Shown: piece by piece, positions 1-41,642 of the stretch
Layout: the number at the start of each line of letters is the position of its first letter
How positions within the stretch are numbered: position 1 is the first letter of the stretch
Assembly (NCBI GenBank): GCA_021790425.1
Contig: JAJYEA010000016.1
Location: 1 to 41,642, forward strand
Origin: Thermoplasmata archaeon
GTDB lineage: Archaea; Thermoplasmatota; Thermoplasmata; Lutacidiplasmatales; UBA184
DNA: 41,642 bases
Direction: 5' to 3'
Notes under the pieces: model-generated
Database searches by the model: none
Told to the model about the DNA's origin: nothing
The model's input: only the letters and a program-made list of their open reading frames with translations
Program-made: the position numbers and the translations under genes

Positions 1-1
1 C

Positions 2-178
2 CCTACCGGGCGCGCGTACCTCGTGCTCTCCCGGGTGAAGGGGCAGAAGGGGGAGCCTCTCGATGCCCTCGAGTGGTGTCTGGGAGGGTTGGAGACCTCG
101 ATCGCGGCCCGCCGGCGTGTCGAGGGAGAGGACCTCGTGGTGGTCGAGCTCAGGCCGGGCCCTGGCGCACGAAGTTGA
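2..178 (+). CDS. C-terminal end of an unrecognised protein (5' truncated by window edge)
   Basis: An open frame runs in from the window edge and ends at a TGA, giving 58 residues with the high-GC third-position codon use typical of the real genes here. It contains the runs AYLVLSRVKGQKG and GEDLVVVELRPG, which look like ordinary soluble beta-strands. No family is recognised. It converges on the DUF835 gene with a 29-bp overlap of the 3' ends, which is plausible for convergent genes in such a compact genome. The rest of the gene lies outside the window, so function cannot be judged. Confidence 0.45.
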   Translation, partial: PTGRAYLVLSRVKGQKGEPLDALEWCLGGLETSIAARRRVEGEDLVVVELRPGPGARS

Positions 179-932
179 AATCCCGGCGCAGGGCGCTCAG
201 CTGGCTCGCGGAGAGGCTCGCCGGGTCCGTGCTGACGATGAGCACCCCGCGTCCCTTCTGGGCCGCGGTGTTGAGCCAGTGGATGAGCCGGATGGTCCGG
301 TCGAACCCTGCCTCGGCGTTGAGGTACTCCAGCGCCTCGAAGTAGCAGGCGATCGGTTCGTCGCGTCCCTCGCGGAAGCGCTCCACGATGCCGGTCAGGG
401 TCTGGGTGTCGGCCTCCACGGACCGGACCCCGGAGAGGTTCGCCTCCTCCGACGCGGCTCCCTCCCCCACCAGGTGGAGGGCGAGGAACCGGCCGGGGTC
501 CGGAGCGGGGGGCAGGCTCTCGGGGTGGCGCGTGATCGCGACGAGGGGCATTCCCTTGCGCATGACCTCCACGAGGAAGGTCGGGGCCAGGTGCGGGGAC
601 GTCTCGAAGAATAGGTAGCTGTAGCCGGGAAGGATCGAGGGCGGAGCGGGGGCCGGCTCGGCTTCTGCCCGGGCGCGTCCCGGGAGGAGGGCCTCGAGCG
701 GGACCCGGCGGTTCACCGGGGGTCGCGGAAGGCCACCCCTCCACTCGGCTCCCGGGTGGTCGAGCCGCGTCTCGGCCAAGAGCCGCACCTCGGAGGCGCT
801 GTGGCCCCGGGCGATGAACGAGACCACCTCCCGCAGGGTCTCGCGGGTCCCGTCCTCGTATCCCCGGGAGTACTCAGACTCCGGGGAGGGGGGGGAATTG
901 GGCTTCGAAGGACGTTCTTGCTCTCCTTCCAT
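150..932 (-). CDS. DUF835 domain protein
   Basis: A 260-residue soluble protein. The first ~100 residues are polar and proline/arginine-rich with a short helix. The rest, from GYSYLFFETSPHLA onward, matches the DUF835 pattern: a buried strand, a segment like MPLVAITRHPESL, and a late VLIVSTDPASLS strand. DUF835 is an archaeal domain often attached to signalling proteins; its biochemical role is not established. The start is read as ATG in a TGATG overlap with the DUF35 gene stop; a GTG one codon earlier is possible. It is the last gene of the HMG-CoA synthase operon, so it is probably co-transcribed with it. A functional link to mevalonate synthesis is inference only. Confidence 0.8.
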   Translation of the reverse strand: MEGEQERPSKPNSPPSPESEYSRGYEDGTRETLREVVSFIARGHSASEVRLLAETRLDHPGAEWRGGLPRPPVNRRVPLEALLPGRARAEAEPAPAPPSILPGYSYLFFETSPHLAPTFLVEVMRKGMPLVAITRHPESLPPAPDPGRFLALHLVGEGAASEEANLSGVRSVEADTQTLTGIVERFREGRDEPIACYFEALEYLNAEAGFDRTIRLIHWLNTAAQKGRGVLIVSTDPASLSASQLSALRRDFNFVRQGPA

Positions 933-1360
933 CACCCGACCTTCTCGGTCGGGGACAAGACAGGGGCGAACTTATAGCCGTAGTGGATGACTCCGCCGGC
1001 CCCTTCCGCCTTGAGCTTGCGGAACGCCGCCTTGACCGGCATGCCGATGGCGACGTCCTTCGGGTCCACATCCACGAGCTGCGCGGTGAGGATCGGTCCC
1101 TCCTTCATCCGGACGAGGGCGAGGACGTACGGGACCTGCATCTCGAAGCCATCCGCCGCCTCGTGGACCACGGAGTAGGAGAAGACCTCCCCTTCGCCCG
1201 ACAGCTGGACGGGCTCGAGCCGTCCCATCGTCTTCCGGTGGGTGGTGCAGTGCGGGCAGACCGAGCGCGGGGGGAAGTAGACCTTCCCGCATTCCGTGCA
1301 CTTGCTGCCGCCGAGGTTGTACCGCCGCAGGGTCTCCCGCCAAAAACGTGCTACGCTCAT
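932..1360 (-). CDS. DUF35 Zn-ribbon/OB-fold protein of the thiolase-HMG-CoA synthase complex
   Basis: A 142-residue protein with an N-terminal zinc ribbon (Cys21, Cys24, Cys35 and Cys38 in CTEC...CPHC) followed by an OB-fold (GEGEVFSYSVVHEA ... PILTAQLVDVD). This is the DUF35 family. In methanogens a DUF35 protein bridges acetoacetyl-CoA thiolase and HMG-CoA synthase so that acetoacetyl-CoA is passed between active sites (established for that family). The gene follows the thiolase-like gene with a TGA-G-ATG junction, and both expected partners lie directly upstream, so the same scaffold role is likely. Length and cysteine pattern are complete. Confidence 0.92.
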   Translation of the reverse strand: MSVARFWRETLRRYNLGGSKCTECGKVYFPPRSVCPHCTTHRKTMGRLEPVQLSGEGEVFSYSVVHEAADGFEMQVPYVLALVRMKEGPILTAQLVDVDPKDVAIGMPVKAAFRKLKAEGAGGVIHYGYKFAPVLSPTEKVG

Positions 1361-1361
1361 C

Positions 1362-2531
1362 TCAGTTCACCCGCTCCAGGATCGTGACGACCGCCGTGGC
1401 GCCGGTCCCTCCCACGTTGTGGGCCAGGCCCGCCGTGGCCCCGGAGACCTGCCGATCCCCCGCCTCCCCGCGGAGCTGGCGGACGATCTCGGCGACCTGG
1501 GCGATCCCGACGGCTCCGAAGGGTTGTCCCTGGGCCTTGAGGCCCCCCGAGGGATTGAGCACGAGCTTTCCGCCCAGCCCCAGTCCCCCGTCCGCGAGGG
1601 CCCCTCCCGCCTTGCCCTTGGGGAAGAACCCGAGGTCCTCGAGGGCGATCAGGCCCCCGATGGAATAGCTGTCGTGGACCTCGGCCAGCTGGATCTTCGA
1701 GGGTTCGAGGCCCGAGCGCTGGAAGGCGCGTTTGGCCGCGAGCACGGTCGCATCGAGCGTCGTCACATCCCGCCGGTGCATCACGGCCATCGTGTCGGTG
1801 GCGATCTGGCTGGCACTGATCTTGATCGGCGTGTCCGTGAACTTCCGGGCGCGCTCGAGGGGACCCAGCACGACCGCGGCGGCTCCGTCGCTCGAGGGGG
1901 CACAGTCGAGCATCCCGAGGGGGGAGGCCACCGGCGTGCTCGAGAGCACCGCGTCCAGGGAGATCTTGTTGCGGTAGTGCGCGAAGGGGTTCTTCCCCGC
2001 GTGCTCGTGATCGAGGACCGCCATCTGGGCGAAGTCCTCCCGCTTGGTGCCGTGCTCGTGCATGTGCCGTTGGGCGATGAGGGCCCAGAGCCCCGGCATC
2101 GTGGCTCCGAAGACCGTCTCCCACTCCTGGTCGACGGCGGAGGAGGCGATCGCGGAGCCCCGCTCCTCGGGGACGTCCGTCATCTTCTCGGCTCCCCCGA
2201 CCACGACGAAGTCGTAGAGTCCGCTCGCCACCGCGAGGTACCCCTGGTGCAGGGCGACCGCCCCGGAGGCGCCACCGGCCTCGACGCGTACCGAGGGGAG
2301 GTGGTGGCCCGCCAGCCCGGAATAGTCCAGGACGAGGGGGGCCACGTGTTCCTGGTCGATGTACGTCCCGCTGGCCATGTTTCCGATGTACAGCGCGGAG
2401 AGGTCGCGGCTCGAGAGCTTCGACGACTGGAGGGCAGCAAACCCTGCCTCGATCCCGATCTCGCGGAAGGAGCGGTCCCACAACTCCCCGAACTTCGTCT
2501 GGCCGACGCCGAGGATGGCCACTTCCCGCAT
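1362..2531 (-). CDS. SCP-x-type thiolase-like protein lacking the nucleophilic cysteine
   Basis: A 389-residue thiolase-fold protein (MREVAILGVGQTKFGE at the N-terminus, NPSGGLKAQGQPFG near the C-terminus). In archaea this family condenses two acetyl-CoA to acetoacetyl-CoA for mevalonate synthesis. The start is set at the ATG one base after the HMG-CoA synthase stop; an in-frame start 33 nt upstream would overlap that gene. Oddity: the usual catalytic motif EAACASG reads EAGGASG here (residues 84-90), so the nucleophilic Cys is Gly87, and the usual GHP motif reads GQP. The HDSYS motif keeps its histidine. It may be a non-catalytic partner or a family with another chemistry. Its place between HMG-CoA synthase and DUF35 argues that it still belongs to the complex. 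Confidence 0.88.
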   Translation of the reverse strand: MREVAILGVGQTKFGELWDRSFREIGIEAGFAALQSSKLSSRDLSALYIGNMASGTYIDQEHVAPLVLDYSGLAGHHLPSVRVEAGGASGAVALHQGYLAVASGLYDFVVVGGAEKMTDVPEERGSAIASSAVDQEWETVFGATMPGLWALIAQRHMHEHGTKREDFAQMAVLDHEHAGKNPFAHYRNKISLDAVLSSTPVASPLGMLDCAPSSDGAAAVVLGPLERARKFTDTPIKISASQIATDTMAVMHRRDVTTLDATVLAAKRAFQRSGLEPSKIQLAEVHDSYSIGGLIALEDLGFFPKGKAGGALADGGLGLGGKLVLNPSGGLKAQGQPFGAVGIAQVAEIVRQLRGEAGDRQVSGATAGLAHNVGGTGATAVVTILERVN

Positions 2532-2532
2532 T

Positions 2533-3666
2533 TCAGTCCTCCCCCGGGAGCCGGATCTTTCCACGGAACTTGGCGTACACCGCGTAGGTCAGGTTGACGC
2601 CGTTCTGCAGGGAATGCTCGACGGGTGTCCCCACCGAGCGGTCGAGTTGGGTGATCGCGTCGGTGACGGTGATGTCGAAGGCATCCGAACCTGCCCCGCT
2701 CCCGTAGCCCACGACCAGCACGCGTTCCGAGGGCCTCGCGTGGTCCAGGACGTTCGCGAGACCGATGAGCGCCGCACCCGAGTAGGTGTTGCCGATCCAC
2801 GGCGTCACCAACCCGTACTTCATCTGCTCCTCCGAGAAGCCGAGGAGCTTTCCCGCCCGCTGGGGGAACTTGCCGTTGGGTTGGTGGAAGACCACGTGCT
2901 GGTAGTCCTCGGGCTTGGTGCTCATCCGGTGCATGATCCGCTTCGCGCACTCGGTGACGTGGCGGAAGTAGGCCGGCTCCCCCGTGAAACGTCCGGCGTG
3001 CGTGGGGTACCGTTGCCCCTCCCGGCGCCAGAAGTCAGGAGTGTCGGTGGTGAAGCTCGCGGTTCCGTCGATCCGGGCGATCACATTCTCGCGCCCGATG
3101 ATGTAGGCGGCCCCTCCGGCGCTCGCCGAGTACTCGAGCGCATCCCCGGGAGCCCCCTGGGAGGTGTCCGAGCCGATGGCGACCCCGTAGCGGACCATGC
3201 CGCTCGCGACGAGGCCGATGCAGGTCTGGATCGCGGCGGTGCCCGCCTTGCAGGCGAACTCGAAGTCCGCGGCCGTGATATCCGGGGTCGAGCCGACGGC
3301 CTGGGCGACCACGGTCGCTGTCGGCTTGACGGCGTACGGGTGGCTTTCGCTCCCGACGTAGACCGCCCCGAAATCCTTGGGGTCCACGCCCCCCCGTGCG
3401 ATGGCCACGCGGAGTGCCTCCGTCGAGATCGTGATCGTGTCCTCGTCGGGTGCGGGCACCGACTTCCGGACGATGTTGAGGTTCTTCCCCATCCCCACCC
3501 CGTCGGCCCCCCACACCCGTCCGATCTCATCGGGGGTGATCCGGAACCGGGGGATGTAGGTACCGTAGCTCACGATCCCGACGGTCTCCCCGGAGTGCTT
3601 CCCCAGGGTCGGGGCGCTCAGGCCCCCACTCATCGCTGGCGCCTCTGGTTTCACTGCCTCATGCAT
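2533..3666 (-). CDS. Hydroxymethylglutaryl-CoA synthase, archaeal type
   Basis: A 377-residue enzyme that condenses acetyl-CoA with acetoacetyl-CoA to HMG-CoA, the committed route to mevalonate and archaeal isoprenoid lipids. Expected active-site residues are present: Glu107 in [11 protein letters not shown], nucleophilic Cys139 in FACKAGTAA and His261 in FHQPNGKF. The start at 3666 has a GAGGAG motif about 10 nt upstream, inside the end of the preceding gene, one of the few clear Shine-Dalgarno sites in the window. It lies in an operon with a regulator upstream and the thiolase-like and DUF35 partners downstream, the usual archaeal arrangement. Confidence 0.96.
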
Positions 3667-3670
3667 GGTC

Positions 3671-4372
3671 TCACATCTCCTCCAAACGTTTCAGGATCGC
3701 CTCGGGACCCAGGGACGTCGAGAGAAGCGGGATATTCTCCACCTCGGACAGGCGGACCGCGAGGGGGTCCATGCGACCGGGGGAGGAGTAGATGACGGCC
3801 GCCGGCTTGAGGGGATGGGCGCGGATCGCGACCATCGCCGAACGCCCGTACTTCATGCCGGAGAAGATGAGCGCTCGCTGCGTGGTCCACCCGTACAGCT
3901 GCACGAATTCGTGGGACCCCATCGCGAGGATGGCGCGCGGGGCGTCCACCACCGTGTAGCCATGGAGGTCGCGCTGGATGTCGACGTTGCTCGCCTGCTT
4001 CGCCCGGATCGTCTCGGCGAGGAGGGTCAAGGGAACGGAGACGGAGAATTCGCGGATGCCGAGGATCCCATCGGCGTGAGGGGACGAGCCCAGTCTCTTG
4101 AGCATCCGGCCCCCCTGCTCGAGGTCGATGGCCACGAGGCCCTCGATGTACTTCCGGAGGAAGTGCGCCCCGGGGTTGCTCCGCCGGTCCCCTTCGTAGT
4201 CGGCCACCACGGAGGGTCCCGTCTTCATGTACCGGGCGAGTTCCGTCTGGCTCACCCCGAAGTCCTCGCGCCACTTCCGCAGCGTGTGGCCGGGATGGGC
4301 GGAGAAGACGACCTCGCCGGCCATCTTCTCACGGAGTGCCGCGAGGGATTGCGTCCCGCTGGCGTCATCCAT
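3671..4372 (-). CDS. HTH transcriptional regulator (COG1709-like)
   Basis: A 233-residue protein with a Cro/C1-type helix-turn-helix at about residues 29-62 ([19 protein letters not shown]) and a larger C-terminal domain of unknown ligand. This resembles the archaeal COG1709 family of predicted regulators, which is commonly found next to HMG-CoA synthase. It is the first gene of the mevalonate operon. A TATA-like box centred about 28 nt before the ATG implies a leaderless transcript. Control of the operon by this protein, perhaps through an isoprenoid or CoA intermediate, is inference. The downstream gene starts 4 nt after its stop. Confidence 0.85.
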
Positions 4373-4395
4373 GCCATCCGGGTCTACGCCGATGA

Positions 4396-4404
4396 GATTA
4401 TAAG
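4396..4404 (-). promoter_or_regulatory. TATA-like box of the mevalonate operon
   Basis: The minus strand reads CTTATAATC, centred about 28 nt before the start codon of the HTH regulator. That distance places transcription initiation at or within a few bases of the ATG. Confidence 0.6.
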
Positions 4405-4463
4405 GGTTATGGACGAATGCCGAATAACGATTCGTCTAGTGACGATTCGCCCGGGGGTGGCGC

Positions 4464-5279
4464 TCAGTCCCGCCAGTCCACTCCGACGGTGCGGAGGGAC
4501 AGCTTCGCGATGGGGGCCGGACGGCGCTTGTGCCGGTTCGCATGGACCCGACGGACCACCGGCTCGACCTTCTCGAGCGGCACTCCCAGCTTCTCCGCGA
4601 TCTCGTCGGGCTCGAGCAACCGTTCGAGCCCCACGAGGACCTGGTCGGCGAACGCATACGTGAACCCGAGCTCCTCCTCGTCCGTTTGCCCTTCCCAGAG
4701 ACCGGCGGTCGGGGGTCGTGCGAGCACGGTCTCCGGCAGCGAGAGCTCCCGGCCCAGCTCGAAGACCGAGGTCTTGTAGAGGTCGCCGACGGGAAGGAGA
4801 TCGACGCCCCCGTCCCCGTACTTCGTGAAGTAGCCGAGCAGGATCTCCGACTTGTTCCCGGTGCCCGCCACGAGGAAGGACCGGGCGTGGGCCTCCGTGT
4901 AGTCGAGGATCATGCGCACGCGGGCCTTGAGGTTCCCCCGGGCCACCAGGTCGAGCCCATCCGGCGCGAGCGCCCGTTCGATGGCGGTCTCCGTGTCGGC
5001 GATCGGGATCTCCCGGAACCCGATGCCCAAGGACGCCGCGTAGTCGCGGATCTCCCCCCGGAGATCGGCTGGGAAATTCGCATCGGGAAGCGAGAGGCCC
5101 ATCACGCGCTCGGGTCCCAGGGCATCCCGGGCGAGCCGCGCGACGAGGGCGCTGTCGATCCCCCCGCTCAACCCCACGATTACTCCCTTCGCACCGGACT
5201 CCTCCAGGTGCCCGCGGAGGAACTGCTGGATGGCGGGGATCGTATGGGGCGGGAGGTGGGGATCGAGGGGGCCGCTCAT
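4464..5279 (-). CDS. nadE: NH3-dependent NAD+ synthetase
   Basis: A 271-residue enzyme that amidates deamido-NAD to NAD using ATP and ammonia. It carries the ATP-pyrophosphatase P-loop SGGIDS (residues 38-43), the substrate motif GTGNKSEILLGYFTKYGD and the later KTSVFELGRELSLP. No glutaminase domain is present, so ammonia is the nitrogen donor, as in most archaea. The start is the ATG in an ATGA overlap with the end of the upstream radical SAM gene. An in-frame extension of 18 residues exists but lies entirely inside that gene. It is the last gene of a riboflavin kinase, radical SAM, nadE operon, so two cofactor enzymes share one transcript. Confidence 0.96.
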   Translation of the reverse strand: MSGPLDPHLPPHTIPAIQQFLRGHLEESGAKGVIVGLSGGIDSALVARLARDALGPERVMGLSLPDANFPADLRGEIRDYAASLGIGFREIPIADTETAIERALAPDGLDLVARGNLKARVRMILDYTEAHARSFLVAGTGNKSEILLGYFTKYGDGGVDLLPVGDLYKTSVFELGRELSLPETVLARPPTAGLWEGQTDEEELGFTYAFADQVLVGLERLLEPDEIAEKLGVPLEKVEPVVRRVHANRHKRRPAPIAKLSLRTVGVDWRD

Positions 5280-6304
5280 GGGACGAGCGCCTCCAGTCCC
5301 TCGTTCCATTTCCACTGCTCGCGGCACCCGCATTCCGGAAGGTCCGCGAGGTGGGTGAAGTCCTGGGTCAGGGAGGCGCGCTCGATCTCCTTCAAGATCC
5401 CCGGGTCGCAGGAAAGGCAGTTGTGCACTCCCCTCCGGTTCCCGCCGGAGGTGGGGAAGGAGACCAGGCGCACCCCTTCCGGGAGCGCCTGTTTCCCGCG
5501 CACCATCGTTTCGACGAGGCTCCAGAGCCAGGGCGGGCGGTACAGCCCCCGGTGCCAGAGGTGTTCGACCATCGTGCCGTTCTGGATGTGCACCGGATTC
5601 ACGGAGATCGTGGAGAAGTAGGGGGCCGACCGCTGGATGCTGGTCACGGCGTCCTCGACCGCCTCCCGCTCGCTCAGGTACGGGGGTTTCAACAGAAGGT
5701 AGGCCTTGGTCAACCCTCCCGCGCGGCGGACCCGCGCCGCCGACTCGAGGTACTCGGCCACGGTCGACACCTTGTCGACGGACCGGCGGAGCACCTCGTC
5801 CTGCGTGGTCTCGAGCCCCACGGCCACCTCGATTTCGCCTCCGAAGGCGTCCCGCATGCCGCCCACCGATTCCTCGGTCAGGAACTCCGGCAGGGACTCG
5901 AAGAGCAACCGCTGGGCACGGCCCCGGAACGCTTCCGCGACGGCCTTCCGTGCGTCCACCGGGACCTCGGACGGGTCGAGGAAGCTCCCCGAGGTGAAGA
6001 TCTTGACATAGGGCTCGTCACGGTACGCACGCAGCGCGCGGGACACCTGCGCTTCGATCTCCTCCCGAGAGGCGGCGCGGCCCAGGGTCTCCTTCGCATA
6101 GCCGCACATGGTGCAGCCCCGGACGCGCGCCCAGTAGCATCCCGAAGTCTTGAGGATGAGGACGAAGGCATCGACCGGGTCCGTACCGAAGGATTCCCGC
6201 TCGTGCCATGCCCGGATGTACTCGGTGCCCTCCTCCGAGGACGCCGGCGCGGGGGTACGCTCGCGCGCGAGCGAGAGCGGTTTGGGCGGGTTCGGAGCGC
6301 TCAC
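5276..6304 (-). CDS. Archaeosine-biosynthesis radical SAM protein RaSEA
   Basis: A 342-residue radical SAM protein with the unusual cluster motif C-x7-C-x2-C (Cys56, Cys64 and Cys67 in CYWARVRGCTMCGY), matching the COG1244 family now known as RaSEA. RaSEA acts with archaeosine synthase ArcS to convert the lysine adduct at position 15 of archaeal tRNA to archaeosine (established for the family). The C-terminal part has further cysteines (NCLSCDPG, ECGC). The start is a GTG in a GTGA overlap with the riboflavin kinase stop; the open frame continues upstream without homology and was excluded. ArcS itself is not in the window. Confidence 0.9.
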   Translation of the reverse strand: MSAPNPPKPLSLARERTPAPASSEEGTEYIRAWHERESFGTDPVDAFVLILKTSGCYWARVRGCTMCGYAKETLGRAASREEIEAQVSRALRAYRDEPYVKIFTSGSFLDPSEVPVDARKAVAEAFRGRAQRLLFESLPEFLTEESVGGMRDAFGGEIEVAVGLETTQDEVLRRSVDKVSTVAEYLESAARVRRAGGLTKAYLLLKPPYLSEREAVEDAVTSIQRSAPYFSTISVNPVHIQNGTMVEHLWHRGLYRPPWLWSLVETMVRGKQALPEGVRLVSFPTSGGNRRGVHNCLSCDPGILKEIERASLTQDFTHLADLPECGCREQWKWNEGLEALVP

Positions 6305-6975
6305 CGCAGGAGCTCCATCGCGACCCGGTCCCCGTCCGCGAGGGCCAGTACCTTGCGGAGGTTGCGCGACGCGATGAATTCGAGGACATCCTCGTAATGG
6401 GTGCGGTCCGGCACGATGAGGTGACACTCTTCGCCGTTGAGCCGGGCGGCGTAGCAAGTGACCCCGCCAAACGTGCGGCCCTCCGCCTCGAACCCCTCGA
6501 TGCGGACCCCTCCGAGTACCCGGATCTCCTCCACGGTCAGCAGGGCTTCTCCGGAGAGCTTCACGTTCAAGGTCCCGGGGAAGGGGGTGTAGCCCAACTG
6601 GGTCTCGAACTGGCGGACGTACCCGTCCTTCGAAAGGTAGTAGCGCCCCTCGCCGACGCCCGAGACCACCGCCCCGGAGAGCCGGAGGCACCCCGTGGCC
6701 CCGAAGATCTGCTTGAGATCGGCATACTCGCGGCGCAGCACTCCGAGGCCCTCGCGCGTGATCGTGACGTGCTGCTTGCGCGCTCCCAGGGCCCGCTTCA
6801 CGTATCCCCGGTGGGTCAGGTCGAGCAGGTAGTTGGCGGCCATCTGCTGGCTGACGCCGAGCAGCGCCCCGGCCTCCCGCGACGAGATTAGGACGGGGTG
6901 GGCGACCGCCCCCTTGAGCCCGAGCTCCTTCAGGAGGTGGAGTGCACCAAGGGAGAGGCGGTGTCCCTTCGGCAT
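6301..6975 (-). CDS. ribK: CTP-dependent riboflavin kinase with N-terminal winged helix
   Basis: A 224-residue protein. Residues 1-90 form a winged helix (AGALLGVSQQMAANYLLDL); residues 95-224 form the archaeal RibK barrel (GVGEGRYYLS, GYTPFPGTLNVKL). The family phosphorylates riboflavin to FMN with CTP rather than ATP. The fused HTH, seen in part of the family, suggests flavin-responsive autoregulation, which is inference. It is the first gene of an operon with RaSEA and NadE. A TATA-like box lies about 29 nt before the ATG. There is no frameshift or truncation. Confidence 0.94.
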   Translation of the reverse strand: MPKGHRLSLGALHLLKELGLKGAVAHPVLISSREAGALLGVSQQMAANYLLDLTHRGYVKRALGARKQHVTITREGLGVLRREYADLKQIFGATGCLRLSGAVVSGVGEGRYYLSKDGYVRQFETQLGYTPFPGTLNVKLSGEALLTVEEIRVLGGVRIEGFEAEGRTFGGVTCYAARLNGEECHLIVPDRTHYEDVLEFIASRNLRKVLALADGDRVAMELLR

Positions 6976-7001
6976 AGCCTCCGAGGCAGGGGGGGCGGTG
7001 G

Positions 7002-7009
7002 TTTAAGCT
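7002..7009 (-). promoter_or_regulatory. TATA-like box of the ribK operon
   Basis: The minus strand reads AGCTTAAA within an otherwise G/C-dominated gap, centred about 29-30 nt before the ribK start codon. This fits a very short or absent leader. Confidence 0.45.
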
Positions 7010-7103
7010 TGGCTCCCGCCAGCCCGTTCCCGCAGTGTGCGGCCGGATTCCCGGGGCACGGCCGGGGCCACCCGCCCGGGGAAGCGACCAACACGACGCG
7101 ATG

Positions 7104-7111
7104 GTTATATC
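7104..7111 (+). promoter_or_regulatory. TATA-like box of the redoxin gene
   Basis: GTTATATC is centred 26-27 nt before the ATG at 7134. This decides the start: upstream in-frame starts would lie ahead of or within the promoter. Confidence 0.6.
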
Positions 7112-7133
7112 GGGCGAGGTCCTCCACGGAGCA

Positions 7134-7727
7134 ATGGCAGAATTGGACCGTTTTCAGTTGCGTCCCGGAGACTCCCCGCCACCCTTCGACCTTCCGGGCG
7201 TGGACGGTCGTCGGCACCAGCTGGATGAGTTCTCCGGATCCCGGCTCCTTCTCGTCGTCTTCTCGTGTAACCACTGCCCCTACGCACAGGCCTGGGAGGG
7301 CCGTCTTATCGCCCTCTCGAAAGAGTTCGGTCCCAAGGGGCTGGCAACGGTCGTGATCAACCCGAACGAGACCGAGCACTACCCGGAGGACCGTTTCGAG
7401 GGCATGGTCGCCCGGGCGAAGGAGAAGGGGTACCCGTTCCCCTACCTCCGGGACGACTCCCAGGAGGTGGCCCGGGCCTACGGGGCCCTCGTCACGCCCC
7501 ACCCGTTCCTCTTCGCTCCTCGGTCGTCGGGCGCCGGCCCGGCCGCGAAATCCATGGAACTCATCTTCCAAGGGAAGATCGACGACTCCTGGGAAGACCC
7601 GAAGAAGGCGCGGCACCACTACCTCCGGGACGCGCTACAGGCGGCCCTGAAGGGAGAGCCCGTCCCCGTCACCACCTCCTCCGTGATCGGATGCTCCGTC
7701 AAGTGGAAAGAAGGGGCTGACGGCTGA
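7134..7727 (+). CDS. Thioredoxin-fold redoxin (AhpC/TSA-like) with CNHC motif
   Basis: A 197-residue cytoplasmic protein with a thioredoxin/peroxiredoxin fold: an N-terminal lead-in GDSPPPFDLPGVDG, the redox motif CNHC at residues 45-48 in VVFSCNHCPYAQAWEGRL, and the C-terminal signature IGCSVKWK. This pattern belongs to the thioredoxin-family proteins annotated as PRX-like or redoxin, probably a thiol peroxidase or disulfide reductase; the substrate is unknown. The start was chosen because a TATA box lies 26-27 nt upstream, giving a leaderless transcript, and because homology begins there. It is a single-gene unit followed by a hairpin. Confidence 0.85.
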   Translation: MAELDRFQLRPGDSPPPFDLPGVDGRRHQLDEFSGSRLLLVVFSCNHCPYAQAWEGRLIALSKEFGPKGLATVVINPNETEHYPEDRFEGMVARAKEKGYPFPYLRDDSQEVARAYGALVTPHPFLFAPRSSGAGPAAKSMELIFQGKIDDSWEDPKKARHHYLRDALQAALKGEPVPVTTSSVIGCSVKWKEGADG

Positions 7728-7743
7728 GCGGACCGATCCGCTC
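7726..7743 (+). terminator. Hairpin at the stop codon of the redoxin gene
   Basis: GAGCGGA and TCCGCTC form a perfect 7-bp stem around a 4-nt loop, starting within the stop codon. There is no T-rich tract, so a termination role is uncertain. Confidence 0.35.
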
Positions 7744-7858
7744 GCCGTGGGGCCGGTGCGACCGCCAACGTCCGCCACGCGGATTCCCTGACCCTGGGGC
7801 CTGCCAAGGTCCCGCCGCGCTTCGCAATTCAGTAGCGATCCCCGACGGCCGGGACGGT

Positions 7859-9394
7859 TCACCGAAGGCTCTTGACCATCCAGGGTCCCCGGACCGAGTA
7901 CCCGTTCTTCGCGTAGTACTCCATCGTGCCGATGGCGCTGAGCACTGCGATCTCCTCCGCTCCCTCTTCCTGGGCGATCCCCTCCGCTGCCGCCAGCATG
8001 CGGCGACCGAGGCCGCGGTGCTGGGCCTCCTGAGGGGCATGGGCCCCTGTCCCGACGGGAACCTCGGCGCCGAGCACCTTGAGCTCCCGGATCACGGGGG
8101 TCCCGCGGGCCGCCGGGCTCCCCGCAAGGAGCGTGCGGGCCTCCTCGGGCAAGGGGGAGGGGAGCCGCAGCCGAAGGAACCCGGCCAGCGCATCGGTGTC
8201 GGGATCCTCCATCGAGAGCATGTGCTCCTCGCCCCCGCCCGCACGGTAGTGCTGGGTGCGGAGCTCGAGCGCCTCGAACCGGGCGGGCGGGAGGGTGCGA
8301 CCAGATTCCCGGCAGCGGAGGCAGGGGCATCGCTTCCCCTGGCGGGCGAGGATGTCGAGCGCAATCTCGCGGAGGTTGCTCTTGCGGACCCCGTCCGCGA
8401 TGAGCCGGGCGGGGATGTCCCGCTGGATCCGCTGGATGCGGACGTACCGGGGCAGTTCCTCCTTGATCGAAGCGAGCGTCTGGGCCGCCGTCTCCACGTC
8501 GTACGGGCGGTACTCCCCCCGCTTCCACTCATCGTAGAGCGGCGTCCCCCGCATCACGAGACAAGGGTAGATCTTCATCATGTCCGGGCGGAACCGCTCG
8601 TCCGAGAAGAGGGACCGGAAGTCCTCACGGTCCTTCGTGGGGTCCATCCCCGGAAGTCCCGGCATCATGTGGTAGGATACCTTGAGCCCGAGGTCGCGGG
8701 CACGCCGTGTCGCCTCCACGACCGCTCCCACGTCGTGCGCCCGGTGCACATGGTCCAAGACCTCGTCCCGGATCGATTCGACCCCGTACTCCACCCGGGT
8801 GACCCCCCAGGACACCAGGTTCGTCAGCTGCTCCCAACTGGCCTGGTCCGGCCGGGTCTCCACCGTGAGCCCCACGCACCGGGAGTCCCCGGAGCGGTTC
8901 CATGCATGGGCCTCCGACATCGACGTGGAGTCCCGCTGGTTGAGCGCGTCGAAGGTCCGGCGGATCGTCGCCTCCTGCCACTCCGTCGGCCGGGAGGTGT
9001 AGGTTCCCCCCATCAGGATCACCTCGACCTTGCTGATCGGGTGTCCGATGTCCGACAACGTCTCGAGCCGCTGGCGCGTGATCCGATACGGGTCGTAGCC
9101 GAGCTGGGCCCCCCGGAGGGCGGCCGGCTCCTCTCCGGTGTAGCTCTGGGGAGTGCCGAAGTCGACGCCGCCTGGGCAGTACGTGCAGCGTCCATGCGGG
9201 CAGTGATCGGGAGAGGTCATGACGGCCACGACCGTCACGCCGGAAAGGCTCCGCGTGGGCTTCTTCGCGGGGTCCCCGGGTGCCCGGGCCTTTCTCCCGG
9301 AGGGCAGACGCCTGTCGGGAGCCCGGGTTTCCATCCCGTGGGCAGCGGCGGCAGGGGAGGGGACCGGGGTCAACGGTTCGGGATCGGTGGTCAT
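7859..9394 (-). CDS. Elp3 tRNA-U34 carboxymethylation enzyme (radical SAM + GNAT)
   Basis: A 511-residue Elongator-type Elp3. The radical SAM cluster motif is C-x4-C-x2-C (Cys65, Cys70 and Cys73 in CPHGRCTYCPGG), followed by the family motifs QSYTGEEPAA and MMPGLPGMD. A cysteine pair follows (CPCLRC), and the C-terminal acetyltransferase domain has the acetyl-CoA loop QHRGLGRRML and ends YYAKNGYSVRGPWM. Archaeal Elp3 makes the 5-carboxymethyl precursor on tRNA wobble uridine from acetyl-CoA. The first ~45 residues are proline/alanine-rich and may be disordered. A weak AT-rich element lies about 41 nt upstream of the start. Confidence 0.96.
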   Translation of the reverse strand: MTTDPEPLTPVPSPAAAAHGMETRAPDRRLPSGRKARAPGDPAKKPTRSLSGVTVVAVMTSPDHCPHGRCTYCPGGVDFGTPQSYTGEEPAALRGAQLGYDPYRITRQRLETLSDIGHPISKVEVILMGGTYTSRPTEWQEATIRRTFDALNQRDSTSMSEAHAWNRSGDSRCVGLTVETRPDQASWEQLTNLVSWGVTRVEYGVESIRDEVLDHVHRAHDVGAVVEATRRARDLGLKVSYHMMPGLPGMDPTKDREDFRSLFSDERFRPDMMKIYPCLVMRGTPLYDEWKRGEYRPYDVETAAQTLASIKEELPRYVRIQRIQRDIPARLIADGVRKSNLREIALDILARQGKRCPCLRCRESGRTLPPARFEALELRTQHYRAGGGEEHMLSMEDPDTDALAGFLRLRLPSPLPEEARTLLAGSPAARGTPVIRELKVLGAEVPVGTGAHAPQEAQHRGLGRRMLAAAEGIAQEEGAEEIAVLSAIGTMEYYAKNGYSVRGPWMVKSLR

Positions 9395-9463
9395 TCTCTG
9401 GCCAGGGGAGGATCCTGCAGAAGGCGAGGGTAGTAATCTCGATTTCCGTCGCGGCGCCGGACC

Positions 9464-10243
9464 CTAGGTCCAGCTCCCACTGCGCTCCGACCCACCGAGG
9501 GCAGACTCGAGCACACCCTCCCGAAGGCCGTTGACGAGTCCCGTGCGGACCCCGAGATGCCCGATCTCCAGCATGCACCGGGCCTTGCCCACGATCCCTC
9601 CCGTGACGTCGTCCACCTTTCCGGTGGGAGAGAGACTGCGGACGTTCGCTTCGGTGATCTTGGGCATCACCTTGCGGTGGTTCGTCGGATCGAGGAGCCC
9701 GTCGACGTCGCTCACGAAGATCGCGCGCCCGGGGTGCAGCGCCCGGGCGAGCTCGAGCATCAGGGTGTCCCCCGAGAGAATGGAGAATTCCCAGGCCGAG
9801 TCCGGCACCACGTCTCCCATGGTGACCGGGACCATCCCGTGGGTCGTCGCGTCCCTCACGGGCCCCAGGTCGAGGCGCTCGAGCTTCCCCTCATGGTTCG
9901 TTCCCACTGAAGAGGGTGGGAGCGACAGGGCAGGGATGCCCGACTCGAGCAACGCCTTGAGCACCCGATTGTGGAGCACGCGGACCTGGTAGCTGGTGAC
10001 CGCCACTCCCCTCCCCCGCTGCCCCCGGGGGCCTGGGGGGGGTGCGTTCAGGGCCCATTTCTTCGCCCAAGGGTGCCCGAAGGAGCCCGCCCCGTGGACC
10101 ACGACCATGGGGGGACGGCCGGCACTGCTCCATCCGCTCAGGAGCTCCTGGGCGAGCCGTGTGAGAACCTTGGGGCGCAGGGTCGATTCCTCGGACTTCC
10201 GGGTAATCACGCTCCCCCCGAGCTTCACGATCACGGGATCCAT
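9464..10243 (-). CDS. Isopentenyl phosphate kinase
   Basis: A 259-residue amino-acid-kinase-fold enzyme that makes isopentenyl diphosphate from isopentenyl phosphate, the last step of the alternative archaeal mevalonate pathways. It shows the N-terminal IVKLGGSVIT, the catalytic histidine in GAGSFGH (His57), the SGDTLMLELA motif and FVSDVDGLLD. It lies about 6 kb from the HMG-CoA synthase operon on the same strand, so two ends of one pathway are near each other but in separate units. An AT-rich element (minus strand TTTTGTAGTA) lies about 27 nt before the ATG and may be its promoter. Confidence 0.95.
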   Translation of the reverse strand: MDPVIVKLGGSVITRKSEESTLRPKVLTRLAQELLSGWSSAGRPPMVVVHGAGSFGHPWAKKWALNAPPPGPRGQRGRGVAVTSYQVRVLHNRVLKALLESGIPALSLPPSSVGTNHEGKLERLDLGPVRDATTHGMVPVTMGDVVPDSAWEFSILSGDTLMLELARALHPGRAIFVSDVDGLLDPTNHRKVMPKITEANVRSLSPTGKVDDVTGGIVGKARCMLEIGHLGVRTGLVNGLREGVLESALGGSERSGSWT

Positions 10244-10410
10244 GCGAGGTCGGGATGACGCCGTTACTACAAAAGGGGCTCTCTTCGGCCGGACGCAGGG
10301 AGGAGGACCTCCGCGCGGTTGACCCCGGGCCCGGCTTGCTCCCCCCTACGGGATCTCGGCCGCGAGCCGCGGCCGGTCCAGTAGGGTCAATTCCACCGTC
10401 ATTTAAGCGG

Positions 10411-10422
10411 AAAACTACAAAT
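10411..10422 (+). promoter_or_regulatory. AT-rich promoter element of DUF929-VKOR cassette A
   Basis: AAAACTACAAAT is the most AT-rich element before the cassette and is centred about 32 nt before the chosen ATG at 10448. A second candidate, ATTTAAG, lies at 10401-10407. Confidence 0.4.
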
Positions 10423-10447
10423 GGGGAATCGGTCTAGTGGCGCCGTC

Positions 10448-11584
10448 ATGGTTGACTGGGAGCGAGTGGAGAAGCTGCGCGCGAAGGGGGTCGACTGGGC
10501 CGCTATCGCAGCGGATGAGAAAGTGAGCTATGCGGCCCCCGAAGGGAGCGGGGATGCGGGCCGGGCGCTCAAGGCACTCTACTACTCCAAGAAGTCGCGC
10601 GGCTCCACGAAGCGTGCACGGACGGCCGAACAGGAAACCGTCCCGAACAGCACCCGGTTGAAGCGGGCGATGCCCGCGATCGGGGTGATCGTCATGGTGA
10701 CCGGACTGCTCTGGGCCATCATCGCCTACGAGTCGTCGCTGGTCTCCGTCTTCCTGCCGGCGTACCCTGACGTGCTCTTGGTGGTCGTCGGGGGCGCCGT
10801 CCTGCTCGGTCTGGGGGTCGTCTTCGGCACCTCGAGCTCCCTCCGGGAGTCGTGGAAGAAGCCCATCGCCATCGGGATCATCCTCGGGCTCGTGATCCCC
10901 GGAGCGATCGCGCTCGGGACCAGCAGCCTCGGAGTCCCCAACCTCTCCCCCCTCAACGTGTCGGAGCCGGGGGGATGGCAGAGCGAGTCGAACCGCAACC
11001 CCGTCTGGAGCGACTCGAATGCCCCGGTCGTGTTCTACTACGGGTCCATCGCCTGCCCGTACTGCTCGGCCTCGAGCTGGGCGCTCCAGCAGGCGCTGGC
11101 GCAATTCGGGACCTTGAACGGGATCAGCTATGGGTACTCCAACCCGAACGACGTCTACGCGAACACGCCGGAGGTGGAGTTCGTCTCCGCTTCGCTATCG
11201 AGCAACTCGATCTCGCTGGACGCCAAGGAAGGCAACGTGGATTCCTCGACCACCGCGGGGATCCCTCCGCTCTCGCTCATCGAGCAGGACTACCTCAACG
11301 CCTACGACCCGGGCGGCTCGATTCCCTTCTTCGTGGTCGGCGGGGTATTCGTCCATGTCGGGACCCTGATCAACCCCCCCACCTTGTCGGGGATGACGGA
11401 CTCCCAGGTACAGCAGATCATCGCCAATCCCAGCTCCAATCAACAGGTCTACAACACGATCCACCAACAGCAACTCTATCTCGAGGCCTTCATGGTCAAG
11501 GCCGACCAGCTCGCCGGCGTGACCCCGCCCGCGAGCGTCACGAGTAACACCGCCGTCATGGACATCGTCGCCTCGATCTCCTGA
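10448..11584 (+). CDS. DUF929-type membrane-anchored thioredoxin-fold protein, copy A
   Basis: A 378-residue protein. Residues 1-50 are cytoplasmic and HTH-like (DWERVEKLRAKGVDWAAIAAD), followed by a basic linker, three membrane segments (about 77-94, 107-127, 139-157) and an extracytoplasmic domain. That domain has a CPYC pair (Cys203 and Cys206) in FYYGSIACPYC, the DUF929 hallmark and the pattern of a DsbA/glutaredoxin-like site. These are the only two cysteines. The start at 10448 aligns exactly with copy B. A VKOR-like gene follows after 2 nt. The likely role is a surface thiol oxidase or isomerase recharged by VKOR; this is inference from family and context. Confidence 0.85.
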   Translation: MVDWERVEKLRAKGVDWAAIAADEKVSYAAPEGSGDAGRALKALYYSKKSRGSTKRARTAEQETVPNSTRLKRAMPAIGVIVMVTGLLWAIIAYESSLVSVFLPAYPDVLLVVVGGAVLLGLGVVFGTSSSLRESWKKPIAIGIILGLVIPGAIALGTSSLGVPNLSPLNVSEPGGWQSESNRNPVWSDSNAPVVFYYGSIACPYCSASSWALQQALAQFGTLNGISYGYSNPNDVYANTPEVEFVSASLSSNSISLDAKEGNVDSSTTAGIPPLSLIEQDYLNAYDPGGSIPFFVVGGVFVHVGTLINPPTLSGMTDSQVQQIIANPSSNQQVYNTIHQQQLYLEAFMVKADQLAGVTPPASVTSNTAVMDIVASIS

Positions 11585-11586
11585 CG

Positions 11587-12066
11587 ATGGTCGAAGCCGC
11601 TGTCCTGCATCGGCTGCTGCTCTTCTTCATCGTGCTAGGGATTGGGATCTCCAGCTTCGCCGCCCTTGAGGTGGTGGACCCGGCCCTGCAGAAGGGATGC
11701 ACGATCAACCCGCTCTTCTCGTGTCAGGCCGTGGACGAGAGCGGCCGGACCACCGTGGGCCCTGTCCCCGATTGGTCGATCGGCCTGGGGGGGTTCGTCG
11801 CGCTCCTCCTGGTGGACCTCCCGCTCATCCGTTCCTACGACGAACGGTACTTGAAGGCCATCCTCGGGCTCTCGCTCATCGGCGTGGTCGCGAGCGTCTA
11901 CTTCACGTACGTCGAGGTCTTTGAGATCGGGGCCATCTGTCCCGTCTGCCTGAGCGCCTACCTCGCCAACGTCGGGGTCCTGGCCGTCGCCCTGCTCCTC
12001 TACCGGATGCGTCAGCACGCCCTGGAGACGGAAGCAGGGTCCTCCGACGAGGCATCTGCCGCATAG
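11587..12066 (+). CDS. VKOR-like disulfide-forming membrane protein, copy A
   Basis: A 159-residue membrane protein with four hydrophobic segments (about 9-29, 63-81, 90-112, 122-140). It has the VKOR cysteine set: a loop pair Cys38 and Cys46 (CTINPLFSC) and the quinone-proximal pair Cys118 and Cys121 (CPVC). Bacterial and archaeal VKOR homologues reoxidise a DsbA-like partner and pass electrons to quinone. The gene begins 2 nt after the DUF929 stop, so the two are surely co-transcribed. The spacing of all four cysteines is identical in copy B. The C-terminal tail is short, acidic and cytoplasmic. Confidence 0.92.
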   Translation: MVEAAVLHRLLLFFIVLGIGISSFAALEVVDPALQKGCTINPLFSCQAVDESGRTTVGPVPDWSIGLGGFVALLLVDLPLIRSYDERYLKAILGLSLIGVVASVYFTYVEVFEIGAICPVCLSAYLANVGVLAVALLLYRMRQHALETEAGSSDEASAA

Positions 12067-12273
12067 TCATCGAACCGTCCCGCAGGACCAGCAGCGGGGG
12101 CGCTCTGGTATCTGCTGGTATGCAGCTATCCCTTCGTACTTCGTCGGCAATTAGTGAAATCGACACGCAATCGTTTTCGCTGTTTTATTTGCTAAAAGTA
12201 TGCAGATTCGGAGGAATCCGCGTTCCGGTGTGGGGAAAAGTAGAAAAACGGTGCTTGCCTCGCAAGAAACGGC
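12067..12273 (+). other. AT-rich intergenic region with hairpins between the two cassettes
   Basis: This 207-bp gap is much more AT-rich than its surroundings between about 12120 and 12250. It holds a GTATGCAG octamer twice (12118 and 12198), an imperfect 8-bp stem (12202-12221), a perfect CTTGC/GCAAG stem just before the next start (12254-12266) and a CCCGC/GCGGG stem near 12079-12098 that could end the first cassette. AAAAGTAGAAAAAC, centred about 29 nt before the start at 12274, is the likely promoter element. No gene is seen here. Confidence 0.5.
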
Positions 12274-13407
12274 ATGGTGAACTGGGACCGGGTCGAGCGT
12301 CTTCGTTCGAAGGGGATGGACTGGGACAGCATCGTCGCCGATCCCAAGGTGGACTACACCGCTCCCGAAGGCGTGGAGGACTCGGGCCGGGCGCTGAAGG
12401 CGCTGTACTACTCGCGAAAGTCCAAGAACAAGGTCCGAAAGGGCAAGGCCGATACGGAGGAGGAGGGTACGGGACGGCGACTGAAGCGGCTCCTCGTGCC
12501 GGTCGGGCTCTTGATCGCCGTGGCCGGTGGCATCTGGGCCCTGTTCGCCTTCGAGAGCTCGCTGATCTCGGTGTTCCTCCCGGCCTTCCCCGACGTGCTC
12601 CTCATCGCGGCGGCCGGTGCGGTCCTTCTCGGTGTCGGCCTCATCCTCGGCACCTCCTCGCTGGCGGAGGTCTGGAAGAAGCCGCTCGCCGCCGGCATCG
12701 CGCTGGGGCTCGGCATCTCGGGCGTCCTGGCCCTCATCGCGGTCGGGACCGGCATCCCCGTGCTCCATCCGCTCAACGTCAGCGAGCCCGGGAACTGGGG
12801 CAGCGAGAACCCGCGAAACGCGGCATGGACCAGCGGGGGGCTCCCCGTGGTGTTCTACTACGGCTCCATCGCCTGCCCCTACTGTTCCGCGGGGAGCTGG
12901 GCGTTCGTGCGGGCGCTCAGCCAGTTCGGAACTTGGAGCGGGTTAGGGTACGCCTACTCGAGTCCGACCGACGTCTACCCCAACACGCCGGAGGTCGATC
13001 TCACGCAGGCGTCCTTCTCCAGCAACTACCTCTCAGTGGACATCAAGGAAGGCAACAACGACCAGAACACCGGTGCCGGGATGCCCTCGATCTCGTTCGT
13101 GGAACAGGACTATCTGAACGAGTATGACGCCCAGGGCAGCATCCCCTTCTACGTCGTGGGGGGCTTCTTCGTCTACCTCGGTGGCCCGGTGGCCCCGTCG
13201 CTCCTGTCGGGGATGACCACGACGGAAGTGCAGAACCTGCTCTCGAACCCCCCGTCGAACGGATCGAATGCGTTCAACACGATCCAGCAAGTGGCCTGGA
13301 CGATGGAGGCCTTCTTCGTCAAGGCGGACCAGATGGTGGGGATCACCCCCCCGTCCGGAGTCACGGCGAACGCGAATGTGATGGCCATCGTGGCCAACAT
13401 CCGCTGA
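12274..13407 (+). CDS. DUF929-type membrane-anchored thioredoxin-fold protein, copy B
   Basis: A 377-residue paralogue of copy A, collinear along its whole length: a cytoplasmic HTH-like start (MVNWDRVERLRSKGMDW), the shared motif GRALKALYYS, a basic linker, three membrane segments and an extracytoplasmic domain with CPYC at Cys201 and Cys204. The invariant stretch before the site, VVFYYGSIACPYCSA, is the strongest match between copies. The linkers and the distal loops differ most. The VKOR partner follows after 3 nt. It has its own AT-rich promoter region, so the two cassettes may be expressed under different conditions. Confidence 0.85.
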   Translation: MVNWDRVERLRSKGMDWDSIVADPKVDYTAPEGVEDSGRALKALYYSRKSKNKVRKGKADTEEEGTGRRLKRLLVPVGLLIAVAGGIWALFAFESSLISVFLPAFPDVLLIAAAGAVLLGVGLILGTSSLAEVWKKPLAAGIALGLGISGVLALIAVGTGIPVLHPLNVSEPGNWGSENPRNAAWTSGGLPVVFYYGSIACPYCSAGSWAFVRALSQFGTWSGLGYAYSSPTDVYPNTPEVDLTQASFSSNYLSVDIKEGNNDQNTGAGMPSISFVEQDYLNEYDAQGSIPFYVVGGFFVYLGGPVAPSLLSGMTTTEVQNLLSNPPSNGSNAFNTIQQVAWTMEAFFVKADQMVGITPPSGVTANANVMAIVANIR

Positions 13408-13410
13408 GCG

Positions 13411-13887
13411 ATGGCCGACGCCGCGATCTGGCACCGCACGATCCTCTTCTTCCTGGTCGTGGGCCTCATCCTGTCGGTCTATGCCGCGGTCGAGACGTAC
13501 GACCCGGCGCTGCGCAGCACGTGCACGATCAGCCCCTACTGGTCCTGCGCCAAGGTCGACAGCAGCAACTACACCCAGGTGGGCCCCATCCCGGACTGGT
13601 CCATCGGGGTGGGAGGATATCTCGCGATGCTGGCGATCGACATCCCCCTGATGCGTTCCTACGACGGGCGGCTCCTCCAGGGCCTGCTCGTCTTCTCCGC
13701 CCTGGGCATCGCCATGTCGGTCTACTTCGCCTACGTGGAGCTCGTCCTGATCGACGCCTTCTGTCCGGTCTGCCTCAGCACCTACTTCGCCAACATCGGA
13801 GTGTTCGTGCCCGCGCTCGTCCTGCTCCGGAAGCGCTCCGCCCCCGTGGATGATGGCCCCGAGGCCGAAGGCCGGGCCCCCGAGTGA
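13411..13887 (+). CDS. VKOR-like disulfide-forming membrane protein, copy B
   Basis: A 158-residue paralogue of the VKOR-like protein of the first cassette. Cys38, Cys46, Cys118 and Cys121 fall at identical positions (CTISPYWSC and CPVC), and the loop VGPIPDWSIGVGG is nearly unchanged. Four membrane segments are predicted by eye. It begins 3 nt after the copy B DUF929 stop and ends 14 bp from the convergent RFC gene. The conserved pairing in both cassettes argues that each VKOR serves its own DUF929 partner. Confidence 0.92.
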   Translation: MADAAIWHRTILFFLVVGLILSVYAAVETYDPALRSTCTISPYWSCAKVDSSNYTQVGPIPDWSIGVGGYLAMLAIDIPLMRSYDGRLLQGLLVFSALGIAMSVYFAYVELVLIDAFCPVCLSTYFANIGVFVPALVLLRKRSAPVDDGPEAEGRAPE

Positions 13888-13901
13888 GCACCGAGGAAGG
13901 G

Positions 13902-14876
13902 TCAGCCACCCGCCGTGAGATGCGGGATGGCAAGGCGGGCCAGGAGGGCTTCGAGCTGGAGCCGCGCCGAGGCCCCTTCCACGATCCGGAACTCCATCTC
14001 GGCGAGGAAGTCCACGAGCTGCACCTTCTCGGTGTCGGGGATCGCGAGGTGAGGCAGGTAGGAGTGGATCGCCTTGACCACGTCCTCCCCGCTCGCCCCC
14101 TTCTCCGCGAGGAGGGCGTAGAGCCGTTCCCGGGATCCCCGGAAGTCCCCCTTCAGGGCGGGCGCGAGCATCTCCTCCACTTCCTTCGGCAAGGGCATCG
14201 CGGAGCTCTCGTACACCGCCTCGGAATCGACCTTCTCGGTGACCGCGGAGGCCTGCTGGAGGATGTTGACGGCCTGGCGCATGTCGCCCCCCGAGAGCCG
14301 GAGGATGGCTTCCCAGGCGTCATCCTCCACCTGCTTCTTCTCCGCCTTGGCGATCCGCTCGAGGTAGCGCCGCATCTCTTCCAGCTTCAGCGGCTTGAAG
14401 CGGAACACCGCGCACCGGGACTGGATGGGGGGGATGATCCGCGAGGAGTAGTTGCAGGAGAGGATGAAGCGACAGAGCGAGGCATACCGCTCCATCAGCC
14501 TGCGGAGCGAAGCTTGCGCCTCGGATGTCAGGTTGTCCGACTCGTCCAGGAAGAGGATCTTGAAGGATTGGTTCCCGAGCGTGGAGCTCCGGGCGTAGTT
14601 CTTGATGGTCGTGCGCACGGTCTCGATCCCTCGCTCGTCGCTGGCGTTCAGCTCGAGGAAGGACTCCCGCCACTCCTCCCCGTACAGGTCTCGGGCCAGG
14701 GCAATGGCCGCCGTGGTCTTGCCCGTGCCCGGGGGCCCGGCGAACATGAGGTGGGGAAGGGTCTTCTTGGCTACGTAGGCCTTCAGGAGAGCGACGATCT
14801 TCTCCTGCCCCACGACCTCATTGAGGGTCTTGGGACGGTACTTCTCGATCCAGATGTACCCGGTCTCACGCTCCAT
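13902..14876 (-). CDS. rfcS: Replication factor C small subunit
   Basis: A 324-residue AAA+ clamp-loader subunit that loads PCNA at primer-template junctions. It shows the N-terminal IWIEKYRPKTLNEVVGQ, Walker A GPPGTGKTT, Walker B LFLDESD, the arginine-finger SRC motif in IIPPIQSRCAVF and sensor 2 GGDMRQAVNILQ. No intein is present. The ATG at 14876 is chosen. A TTG three codons earlier (14885) sits about 27 nt from a TATTA-type promoter element near 14912 and could be a leaderless start. RFC large subunit and PCNA are not in the window. Confidence 0.96.
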   Translation of the reverse strand: MERETGYIWIEKYRPKTLNEVVGQEKIVALLKAYVAKKTLPHLMFAGPPGTGKTTAAIALARDLYGEEWRESFLELNASDERGIETVRTTIKNYARSSTLGNQSFKILFLDESDNLTSEAQASLRRLMERYASLCRFILSCNYSSRIIPPIQSRCAVFRFKPLKLEEMRRYLERIAKAEKKQVEDDAWEAILRLSGGDMRQAVNILQQASAVTEKVDSEAVYESSAMPLPKEVEEMLAPALKGDFRGSRERLYALLAEKGASGEDVVKAIHSYLPHLAIPDTEKVQLVDFLAEMEFRIVEGASARLQLEALLARLAIPHLTAGG

Positions 14877-14996
14877 TCGTCCCAACGAGGGCGCGGAAGG
14901 GTCTCCGGGTAATAAGCCGACCGGTGCGGGAGGTCTTGCTCCTCGGGCCCGAATGCCCCCGGCGCGCGGCGCGCCGGGTCGGCCGGTCCCCGGTGG

Positions 14997-17900
14997 TCAC
15001 TCCTCCTGCCACGGCGGAGGATCGGTGCTCACCATGCTCGGCGCCGGGGGGGGCGGGGGCGGAGAGGCGGGAGTGCGTCGGCGCAGTAGGAGGACCGCCC
15101 CGATGATCGCCACCGCAGCGATCACGGCCACGAGCGCCCAGAGCCCCCATCCGGCACCCGCTGGGGAGCTGCCGGTGCCGCCCGCGGTGGGGGCGCTCAC
15201 GGTCAAGGTGAGCGACGCATGCTGTTCCTGTCCCTTCGGGTCGGAGACCGTCACGTTGACCATGTAGGTCCCGGATCCCGTCGGCGTGCACGAGAGGCTC
15301 GAGGTGTTGGACGAGCCACATCCCGGAGGCAAGCTCGCGTAGGCGTACGTATACGGAAGAACTCCCCCGGTCGCCTGGACGGTCAAGACCGTGGGGTTGC
15401 CCTGGACGACCGGGTTCACGGAGGCCGAGAAGCCCGATATCTGGAGCGCGGAGTAGGTGGGTGCGGTTGCCGTGAGGTTCGTCGACTGGGAGGCGGCGCG
15501 GTGGGTGGTGTCCGTGACCGAGACCGTGATGGTCCAGCTCCCCGCGGTGGTCGGCGTGCATGCGAGGGACGTGACGTTCTGGGAGGCGCACCCGCTCGGC
15601 AATCCCGCGTAGGCGATCGCGTACGGGGGTTTCCCTCCCGAAGCGGTGACATTCAGGTAGCTCATGGCTCCGAGCGTTATCGCGGCCGGAGTGGCCGTAA
15701 ACGCCGTGATGACCGGCCCGCTTCCCCCGCTCGGGGTCACCCTGAGCGTGGTGTTGGCCGTGGTGGTGTGGCGAGGGGTCGCCGAGTCGGAGACCGTGAC
15801 GGTGATGGTGTACGGCCCTCCCGCCGCAGCCGGGGTGCACGTGATGGAACTGGCGTTAGAGCCGGCACAGGGCGACGGGAGCCCGGAGTAGGCGTAGCTC
15901 AGGGGGCCGACGCCTCCCGTGGCGGTGACGTTGAGGTAGCTCGTGCCCCCCACGGGGACGGAGGACGGACTCGCGGTGAAGGCGGAGATGGACGGTCCCG
16001 TCGCTCCGCTCGGGGTGACCGTGAAGGACGTGGTGGCGGAAGTGGAGTGGGGTGTCGAGGCCGAGTCGTGGACGGTGACGGTGATGGTGTATGGACCTCC
16101 CGCCGCATTTGGAGCACACGTGATCGTGCTCGAGTTGGAGCTCGCGCAGGGGGTGGGGAGCCCGGAGTAACCGTAGGTCAGGGGTCCGACGCCTCCCGAA
16201 GCGGTGACGTTGAGGTAGGTGGTGCCCCCCGCGGGGATAGAGGCCGGGCTCGCGGTGAAGGCGGAGATGGACGGTCCCGTCCCTCCACTCGGGGTGACCG
16301 TGAAGGAAGTCGTGGCGCTGGTGGTGTGGCGGGGAGAGGCACTGTCGCTGACGGTCACCGTGATGGAGAAGGGGCCGCCGGCGGAGGAGGGGGCGCACGT
16401 GATGGTACTGGAGTTGGAGCTCACGCAGGGAGCGGGAAGACCGGCGTAGGCGTAGGTGAGGGGTCCCGTCCCGCCGGAGGCGGAGAGGTTGAGGTAGGTC
16501 GTGCCCCCGACGGTGAAGGTGGAGGGGGAGGCGGTGAAGGAGGAGATCGTGGGGACCGAGTTGGCCGCCCCCAACGTGATGGTGATGGTGGTGGTTCCGC
16601 CGGCCGTCACGGTGCCCGTGGCCGAGCCGGAGCCGTAGCCACCATCGGAGGCGGTCGCGGTGTAGGTCCCCGGCGAGACGGCGTAGTAGGTCACGCTCCC
16701 GTTGGCATCCGTTCGCGCGGGTCCGCTTCCCGGCAGCTGCACGAAGGCTCCGGAAAGGGGGGAACTGCTCGCGTCGACGACGTGGACGGTCAGGGAACCC
16801 GCGGAGGCATTCTGGATGGGGGTCTGACCGAAGTAGGTCTGGAGGTTCCCCTGGCTGTCGTCCTCACCCCATACCCCCGCATCGGTCCCCCAGGGGGTGA
16901 TGGTGTTCCCGATGAAATCGCCGGGCCAGAAGCCGCTTCCCGTCCCCGCCTGCAGGTCCGAGAGCTGTTGGTCCGGGCTCCAAGTGGTTCCGTGGTCGCT
17001 GCTGTCGGACTCGTAGACGTACCAGGTGGATGTCGCCGTGTTCGACCGGGTATCGAGCCAGACGATCCCGATGTCCCCGTTGGAGAGGGAGGTCGCGATG
17101 GCCGGTGTCAGGTAGGCCGTGCCCGCGGGCACCGTCCCCACCACGTTCACCGGGGTGGACCAAGTAGCCCCCAGGTCCCCGCTCTGGGTGAACCAGACGC
17201 CGCCCGTGTTCGACACGTAGACGAGGTCGAGGACCGCTCCCGCCCCCCACGTGACCTGCCAGGAGATGCTGCCCCCAGCGGCCGTGCTGGCGGCATCGCA
17301 TCCGGGCGACGATCCGGCGGCCGGTGCCCAGCTCGCCCCGCCGTTCGTCGAGAGGATGATCGTGCAATCGTTGCTCGTATTGAGGTCCGCCACGCCCCAG
17401 AGCGTGTCGTTGTAGGCAAAGGCGTCGATGGGGATGTTGTTCTGGCCGTAGATGACCTGCGGGGTGTGGAAGTGAACCCCGTCGTAGGCGGAGGCGAGGA
17501 ACACGTTGGTCGTGGACCCCGTCGCATCGTCCACCGTCTGGTAGACGGTCCCATTCGGGGTCGAGGCGATCCAGTCGCGGTCCACGAACGTGGCCGTCTG
17601 GGAGTACGGCATGGAATTGATCGGCTGGGACCACTTGCTCCCGTTGTCCCAGATGGCGGTGATGTAGTCCTGCGTTTGGAGGCTGCCCCCGCTGCAACCG
17701 CTGTTGCAGGCCCCGTAGCCGAACCACATCGTCCCGTTGGGCGAGGTGGTGGCCGTTGCGACATCGTACTGCCACGAGGCTCCGGGAACGGTCACGATGT
17801 GCTGGGTGCCGAAGGTGGTCCCGCTGTCGTTCGAGATCGCGAAGCCGGTCGGACCCACGGGGGAATCCAGCTTCCCCTGTTCCTCCCAGTCGACCAACAG

Positions 17901-18161
17901 GGTCCCGTACCGGTTCACGCCCAAAGTAGGCTCGCCGGAAGGATTCGGGTCCACGTGGCTCACCTGGATGTTGGGAGGAGCCGCCAGCGCTGGGTGGGCC
18001 GCCCGGGCGGGGCCGAAGCTGGCCGCCCTCGGCCCCCCATGGGTACTGGCGGCAGAACCCTGGAAGGGTCCCGCCCCCGCGGGGGTCATGAGAACCCCCA
18101 TCAACAGAAGAATCCAGCTGGCTCTCGCCAAGGCCCCCCACGTCCTCCCCCGCTCGGTCAT
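14997..18161 (-). CDS. Large secreted surface protein: Asp-box propeller, CarboxypepD-like domain, five Ig-like repeats, C-terminal membrane anchor
   Basis: A 1054-residue protein. A basic start and hydrophobic segment (about 15-25) form a signal peptide. The N-terminal half has four Asp-box motifs (such as SGTTF, NGGASW, LGATW and HGTTW), typical of sialidase-like beta-propellers, though no sialidase catalytic residues were identified. A carboxypeptidase-regulatory-like domain follows, then five Ig/PKD-like repeats of about 93 residues, most with two cysteines that could form a disulfide. A C-terminal membrane helix (LWALVAVIAAVAIIGAVLLL), an Arg stop-transfer and a proline-rich tail (PPPPPP) end the protein. 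Many N-x-S/T sites suggest glycosylation. The start at 18161 is set by the signal peptide; the frame stays open upstream but overlaps the ABC transporter. It is probably a cell-surface adhesin or enzyme. Confidence 0.85.
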   Translation of the reverse strand: MTERGRTWGALARASWILLLMGVLMTPAGAGPFQGSAASTHGGPRAASFGPARAAHPALAAPPNIQVSHVDPNPSGEPTLGVNRYGTLLVDWEEQGKLDSPVGPTGFAISNDSGTTFGTQHIVTVPGASWQYDVATATTSPNGTMWFGYGACNSGCSGGSLQTQDYITAIWDNGSKWSQPINSMPYSQTATFVDRDWIASTPNGTVYQTVDDATGSTTNVFLASAYDGVHFHTPQVIYGQNNIPIDAFAYNDTLWGVADLNTSNDCTIILSTNGGASWAPAAGSSPGCDAASTAAGGSISWQVTWGAGAVLDLVYVSNTGGVWFTQSGDLGATWSTPVNVVGTVPAGTAYLTPAIATSLSNGDIGIVWLDTRSNTATSTWYVYESDSSDHGTTWSPDQQLSDLQAGTGSGFWPGDFIGNTITPWGTDAGVWGEDDSQGNLQTYFGQTPIQNASAGSLTVHVVDASSSPLSGAFVQLPGSGPARTDANGSVTYYAVSPGTYTATASDGGYGSGSATGTVTAGGTTTITITLGAANSVPTISSFTASPSTFTVGGTTYLNLSASGGTGPLTYAYAGLPAPCVSSNSSTITCAPSSAGGPFSITVTVSDSASPRHTTSATTSFTVTPSGGTGPSISAFTASPASIPAGGTTYLNVTASGGVGPLTYGYSGLPTPCASSNSSTITCAPNAAGGPYTITVTVHDSASTPHSTSATTSFTVTPSGATGPSISAFTASPSSVPVGGTSYLNVTATGGVGPLSYAYSGLPSPCAGSNASSITCTPAAAGGPYTITVTVSDSATPRHTTTANTTLRVTPSGGSGPVITAFTATPAAITLGAMSYLNVTASGGKPPYAIAYAGLPSGCASQNVTSLACTPTTAGSWTITVSVTDTTHRAASQSTNLTATAPTYSALQISGFSASVNPVVQGNPTVLTVQATGGVLPYTYAYASLPPGCGSSNTSSLSCTPTGSGTYMVNVTVSDPKGQEQHASLTLTVSAPTAGGTGSSPAGAGWGLWALVAVIAAVAIIGAVLLLRRRTPASPPPPPPAPSMVSTDPPPWQEE
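15195..16556 (-). repeat. Five tandem Ig-domain-coding repeats, 279-bp period
   Basis: The equivalent codons of the GPSISAFTASP-type motif begin at 16556, 16277, 15998, 15719 and 15449. The first four repeats are therefore exactly 279 bp (93 codons) apart and the last 270 bp. Repeats 2 and 3 are also very alike at DNA level, which points to recent duplication or gene conversion. Confidence 0.8.
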
Positions 18162-18195
18162 CGTGGCCCTGAGAGGGCGTGACACGGCCCGGGGG

Positions 18196-18204
18196 TTATA
18201 TATG
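18196..18204. promoter_or_regulatory. TTATATATG, single TATA element between divergent genes
   Basis: This is the only clear TATA element between the surface protein (start 18161, minus) and the ABC ATPase (start 18249, plus). It is near-palindromic. Its centre is about 39 nt from the minus start and 49 nt from the plus start. The plus gene has GGAAGGT upstream as a weak Shine-Dalgarno site, in line with a short leader. Confidence 0.5.
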
Positions 18205-18248
18205 TTCCGACCACCTCCGTCGCCGCACTGCCTCCGGAAGGTCGATCG

Positions 18249-19190
18249 ATGTCCGATGTGATCGAGATCCACGGTCTGGTGAAGGACTATGGCTCGCTGC
18301 GCGCGGTCGACGGGATCGACCTGTCGGTGCACCGGGGCGAGGTCTTCGCCTTCCTCGGGCCGAATGGGGCGGGGAAGACCACGACCGTGGAGATCCTGGA
18401 GGGTCTTCGGGACCGCACGTCCGGCGAGGTACGGGTCCTCGGGTTGGACCCTTGGAAGGACAACCCGAAGCTGGTTCCCCGCCAGGGCGTGATCCCCCAG
18501 GACTTCAATTTCTTCGAGAAGATCACCCCCTCGGAGGCCGTAGCCTTCTATGCGGGCCTCTTCGGCAAGAAGGTCGACGTCACCGGGCTCCTCCGCAGGG
18601 TGCAGCTCGAGGACAAGGCCGACTCGTGGTTCGAGACGCTCTCCGGGGGACAGAAACAGAAGCTCGGGCTGGCGCTCGCCCTCGTGCATGCACCGGAGGT
18701 CCTCTTCCTCGACGAGCCCACCACGGGGTTGGACCCTCAGGCGCGGCGGGCCATCTGGGAGGTGATCCGTTCGCTGAAGGCGGAAGGGCGCACCGTCTTC
18801 CTGACCACGCACTACCTCGAGGAGGCCGAGATCCTGGCCGACCGGGTCGCCATCATCCACCGCGGCCACATCGTGGCGATGGGGACCCCGGCGGAGATCA
18901 TCCGGGAGCACGGGCGGCGGGGTCTGCTCACCTTCCACGCACCGGCGGAGCTCGCGGATTACCTTCGGGGACGCACCGACCGGACGGTCGTCGCCCATGA
19001 CCATGCGGTCGACGTGGAGGTCCGCGGTCCGGAGGACGTCCTGCAGGCGGTCCGGCTCGCCACGGAGAGCCACATCGCGTGGGAGTCGCTCTCCACCCGC
19101 TCGGATACCCTGGAGGACGTGTTCATCCGGCTCGTGGGACAGGTGGGGGAGAGCGGTGAGGAGAAGCCGGCACACGAGGGGTCCCCATGA
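18249..19190 (+). CDS. ABC transporter ATP-binding protein
   Basis: A 313-residue ATPase with Walker A GPNGAGKTTT (about residues 38-47), signature LSGGQKQKL, Walker B LFLDEPTTGLD and the switch histidine in FLTTHYLEEAE. The C-terminal ~80 residues match the extension seen in drug, lipid or polysaccharide exporters of the ABC-2 class. It overlaps the permease gene by ATGA, so the two subunits are translationally coupled and form an exporter. The substrate is unknown; antibiotics, lipids and surface polymers are all possible. Confidence 0.95.
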   Translation: MSDVIEIHGLVKDYGSLRAVDGIDLSVHRGEVFAFLGPNGAGKTTTVEILEGLRDRTSGEVRVLGLDPWKDNPKLVPRQGVIPQDFNFFEKITPSEAVAFYAGLFGKKVDVTGLLRRVQLEDKADSWFETLSGGQKQKLGLALALVHAPEVLFLDEPTTGLDPQARRAIWEVIRSLKAEGRTVFLTTHYLEEAEILADRVAIIHRGHIVAMGTPAEIIREHGRRGLLTFHAPAELADYLRGRTDRTVVAHDHAVDVEVRGPEDVLQAVRLATESHIAWESLSTRSDTLEDVFIRLVGQVGESGEEKPAHEGSP

Positions 19191-20287
19191 ACCCTCGCCG
19201 GGTCTTCCTCAACCTGAGCGTCTTCGCGAAGGGGTACATCCGCGGTCGGGTGGGGCTCTTCTTCGGACTCGTGTTCCCGGTGATCCTGATCCTGCTCTTC
19301 GGCGCGATTTTCTCGAACACTGGCAACACCGCGGTGGACGTCTATGTGGTGAACCACGATCACAATTCCTACTGGAGCCAGCAGTTCCTGCAGGCGCTCA
19401 ACCAGTCCCATGCCCTCACGTTGCACGTGGTGGATCCCTCGGTCACGAACCTCTCCACCTGGCTCTCCCAGAACGACCAGTCCACGGGTCTCGTCATCCC
19501 GGCGGGTTTCGAGGCCAACTACCTCAACGGCACTCCGCTCCGACTGACCGTCTACACCAACCCGGAGAGCGCGGCCACCTCCGGCATCGTCCAGGGCACG
19601 GTCCAGGGGGTATCGAACCAGTTCAATCTTCGGGCCTACCGGGGCACCCCCATCATCAACGTGCAGAACCTCCAGGTCGGGAGCCAGCAGCTCCGATACG
19701 TCGACTACCTGATCCCCGGCCTCATCGGGTTCTCGGTGCTGACGAGCCCGATGTTCGCCATGGTGAACATCAGCTCGGAGTACAAGAAACAGAAGCTCTT
19801 CCGCCAGCTCTCCCTCACCCCCCTCTCCCGGGGGGAGTGGCTGCTGTCCACGATCATCTGGTTCATCGTCCTGACCCTGATCTCGACCCTGCTGATGGTG
19901 GGGGTCGGCCAGGCGGCGTTCGGGGCCCACGTGACGCTCACCCCGTTGATGCTCCCCTTCCTCATCCTCGGCCCGCTCCTCTTCGTCTCCCTGGGGTTGC
20001 TGGCGGGGACCGTCTCGAAGACGCCCGAGAGCGCCGCCGTCATCGGCAACATCATCACCTTCCCGATGATGTTCCTCTCCGGGACCTTCTTCCCGGTCTC
20101 GCTCTTCCCGCCCTGGCTGGTCACTGTCGCCCACGTCCTTCCGCTCTTCTACGTGATCGACGGGCTCAACGCGGCGATGATCTTCGGCAATGTCGGGGTC
20201 GCCCTGACGGACATCGCGGTCGTGGGGGCCCTCGCCATCGTCTTCTTCATCGTGTCGATCCGCGCCTTCGAGTGGCGAGAGAAGTAG
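19187..20287 (+). CDS. ABC-2 type transporter permease
   Basis: A 366-residue membrane subunit. One N-terminal membrane segment (LFFGLVFPVILILLFGAIF) is followed by a large extracytoplasmic domain of ~150 residues with several N-x-S/T sites, then five hydrophobic segments, including YLIPGLIGFSVLTSPMF and PMMFLSGTFFPVSLFP, the ABC-2 family signature. It starts in an ATGA overlap with the ATPase. The topology matches full-length exporters that work as homodimers with two copies of the upstream ATPase. Confidence 0.94.
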   Translation: MNPRRVFLNLSVFAKGYIRGRVGLFFGLVFPVILILLFGAIFSNTGNTAVDVYVVNHDHNSYWSQQFLQALNQSHALTLHVVDPSVTNLSTWLSQNDQSTGLVIPAGFEANYLNGTPLRLTVYTNPESAATSGIVQGTVQGVSNQFNLRAYRGTPIINVQNLQVGSQQLRYVDYLIPGLIGFSVLTSPMFAMVNISSEYKKQKLFRQLSLTPLSRGEWLLSTIIWFIVLTLISTLLMVGVGQAAFGAHVTLTPLMLPFLILGPLLFVSLGLLAGTVSKTPESAAVIGNIITFPMMFLSGTFFPVSLFPPWLVTVAHVLPLFYVIDGLNAAMIFGNVGVALTDIAVVGALAIVFFIVSIRAFEWREK

Positions 20288-20294
20288 GCCCGGA

Positions 20295-20326
20295 CGGACC
20301 CTCTGCCGGGGGGGCTGCGGGGTCCG
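20295..20326 (+). terminator. Hairpin after the ABC transporter operon
   Basis: CGGACCC and GGGTCCG form a perfect 7-bp stem around an 18-nt G/C-rich loop, beginning 8 nt after the permease stop. No T-rich tract follows, so termination is only suggested. Confidence 0.35.
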
Positions 20327-20363
20327 CCCACCCCCTCCAACCCACGGAAGAGCGGGCCAAAAG

Positions 20364-20371
20364 CGTTAAGT
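20364..20371 (+). promoter_or_regulatory. TATA-like box of the S8e-SRP19-GPN operon
   Basis: CGTTAAGT is centred 26-27 nt before the S8e ATG, giving a leaderless transcript. No Shine-Dalgarno site is present. Confidence 0.5.
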
Positions 20372-20393
20372 TGGTCCGTTCGTGGGTTGACCC

Positions 20394-20786
20394 ATGGGTA
20401 TCTGGCAAGGACGCTCGAAGCGCAAGCGCACCGGTGGTCGTTTGACGCTCAATCGGAAGAAGCGTCGATTTGAGATCGGCCGTGAGCTGCAATTCCCTAT
20501 AATCGATGAGCCTTCCCTCAAGCTCTACCGGGTCCGCGGCGCTGGCCGCAAGGTCCGCATCCTGAGCGACAACCGGGTCAACGTTTACGACCCGGCCACG
20601 AAGACCACCAAGACGACGAAGACGAGCACCGTCGTGCAGAACGATGCGAACCCCAACTACGTGCAACGGAACATCCTTTGCCGGGGTGCCGTGGTCCAGA
20701 CCGACCTCGGATCCGTGCGCCTCACCTCCCGCCCGGGTCAGGATGGGGTCCTCAACGGAGTTCTGATCTCGAAGCCCAGCCAGTAG
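20394..20786 (+). CDS. rps8e: 30S ribosomal protein S8e
   Basis: A 130-residue basic protein with the family N-terminus GIWQGRSKRKRTGGRL and the later motifs RFEIGREL and NPNYVQRNILCRGA. Length and sequence fit archaeal S8e, a small-subunit protein without a bacterial equivalent. It is the first gene of a unit that continues with SRP19 after 10 nt. A TATA element 26-27 nt upstream supports the ATG start. Expression should be strong and growth-linked. Confidence 0.97.
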   Translation: MGIWQGRSKRKRTGGRLTLNRKKRRFEIGRELQFPIIDEPSLKLYRVRGAGRKVRILSDNRVNVYDPATKTTKTTKTSTVVQNDANPNYVQRNILCRGAVVQTDLGSVRLTSRPGQDGVLNGVLISKPSQ

Positions 20787-20796
20787 TCCGGCCGGG

Positions 20797-21084
20797 ATGC
20801 CCGACCACTTCTACGTCTACCCCGCCTACCTAACCGGGGCGAGCCGCGCGGCAGGCCGCAGGGTCGCCCAGCGGCAGACCGTGCGGGCGGACGTCACCCT
20901 GGAGGAGATCCTCTCCGCCGTCAAGTCGCTCGGGTTCCGGGGCGAGATCGAGCCCAAGCAGTACCCGCGCGCGCCCTGGAAGGGGGAGGGCCGGGTCAAG
21001 GTCATGAAGAAGAGCGGGGTCACCAAGGAGGCCGCCCTTCGTCAGCTCGCCGCGGCGCTGGCGAAGACGAAGCCGGCCCACTGA
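20797..21084 (+). CDS. srp19: Signal recognition particle 19 kDa protein
   Basis: A 95-residue basic protein with the SRP19 signature VYPAYLTGASRAAGRRV and the motif LEEILSAVKSLGF, ending with a lysine-rich C-terminal half. SRP19 binds helices 6 and 8 of 7S RNA and helps SRP54 assemble for membrane targeting. It sits between S8e (10-nt gap) and the GPN GTPase (4-nt gap). The gene for 7S RNA is not in the window. Confidence 0.93.
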   Translation: MPDHFYVYPAYLTGASRAAGRRVAQRQTVRADVTLEEILSAVKSLGFRGEIEPKQYPRAPWKGEGRVKVMKKSGVTKEAALRQLAAALAKTKPAH

Positions 21085-21088
21085 AACC

Positions 21089-21901
21089 ATGCCCGAGGAA
21101 CATCCCCCCGTCGCGATCTACTTTGCCGGGACGGCCGGAGCGGGAAAGACCTCCCTGACCCGCGCCTTCGCGGAGTGGATGGAGGAGGCCGACTACTCCG
21201 TGGCCACCGTGAACCTGGATCCCGGCAATGAGGACCCGGCCTTCGACCCGGATGTGGATATCCGGGAGTGGGTGAAGCTGGCCGATGTGATGCGGGAGAA
21301 CAAGCTGGGCCCGAACGGGGCCCAGGTCGCCGCCGCCGACCTCGCGGCCATGCGGGTGGACGAGCTCAAGGAGGCCGTCGACGCGCAGGGGGTAGACTAC
21401 CTGTTGGTGGACACCCCGGGCCAGGTGGAGCTCTTCGCCTTCCGGGAATCCTCCCGGTCGATCGTGGAGTCCCTGAGCGGCCCGCGCAGCCTGATCGCCT
21501 TCCTCTTCGACCCCCTGCTGGCCCGCCACCCCTCGGGCTTCGTTTCCCTCGCGCTCCTGTCCTCCACGGTCCAGTTCCGGTTCCGGCTCCCGATGCTCAC
21601 CGTGCTCGCGAAGTCCGACCTTCTCGCCGAGGCCGAGCGGACCCAGGTGCTTCAGTGGGCCGAGAATCCCGAGACCCTCTACCTTTCGCTCGACACCAAC
21701 AACATGGAACGCGAAGGAGAAGGGGTGCTGTCCCGGGAATTCTTCCGCGCCCTCGAGACGGTCTCCCCGGCATGGCCGCTCTTCGGGACCAGCGCCCAGG
21801 ACCAATCCGGTCTCGAGGACCTCTACGCCGCCATCCAGGAAACGTTCGCCGGTGGAGAGGACGTGGAGAAACCCGGCTCGGACGCTCCACCCACGGAGTG
21901 A
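21089..21901 (+). CDS. GPN-loop GTPase
   Basis: A 270-residue GTPase with P-loop GTAGAGKTS (residues 14-22), the diagnostic Gly-Pro-Asn insert at residues 74-76 (KLGPNGAQ), a DTPGQVE motif and the base-specificity motif AKSD. Archaeal GPN proteins are homodimers related to the eukaryotic Gpn factors needed for RNA polymerase II assembly; the archaeal target is not settled. The last ~15 residues are acidic and variable. It is the third gene of the S8e operon, tying it to translation and targeting genes. Confidence 0.94.
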   Translation: MPEEHPPVAIYFAGTAGAGKTSLTRAFAEWMEEADYSVATVNLDPGNEDPAFDPDVDIREWVKLADVMRENKLGPNGAQVAAADLAAMRVDELKEAVDAQGVDYLLVDTPGQVELFAFRESSRSIVESLSGPRSLIAFLFDPLLARHPSGFVSLALLSSTVQFRFRLPMLTVLAKSDLLAEAERTQVLQWAENPETLYLSLDTNNMEREGEGVLSREFFRALETVSPAWPLFGTSAQDQSGLEDLYAAIQETFAGGEDVEKPGSDAPPTE

Positions 21902-21937
21902 GGCTCGTGTGGAAGGGAAACGCGCGAATGGCTCCAA

Positions 21938-21946
21938 CTTTTATAG
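21938..21946 (+). promoter_or_regulatory. TATA-like box upstream of the TIM-barrel gene
   Basis: CTTTTATAG is the strongest TATA element here, centred about 54 nt before the ATG. This implies a leader of ~28 nt, with GAGGT 6 nt before the start as a Shine-Dalgarno site. A second, weaker element (CCATATCC, 21968-21975) is at leaderless distance. Confidence 0.5.
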
Positions 21947-21995
21947 CCCGTCCCTTTCTGAGCGCTTCCATATCCGTTGGTTCTGAGGTATCAAG

Positions 21996-23201
21996 ATGAT
22001 TCGTTTCGGGCCCGCGGGAATTCCCCTCTCGTGCAAGGGCCGGACGTTGCGCGACGGCATCATCGACATGCACCACATCGGGCTCACCGCGATGGAGGTG
22101 CAGTTCATCAAGGTCAATTCGGCCCAGCGGGAGGTCCTCCCGGAAGAGGTGGGCAAGCTCCCTCGGGAGATCCCGGAGCACCTGATCGTGGAGGTCCAGC
22201 TCCCCGGCAAGGGCGGGAGTGGAGCCATGCCGGAGATCCTGGACCGTCCCCTGGCGAAGCGGTCCCAGGTGACGACCCTCAACTGGTTCCTCGCGAAGGA
22301 CTACAGCGTCCTCACGCATGCTCGCGCCTTGGCACGGTCGGTCGACGTGCGCCTGTCGATGCACGCCCCCTTCTACGTGGACTTCCTGACGAACCCCGGG
22401 GCGGCGGACCGGAGCCGCTCGAACTACCTGTGGTCGTCCGCCATCGCCAGCGCCCTGGGGGTCGACGTGATGGTCGGCCACATGGGCTTCTACGGCCCCG
22501 ACGGTCCCGAAGCCTCCCTCGAGCGCATCATCGAGGAGATGAAAGGGGTCCGGCACTGGATGGATTCGCTGCCCGGAGGCCACAAGATCCTGCTCGGGAT
22601 CGAGCCCAACGGCCACCCCGAGGTGCTCGGCACCCGCCAGGAGGTGCTCGAGATCGCCCGGAAGGTTCCCCGGTCGATCCCCGTGCTGAACATCCCCCAC
22701 ATCGCGGTGCGCGAGGGGACCACCTTCGAGGAGAGGAAGGACCTGGAAGCGCTGTTCGAAGAGTTCAGGGCGGCCACCCCGGGCGACCTCTACCTCAACT
22801 TCTCGGGCGTCATGGTGCAGGGCAAGGGCTCCTTCCGCATGACCCCGATCAAGCGCGGGGCGGTCAAGTTCGAGAACGTCGCGGAGGTCCTCGCCGAGAG
22901 GAACTTCGATGCGACCGTGATCAGTTCCTCGCCGCTCATGGAGCACGACGCGATGTACATGAAGCTCCTCCACGACCGCGCCCTCGCCAAGCTCTTCCAG
23001 CGCCGCGCCGCCAAGGCGGAGGCCGCCAAGGTCGAGAAGGCGGCCAAGGCCGTGAAGCAGTCCGCCGCGAAGGCCCCCGCCAAGGGGTCCGCGAAGCATG
23101 CCCCGGCCCCCAAGGTGAAGCCCAAGGCCGGGCCCAAGGCGAAGCCCGCACCGAAGAAGGCCAAGGGGGGAGGATCGAAGTCCCATGGCCGACAGCGCTA
23201 G
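21996..23201 (+). CDS. AP-endonuclease/endonuclease IV-like TIM-barrel protein with Lys/Ala/Pro-rich tail
   Basis: A 401-residue protein. Residues 1-335 form an endonuclease IV/xylose-isomerase-like barrel with probable metal ligands His123 (SMHAP), His162 (VGHMG), Glu203 (GIEPNG) and His235 (NIPHIA). Such proteins either cut DNA at abasic sites or act as sugar isomerases/epimerases. Residues 338-401 are a low-complexity tail of Lys, Ala and Pro (APAKGSAKHAPAPKVKPK), like a histone H1 tail, which would suit DNA binding. It overlaps the hexuloisomerase gene by 17 bp. A repair role is favoured by the tail and a sugar-phosphate role by the neighbour; neither is proven. Confidence 0.8.
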   Translation: MIRFGPAGIPLSCKGRTLRDGIIDMHHIGLTAMEVQFIKVNSAQREVLPEEVGKLPREIPEHLIVEVQLPGKGGSGAMPEILDRPLAKRSQVTTLNWFLAKDYSVLTHARALARSVDVRLSMHAPFYVDFLTNPGAADRSRSNYLWSSAIASALGVDVMVGHMGFYGPDGPEASLERIIEEMKGVRHWMDSLPGGHKILLGIEPNGHPEVLGTRQEVLEIARKVPRSIPVLNIPHIAVREGTTFEERKDLEALFEEFRAATPGDLYLNFSGVMVQGKGSFRMTPIKRGAVKFENVAEVLAERNFDATVISSSPLMEHDAMYMKLLHDRALAKLFQRRAAKAEAAKVEKAAKAVKQSAAKAPAKGSAKHAPAPKVKPKAGPKAKPAPKKAKGGGSKSHGRQR

Positions 23202-23748
23202 TCCGCCCTTTCAGTCCGCCGTCCGGTACATCGGCCAGCGGGTGACCACCACGCTGGAGCTCGTCAACCGCGAGACGATCGAGCGGGCCGTGCGGCTCCT
23301 CACCCACGTGCCCACGATCTTCGTCTACGGGGCGGGCCGCTCGGGCATCATCGCCCGGGCCTTCGCGATGCGCCTCGTGCAGGCGGGGCTCCGGGCCTTC
23401 GTCATCGGCGAGTCGGTCACGCCGATCGTGCAGAAGGGGGATGCCGTGGTGATCTTCTCGAACCGCGGGGAGAGCAACTCCTCGCTCCAGACCGCCAACA
23501 TCGTCCGTCGGGAAGGGGCCGATCTCATCGTGATCACCGCGCGGCCCACCAGCAAGCTCGCCCATGCCGCCTCGATCCTGATCCTGCTCGAGTTCCCGGA
23601 CGACCCCGATCGCTCGCGCTACGCCCCGCTCGGGACGCTCTTCGAGTCGGCCAGTCTCCGCCTCTCCGACGGGCTCGTCGCGGAGGTCATGGCCGCGCGG
23701 AAGGAGACCGAGGAGACCCTCCGGGCCCGTCACGCCATCATGGTGTGA
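23185..23748 (+). CDS. 6-phospho-3-hexuloisomerase (SIS domain)
   Basis: A 187-residue SIS-domain protein with the family motifs IFVYGAGRSG (residues 48-57), VIGESVTPIVQKGD, IFSNRGESNSS and the conserved APLGTLFE. PHI interconverts fructose 6-phosphate and 3-hexulose 6-phosphate; in archaea this serves ribulose monophosphate chemistry for pentose supply or formaldehyde fixation. Its usual partner, hexulose-6-phosphate synthase, is not adjacent; the upstream gene is an endonuclease IV-like TIM barrel instead. The 17-bp overlap with that gene implies coupling. It is followed by a hairpin and a convergent glycosyltransferase gene. Confidence 0.9.
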   Translation: MADSASPPFQSAVRYIGQRVTTTLELVNRETIERAVRLLTHVPTIFVYGAGRSGIIARAFAMRLVQAGLRAFVIGESVTPIVQKGDAVVIFSNRGESNSSLQTANIVRREGADLIVITARPTSKLAHAASILILLEFPDDPDRSRYAPLGTLFESASLRLSDGLVAEVMAARKETEETLRARHAIMV

Positions 23749-23777
23749 GGCTCTCCCGTAGAGTACCCCGGGCGGTT

Positions 23778-23793
23778 CCCTCCCACGGGAGGG
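23778..23793. terminator. Hairpin between convergent genes
   Basis: CCCTCCC and GGGAGGG face each other across 2 nt; a 6-bp stem with a tetraloop is realistic. It lies in the 63-bp gap between the hexuloisomerase and glycosyltransferase 3' ends and could serve both. No T tract is seen. Confidence 0.4.
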
Positions 23794-23811
23794 TCGGTTC
23801 CCGATGTTCGC

Positions 23812-24822
23812 CTACGTCGCACGCCGGCCGCTGACCCCGTACTGCACGAGCCCTCGGAGCGCGCCGTAGAGCGTGGCCCACCGCCGCAGGATCTCCACCG
23901 ACCGGTAGCGCCAGCCCGGATACTTCCGGTCCCCGCGGACCCCTTGCGCCATCAGCCCGAGGGTGAGTACCCCGAGGGCCAGCACGCCGAGGGCGCCGAG
24001 GACGCCCGCGTAGACGGGGTGGAACGGCTCGACGAGGAACGCGACGAGCGCCGCGAGGAAGAGGACGGGCCCCACGAGGTACGGGGCCATCCGCCCTCCG
24101 GAGGCCTCGTAGGTGCTGCCCTTGCGTCGCCAGACCACGTAGCCGCCCGTCGCGTAGGTGGCCTGCTTCTTCAGCATCTTCGCGAGGGTGAGCCCGGAGT
24201 AATCATGATGCACCCAGGCGTCCGGGGCATACCGGCCCTTCCACCCTGCCTCGAGGGCGCGCAGGGCGAAATCCTGGTCCTCGCTGGCGGCGCGGGGATA
24301 GAGGGTCGTGTCGAGCTTGCCGAGTTCCGTGAACAGGATGCGCCGCCAGGCCGAGTTCCCCATCGGAAGGGCGTGGGGGTTCCGTCGGGCGACCTCCTCG
24401 TAGAAACGGTTGAGATAGGCGTTGTAGTAGGCCGCGCCCACGTTCGACGCGGTCCCGGGCAGCGCCGGGGTGGGTCCGCCGGTGAAGCCCACCTTCGGGT
24501 CATCGAAGGGGGCCACGAGGTCTGCGAGCCAGGTCGGGGGGGCTACCTCATCGGCATCGAGCAGGGCGACTATGTCCCCCTGCGCGGCCGCGAACGCCTG
24601 GTTCCGGGTCTCAGGGATGTTCCCGAGCATTCGGTGGGGATGCACGGTAGGGTGCGATCGGGCGAACTCCTCGACCGCCTCGAAGGTACCGTCCTTCGAG
24701 CCCCCGTCGGCCACGAGGATCTCGAGCGGGGCGAGGGTCTGGGCGACCAGGCTCTCGAGCGTGCGGAGGACCCGGCGGTCGTTCAACACCGTTACCACGA
24801 CGGTGATCGTCGGGCCGGCCAT
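23812..24822 (-). CDS. Family 2 glycosyltransferase with C-terminal membrane segments
   Basis: A 336-residue protein. The N-terminal GT-A domain opens ITVVVTVLNDRRVL, has the diagnostic ADGGSKDGT loop and a DAD metal motif (Asp89-Asp91), and later ASEDQDFALRALEAGWK, a typical ED acceptor motif. Two hydrophobic segments (about 246-267 and 271-296) anchor it to the membrane. It probably transfers a sugar from a nucleotide or lipid carrier during surface glycan synthesis. It begins 3 nt after the epimerase stop and ends the surface-protein operon. Confidence 0.93.
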   Translation of the reverse strand: MAGPTITVVVTVLNDRRVLRTLESLVAQTLAPLEILVADGGSKDGTFEAVEEFARSHPTVHPHRMLGNIPETRNQAFAAAQGDIVALLDADEVAPPTWLADLVAPFDDPKVGFTGGPTPALPGTASNVGAAYYNAYLNRFYEEVARRNPHALPMGNSAWRRILFTELGKLDTTLYPRAASEDQDFALRALEAGWKGRYAPDAWVHHDYSGLTLAKMLKKQATYATGGYVVWRRKGSTYEASGGRMAPYLVGPVLFLAALVAFLVEPFHPVYAGVLGALGVLALGVLTLGLMAQGVRGDRKYPGWRYRSVEILRRWATLYGALRGLVQYGVSGRRAT

Positions 24823-24825
24823 GGT

Positions 24826-25773
24826 CTACGCGAGTTCCTGGCGGAGGACCTCGATGGTCTTCCGGACCGCCTCCTGCGAGTTGTACCGGGATTGGAATCC
24901 CGTGCTCCGGAGCCGGTCGATGGCAAGGTTCTGCTGCGGCACGTCCCCAGCCCATCCACGTTCGCCGCCGGTGAACTCGATGCGGGCCGTTCCTCCCCAG
25001 GCATCGACGACCTGGCGGGCGATCTCCGCGACGGAGATCGTGTCCTCGGGTGCGAGGTTGAACACGTTCACCCGTTCGTTCGCCGTCTCCGTGCAGTGGA
25101 CCATGGCGCCGACGCAGTCGGTCACCCACTGGTAGCCCTTGCGCTGACGGCCGTCCCCCAGGACCTCGAGCCGCGTGGGGTCCTTCTTGAGCTTCATGAT
25201 GAAGTCGTAGATCACGCCGTGGGTCGCCCCCGGGCCGATGATGTTCGCGAAGCGGAAGATCCACCCCTGCATCCCGTAAGTGTGGGCGAAGGACGAGATG
25301 AGTCCCTCACAGGCCAGCTTGCTGCCCCCGTAGACCGACTCGGGCAGGAGCGGACCGTAGTCCTCGGGCGTGGGGAAGGTGCGGGGAAACCCGTAGACCG
25401 TCGAACTGGACGAGAACGCGATTCCCTTCGTTCCGCGGACGCGCATGGCCTCCAGGACGTTCCGCGTCGCCACCGGACCCTGGCGCAGGTCGAGGTCCGT
25501 CTCGATGATCCCCTTGCGGATGTCCGGGTTGGCGGCGAGGTGCCAGACGAAGTCGATGCCCTCCATCGCGCCCTTCAGTCCGTCGAGGTCGAGAACATCG
25601 AGCTCGCGGAACTCGAACTCCTTGCGGCCGGAGAACCGGGCCAGGTTCGCCCGGGTGCCCGAGGAGAAGTTGTCCACCACGCGGACATGCCATCCCTTCT
25701 CGAGGAGGAGTCCCACGAGGTGGTTCCCGATCCCCCCGGCTCCGCCCGTGACCAGCGCGTGCCGCTCGCTCAC
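24826..25773 (-). CDS. NAD-dependent nucleotide-sugar epimerase/dehydratase
   Basis: A 315-residue extended short-chain dehydrogenase with the NAD loop GGAGGIG (about residues 9-15), the SSSSTVYG motif and the catalytic Tyr-x3-Lys in YGGSK. The substrate is probably a UDP-sugar, as in UDP-glucose 4-epimerase, but specificity cannot be read from the sequence. The start is a GTG in a GTGA overlap with the upstream surface-protein gene. Its position between a large surface protein and a glycosyltransferase suggests that it supplies an activated sugar for cell-surface glycosylation. Confidence 0.93.
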   Translation of the reverse strand: MSERHALVTGGAGGIGNHLVGLLLEKGWHVRVVDNFSSGTRANLARFSGRKEFEFRELDVLDLDGLKGAMEGIDFVWHLAANPDIRKGIIETDLDLRQGPVATRNVLEAMRVRGTKGIAFSSSSTVYGFPRTFPTPEDYGPLLPESVYGGSKLACEGLISSFAHTYGMQGWIFRFANIIGPGATHGVIYDFIMKLKKDPTRLEVLGDGRQRKGYQWVTDCVGAMVHCTETANERVNVFNLAPEDTISVAEIARQVVDAWGGTARIEFTGGERGWAGDVPQQNLAIDRLRSTGFQSRYNSQEAVRKTIEVLRQELA

Positions 25774-28700
25774 GGCCCGCCTCCCGGAGGGAACGACGGA
25801 CCCGGCTCAGGGGGGGAGTACGGCGGCGCGTAGGGGTACGGCGCTCCCCACGGTGACGTGGCGATGGGGACCTCGGCCACAGGGTACGGGGCCGGCGGGT
25901 AGGTCGCGTAGGTCACGCGGCGCCGGGCACGCCAGGCCAGGAGGCCCCCGATCACCCAGAGCACGAAGCCCGCCGTGATCACCGCCGCGGAAATCTCGTA
26001 GAGCGCAGCAACACCGGAAACGTTCTGGTTCATGGGTCCGTTGGCGAGTGCGGTACCCTCTAAAAAGCCACCGACAAGCCCGCCGAGTGACCCTGCGAGC
26101 ATCGCCACGGCCCCGATGAGCACGAGAAGCCGGTAGAGCACGGGCACTGGCGGCCGGAGGATGTGCCGCAGTTTCCGCCGGACCCAGAGCAGGGCCGCGA
26201 CAAGGCCGCAACCGATCGCGACCACGACCATGGCGAGGAACCAGTAGAACTCGGTGCCGAGGGTGATCGCGAAGTAGCCTCCGAGGAGCGAGAGGACGAT
26301 CGGACCCGTGATCTGGGGCAGCCCCGAAGTGGTGACGGTCCCATAGACCACGCTCGAGCCCACGAAGTTCACCGAGGTCCCGGCTCCGGTGAGCGTTCCG
26401 TTCATGGTCCCGGAGCCGGAGATGTTCGCCCCGGTCGGGAAGTAGACCTCGTCGTTGGGAAGGATCGTGGTGCCCGTGAGGGTCAGGCTCCCGGTATTCA
26501 TGGTCCCAACGATCTTGAGGTAGGTTCCGAACTGGCTCGCGTCCCCGAGGAGGGCATACCCGGTGAAGTGGGCGCTTCCCACGTTCGAGAAGGTCCCGGT
26601 GGAAGTGGAGCGTCCGTGGATCGTGTCGGACCCCTGGACAAAGTACCCCGAGGAGTTGACGATCACGTTGCCGTCCGCGTCGGTCGACCCGATCAGGGTG
26701 ATGGACCCGCGGACGATGAAGTCGGTCGAGGGCATGGACAGGGTCCCGACGGTCGTGATCCCCGGCAGCACCGTGGTCCCGTACGTGGAGACGCTCCCTT
26801 GGAAGGAGGCCTCGCCCGTCAGCTGGATGTTCCCTGAGGAGAAGACCTCGCCGATCTGTTCGAGCGCCCCCGCGATGACCACGGAACCCCCGCCCAGCGT
26901 GGCCGTTCCGTTGATCGTGACCTCGCCCGTCACGTTGACGTCTCCCTCGATCCGGGCCGACGTGCCGAGGTCGATGTTGCCCCACATGAACAGCTGGGCG
27001 CCGTTCGTGGTGGTCAGCTGGGTGTCCCCGGTCACGATGACCGTGCCCGTCATGGAGAGGTCCCCGTAGATGGACGAGAAGCCGTCTTCGTGGAAGATGC
27101 CCGAGGCCCCCGAGGTCGGGGGGGTGATCTCCAAGGTCCCCGAGAGCGTCACGGTGCCTTGGACCCCGCTCGTGCCCTGGGCCCAGACACTGCCCCCAGC
27201 GGCGGCGAGCGCGAAGGTACCGTTCAGGCTCATGCCCGGGAAGTTCGCCCGGCCGGAGCTGTCCACCTGTCCGGTGAAGAAGGTGGTGCCGACGACCGAT
27301 ATCGATCCCTGATTGTAGGCGGTTCCCTGGACCGTGACGGCATCCATGATGTCCACGGTCGTCTCGTTGAACGTCGAGGTGCCGTTGGACGCGATGGTCC
27401 CTTGGACCTCCACGCTCCCGACGACCGTGGCCACTCCTCCCATCTCGACGGTGGAGGTGAGGGAGAGGTTCTCCCCCCAGAGGGTCTCCATGGTGGCGTT
27501 GCCCGTGAGGACGTAGGTCTTGTTGCCCGCGATCGTCCCAAGGATGGTGCTCGCGCCGTTGGCCGAGAACGTGCCGTTGACGACCTTCGTCGTCCCGTTC
27601 ACTGTGAGGACTCCGGAGAGGTTCGTCGTCCCGTTGCCCACCAAGGAGCAATCGGTCGCCGAGAGCTGGCCGCCCAGGAAGGTGTTCGGCAGCGTGAGGT
27701 TCCCCTCCGCAAGGAAGTTGCCCCCGAACTCGGTCAGGCCCCGCGTGAGGATGGAGCCACCGGGGGCGCTGGTGGCCACGAGCAGTCCCGTGGTGCTCAG
27801 ATTGCCCTCGATCTGCGCGACCGAGCTATTCTGGACAAAGTACCCTCGGAGCCCCAAGGAACCGGAGGTGACCATGCTGCCTTCCACGTCGATCGTCGGG
27901 GTGGTGTTGGACGTCCAATCCCCCAGGATGTGCCCCTGGACCGTGATGTTCTGCCCCGGGAAGGTGGTCACGTTGAAGACCGGTCCGAGCGACAGGTCGT
28001 GCGGGAAGTACTGGTCACCGGAGGAGACGATGTTCCCGCTGATCGTGAGCCCTCCCTGATTGAAGAAGGTCCCGTTCACGAACACGTGATCCGCCGCCGT
28101 GAAGGTCCCCTGGACGGTAACATTCGCGTCCAGTTGCTCTCCGCCCGTCATCAGGAGGTCCCCGTAGGTCGTGACGGCGGCCGGGGTCTGGGTGCCCGCC
28201 GTGACGGAGATGGTAGGGCTTCCTTGCAATGGTACCATGGAAAAGTTGCCGCCAGTTGTGCCCGGGATCGTGATCTCCACGTGACTCTCGGGGAAGCTGG
28301 CGTAAACGCCCGGGGAGCTGGTGCTCACGGTCCCCTGGATGTTGAAGTCCGTGGGCCCCGACCAGGTGATCGAGCTCGAAGAGGCCGAGGCGCAGATCCC
28401 CAAGATGCACGGTGTGTAGACGGAGCCCGGAGCCACCTGCACGGGGCAGATCAGGATGATGTTGCAGTTGATCGTGATCGTGCCCGGCCCGTAGTTCGTG
28501 ACCACGATGTCCGAACCGCTGTTGAGGTCGGTGGCCCCCCCGATCCCATAGATCCCACCGCTCGCGTTGGCCCAGACCGACATGGAGGTGCCCCCGGACT
28601 GGGACATGGCGAACCCGTCCCCCGTGGCCGGGTTGCCGAGCGTAAGGTCACCCTGCATGTTGATGGTGGCCGAGGTAGTCGAGGAGGGGGGGTCCAGGTA

Positions 28701-29159
28701 GAGCGCCGAACCCGGGTTGGTGTACAGGATGGGATTGAGGGGTGCGGCAGGCTGCTGGAGCGTCAAGGTCCCGAACACGCGGGTGGCACCGTACCCGGCC
28801 GTCCCGGTCGTCGTGGTGAATCCGGTCGTCATCCCGGTGCCCGAGTTCGCCACGTTCCCGCTGAGGGTCGTGTAGTTGCTGATCAGGGTGCCGTTGATGA
28901 CGACCGAGCCGTTGATGGCCGTGGTCGGGCCCTGGGACCCCAGCGAGGGCAGGAGCCGGGTGCTCCCGCGCGGCATGATCGTCGGATGCACCGCGGTGAA
29001 GGTCTGGTGTGGGGTGGAACGGGCATCGGCCGCCTCTGCCCCAAGGGTGGTGGCACGGGAGTGCGCCCCCGCAGGAACGGCCTTCGGGACGGAGGCTCCG
29101 GCCCACCCCGTCACGACCAAGAGGAGCACGACGACCGCGACGGCCCGCCCCCACGTCAC
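25770..29159 (-). CDS. Giant repetitive surface protein with C-terminal membrane helices
   Basis: An 1129-residue protein with an N-terminal signal segment (VAVVVLLLVVTGWAGA). About 850 residues of short beta repeats rich in Gly, Thr, Ser, Val and Asn follow (such as VNGTTKVVNGTFSANGAS), like a parallel beta-helix or bactofilin-type polymer fold. There are dozens of N-x-S/T sites. Three hydrophobic helices follow (EFYWFLAMVVVAIGCGLV, LLVLIGAVAMLAGSLGG, AAVITAGFVLWVIGGLLAW) and a cytoplasmic Pro/Tyr-rich tail. The start is a GTG 25-26 nt from a TATA element. It heads an operon with an epimerase and a glycosyltransferase, so it may be the main glycosylation target. Its function is unknown; a structural envelope role is likely. 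Confidence 0.85.
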   Translation of the reverse strand: MTWGRAVAVVVLLLVVTGWAGASVPKAVPAGAHSRATTLGAEAADARSTPHQTFTAVHPTIMPRGSTRLLPSLGSQGPTTAINGSVVINGTLISNYTTLSGNVANSGTGMTTGFTTTTGTAGYGATRVFGTLTLQQPAAPLNPILYTNPGSALYLDPPSSTTSATINMQGDLTLGNPATGDGFAMSQSGGTSMSVWANASGGIYGIGGATDLNSGSDIVVTNYGPGTITINCNIILICPVQVAPGSVYTPCILGICASASSSSITWSGPTDFNIQGTVSTSSPGVYASFPESHVEITIPGTTGGNFSMVPLQGSPTISVTAGTQTPAAVTTYGDLLMTGGEQLDANVTVQGTFTAADHVFVNGTFFNQGGLTISGNIVSSGDQYFPHDLSLGPVFNVTTFPGQNITVQGHILGDWTSNTTPTIDVEGSMVTSGSLGLRGYFVQNSSVAQIEGNLSTTGLLVATSAPGGSILTRGLTEFGGNFLAEGNLTLPNTFLGGQLSATDCSLVGNGTTNLSGVLTVNGTTKVVNGTFSANGASTILGTIAGNKTYVLTGNATMETLWGENLSLTSTVEMGGVATVVGSVEVQGTIASNGTSTFNETTVDIMDAVTVQGTAYNQGSISVVGTTFFTGQVDSSGRANFPGMSLNGTFALAAAGGSVWAQGTSGVQGTVTLSGTLEITPPTSGASGIFHEDGFSSIYGDLSMTGTVIVTGDTQLTTTNGAQLFMWGNIDLGTSARIEGDVNVTGEVTINGTATLGGGSVVIAGALEQIGEVFSSGNIQLTGEASFQGSVSTYGTTVLPGITTVGTLSMPSTDFIVRGSITLIGSTDADGNVIVNSSGYFVQGSDTIHGRSTSTGTFSNVGSAHFTGYALLGDASQFGTYLKIVGTMNTGSLTLTGTTILPNDEVYFPTGANISGSGTMNGTLTGAGTSVNFVGSSVVYGTVTTSGLPQITGPIVLSLLGGYFAITLGTEFYWFLAMVVVAIGCGLVAALLWVRRKLRHILRPPVPVLYRLLVLIGAVAMLAGSLGGLVGGFLEGTALANGPMNQNVSGVAALYEISAAVITAGFVLWVIGGLLAWRARRRVTYATYPPAPYPVAEVPIATSPWGAPYPYAPPYSPPEPGPSFPPGGGP

Positions 29160-29180
29160 ACGGCCCTGAACCCCGCAAGA

Positions 29181-29188
29181 GTATTTAG
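29181..29188. promoter_or_regulatory. Shared TATA-like box of divergent surface-protein and SCP2 genes
   Basis: GTATTTAG (minus strand CTAAATAC) lies 25-26 nt from the GTG start of the surface protein on one side and 26-27 nt from a GTG codon (29211) on the other, two codons before the SCP2 ATG. One element may drive both directions. Confidence 0.5.
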
Positions 29189-29216
29189 CCGCTCAGATTT
29201 TAGCCCCCCGGTGCGA

Positions 29217-29627
29217 ATGGCAGTCTTCCTGACCCAGGAATGGCTTGACCTCTTCCGGGAGGAGGTCAATCGCAGCCCCGGTTACGCCGCGGCCGCACGC
29301 ACCTGGGAGGGCAGCTTTGTCTTCGTCTCCGTGGACGAGGATCCCGCACGGGAGGCCGCACTCTTCGTCGATTTGTGGCACGGAAAATGCCGGTCGGCCC
29401 ATGTGGTCCCGAACCCGAAGTTGGCCAAGGGCGACTACATGTACAAGCTCCGGTACCGGGACTGGGTGATGCTCCTCCAGGGCAAGCTCCACCCGGTCAA
29501 GGACATACTCACCGGAAAAATCCGGATCGAAGGGAACGTGACCCAGCTCCTCAGCCACCGTCGGGCGGCGGAAGAGCTTCTCGCCGCGGCACGCCGGGTT
29601 CCCACCGAGTTTCCGTACCCGATATAG
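29217..29627 (+). CDS. SCP2 sterol-carrier-like lipid-binding protein, copy 1
   Basis: A 136-residue protein of the SCP2 superfamily: QEWLDLFREEVNRSPGY, TWEGSFVFV, a central LWHGKC strand pair, and DILTGKIRIEGN, the conserved C-terminal amphipathic region. The fold has a hydrophobic tunnel that binds fatty acyl-CoA or other lipids; the archaeal ligand is not known. The ATG is chosen by alignment with copy 2, but a GTG two codons earlier sits exactly at the expected transcription start and could be used. Copy 2 and an alcohol dehydrogenase follow. Confidence 0.85.
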   Translation: MAVFLTQEWLDLFREEVNRSPGYAAAARTWEGSFVFVSVDEDPAREAALFVDLWHGKCRSAHVVPNPKLAKGDYMYKLRYRDWVMLLQGKLHPVKDILTGKIRIEGNVTQLLSHRRAAEELLAAARRVPTEFPYPI

Positions 29628-29654
29628 CCGCCCCGGACCGGGGCCCCAGGCAGC

Positions 29655-29664
29655 GTATTAATAG
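29655..29664 (+). promoter_or_regulatory. TATA-like box of SCP2 copy 2
   Basis: GTATTAATAG is centred 26-27 nt before the ATG at 29686, so copy 2 and the dehydrogenase can be transcribed separately from copy 1. Confidence 0.6.
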
Positions 29665-29685
29665 TGGGCAGAAACTGTCCCGGAC

Positions 29686-30090
29686 ATGGCCAAATTTCCG
29701 TCGCAGGAGTGGGTCGACCTCTTCAAGGAGTCTCTGAACCAGAACAAGAACTACGAGGATGCCGCCTTGACCTGGGAGGGGGACTTCGTCTTCCTTATCC
29801 TGCCGGATGAGACGCTCAAGGCTCCGGTCGCGCTCTACCTCGACCTTTATCACGGCAAGTGCCGGGAGGCGCGGATGCTCTCCTCCCCGGAGGAGAAGTC
29901 GGCCGCCTTCATCTACCAGGGCCCGTACGGGAACTGGAAGAAGCTGATTGGGAAGGAGATCGACCCGATCAAGGGCATGCTGACGGGGAAGTTCAAGCTG
30001 AAGGGGCAGGCCATGAAGGTCATGAGCTACACCCGCGCGGCCAAGGAGCTGGTGGAGACCGCCACCAAGATTCCTACTGAGTTCGACTGA
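29686..30090 (+). CDS. SCP2 sterol-carrier-like lipid-binding protein, copy 2
   Basis: A 134-residue paralogue of the preceding gene, with the same landmarks: SQEWVDLFKESLNQNKNY, LTWEGDFVFLI, LYHGKCREA, MLTGKFKLKGQ and a C-terminal RAAKELVETATKIPTEF helix. It is less arginine-rich and more lysine-rich than copy 1. It has its own TATA element and overlaps the iron alcohol dehydrogenase start by TGATG, so the two are coupled. This links a lipid-binding protein to an alcohol or aldehyde oxidoreductase, perhaps for long-chain or isoprenoid alcohols (inference). Confidence 0.88.
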   Translation: MAKFPSQEWVDLFKESLNQNKNYEDAALTWEGDFVFLILPDETLKAPVALYLDLYHGKCREARMLSSPEEKSAAFIYQGPYGNWKKLIGKEIDPIKGMLTGKFKLKGQAMKVMSYTRAAKELVETATKIPTEFD

Positions 30091-31247
30091 TGTGGTTCTT
30101 CACCGGCCCGAGCCTCGCGTACGGGCCGGGGGCCATCGAGTTCCTCGCCTCGCTCCAGTCGAAGAAGTCCATGATCGTCGCCGACCGAGCCCTGGTCAAG
30201 GGCGGTCTGGTCGCCCCGGTCGTCGAGCAGCTGACCAAGGCGGGGGCGGAGGTCGAGGTCTTCGGGGAGGTCGACCCGGAGCCGCTCATGTCCCGGGTGC
30301 AGGAAGGCGCCGAGGTGGCGCGCAGGTTCGCCCCCGACCTCATCATCGGGTTCGGGGGAGGCAGCGCCATGGACGTGGCGAAGGCCGTCTACGCGCTCTA
30401 CGAGCGGCCCGAACTCACCGTCTACGAGCTCACCCCGATCGTCGACATGGTCCTTGGGGTGAAATCCCGGCTCGTCCAGATCCCGACCACGAGCGGCACC
30501 GGGAGTGAGACGACCTGGGCCACCATCCTCACGGAAGGGGAGGGGGGGCGCAAGCTCGAGCTCGCCCATCGGGAGCTGGTGGCGAAATGGGCCATCTTGG
30601 ACCCCTTGCTCACCCGGTCGATGCCGGCCCGGCTGACGGCCGACACCGGGGCCGACGCCCTCTGCCACGCGGTCGAGTCCATGTCCTCCGATTGGTCCAA
30701 TCCCTTCTCGGACGCGCTCGCCAAGGAGGCCGTCCTCCTCATCTTCCGCTACCTGCCCCGGGCCATGAAGGTGGCCGACGATCCCGATGCCCGGGAGAAC
30801 ATGCACTACGCCGCCACCATGGCGGGTCTCTCCTTCGGCAACTCGCAGGTGACGATCGGGCACGCGCTGGGGCACGCCTTTGGGTCCGTCTTCCATGTCC
30901 CGCACGGGAGGGCGGTAGGGCTCTTCCTTCCCTACGCCATCGAATACAACTTTGCTTCCGCGAAGCCCAAGTTCGGTAACCTTTCCCAGGTGCTGGGGGC
31001 CGATTCCGTTCGCTCACCGCAGGACCTCTCTGCGCGGGTCCGCAGCCTGTGGGACGAGATCGGGATGGTCCGGACCGTGCCCGAGATTGGCGGTATCACG
31101 CGGGAACGGTTCGAGAGCTCCCTTCCGGATCTGGTCCGCCGCACCGACGAATCCACCTGCGTGACGACCAACCCCCGGTCTCCTTCCAAGAAGGAGATCG
31201 AAGAGATCTTCCGGGCAGCTTGGGATGGGCGTCCGGTGACGCTCTGA
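30090..31247 (+). CDS. Iron-containing alcohol dehydrogenase
   Basis: A 385-residue group III dehydrogenase. It has the NAD-binding motif GFGGGSAMDVAK, the TTSGTGSETT loop and the metal-ligand region: Asp and His in TADTGADALCHAVES, and histidines in GHALGHAFGSVFHVPHG, the family signature with all expected ligands. It oxidises or reduces an alcohol/aldehyde pair with NAD(P); the substrate cannot be predicted. The start is in a TGATG overlap with SCP2 copy 2. The 3' end lies 15 bp from the convergent mscL gene. Confidence 0.94.
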   Translation: MWFFTGPSLAYGPGAIEFLASLQSKKSMIVADRALVKGGLVAPVVEQLTKAGAEVEVFGEVDPEPLMSRVQEGAEVARRFAPDLIIGFGGGSAMDVAKAVYALYERPELTVYELTPIVDMVLGVKSRLVQIPTTSGTGSETTWATILTEGEGGRKLELAHRELVAKWAILDPLLTRSMPARLTADTGADALCHAVESMSSDWSNPFSDALAKEAVLLIFRYLPRAMKVADDPDARENMHYAATMAGLSFGNSQVTIGHALGHAFGSVFHVPHGRAVGLFLPYAIEYNFASAKPKFGNLSQVLGADSVRSPQDLSARVRSLWDEIGMVRTVPEIGGITRERFESSLPDLVRRTDESTCVTTNPRSPSKKEIEEIFRAAWDGRPVTL

Positions 31248-31262
31248 CCTGCTGACGTCCCC

Positions 31263-31679
31263 CTATTTGACGGGAGGGACTTCCGAAGTGCAGTTCATGC
31301 ACTTCGACGCCTTGATCGGTATGGTGCTGAGGCAGTAGGGGCAGTCCCGGGTGGTGGGGGGGGCGGCCTTCAGTCTCGCCTTGCGGCGCTCCTCGAGCCT
31401 CGCGATGGGGAGCACCACTCCGAAGAAGATCACGACGGCGATCAGGAGGAAGGAGATGAGCTTGTTCAGCACGTCGCCCGGTTGGAACAGCGAGCCGTTG
31501 ACCATGAAGGTCCAGCCGGCGAAGTTCAAGTGGCCGGGAACGCCCACCAGCGGAGTGACGATATCGGCAACCACCGCGGAGACGAGCGCAGAGAAGGCGA
31601 GACCGATCACTACACCCACGGCCATATCGATGACGTTGCCCTTCATGATGAAGGACTTGAAGTCGTTCAGGACTCCCAT
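31263..31679 (-). CDS. mscL: Large-conductance mechanosensitive channel MscL with zinc-ribbon tail
   Basis: A 138-residue channel subunit. The N-terminal amphipathic helix and first membrane helix read FKSFIMKGNVIDMAVGVVIG, the best-conserved MscL region with the gate glycines. A loop with one N-x-S site follows, then the second helix (FLLIAVVIFFGVVLPI) and a charged cytoplasmic linker. The C-terminus carries a zinc ribbon (CPYCLSTIPIKASKCMNC), instead of only the usual helical bundle. MscL opens under membrane tension to release solutes on osmotic downshock. The gene stands alone; an AT-rich element (minus strand GCGTTATC) lies about 40 nt upstream. Confidence 0.95.
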   Translation of the reverse strand: MGVLNDFKSFIMKGNVIDMAVGVVIGLAFSALVSAVVADIVTPLVGVPGHLNFAGWTFMVNGSLFQPGDVLNKLISFLLIAVVIFFGVVLPIARLEERRKARLKAAPPTTRDCPYCLSTIPIKASKCMNCTSEVPPVK

Positions 31680-31843
31680 GGTATCTTCCGACGCCGACGA
31701 GGAACTGGGGGAGATAACGCTTTCCGAAGCCTTTCCGAGGGTTCTTATAGCGAAATTTCAGGGCCCCGGGTAGCCCATTTTTCCGTGACCGGCCCGCTCC
31801 TCTTGGGGCAACCTTCCGAAAGTGGGGGGTCCGCCAGCGCTAA

Positions 31844-32050
31844 ATGCCCCCGCTTTCCTACGCCCCCGTGCCCAAACGATCTGCCGCCTCCATTCAGGCT
31901 GGGATGGTCAAGAAAGCCATGCGTGAAGACCCTTCGCCGGATACGCCATGCGCCCGGTGCAGCCACCCCTTGGGTCAGCACAGCAGGATGCGTAACCAAT
32001 CCTTCTGCGAAGCGTGCCACAAGATGTGCTCGACCACCGTCCGCACGTAG
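31844..32050 (+). CDS. Small zinc-finger protein
   Basis: A 68-residue basic protein with two cysteine pairs, Cys36/Cys39 (CARC) and Cys55/Cys58 (CEAC), plus nearby His41, His46, His59 and Cys62, forming a zinc finger. No family is recognised. The ATG at 31844 has no clear TATA element at the expected distance; a second ATG at 31904 (MVKKAMRED) would give 48 residues that still contain the whole finger. It stands alone between mscL and the ArsA-like gene and ends before a small hairpin. A nucleic-acid or protein-binding role is possible. Confidence 0.6.
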   Translation: MPPLSYAPVPKRSAASIQAGMVKKAMREDPSPDTPCARCSHPLGQHSRMRNQSFCEACHKMCSTTVRT

Positions 32051-32080
32051 TCGACCCGCCTGGCCCTCGGTGAGCTCGGG

Positions 32081-32095
32081 GGGGTCTGGGACCCC
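32081..32095 (+). terminator. Hairpin after the small zinc-finger gene
   Basis: GGGGTC and GACCCC form a 6-bp stem around a 3-nt loop, 30 nt after the stop codon. No T tract follows. The rest of the 205-bp gap shows nothing else until the promoter at its end. Confidence 0.3.
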
Positions 32096-32224
32096 GTTCC
32101 ACGGGCAGTGTCTCCCCGGTCCTCGATCGGCAACCGCGAGCGCGCACGATCTTCGAGTCGGCTAGGTCCTCCGGGCCGACCGACCTCCCGGACCCGCAAC
32201 GTCCGCGTCGGGCCCTCGGGGTCC

Positions 32225-32234
32225 CTTAAATAAT
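32225..32234 (+). promoter_or_regulatory. TATA-like box of the ArsA/Get3-like gene
   Basis: CTTAAATAAT is centred 26-27 nt before a GTG (32256) and 32-33 nt before an in-frame ATG (32262). Spacing therefore places transcription initiation at the GTG. Confidence 0.6.
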
Positions 32235-32255
32235 CTCGCTCGCTGGGTCGGCGCC

Positions 32256-33422
32256 GTGCCGATGCGGACCATCATTTACACGGGGAAAGGAGGCGTGGGC
32301 AAGACCTCGCTCTCATCCTCGACCGCCCTTGCCGCGGCAAAGCGGGGCCACCGTACGCTCGTGATGTCCACGGACAGCGCTCACTCCCTGGGGGATTCCT
32401 TGGGCACGTCGCTCGGACCCGACCCGATACCCGTGGCCCCGAACCTCGACGCGCTCGAGGTGGACGTCCTCACGGAGATGGAGCGCCACTGGAAGGAGGT
32501 CTACGGCTACTTCACCGCGCTCCTCCAGTCTCAGGGCGTGGAAGAGATCACGGCGAAGGAGTTCGTGGTGCTGCCGGGCATGGACATGATCGCCGCCCTG
32601 CTCCTGCTGGACGAGTACAAGCGTCAGGAGCGCTACGACACCGTGATCATGGACACCGCTCCCACGGCCGACACGCTCCGTTTGCTAAGTTTCCCCGACG
32701 TGTTGCGGTGGTATTTCGAGCACTTCTTCAAGATCCAGAAACGGATGGTGAAGGTGGCCCGCCCTACCGTCGGCAAGGTGATGAAGACCCCCCTCCCGAC
32801 CGACCGGTTCTTCGATGCGATCCAGCAGCTGTACGACCGGTCGCTCAGCGTGCGGGAGCTCCTCTCCGATCCTCGCCACTCCACGGTCCGGCTCGTGGTC
32901 AACCCGCAGAAGATGGTCATCTCGGAGACGCAGCGGGCCTACACCTACCTCTGCCTGTTCGGGATCCCCATCGAGATGCTGGTGGTGAACAAGGTCTACC
33001 CCGCTTCCTCCAAGGACGGCTATTTCGCGGAGGTGTTGAAGGAGCAGGAGCAGAACCTCGCCACGATCCGCGAGGCCTTCGGCGACCTCCCCATCCTCAC
33101 GTCCCCCCGTTACCCCTACGAGGTCATCGGAAGCGAGCGCCTGACCAAGCTCTCGACAGACGTGTTCGGGGAGAAGGACCCCTCGGCCCTCTTCGCCTCT
33201 ACGAATCCCGTGCGTTTCACCTCAACGAAGTCGGGCAAGGCCGTCTCGATCGAGCTCCCGTTCGCCGAGAGCGAGAAGCTCGATGTGTCGCTCCGAGGCG
33301 ATACCCTCTACATCCGGGTCGGGTGGCACAAGCGGACCATCCTCCTCCCGTACTCGTATGCCGGGCTCAAGCTGGGGGAAGCGCGGTACGTGGGGGGGCG
33401 GCTCACGGTGAATTTCAGGTAA
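32256..33422 (+). CDS. ArsA/Get3-family ATPase with C-terminal HSP20-like domain
   Basis: A 388-residue ATPase. It has the deviant Walker A GKGGVGKTS near the N-terminus (about residues 10-18), switch I with STDSAHSLGDSLG, and switch II in MDTAPTADTLRLL. One ATPase unit is present, as in Get3, so it would work as a dimer. A methionine/aromatic region (VVLPGMDMIAALLLL, RWYFEHFFKIQKRM) could form the client-binding groove for tail-anchored membrane proteins. The last ~80 residues (IELPFAESEKLDVSLRGDTLYIRVG) match the alpha-crystallin-like domain fused to many archaeal ArsA proteins. Arsenite export is unlikely, as no arsB or arsR is nearby. GTG and ATG (32262) are alternative starts. Confidence 0.92.
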   Translation: MPMRTIIYTGKGGVGKTSLSSSTALAAAKRGHRTLVMSTDSAHSLGDSLGTSLGPDPIPVAPNLDALEVDVLTEMERHWKEVYGYFTALLQSQGVEEITAKEFVVLPGMDMIAALLLLDEYKRQERYDTVIMDTAPTADTLRLLSFPDVLRWYFEHFFKIQKRMVKVARPTVGKVMKTPLPTDRFFDAIQQLYDRSLSVRELLSDPRHSTVRLVVNPQKMVISETQRAYTYLCLFGIPIEMLVVNKVYPASSKDGYFAEVLKEQEQNLATIREAFGDLPILTSPRYPYEVIGSERLTKLSTDVFGEKDPSALFASTNPVRFTSTKSGKAVSIELPFAESEKLDVSLRGDTLYIRVGWHKRTILLPYSYAGLKLGEARYVGGRLTVNFR

Positions 33423-33426
33423 GGAC

Positions 33427-33741
33427 ATGGGCGAAAGGGAGAAGCAAGAGGTCGAACGCCTGGGGAAGCTGCTGTTGCTCCCCCTGGCTGACGTGAACGT
33501 CGCCCTGTCGCTCCGCAACACGCTCTCCCATGCACAGAAGGCGATCGAGCGGGCCGCCGAATCCGGCCCGGACGACGACGTGGTGCGCCGGGAGACGATC
33601 TCGGCGATGAAGGACCTGTTGACGGTGATCCATGCCGCCACCGGCGCATTGCTGGCGGGCCTGGACAGCGCCTCCCAGCCCTCGGGCCCCCTGCAGGAGA
33701 CCGAGGTCCAACGCCCCAAGCCGACGAAAAAGAAGGGTTAG
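33427..33741 (+). CDS. Small helical protein in operon with the ArsA-like ATPase
   Basis: A 104-residue protein predicted to be almost all helix for residues 1-80 (EREKQEVERLGKLLLLPLADVNVALSLRNTL is covered by two amphipathic heptads), with a proline- and lysine-rich C-terminus. No family is recognised. It begins 4 nt after the ATPase stop, so it is surely co-transcribed. A partner or adaptor of the ATPase is a reasonable guess but nothing in the sequence proves it. It is followed by a strong hairpin. Confidence 0.75.
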   Translation: MGEREKQEVERLGKLLLLPLADVNVALSLRNTLSHAQKAIERAAESGPDDDVVRRETISAMKDLLTVIHAATGALLAGLDSASQPSGPLQETEVQRPKPTKKKG

Positions 33742-33764
33742 GGGCGGGGCAGCGAACCCCGCCC
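33742..33764. terminator. Strong hairpin between convergent genes
   Basis: GGGCGGGG and CCCCGCCC form a perfect 8-bp G/C stem around a 7-nt loop immediately after the stop codon, in the 37-bp gap between convergent genes. It is symmetric and could serve both strands. Confidence 0.45.
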
Positions 33765-33778
33765 GGTGTCGATCCGAC

Positions 33779-34342
33779 CTACCCGCCGGTGACGATGACG
33801 GACCCGATGTTGGGTGTGAAGGTCGCCGAGGCCTGACCGCCCACCTCGAAGACGTGGACGCTGGAGGCCAGGTCCACGTCGACATTCAACGTGGTGGTGG
33901 CCCCGGCCCCGATGGTGAAGGACTGGTCCAGGTTCGCCGTCGGTCCGTGGACCGTCGCCTGGACGATCATACCGCCCACCAGTTCGACCGTGACGTTCTG
34001 CACCGTCAGCCGGACCTGCTGATAGTGGCCCGCCTTGAGCGAGAGGAGTCCGATCGTCTTCGCCATGGCCGAGCCGTTCAGGGCCATGAGGTCCAGGGTG
34101 CCGGAAGTGGGTGTCGTCACCCAGCTACCGTTGGCGTTGCTGCTGTTCGATTCGTGAATGGCCACGGACGAGAAGGTGACCCAGACGTGCGTGCAGTCGG
34201 TGCACGGTGCGTCGTGCACCTTCAGGTCCAGCGTTCCGTTCCCGGTGGATCCGAGGACCCCTGTGAAGTACAGCGTGGCCACCACTAGGATCACAGCGAC
34301 AACGGTGATCGCGACGGCCGCAGTCTTTCCTATCGCGGACAT
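33779..34342 (-). CDS. Membrane-anchored DUF4382 protein
   Basis: A 187-residue protein with one N-terminal membrane helix (TAAVAITVVAVILVVATLYF) and an extracytoplasmic beta domain. The domain opens GTLDLKVHDAP and contains THVWVTFSSVAIHES and YQQVRLTVQNVTVEL, the DUF4382 pattern; a CTDC pair follows the first strand. DUF4382 has no known function. The start at 34342 is chosen because a TATA box lies 26-27 nt upstream; the frame is open for 16 more codons, which would include the promoter. The CTDC pair could be a substrate for the disulfide cassettes of this window (speculation). Confidence 0.82.
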   Translation of the reverse strand: MSAIGKTAAVAITVVAVILVVATLYFTGVLGSTGNGTLDLKVHDAPCTDCTHVWVTFSSVAIHESNSSNANGSWVTTPTSGTLDLMALNGSAMAKTIGLLSLKAGHYQQVRLTVQNVTVELVGGMIVQATVHGPTANLDQSFTIGAGATTTLNVDVDLASSVHVFEVGGQASATFTPNIGSVIVTGG

Positions 34343-34363
34343 GACCGTCCCACTCGCAGGGGG

Positions 34364-34373
34364 CCTATTTAAC
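34364..34373 (-). promoter_or_regulatory. TATA-like box of the DUF4382 gene
   Basis: The minus strand reads GTTAAATAGG, centred 26-27 nt before the ATG at 34342. Beyond it the gap to 34556 is AT-rich and may hold further control sites, but none could be named. Confidence 0.6.
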
Positions 34374-34556
34374 CGCTTGTCCAATGCCAAACACGCACCC
34401 CTTTGCCCGGTCCCTCTTCACGCCATGAGACTGGGTCTTTTGTAGTACGGAAACATAAGGACGCGATCGAATTCACCTTCTTTGCATTATCAGTTACAAT
34501 CCATCGTCGTCATCGTCTCATTTTGGAGGGTTGTACCTTCAAATTCGCTTGTGTTA

Positions 34557-34584
34557 CCTGAGGGAGACAGCCGAGGCCCTCAGG
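34557..34584 (-). terminator. Inverted repeat across the stop codon of the 332-residue protein
   Basis: CCTGAGGG and CCCTCAGG form a perfect 8-bp stem with a 12-nt loop that overlaps the stop codon at 34580. It could be a terminator or mRNA-stabilising hairpin; no U-rich tract follows on the minus strand. Confidence 0.4.
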
Positions 34585-35578
34585 GGGATGCGAAGCTCGT
34601 GTATCGGTGGTCCAGCACGGCCCGCAAGTCCGACAAGGGCTCGGCCACGGTGGTCATCTTATCCAGCCGATTCACCAGGCCCTCCCTCACCGACCCCCCT
34701 TCGTTCCGAGGCCAAGCACGGTTGGCCTGTCCCAGCGCCCCGAGCAGGACTTCACCACCCACCGTCACGAAAAGGAAGGGGTAGATGTGGAACTGGGCGG
34801 TGAGCAGGCCGAGGAGCTCCTGGGGTGTCCCCAGTTTCAGCCTCCCGTGCACGAAGAGGGCATAATCGAGGGACCGGTCCAGGTAGCCCGGGAGCGCGCC
34901 GGGGTTCAGGAACGTCCGCATCCGGACCACTTGCTTGTCGAGCAGCCGGCGCGTCTGCCTGTCGGAGGACAGAAGGGTACGCTGGAAGGCCCCTTGGGAG
35001 AGGAGGGAGGGCAGGGCGGCTCGCTCCCGGGCGGTGATGACGGGAGGACGAGCAAGGGGAAGGCTGAGCGGGGCCGGATAGCGCACCACGCCTGACGCCC
35101 CGACCACGTGCGCCCACAGGCCCTCGTAGTCGAAGTAGATGGGAACCGAATCGGGGTCGGTCGGGCTTTCGACGAGGACCCCGGGGGCCGAGGCGGTCCT
35201 TGCGGCGGTCTTTCCCGGGGCGGGACCGTTCGACGGTGGAAAGAAGACCCCAAACGCCAGCCGACTCCCCTCCCAGACCACGGCGGCCGAGGGATCCTTC
35301 TCCCAGCGTGCCGGGAGGGGGCCCAGGGCGGTCATGGACGCCGCCAGTGCAAATCGGACGCGGGTGCGGCCCAGCCGAGAGGGATCGGGTACGTATCGCT
35401 CGGTGACCCACCCTTGCGAGAGGGCGCGGGTACGGATGGAATGGTACGTGGAGCGGGGCAACTCCGACTGCCGGATCCGGATCGACTCCGGCTCTCCCGA
35501 GAGCGCGAGCGCGCTCCAGAGATAGCGGACCTCGAGGTCCGTCAATGCCCGTGGTCGCTCGTTCGACGCCATTCCCAC
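34580..35578 (-). CDS. Unrecognised protein with predicted winged-helix N-terminus
   Basis: A 332-residue soluble protein. Residues 1-85 look like a winged helix (LTDLEVRYLWSALAL, IRQSELPRSTYHSIRTRAL, then a wing-like RTRVRFAL). The remainder has no recognised domain but contains a hydrophobic core (LDYALFVHGRLKLGT, FHIYPFLFVTVGGEVLLG). It may be a DNA-binding regulator. The first codon is a GTG placed 26-27 nt from a TATA element, followed two codons later by an ATG (35572) that is an equal candidate. It is divergent from a secreted protein gene across a shared promoter region. Confidence 0.7.
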   Translation of the reverse strand: MGMASNERPRALTDLEVRYLWSALALSGEPESIRIRQSELPRSTYHSIRTRALSQGWVTERYVPDPSRLGRTRVRFALAASMTALGPLPARWEKDPSAAVVWEGSRLAFGVFFPPSNGPAPGKTAARTASAPGVLVESPTDPDSVPIYFDYEGLWAHVVGASGVVRYPAPLSLPLARPPVITARERAALPSLLSQGAFQRTLLSSDRQTRRLLDKQVVRMRTFLNPGALPGYLDRSLDYALFVHGRLKLGTPQELLGLLTAQFHIYPFLFVTVGGEVLLGALGQANRAWPRNEGGSVREGLVNRLDKMTTVAEPLSDLRAVLDHRYTSFASP

Positions 35579-35600
35579 CCCGTCCCGACCTTGGACATGC

Positions 35601-35610
35601 CTTTATCTAG
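35601..35610. promoter_or_regulatory. TATA-like box between divergent genes
   Basis: CTTTATCTAG is centred 26-27 nt from the GTG at 35578 on the minus strand and about 37 nt from the ATG at 35642 on the plus strand. It is the only TATA-like element in the 63-bp gap, so both genes may use it. Confidence 0.5.
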
Positions 35611-35641
35611 GGGCCATCCCGATTCGTAGGCCGGGGTTGGC

Positions 35642-37003
35642 ATGAGTCGTCACCGCTATACAGCGTTGCTGAGCCTCCTTCCGGCCCTGCTCCTCCTCCT
35701 ACTTCCGGCGGGAGCCGTGGGCGCACCCCCGTCTTCGGGGGCCTCTCTGGCCTGGGCCTTCCAGGGCTCGGCGGCGGGATCCCCATCGCTTCCGACCGGT
35801 GCGGGCTCGCTGTCGGGTCACTACTTCGTCGAAGTGGCGACGGTCGAGAACCAGACCGACCTGTCCCCGGGCGAGTACATGGTGGTGATCCACCATGTCG
35901 CCCTGACCTACTTTTCCGCGAGCCTCACCGTCCGGTGCCCGGCCTGCCTCACCTGGAACGTTACCATGCGCACCACCGAGGCGTTGACGGCCTACCAGAA
36001 CCTCACCTCCTCCGGCACCATGCGTACCGGTTCGGACCAGGTCTCCGCACTGGCCCTCCAGGACGAGTCGGCCCAACTGACGACCAACATGACGGAGCAG
36101 AGCACCCGTGTGGTTTCGGCGGCGGGGTCTGCCACCCAGGTCAGCAGTGCGTACGTGTCGAGCGCGTTGGCGGCGTCTTGGACGATCGGGTTCGCCCCGG
36201 CGCTCGGCTTCCTTCCCACGAACCTTTCGTACGACGGCGCCGCCCAGGCGGAAGCGAACTTCACCCTGACCGGCTCGTACCAGGGCAGTTACCACTTCGC
36301 GCGCGAAGGGGGCTTCAATGGGACCCCCGCGCTTTCGAGCACCGGGTCTCCGTCGGGGAGCCTTTCTCCCACCGCGGGCAGCCTGTCGGTGGTGGCCATC
36401 CCCCAGCACGATGAGAACGTCTCCGGTGTGCCCCTTACCTGGACCGGGGTGCGCCTCCAGGGCGGGGACTTCCTCGTGGAAGACGGGACCCTGATCCCGA
36501 CCTCTGTTTCCCCGACAAACTCTCCCCTTGCTTCCTGGTGGAGTCCTCCCGAGATGCCCGCCGCGGGGAACCTGACCACCACCAACCTCGGGCTCGCGGT
36601 CGGCATCCAGGGCGCGGCCGGGGCCCGCGCCAGCGAGCAGGCGTTCACCGCCCAAATGGAAGTCCCGGCTACCGGCTCCGCGGCCCTGAGCACGAGCTCG
36701 CCCACCGTGGTCGATGCCACGCTCGTTTCGTCTCCCACCGACCCTTCCATCGCGTGGAACACCCTGCAAGGGATCGAGGGCACCCCGTCGGGAACCTCTT
36801 CCCTGAGCGAGGTCTCCCCGTGGTACCTGTGGATGTCCGCCCTCGTGGTGGGCGTGGTCGCGATCGCCTTGATGGCGTACTCGACCCGCCGGAGGGGTGG
36901 TCCCGTCTATCTCCGGCTGGCGGCTCCCGCCACGCCGGCGACCGCGCCCCGGCCTCCGATGCAAGGCACGTTGCCCGAGGATCCCCTCGAGCACCTCTGG
37001 TAG
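35642..37003 (+). CDS. Secreted protein with C-terminal membrane anchor
   Basis: A 453-residue protein with a signal peptide (LLSLLPALLLLLLPAGAVGA), a long Ser/Thr/Ala-rich extracytoplasmic part and a C-terminal helix (LWMSALVVGVVAIALMAY), followed by an RRRGG stop-transfer and a proline-rich cytoplasmic tail. A CPAC pair near residue 100 is the only cysteine pair and may form a disulfide. Several N-x-S/T sites are present. No known domain is recognised. The build (signal, ectodomain, single helix, proline tail) is like that of the Asp-box surface protein. Confidence 0.8.
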   Translation: MSRHRYTALLSLLPALLLLLLPAGAVGAPPSSGASLAWAFQGSAAGSPSLPTGAGSLSGHYFVEVATVENQTDLSPGEYMVVIHHVALTYFSASLTVRCPACLTWNVTMRTTEALTAYQNLTSSGTMRTGSDQVSALALQDESAQLTTNMTEQSTRVVSAAGSATQVSSAYVSSALAASWTIGFAPALGFLPTNLSYDGAAQAEANFTLTGSYQGSYHFAREGGFNGTPALSSTGSPSGSLSPTAGSLSVVAIPQHDENVSGVPLTWTGVRLQGGDFLVEDGTLIPTSVSPTNSPLASWWSPPEMPAAGNLTTTNLGLAVGIQGAAGARASEQAFTAQMEVPATGSAALSTSSPTVVDATLVSSPTDPSIAWNTLQGIEGTPSGTSSLSEVSPWYLWMSALVVGVVAIALMAYSTRRRGGPVYLRLAAPATPATAPRPPMQGTLPEDPLEHLW

Positions 37004-37006
37004 CGG

Positions 37007-37195
37007 TCAGCTGGTGCTGTCGGGCTGGTCGGTCTCGAGGGGCGGGTCCTCTTCGAGGATCAGCGACCCCTGGTAGCCGCACTGGCGGCAGATGTACGTG
37101 GGGGCCGTGAAGACCCCGGGCAAGGCGTTGATGTCGTAGGAGAAGCACTTGGGGCACCGGAGGACCGGCCTCGGTCGGGGTCGCCGGCGGACCAC
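37007..37195 (-). CDS. Small zinc-ribbon protein downstream of gyrA
   Basis: A 62-residue protein with a basic N-terminus (VRRRPRPRP), a zinc ribbon of Cys14/Cys17 (CPKC) and Cys36/Cys39 (CRQC), and an acidic C-terminus. The GTG start lies 4 nt after the gyrA stop; a longer in-frame version would overlap gyrA and is not needed. The pattern resembles small archaeal zinc-ribbon proteins found beside replication and translation genes. It is the last gene of the S15-RecJ-GyrA unit. Function is unknown. Confidence 0.7.
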   Translation of the reverse strand: MVRRRPRPRPVLRCPKCFSYDINALPGVFTAPTYICRQCGYQGSLILEEDPPLETDQPDSTS

Positions 37196-37199
37196 GGTG

Positions 37200-39728
37200 T
37201 CACTTCTCCGCGGGAGGGGGTGAAGGGTCCTTCCCCGCCTCGGGAGGAGTACCGGTCGCCTCCTCTTCACCCGGGGCGACGAGGCGGACCGCCGTGCGGA
37301 CCATGTCCCCCTGCTCGAGCCGGATGATGCGGACCCCCATCGTGTTCCGTCCCTGCTCCCGGATCTGCAGTACCGGGCTCCGGATGACGATCCCGTTCTG
37401 CGTCGTGACGATGACCTCGTCCTCTTCGCCTACCGGGAAGGCGGCGACGACGTCGCCGTTGCGCCCTCCGGTCCGGATCGTGATGACCCCATGGGCACCC
37501 CGCCGGGTGAAACGGTACTCCTCCAGCGCGGACCGCTTCCCGTAGCCGGTGGACGTGAGGGTGAGGAGGGAAGGGTGGGTCTCGGAGAGCACACCCATGG
37601 AGACGACGCGGTCCTCCTTGTCCTTGAGACGGATCCCGATGACCCCGTAGCTGTGGCGCCCGGTCGCGCGGACCTCCTTCTCCGAGCAGCGGACCAGCTG
37701 GCCCGAGCGGGTCGCGAGGAGGATCTCCCCCGCCCCGGAGGTGTGGGCGACGTCCACGAGCTGGTCCCCCTCTTCGAGGAGGACGGCCTGGATGCCGTTC
37801 GTCCGGATGTTCTGGAACTGCTCGAGGGCCGTGCGCTTGACGATCCCCTTCGCCGTGGAGAAGAGCAGGAAACCGTCGCCCGCGAGGTCGGTGACGGGCA
37901 GTTCGGCCTGGACCTTCTCCCCCTCCTGGAGCTTGGGAAGGAGGTTGATGATCGGCTTCCCCTTCGCATGGCGGCCGGCCTCCGGGATCTCGTAGGCCTT
38001 CAGCCGGTAGACCCTCCCGAGGGTCGTGAAGAAGAGGACGTTGTCGTGGGTGTCCGTGACGAAGGCACGGGTCACGAAATCCTCCTCCTTGGTCTCCATC
38101 TGGACGAGCCCCTTGCCCCCGCGCCGCTGGAGCCGGTAGGTGTCGAGCGGAAGGCGCTTGATGTACCCGTCGTGCGTCACGAGGACCACGACATCCATCT
38201 TCGGAACGAGGTCCTCGAGCGTCCGCTCGTGGAACGCGTCGACGAGGGCGGTCCGTCGGGCGTCCCCGTGCTTCTCCCGGAGCTCGGTGAGCTCGGTGCG
38301 GAGGACGCGGTCGAGCACGGCGGGGCTCGCCAGGATCTCCTTGAGGCGCTTGATATCGGCTTCCCTCTCCTTGGTCTCCGCCAGGATGGCGTCGCGCTCG
38401 AGCCCGGTGAGCCGGGCGAGGCGCATGTCGAGGATGGCCTTCGCCTGCTCCTCGCTCAGGAGGAACCGGCCCATGAGGGAGGACTGGGCCGCGGCCACGT
38501 CCTTGGAGCGGCGGATGATCCGGACGACCTCGTCGATGTTCTCGATGGCGACGAGGAACCCCTGGAGGATGTGGAGGCGGTCCTCGGCCTTCTTGAGGTC
38601 GAAGCGGGAGCGGCGGGTGATGACCTCGCGCCGATGCTTGAGGTGGACCTTGAGCAGGGCGATGAGGGGCATGACCCGGGGGCGGTCGTCCACCAAGGCG
38701 AGGTTGATGACCCCGAACGAGTGCTCCATCTCCGTGTGGGCATAGAGCTGGTTCAGGACGATCTCGGGCTGGGCGTCGCGCTTGAGCTCGAAGACGACGG
38801 AGACCCCGTCCTTGTCGGACTCGTCCCGGATGTCGGAGATGCCCTCGAGGCGCTTCATCTTCACCAGGTCCGCGGCCTGGGAAAGCATCTGCGCCTTGTT
38901 GACCTCGTACGGGATCTCGGTCACCACGATCTCGTTCTTGTTGTCCCGCTCGCGGATCTCCGCCTTGGCCCGGATGCGGAGGGCGCCGCGACCGGTCTCG
39001 TAGGCCTCCCGCACCCCCTCGTTGCGGGCCAAGATCCCGCCGGTGGGGAAGTCGGGCGCGGGGAGGAGGGTCATCACCTCGTCCAGCGAGGATTCCGGCT
39101 TCTCGAGCAGGAGGAGGAGGGCGTCCACGACCTCGCAGAGATTGTGGGGAGGCATGTTGGTCGCCATCCCGACCGCGATCCCCGCCGAGCCGTTCACGAG
39201 GAGGTTGGGGAGCTTTGCAGGGAGTACCTTCGGTTCCTTCAGGGTCCCGTCGAAGTTGTCCAGCCAGTCGACCGTCTCCTTGTCGTTGTCGAGCAGCATC
39301 TCCTCGGAGAGCTGGCTGAGCCGCGCCTCGGTGTACCGCATCGCGGCCGCGGTGTCGCCGTCCAAGGAGCCGAAGTTGCCCTGCCCGTCGATGAGCGGGT
39401 AGCGGAGGGAGAAGACCTGGGCCATGCGGACCATGGCGTCGTAGACGGCCATGTCCCCGTGAGGGTGGTACTTGCCCAGCACGTCTCCGACCGTGCGGGC
39501 GGACTTCCGGTAGGGCTTGTCGTGCGACGCGCCGGACTCCCACATCGACCAGAGAATCCGTCGGTGGACCGGCTTGAGACCGTCCCGGGCGTCCGGGAGC
39601 GCCCGTCCCACGATGACGCTCATCGCGTAATCGATGTAGGACCGGTGCATCTCCGTCTCGAGCGGATGGGGCAAAATGCGCCCCACCGGTGTGGTCTCGG
39701 GCGGGCTTGCAGGGGTCTCTTCCGTCAT
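37200..39728 (-). CDS. gyrA: DNA gyrase subunit A
   Basis: An 842-residue type IIA topoisomerase subunit of bacterial type. It has the catalytic tyrosine Tyr132 ([12 protein letters not shown]), the breakage-reunion core beginning [21 protein letters not shown], and a C-terminal wrapping domain with the GyrA box QRRGGKG, which marks gyrase rather than topoisomerase IV. It introduces negative supercoils with GyrB, which is not in the window. In the quinolone region the motif reads GDMAVYD, with Met where E. coli has Ser83 and the Asp87 equivalent kept. It starts in an ATGA overlap with the RecJ-like gene. Gyrase reached Euryarchaeota by transfer from bacteria (established). Confidence 0.97.
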
Positions 39729-41092
39729 GCGGCACCTCGAAGCGAACTGAGCTGTTCTCCCACTACGCTCGAAGCTACTTCAAGGAACCTCTCCTCGGTT
39801 CCCGGAGGGATGGTGGCCCCGCTGGCGACCCGGTGGCCGCCCCCCTGCCCATGCACGGACTCGGCCGCCTTGCGGCAGACCGCATCGAGGTCCAGTCCGT
39901 TGTCGACGAGCCATCGGGTGGCCCGGGCCGAGACCTTGACGAACTTGCCCCGGGGGGCCATCGCAAAGGCGGGCTTCGTGGGGTCGAGGAAGAACGTGAT
40001 GGCGTACCCGGCGACGGCCCCCCCCAGGGAAGGCTCGGTGACTCGGAACCACTGCAGAGCGTCCTTCCGTTGCACGTTGGCCTCCACCGCGTGGAGGTTG
40101 TGCAGTACCTCGCGCCGCCACTTGGCCTCCAGCTCCCATGCATGGACGAGCGCGCGGGGGTCTCCCAGGGCAAGGGCGATCCCCACCGAGGGCTCATTCT
40201 CCCGGGCGGTCGCATTCTGAAGGAGGGACAGGCTGACCCCGTCCACGGGGTTCCGCGGGAACCGGTAGCGGGTCTCGGAGACCCGCTCACAGAACTCGGG
40301 GCGCGCCCCCTGGGCCACGAGCCGGGCCAGGAGCGTGCCGGCCAACCGTTCGCGGTCGGCCGGCGAGAGGAGTTCCGGGGAGGCGGCGGGGTCGAGGGAG
40401 AGCGATTGGAGGATGGACTGGGCTTCCTCGGGATGACCCGAGATGCCGACCAGATAGGGGTCGACCGTGGAGGCGAGCGCTTCTCCCAGGGTGCGGCCCG
40501 AGAGGGGAAGGGCCCGCTCGGTCGCCAGTTCGCCCCGGCGCTCGGCTTCTCGGAGGAGAACCTGGTTGAGCCCCTGGAATCCCCCGACGTGCTGGCGGTC
40601 CGCGATGGCCCCGGAAAGGCCCCAGGGGATGAGGTCGATGTTCTTGGGGTCCAGGGTGAGGGCGAACAGGTAGCAGAGCATGGACGCCGAGAGCTCGGTC
40701 ATCCCGTCAACCCCCCAGTGATGGGGGTTGACGAGGAGCGGGCCCTTCTCCGTCGGTGCCGTTCCCGCGGGGGGGCGGTGGTGGTCCAGCACCAGGACGG
40801 GGCGATCGTGAGCCGCCAAGACCGGGAGGAGGCTCGTGCCCGTGTCCGCCACCAAGATGGGTCCATGGGACTCCTGCACCAGCGTCCGCATCTTCTCCGA
40901 ATCGACATCGGTGAAGGGGGTCAGTTGGAAGGGGGTCTGGAGCCGAACGAGGGCGTGGGCCAGGACCGAGGCGCTCGCCACCCCATCCCCATCGTTGTGG
41001 TAGATGATCCTCCAGCGCCCGCGCGTGTTCAGGAAGAGATCCCGGGCCCGGTCGATGTCCCGACGGCAGGCGGGCGGGAGGAGGCTCTCCAT
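39725..41092 (-). CDS. RecJ-like DHH-family phosphoesterase
   Basis: A 455-residue protein with the DHH metal motifs: HNDGDG (residues 32-37) in place of the common DADG form, a later VLDHHRPP, and the DHHA1 motif [12 protein letters not shown] near the C-terminus. Archaeal homologues include the GINS-associated nuclease GAN, which trims 5' ends during replication, and related exonucleases. The start is taken at [10 protein letters not shown], 19 nt after the S15 stop; the frame extends upstream into S15. S15 directly followed by a RecJ-like gene is a recurrent archaeal pair, so this arrangement supports the call. Confidence 0.88.
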
Positions 41093-41111
41093 GGGGGACC
41101 GGCGGGGAGGG

Positions 41112-41543
41112 CTACTCGACCTGCAGCGCCGCGGTCTCGGCACTGTAGTGCCAGTCCGCAGGCAGGGCCTTCTTGCGCTTGTAATAGCGCGAGAGGCGTC
41201 GGATACGGGCCTCGATGAGCGTCAATCCCCGTCGGTTCGCGGTGTCCTTCGGGTGGCGGGCGAGGTGCGCCTGCAGATGAACGACCCGTCGGAGGAGGTG
41301 GGAGAGGTCCTCCGGCAGCTGGGGGAGAAGGTTCTGGTCCTTGAGCAGATCCTTCATGTTCTTGCCGGTGACGAGACGGACGCTCGGCACGGCGTGGGTG
41401 TCCCGGAGCGTTGCCCCGATGTGGGCGGCGGTCGCTCCGGCGCGCGCCATCTTGGTGACCTCCTCGACTACCTCCTCCTGGTCCAACGGAACCCAGGAGG
41501 GTACCTTCCCTTCGGATGCACCGGCGGCGTGCGCTCTTGCCAT
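41112..41543 (-). CDS. rps15: 30S ribosomal protein S15 (archaeal, S13e-type)
   Basis: A 143-residue protein, longer than bacterial S15 by an N-terminal domain (KVPSWVPLDQEEVVEEVTKMARAG) typical of archaea and eukaryotes. The C-terminal rRNA-binding core is intact (DTANRRGLTLIEARIRRLSRYYK). It binds the 16S rRNA central domain early in 30S assembly. The start at MARAHAAG is supported by a TATA box 28 nt upstream, giving a leaderless transcript; a start seven codons earlier is unlikely. It heads the S15, RecJ, GyrA, zinc-ribbon unit. Confidence 0.97.
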   Translation of the reverse strand: MARAHAAGASEGKVPSWVPLDQEEVVEEVTKMARAGATAAHIGATLRDTHAVPSVRLVTGKNMKDLLKDQNLLPQLPEDLSHLLRRVVHLQAHLARHPKDTANRRGLTLIEARIRRLSRYYKRKKALPADWHYSAETAALQVE

Positions 41544-41566
41544 CCGCGATGCCACCTTGTGCACTT

Positions 41567-41574
41567 ACTTAAAG
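41567..41574 (-). promoter_or_regulatory. TATA-like box of the S15 operon
   Basis: The minus strand reads CTTTAAGT, centred 28 nt before the S15 start codon. This one element probably drives S15, RecJ, GyrA and the zinc-ribbon protein. The rest of the window end to 41642 shows no gene. Confidence 0.55.
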
Positions 41575-41642
41575 GTTACCTCAAAAGACCCCGTGCGTGG
41601 GAAGGAGGGTCCGCAGAGGGCCTTAAGAGACCCAGGGGCTGG

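Follow-up and report, generated by a model that had tools for sequence, protein, structure and literature searches.

Tandem DUF929-VKOR gene pairs in a Thermoplasmata archaeon and their predicted role in forming surface disulfides

The prokaryotic VKORs investigated to date act by oxidising DsbA-like proteins (PMC11208910, PMC12453122). In Actinobacteria, VKOR is paired with a DsbA, such as Rv2969c in Mycobacterium tuberculosis (PMC3792642), and in the VKOR-Trx/DsbA fusions, of the cyanobacterial Synechococcus type or the clostridial VKOR-DsbA type (PMC12453122), the VKOR comes joined to a thioredoxin partner of its own. Archaeal thiols were reviewed in 2020 with no mention of either VKOR or DsbA (PMC7278568). 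Disulfide formation in exported archaeal proteins is poorly described. Hibender is said to have reported in 2017 an inverted VKOR pair in Aeropyrum pernix, with one copy oxidising outside and the other in the cytoplasm.

Here we analysed a 41,642-nucleotide stretch of DNA (the window) from a relative of Candidatus Lutacidiplasmatales (Thermoplasmata, Thermoplasmatota), archaea of acid soils. Positions 10448-13887 hold two DUF929-VKOR gene pairs side by side, with all genes on the + strand and gaps of 2 nt (pair 1) and 3 nt (pair 2) between DUF929 and VKOR (Table 1). These are the tandem cassettes proposed in a preliminary description of this DNA, and their matches clear the curated Pfam cut-offs: both VKORs (76 and 83 bits) that of PF07884 at 27.5 bits, and both DUF929s (59 and 60 bits) that of PF06053 at 24.6 bits, a profile matched by all 87 DUF929 relatives. 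The cassette has been duplicated in tandem within the host lineage; poor resolution of the VKOR tree prevents dating of this event. The spacer between the cassettes, AT-richer and with a TATA-like element, probably carries a promoter of its own for cassette 2.

Table 1. Positions of the cassette genes, their redox sites and a candidate client in the window.
Feature	Position	Strand	Basis
DUF929-1, 378 aa	10448..11584	+	Pfam DUF929 E 6e-16
DUF929-1 parts: pre-TM1 module 1-72 (presumed cytoplasmic); TM 74-92, 109-127, 140-158; extracytoplasmic thioredoxin-type domain ~165-378			
CPYC redox site, DUF929-1 (Cys203-Cys206)	11054..11065	+	
VKOR-1, 159 aa, 4 TM	11587..12066	+	Pfam VKOR E 3e-21
VKOR-1 outer cysteines 38/46	11698-11700, 11722-11724	+	
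VKOR-1 CXXC 118/121	11938-11940, 11947-11949	+	
Spacer between cassettes, AT-richer, TATA-like TTTATTTG	12067..12273	+	read from sequence
DUF929-2, 377 aa, architecture as DUF929-1	12274..13407	+	Pfam DUF929 E 3e-16
CPYC redox site, DUF929-2 (Cys201-Cys204)	12874..12885	+	
VKOR-2, 158 aa	13411..13887	+	Pfam VKOR E 3e-23
VKOR-2 outer cysteines 38/46	13522-13524, 13546-13548	+	
VKOR-2 CXXC 118/121	13762-13764, 13771-13773	+	
Candidate client, 1054-aa surface protein	14997..18161	-	

Each cassette appears to encode a two-protein relay making disulfides on the outer face of the membrane, a putative reading to which we give a probability of about 0.78 on the strength of sequence and structure prediction. 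The inner CXXC of VKOR would reduce membrane quinone, and the VKOR disulfide would pass via the outer cysteine pair to the CPYC of the adjacent membrane-anchored DUF929, which would hand it to cysteines of exported proteins. Electrons would flow from DUF929 through VKOR to quinone, with the two proteins in direct contact. DUF929 would be DsbA-like in role, yet it is predicted to be a separate thioredoxin-type family held by three helices. The gene pair probably makes and passes on disulfides that stabilise cell-surface proteins, and the preliminary reading of a surface disulfide-forming system is supported as a predicted function. If so, DUF929-VKOR would be a new form of the VKOR/DsbA relay and DUF929 would gain a specific, testable putative function; the accessible portions of the literature naming DUF929 apparently draw no link to VKOR. 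The candidate client carries 14 cysteines, all in close pairs, and has five Ig-like domains, each with a C-x9-C. These Ig-domain pairs are also kept in three MAGs without detected DUF929 or VKOR, which are 91-95% complete and may simply miss the locus, so the comparison does not discriminate.

An AlphaFold2 model of the DUF929 soluble domain (pLDDT 96, pTM 0.93) shows its strands and helices in thioredoxin-type succession, with a beta-alpha-beta-alpha-beta-beta-alpha core and the CxxC at the start of helix 1. CPYC occupies residues 37-40, and a cis-Pro-type Pro127 lies directly ahead of strand 128-131 (model numbering). Family members also match Thioredoxin_3 (4e-5) and Redoxin (2e-4) in Pfam. 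Foldseek returned mostly GST, SspA, DsbA and TrxP as top matches, all weak (best E 0.09, TM <= 0.41), and sequence likeness to TrxA or DsbA is confined to the CxxC stretch, spanning 18 columns for E. coli DsbA. By the model, the DUF929 fold is thioredoxin-type, with weak fold-search scores. The family was called one of no established function in the preliminary description; a thioredoxin-like prediction had already been made in 2010 (PMC3091736).

Like the actinobacterial system, each cassette combines a separate four-cysteine VKOR with a membrane-tethered protein of predicted thioredoxin fold that has CPxC and a cis-Pro-type proline outside. Unlike actinobacterial DsbA, which has a helical insertion and is of the DsbA/Thioredoxin_4 type, DUF929 matches neither profile (none among the Pfam matches of 87 members) and has a beta-rich insertion of three strands (residues 75-96). 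The only helix there is core helix 111-120, and the DsbA-style helical insertion is absent from the model. DUF929 also differs in its three TM helices and the extra module ahead of TM1.

CP[YF]C is kept by every full-length DUF929 examined in the host archaeal family (91 sequences), in which CPxC and IPF are invariant or nearly so; the cis-Pro-type proline is invariant. Both window VKORs carry cysteines at 38, 46, 118 and 121, as first described, and all four, together with Ser52, occur in 74/74 VKOR sequences. CPYC was also said to supply the only cysteines of DUF929, which holds for the two window copies but not for most relatives. These carry a second pair. Across the 91 sequences its two cysteines are gained or lost jointly, with both present in 68/91 and both absent in 23/91, as a disulfide formed in oxidising surroundings would predict. 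In the related VKOR-less family f4, one or both CPxC cysteines are lost in 30/31 readable DUF929s, and the relay would explain the cysteine-less state of some DUF929 lineages. A single VKOR-less genome, G125, still has a CPYC DUF929 and counts against the relay. Somewhat doubtful, though worth stating, is a bolder version in which DUF929 would be permanently bound to VKOR in the membrane, a split VKOR-thioredoxin enzyme with the three DUF929 helices packing against VKOR. This would be the DsbA-type system of the host order and, after the loss of VKOR in Thermoplasmatales relatives, the family there would have turned into redox-dead surface proteins.

DsbB, a Thioredoxin_4-type DsbA and DsbD/CcdA were not found in the host genome, which does encode four other membrane-anchored surface thioredoxin-fold proteins. 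These rule out DUF929 as the sole surface thioredoxin and could also partner VKOR. In other Thermoplasmatota orders, 7/10 VKORs examined adjoin a CxxC-bearing thioredoxin-type protein, usually TlpA-type, which suggests that DUF929 fills the DsbA slot. In both arrangements VKOR adjoins a membrane-anchored CxxC protein (loci L150, L151, L153, L154, L157 and L158 for the TlpA-type neighbours); unlike DUF929, the TlpA-type partner is AhpC-TSA/Redoxin-type with, by eye, one N-terminal hydrophobic segment. This points to a recurring two-gene logic in Thermoplasmatota, with the thioredoxin partner of VKOR swapped between families. The host order is reported to be aerobic, with complexes III and IV, and the whole phylum Thermoplasmatota is reported to lack cytochromes c (PMC9287336).

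These observations bear on an unlikely alternative, that DUF929 repairs wrong disulfides as an isomerase or reductase of the DsbC/DsbG or ResA/TlpA kind while VKOR oxidises another surface thioredoxin. The four further thioredoxin-fold proteins and the TlpA-type partners elsewhere in the phylum would fit it, and CPYC is found in reductive family members too. However, the DsbD/CcdA electron source is missing from the genes found in the host, the adjoining VKOR belongs to an oxidase family, and CPxC has been lost from the DUF929s of the VKOR-less sister family. The reported absence of cytochromes c also speaks against it, and together with the lack of DsbD/CcdA it rules out a role in cytochrome c maturation.

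The survey of co-occurrence and adjacency suggested in the preliminary description covered 106 genomes of the host order. VKOR lies directly downstream of a DUF929 gene in 94 of 100 matches, and five of the remaining six are at contig ends. Since the pair recurs in 93/106 genomes, the pairing is not due to chance. Adjacency is near-universal in the host order, as claimed, but to call the pairing "strict" and the partners "dedicated" is a slight overstatement, given the existence of orphan DUF929 genes and of the other surface thioredoxin-fold proteins. The cassettes resemble the fusions in tying VKOR to a partner; unlike them, they consist of two genes with DUF929 first and use another partner family, with separate ORFs in the window and no natural fusion in 80 loci. 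We consider it very improbable that the adjacency merely reflects a gene order frozen within one clade and uninformative on function. The CPYC DUF929-VKOR pairs found do all belong to one archaeal family, and because genes of a single operon are lost as a unit, their co-occurrence does not count as independent evidence. Yet the pair stays together down to ~30% identity while its surroundings change (the window's neighbours recur in only 3/80 loci each), and in other orders a different thioredoxin-type family takes the slot beside VKOR. Both families also occur in Sulfolobales, with S. acidocaldarius as control. A mobile origin was rejected, as DUF929 relatives were not found in plasmids (one CPIG-type query) or viral contigs.

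It is also scarcely plausible that the purpose of VKOR is quinone or epoxide reduction with DUF929 as electron supply, as PDI is for animal VKORC1: VKOR chemistry is compatible with a purpose in either direction, but gamma-carboxylation and the vitamin K cycling that goes with it belong to animals, and the prokaryotic VKORs cited above act on DsbA-like proteins.

Topology was judged by charge bias, taken as the K+R fraction per segment in 91 DUF929 and 74 VKOR sequences. Three TM helices precede the CPYC domain of DUF929, as initially described, and the fraction is 0.22 at the N-terminus, 0.005 in loop 1, 0.25 in loop 2 and 0.02 in the CPYC domain. For VKOR it is 0.04 in the Cys loop versus 0.25 in the cytoplasmic loop. 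By this measure CPYC, rather than being cytoplasmic, faces outside, as do all four VKOR cysteines. An inverted pair in the style of Aeropyrum pernix, one VKOR oxidising outside and the other in the cytoplasm, would match the two paralogous copies in the host genome, but it is very improbable given the charge pattern shared by both window VKORs (N-terminus and TM2-TM3 loop positive), by which both copies face outwards, and CPYC is outside in both DUF929 partners. Hydropathy gives four TM helices for VKOR-1; the second helix of VKOR-2 falls under the threshold but aligns. The preliminary description did not mention that the ~72 residues ahead of DUF929 TM1 make up a conserved module, presumably on the cytoplasmic side; relatives of DUF929-1 share the conserved start MVDW.

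The DUF929-VKOR cassettes are best read as a membrane disulfide relay, in which DUF929 would contact VKOR directly and electrons would pass from protein thiols to the DUF929 CPYC, then to VKOR Cys38/46, the VKOR CXXC, and finally quinone. As the preliminary description proposed, the anatomy consists of two units, made up of four plus-strand ORFs at 10448-13887, all assigned by Pfam. The VKOR redox cysteines occupy positions 38, 46, 118, and 121 in both copies, and CPYC is the sole cysteine pair of each window DUF929.

Cassette genes, neighbors, and related surface proteins of the window genome (G000)
Feature	Position	Strand	Remarks
DUF929-1	10448-11584	+	ORF; Pfam DUF929, 6e-16
VKOR-1	11587-12066	+	ORF; Pfam VKOR, 3e-21
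DUF929-2	12274-13407	+	ORF; Pfam DUF929, 3e-16
VKOR-2	13411-13887	+	ORF; Pfam VKOR, 3e-23
Radical SAM protein, Elp3 type		opposite to cassettes	neighbor
AA_kinase protein		opposite to cassettes	neighbor; isopentenyl phosphate kinase type by sequence
Replication factor C small subunit		opposite to cassettes	neighbor
1054-aa surface protein	14997-18161	opposite to cassettes	candidate client; 1.1 kb downstream
Zinc-finger/TlpA-type protein	C41:28417 (L193)
Zinc-finger/TlpA-type protein	C71:4332 (L194)
Zinc-finger/TlpA-type protein	C80:3058 (L195)

The source genome is 98.6% complete (the window is contig C13); among named relatives, Thermoplasmata MAGs from acidic sites stand closest to it. Its GTDB-type family also includes UBA184 and the AcS/SubAcS MAGs, which Sheridan et al. 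placed in Candidatus Lutacidiplasmatales (PMC9287336). The cassettes lie among opposite-strand housekeeping genes. Same-genus-type loci share the upstream flank (L049, L050, L051) or downstream flank (L049, L050, L052) where they cover it, with a single cassette each. The window DUF929s are sisters in the tree (support 86/86), which makes the tandem copy lineage-specific; at 58% identity, the duplication is old. Among the loci examined, the full double cassette was seen in the window only, while DUF929-VKOR-DUF929 occurs in L061, L064, L079, and L112 and DUF929-DUF929-VKOR in L065, L067, and L068.

Scanning 84,980 species genomes yielded 80 listed loci, every one in an archaeal context; VKOR adjoins DUF929 in 71, and two of the other nine stop at a contig edge directly after DUF929. 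Across 106 genomes of the order, both genes occur in 93, DUF929 alone in one, VKOR alone in two, and neither in ten. Because the two genes share an operon, their joint absence carries no independent weight; adjacency kept amid changing surroundings does. A same-strand VKOR lies directly downstream of DUF929 for 94 of the 100 VKOR matches, and five of the six exceptions are at contig ends (confirmed in G282). The one clear exception (L130:4125-4610, +) is in G243, a genome from another family of the order; an opposite-strand thioredoxin-reductase-like gene adjoins this VKOR.

Mean K+R fractions per segment were calculated for 91 DUF929s and 74 VKORs. DUF929 values are 0.22 (N-terminal module), 0.005 (TM1-TM2 loop), 0.25 (TM2-TM3 loop), and 0.02 (CPYC domain); those of VKOR are 0.20 (N-terminus), 0.04 (Cys38/46 loop), 0.25 (TM2-TM3 loop), and 0.01 (loop before CXXC). 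The positive-inside rule therefore places every redox cysteine of both copies on the outside, including the CPYC, as had been claimed.

The soluble domain was modeled with AlphaFold2 from an 87-sequence alignment (pLDDT 96.3, pTM 0.93). The element order (strand, CxxC helix, strand, beta insertion, helix, Pro127 then strand, strand, helix) is that of a predicted thioredoxin core whose insertion is beta, not helical, in keeping with the fold that the preliminary description required. The best Foldseek PDB matches are mostly thioredoxin superfamily (GST, SspA, DsbA, TrxP) and weak (E ≥0.09, TM ≤0.41), which suggests a divergent member. Individual DUF929s match Thioredoxin_3 (4e-5) and Redoxin (2e-4), and HHpred had assigned the family to the thioredoxin-like clan (Pawlowski et al. 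2010, PMC3091736). By sequence, DUF929 is distinct from DsbA.

CP[YF]C is invariant in the 91 full-length DUF929s of the window's family, as is the Pro of IPF, at the thioredoxin cis-Pro position. A second cysteine pair, at the positions matching 163 and 277 in DUF929-1, is complete in exactly 68 sequences, absent from exactly 23, and never single, as expected of a disulfide. Another family of the class, f4, whose members are probably related to Ferroplasma/Picrophilus as judged from PMC8345856, has 19 genomes with DUF929 and none with VKOR. Readable f4 DUF929s have one active-site Cys in 22 cases (mostly GCPIGA) and none in eight (GSPxG); given this loss, the redox motif largely tracks VKOR. 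CPYC is retained by a single f4 DUF929, in the VKOR-less genome G125 (L147:2850-3728, minus strand, contig C1); it is near the Lutacidiplasmatales type (1e-33) and could be a transfer or relic.

No DsbB, Thioredoxin_4-type DsbA, or DsbD/CcdA was found in the window genome. PMC9287336 reports that the order is aerobic and has complexes III and IV, and that no Thermoplasmatota have cytochromes c, which rules out cytochrome maturation as the purpose.

Ig-domain surface proteins are candidate clients. The 14 cysteines of the 1054-aa protein are all closely paired; five of the pairs are C-x9-C in Ig-like domains. Such domains number at least 150 in the window genome and 134 in another genome of its genus, whereas sampled genomes from other genera have 1-32, which marks a large expansion specific to the genus. 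The pair is retained in nearly all domains examined, and also in three MAGs without DUF929 and VKOR.

Ten VKOR loci were examined in other Thermoplasmatota orders. At seven of them VKOR adjoins a CxxC protein that has a hydrophobic N-terminal stretch, and six of these proteins match AhpC-TSA/Redoxin/thioredoxin models; DUF929 takes this slot in Lutacidiplasmatales. Pairing was described as strict and dedicated. The adjacency stands, but the window genome, whose only VKOR genes are the cassette copies, has a third DUF929 without VKOR (contig C78) and, anchored in the membrane, four more surface proteins of thioredoxin fold; DUF929 may therefore not be the only protein that VKOR serves. Elsewhere, a 603-aa surface protein has a CPYC DUF929 domain, a C-terminal TM helix, and no adjoining VKOR (L043:3282-5090, minus strand, G040:C74). 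An AhpC-TSA/TlpA-like protein (SCNHC, no TM helix) lies 2.7 kb upstream of the cassettes (7035-7727, +). A 286-aa protein (G000:C29:27562-28272; L191:1120-1977, +) joins a DUF929-type N-terminal module (WxRVExLRxxGxxWxxIAxDP...GRALKALY), one TM helix, and a TlpA-type thioredoxin domain (SCSPC); this module appears to be a hallmark of the order's surface thioredoxin proteins. Three further proteins combine a C2H2-like zinc finger at the N-terminus (CPxC...H...VHP) with a single TM helix and a TlpA-type thioredoxin domain on the outer side.
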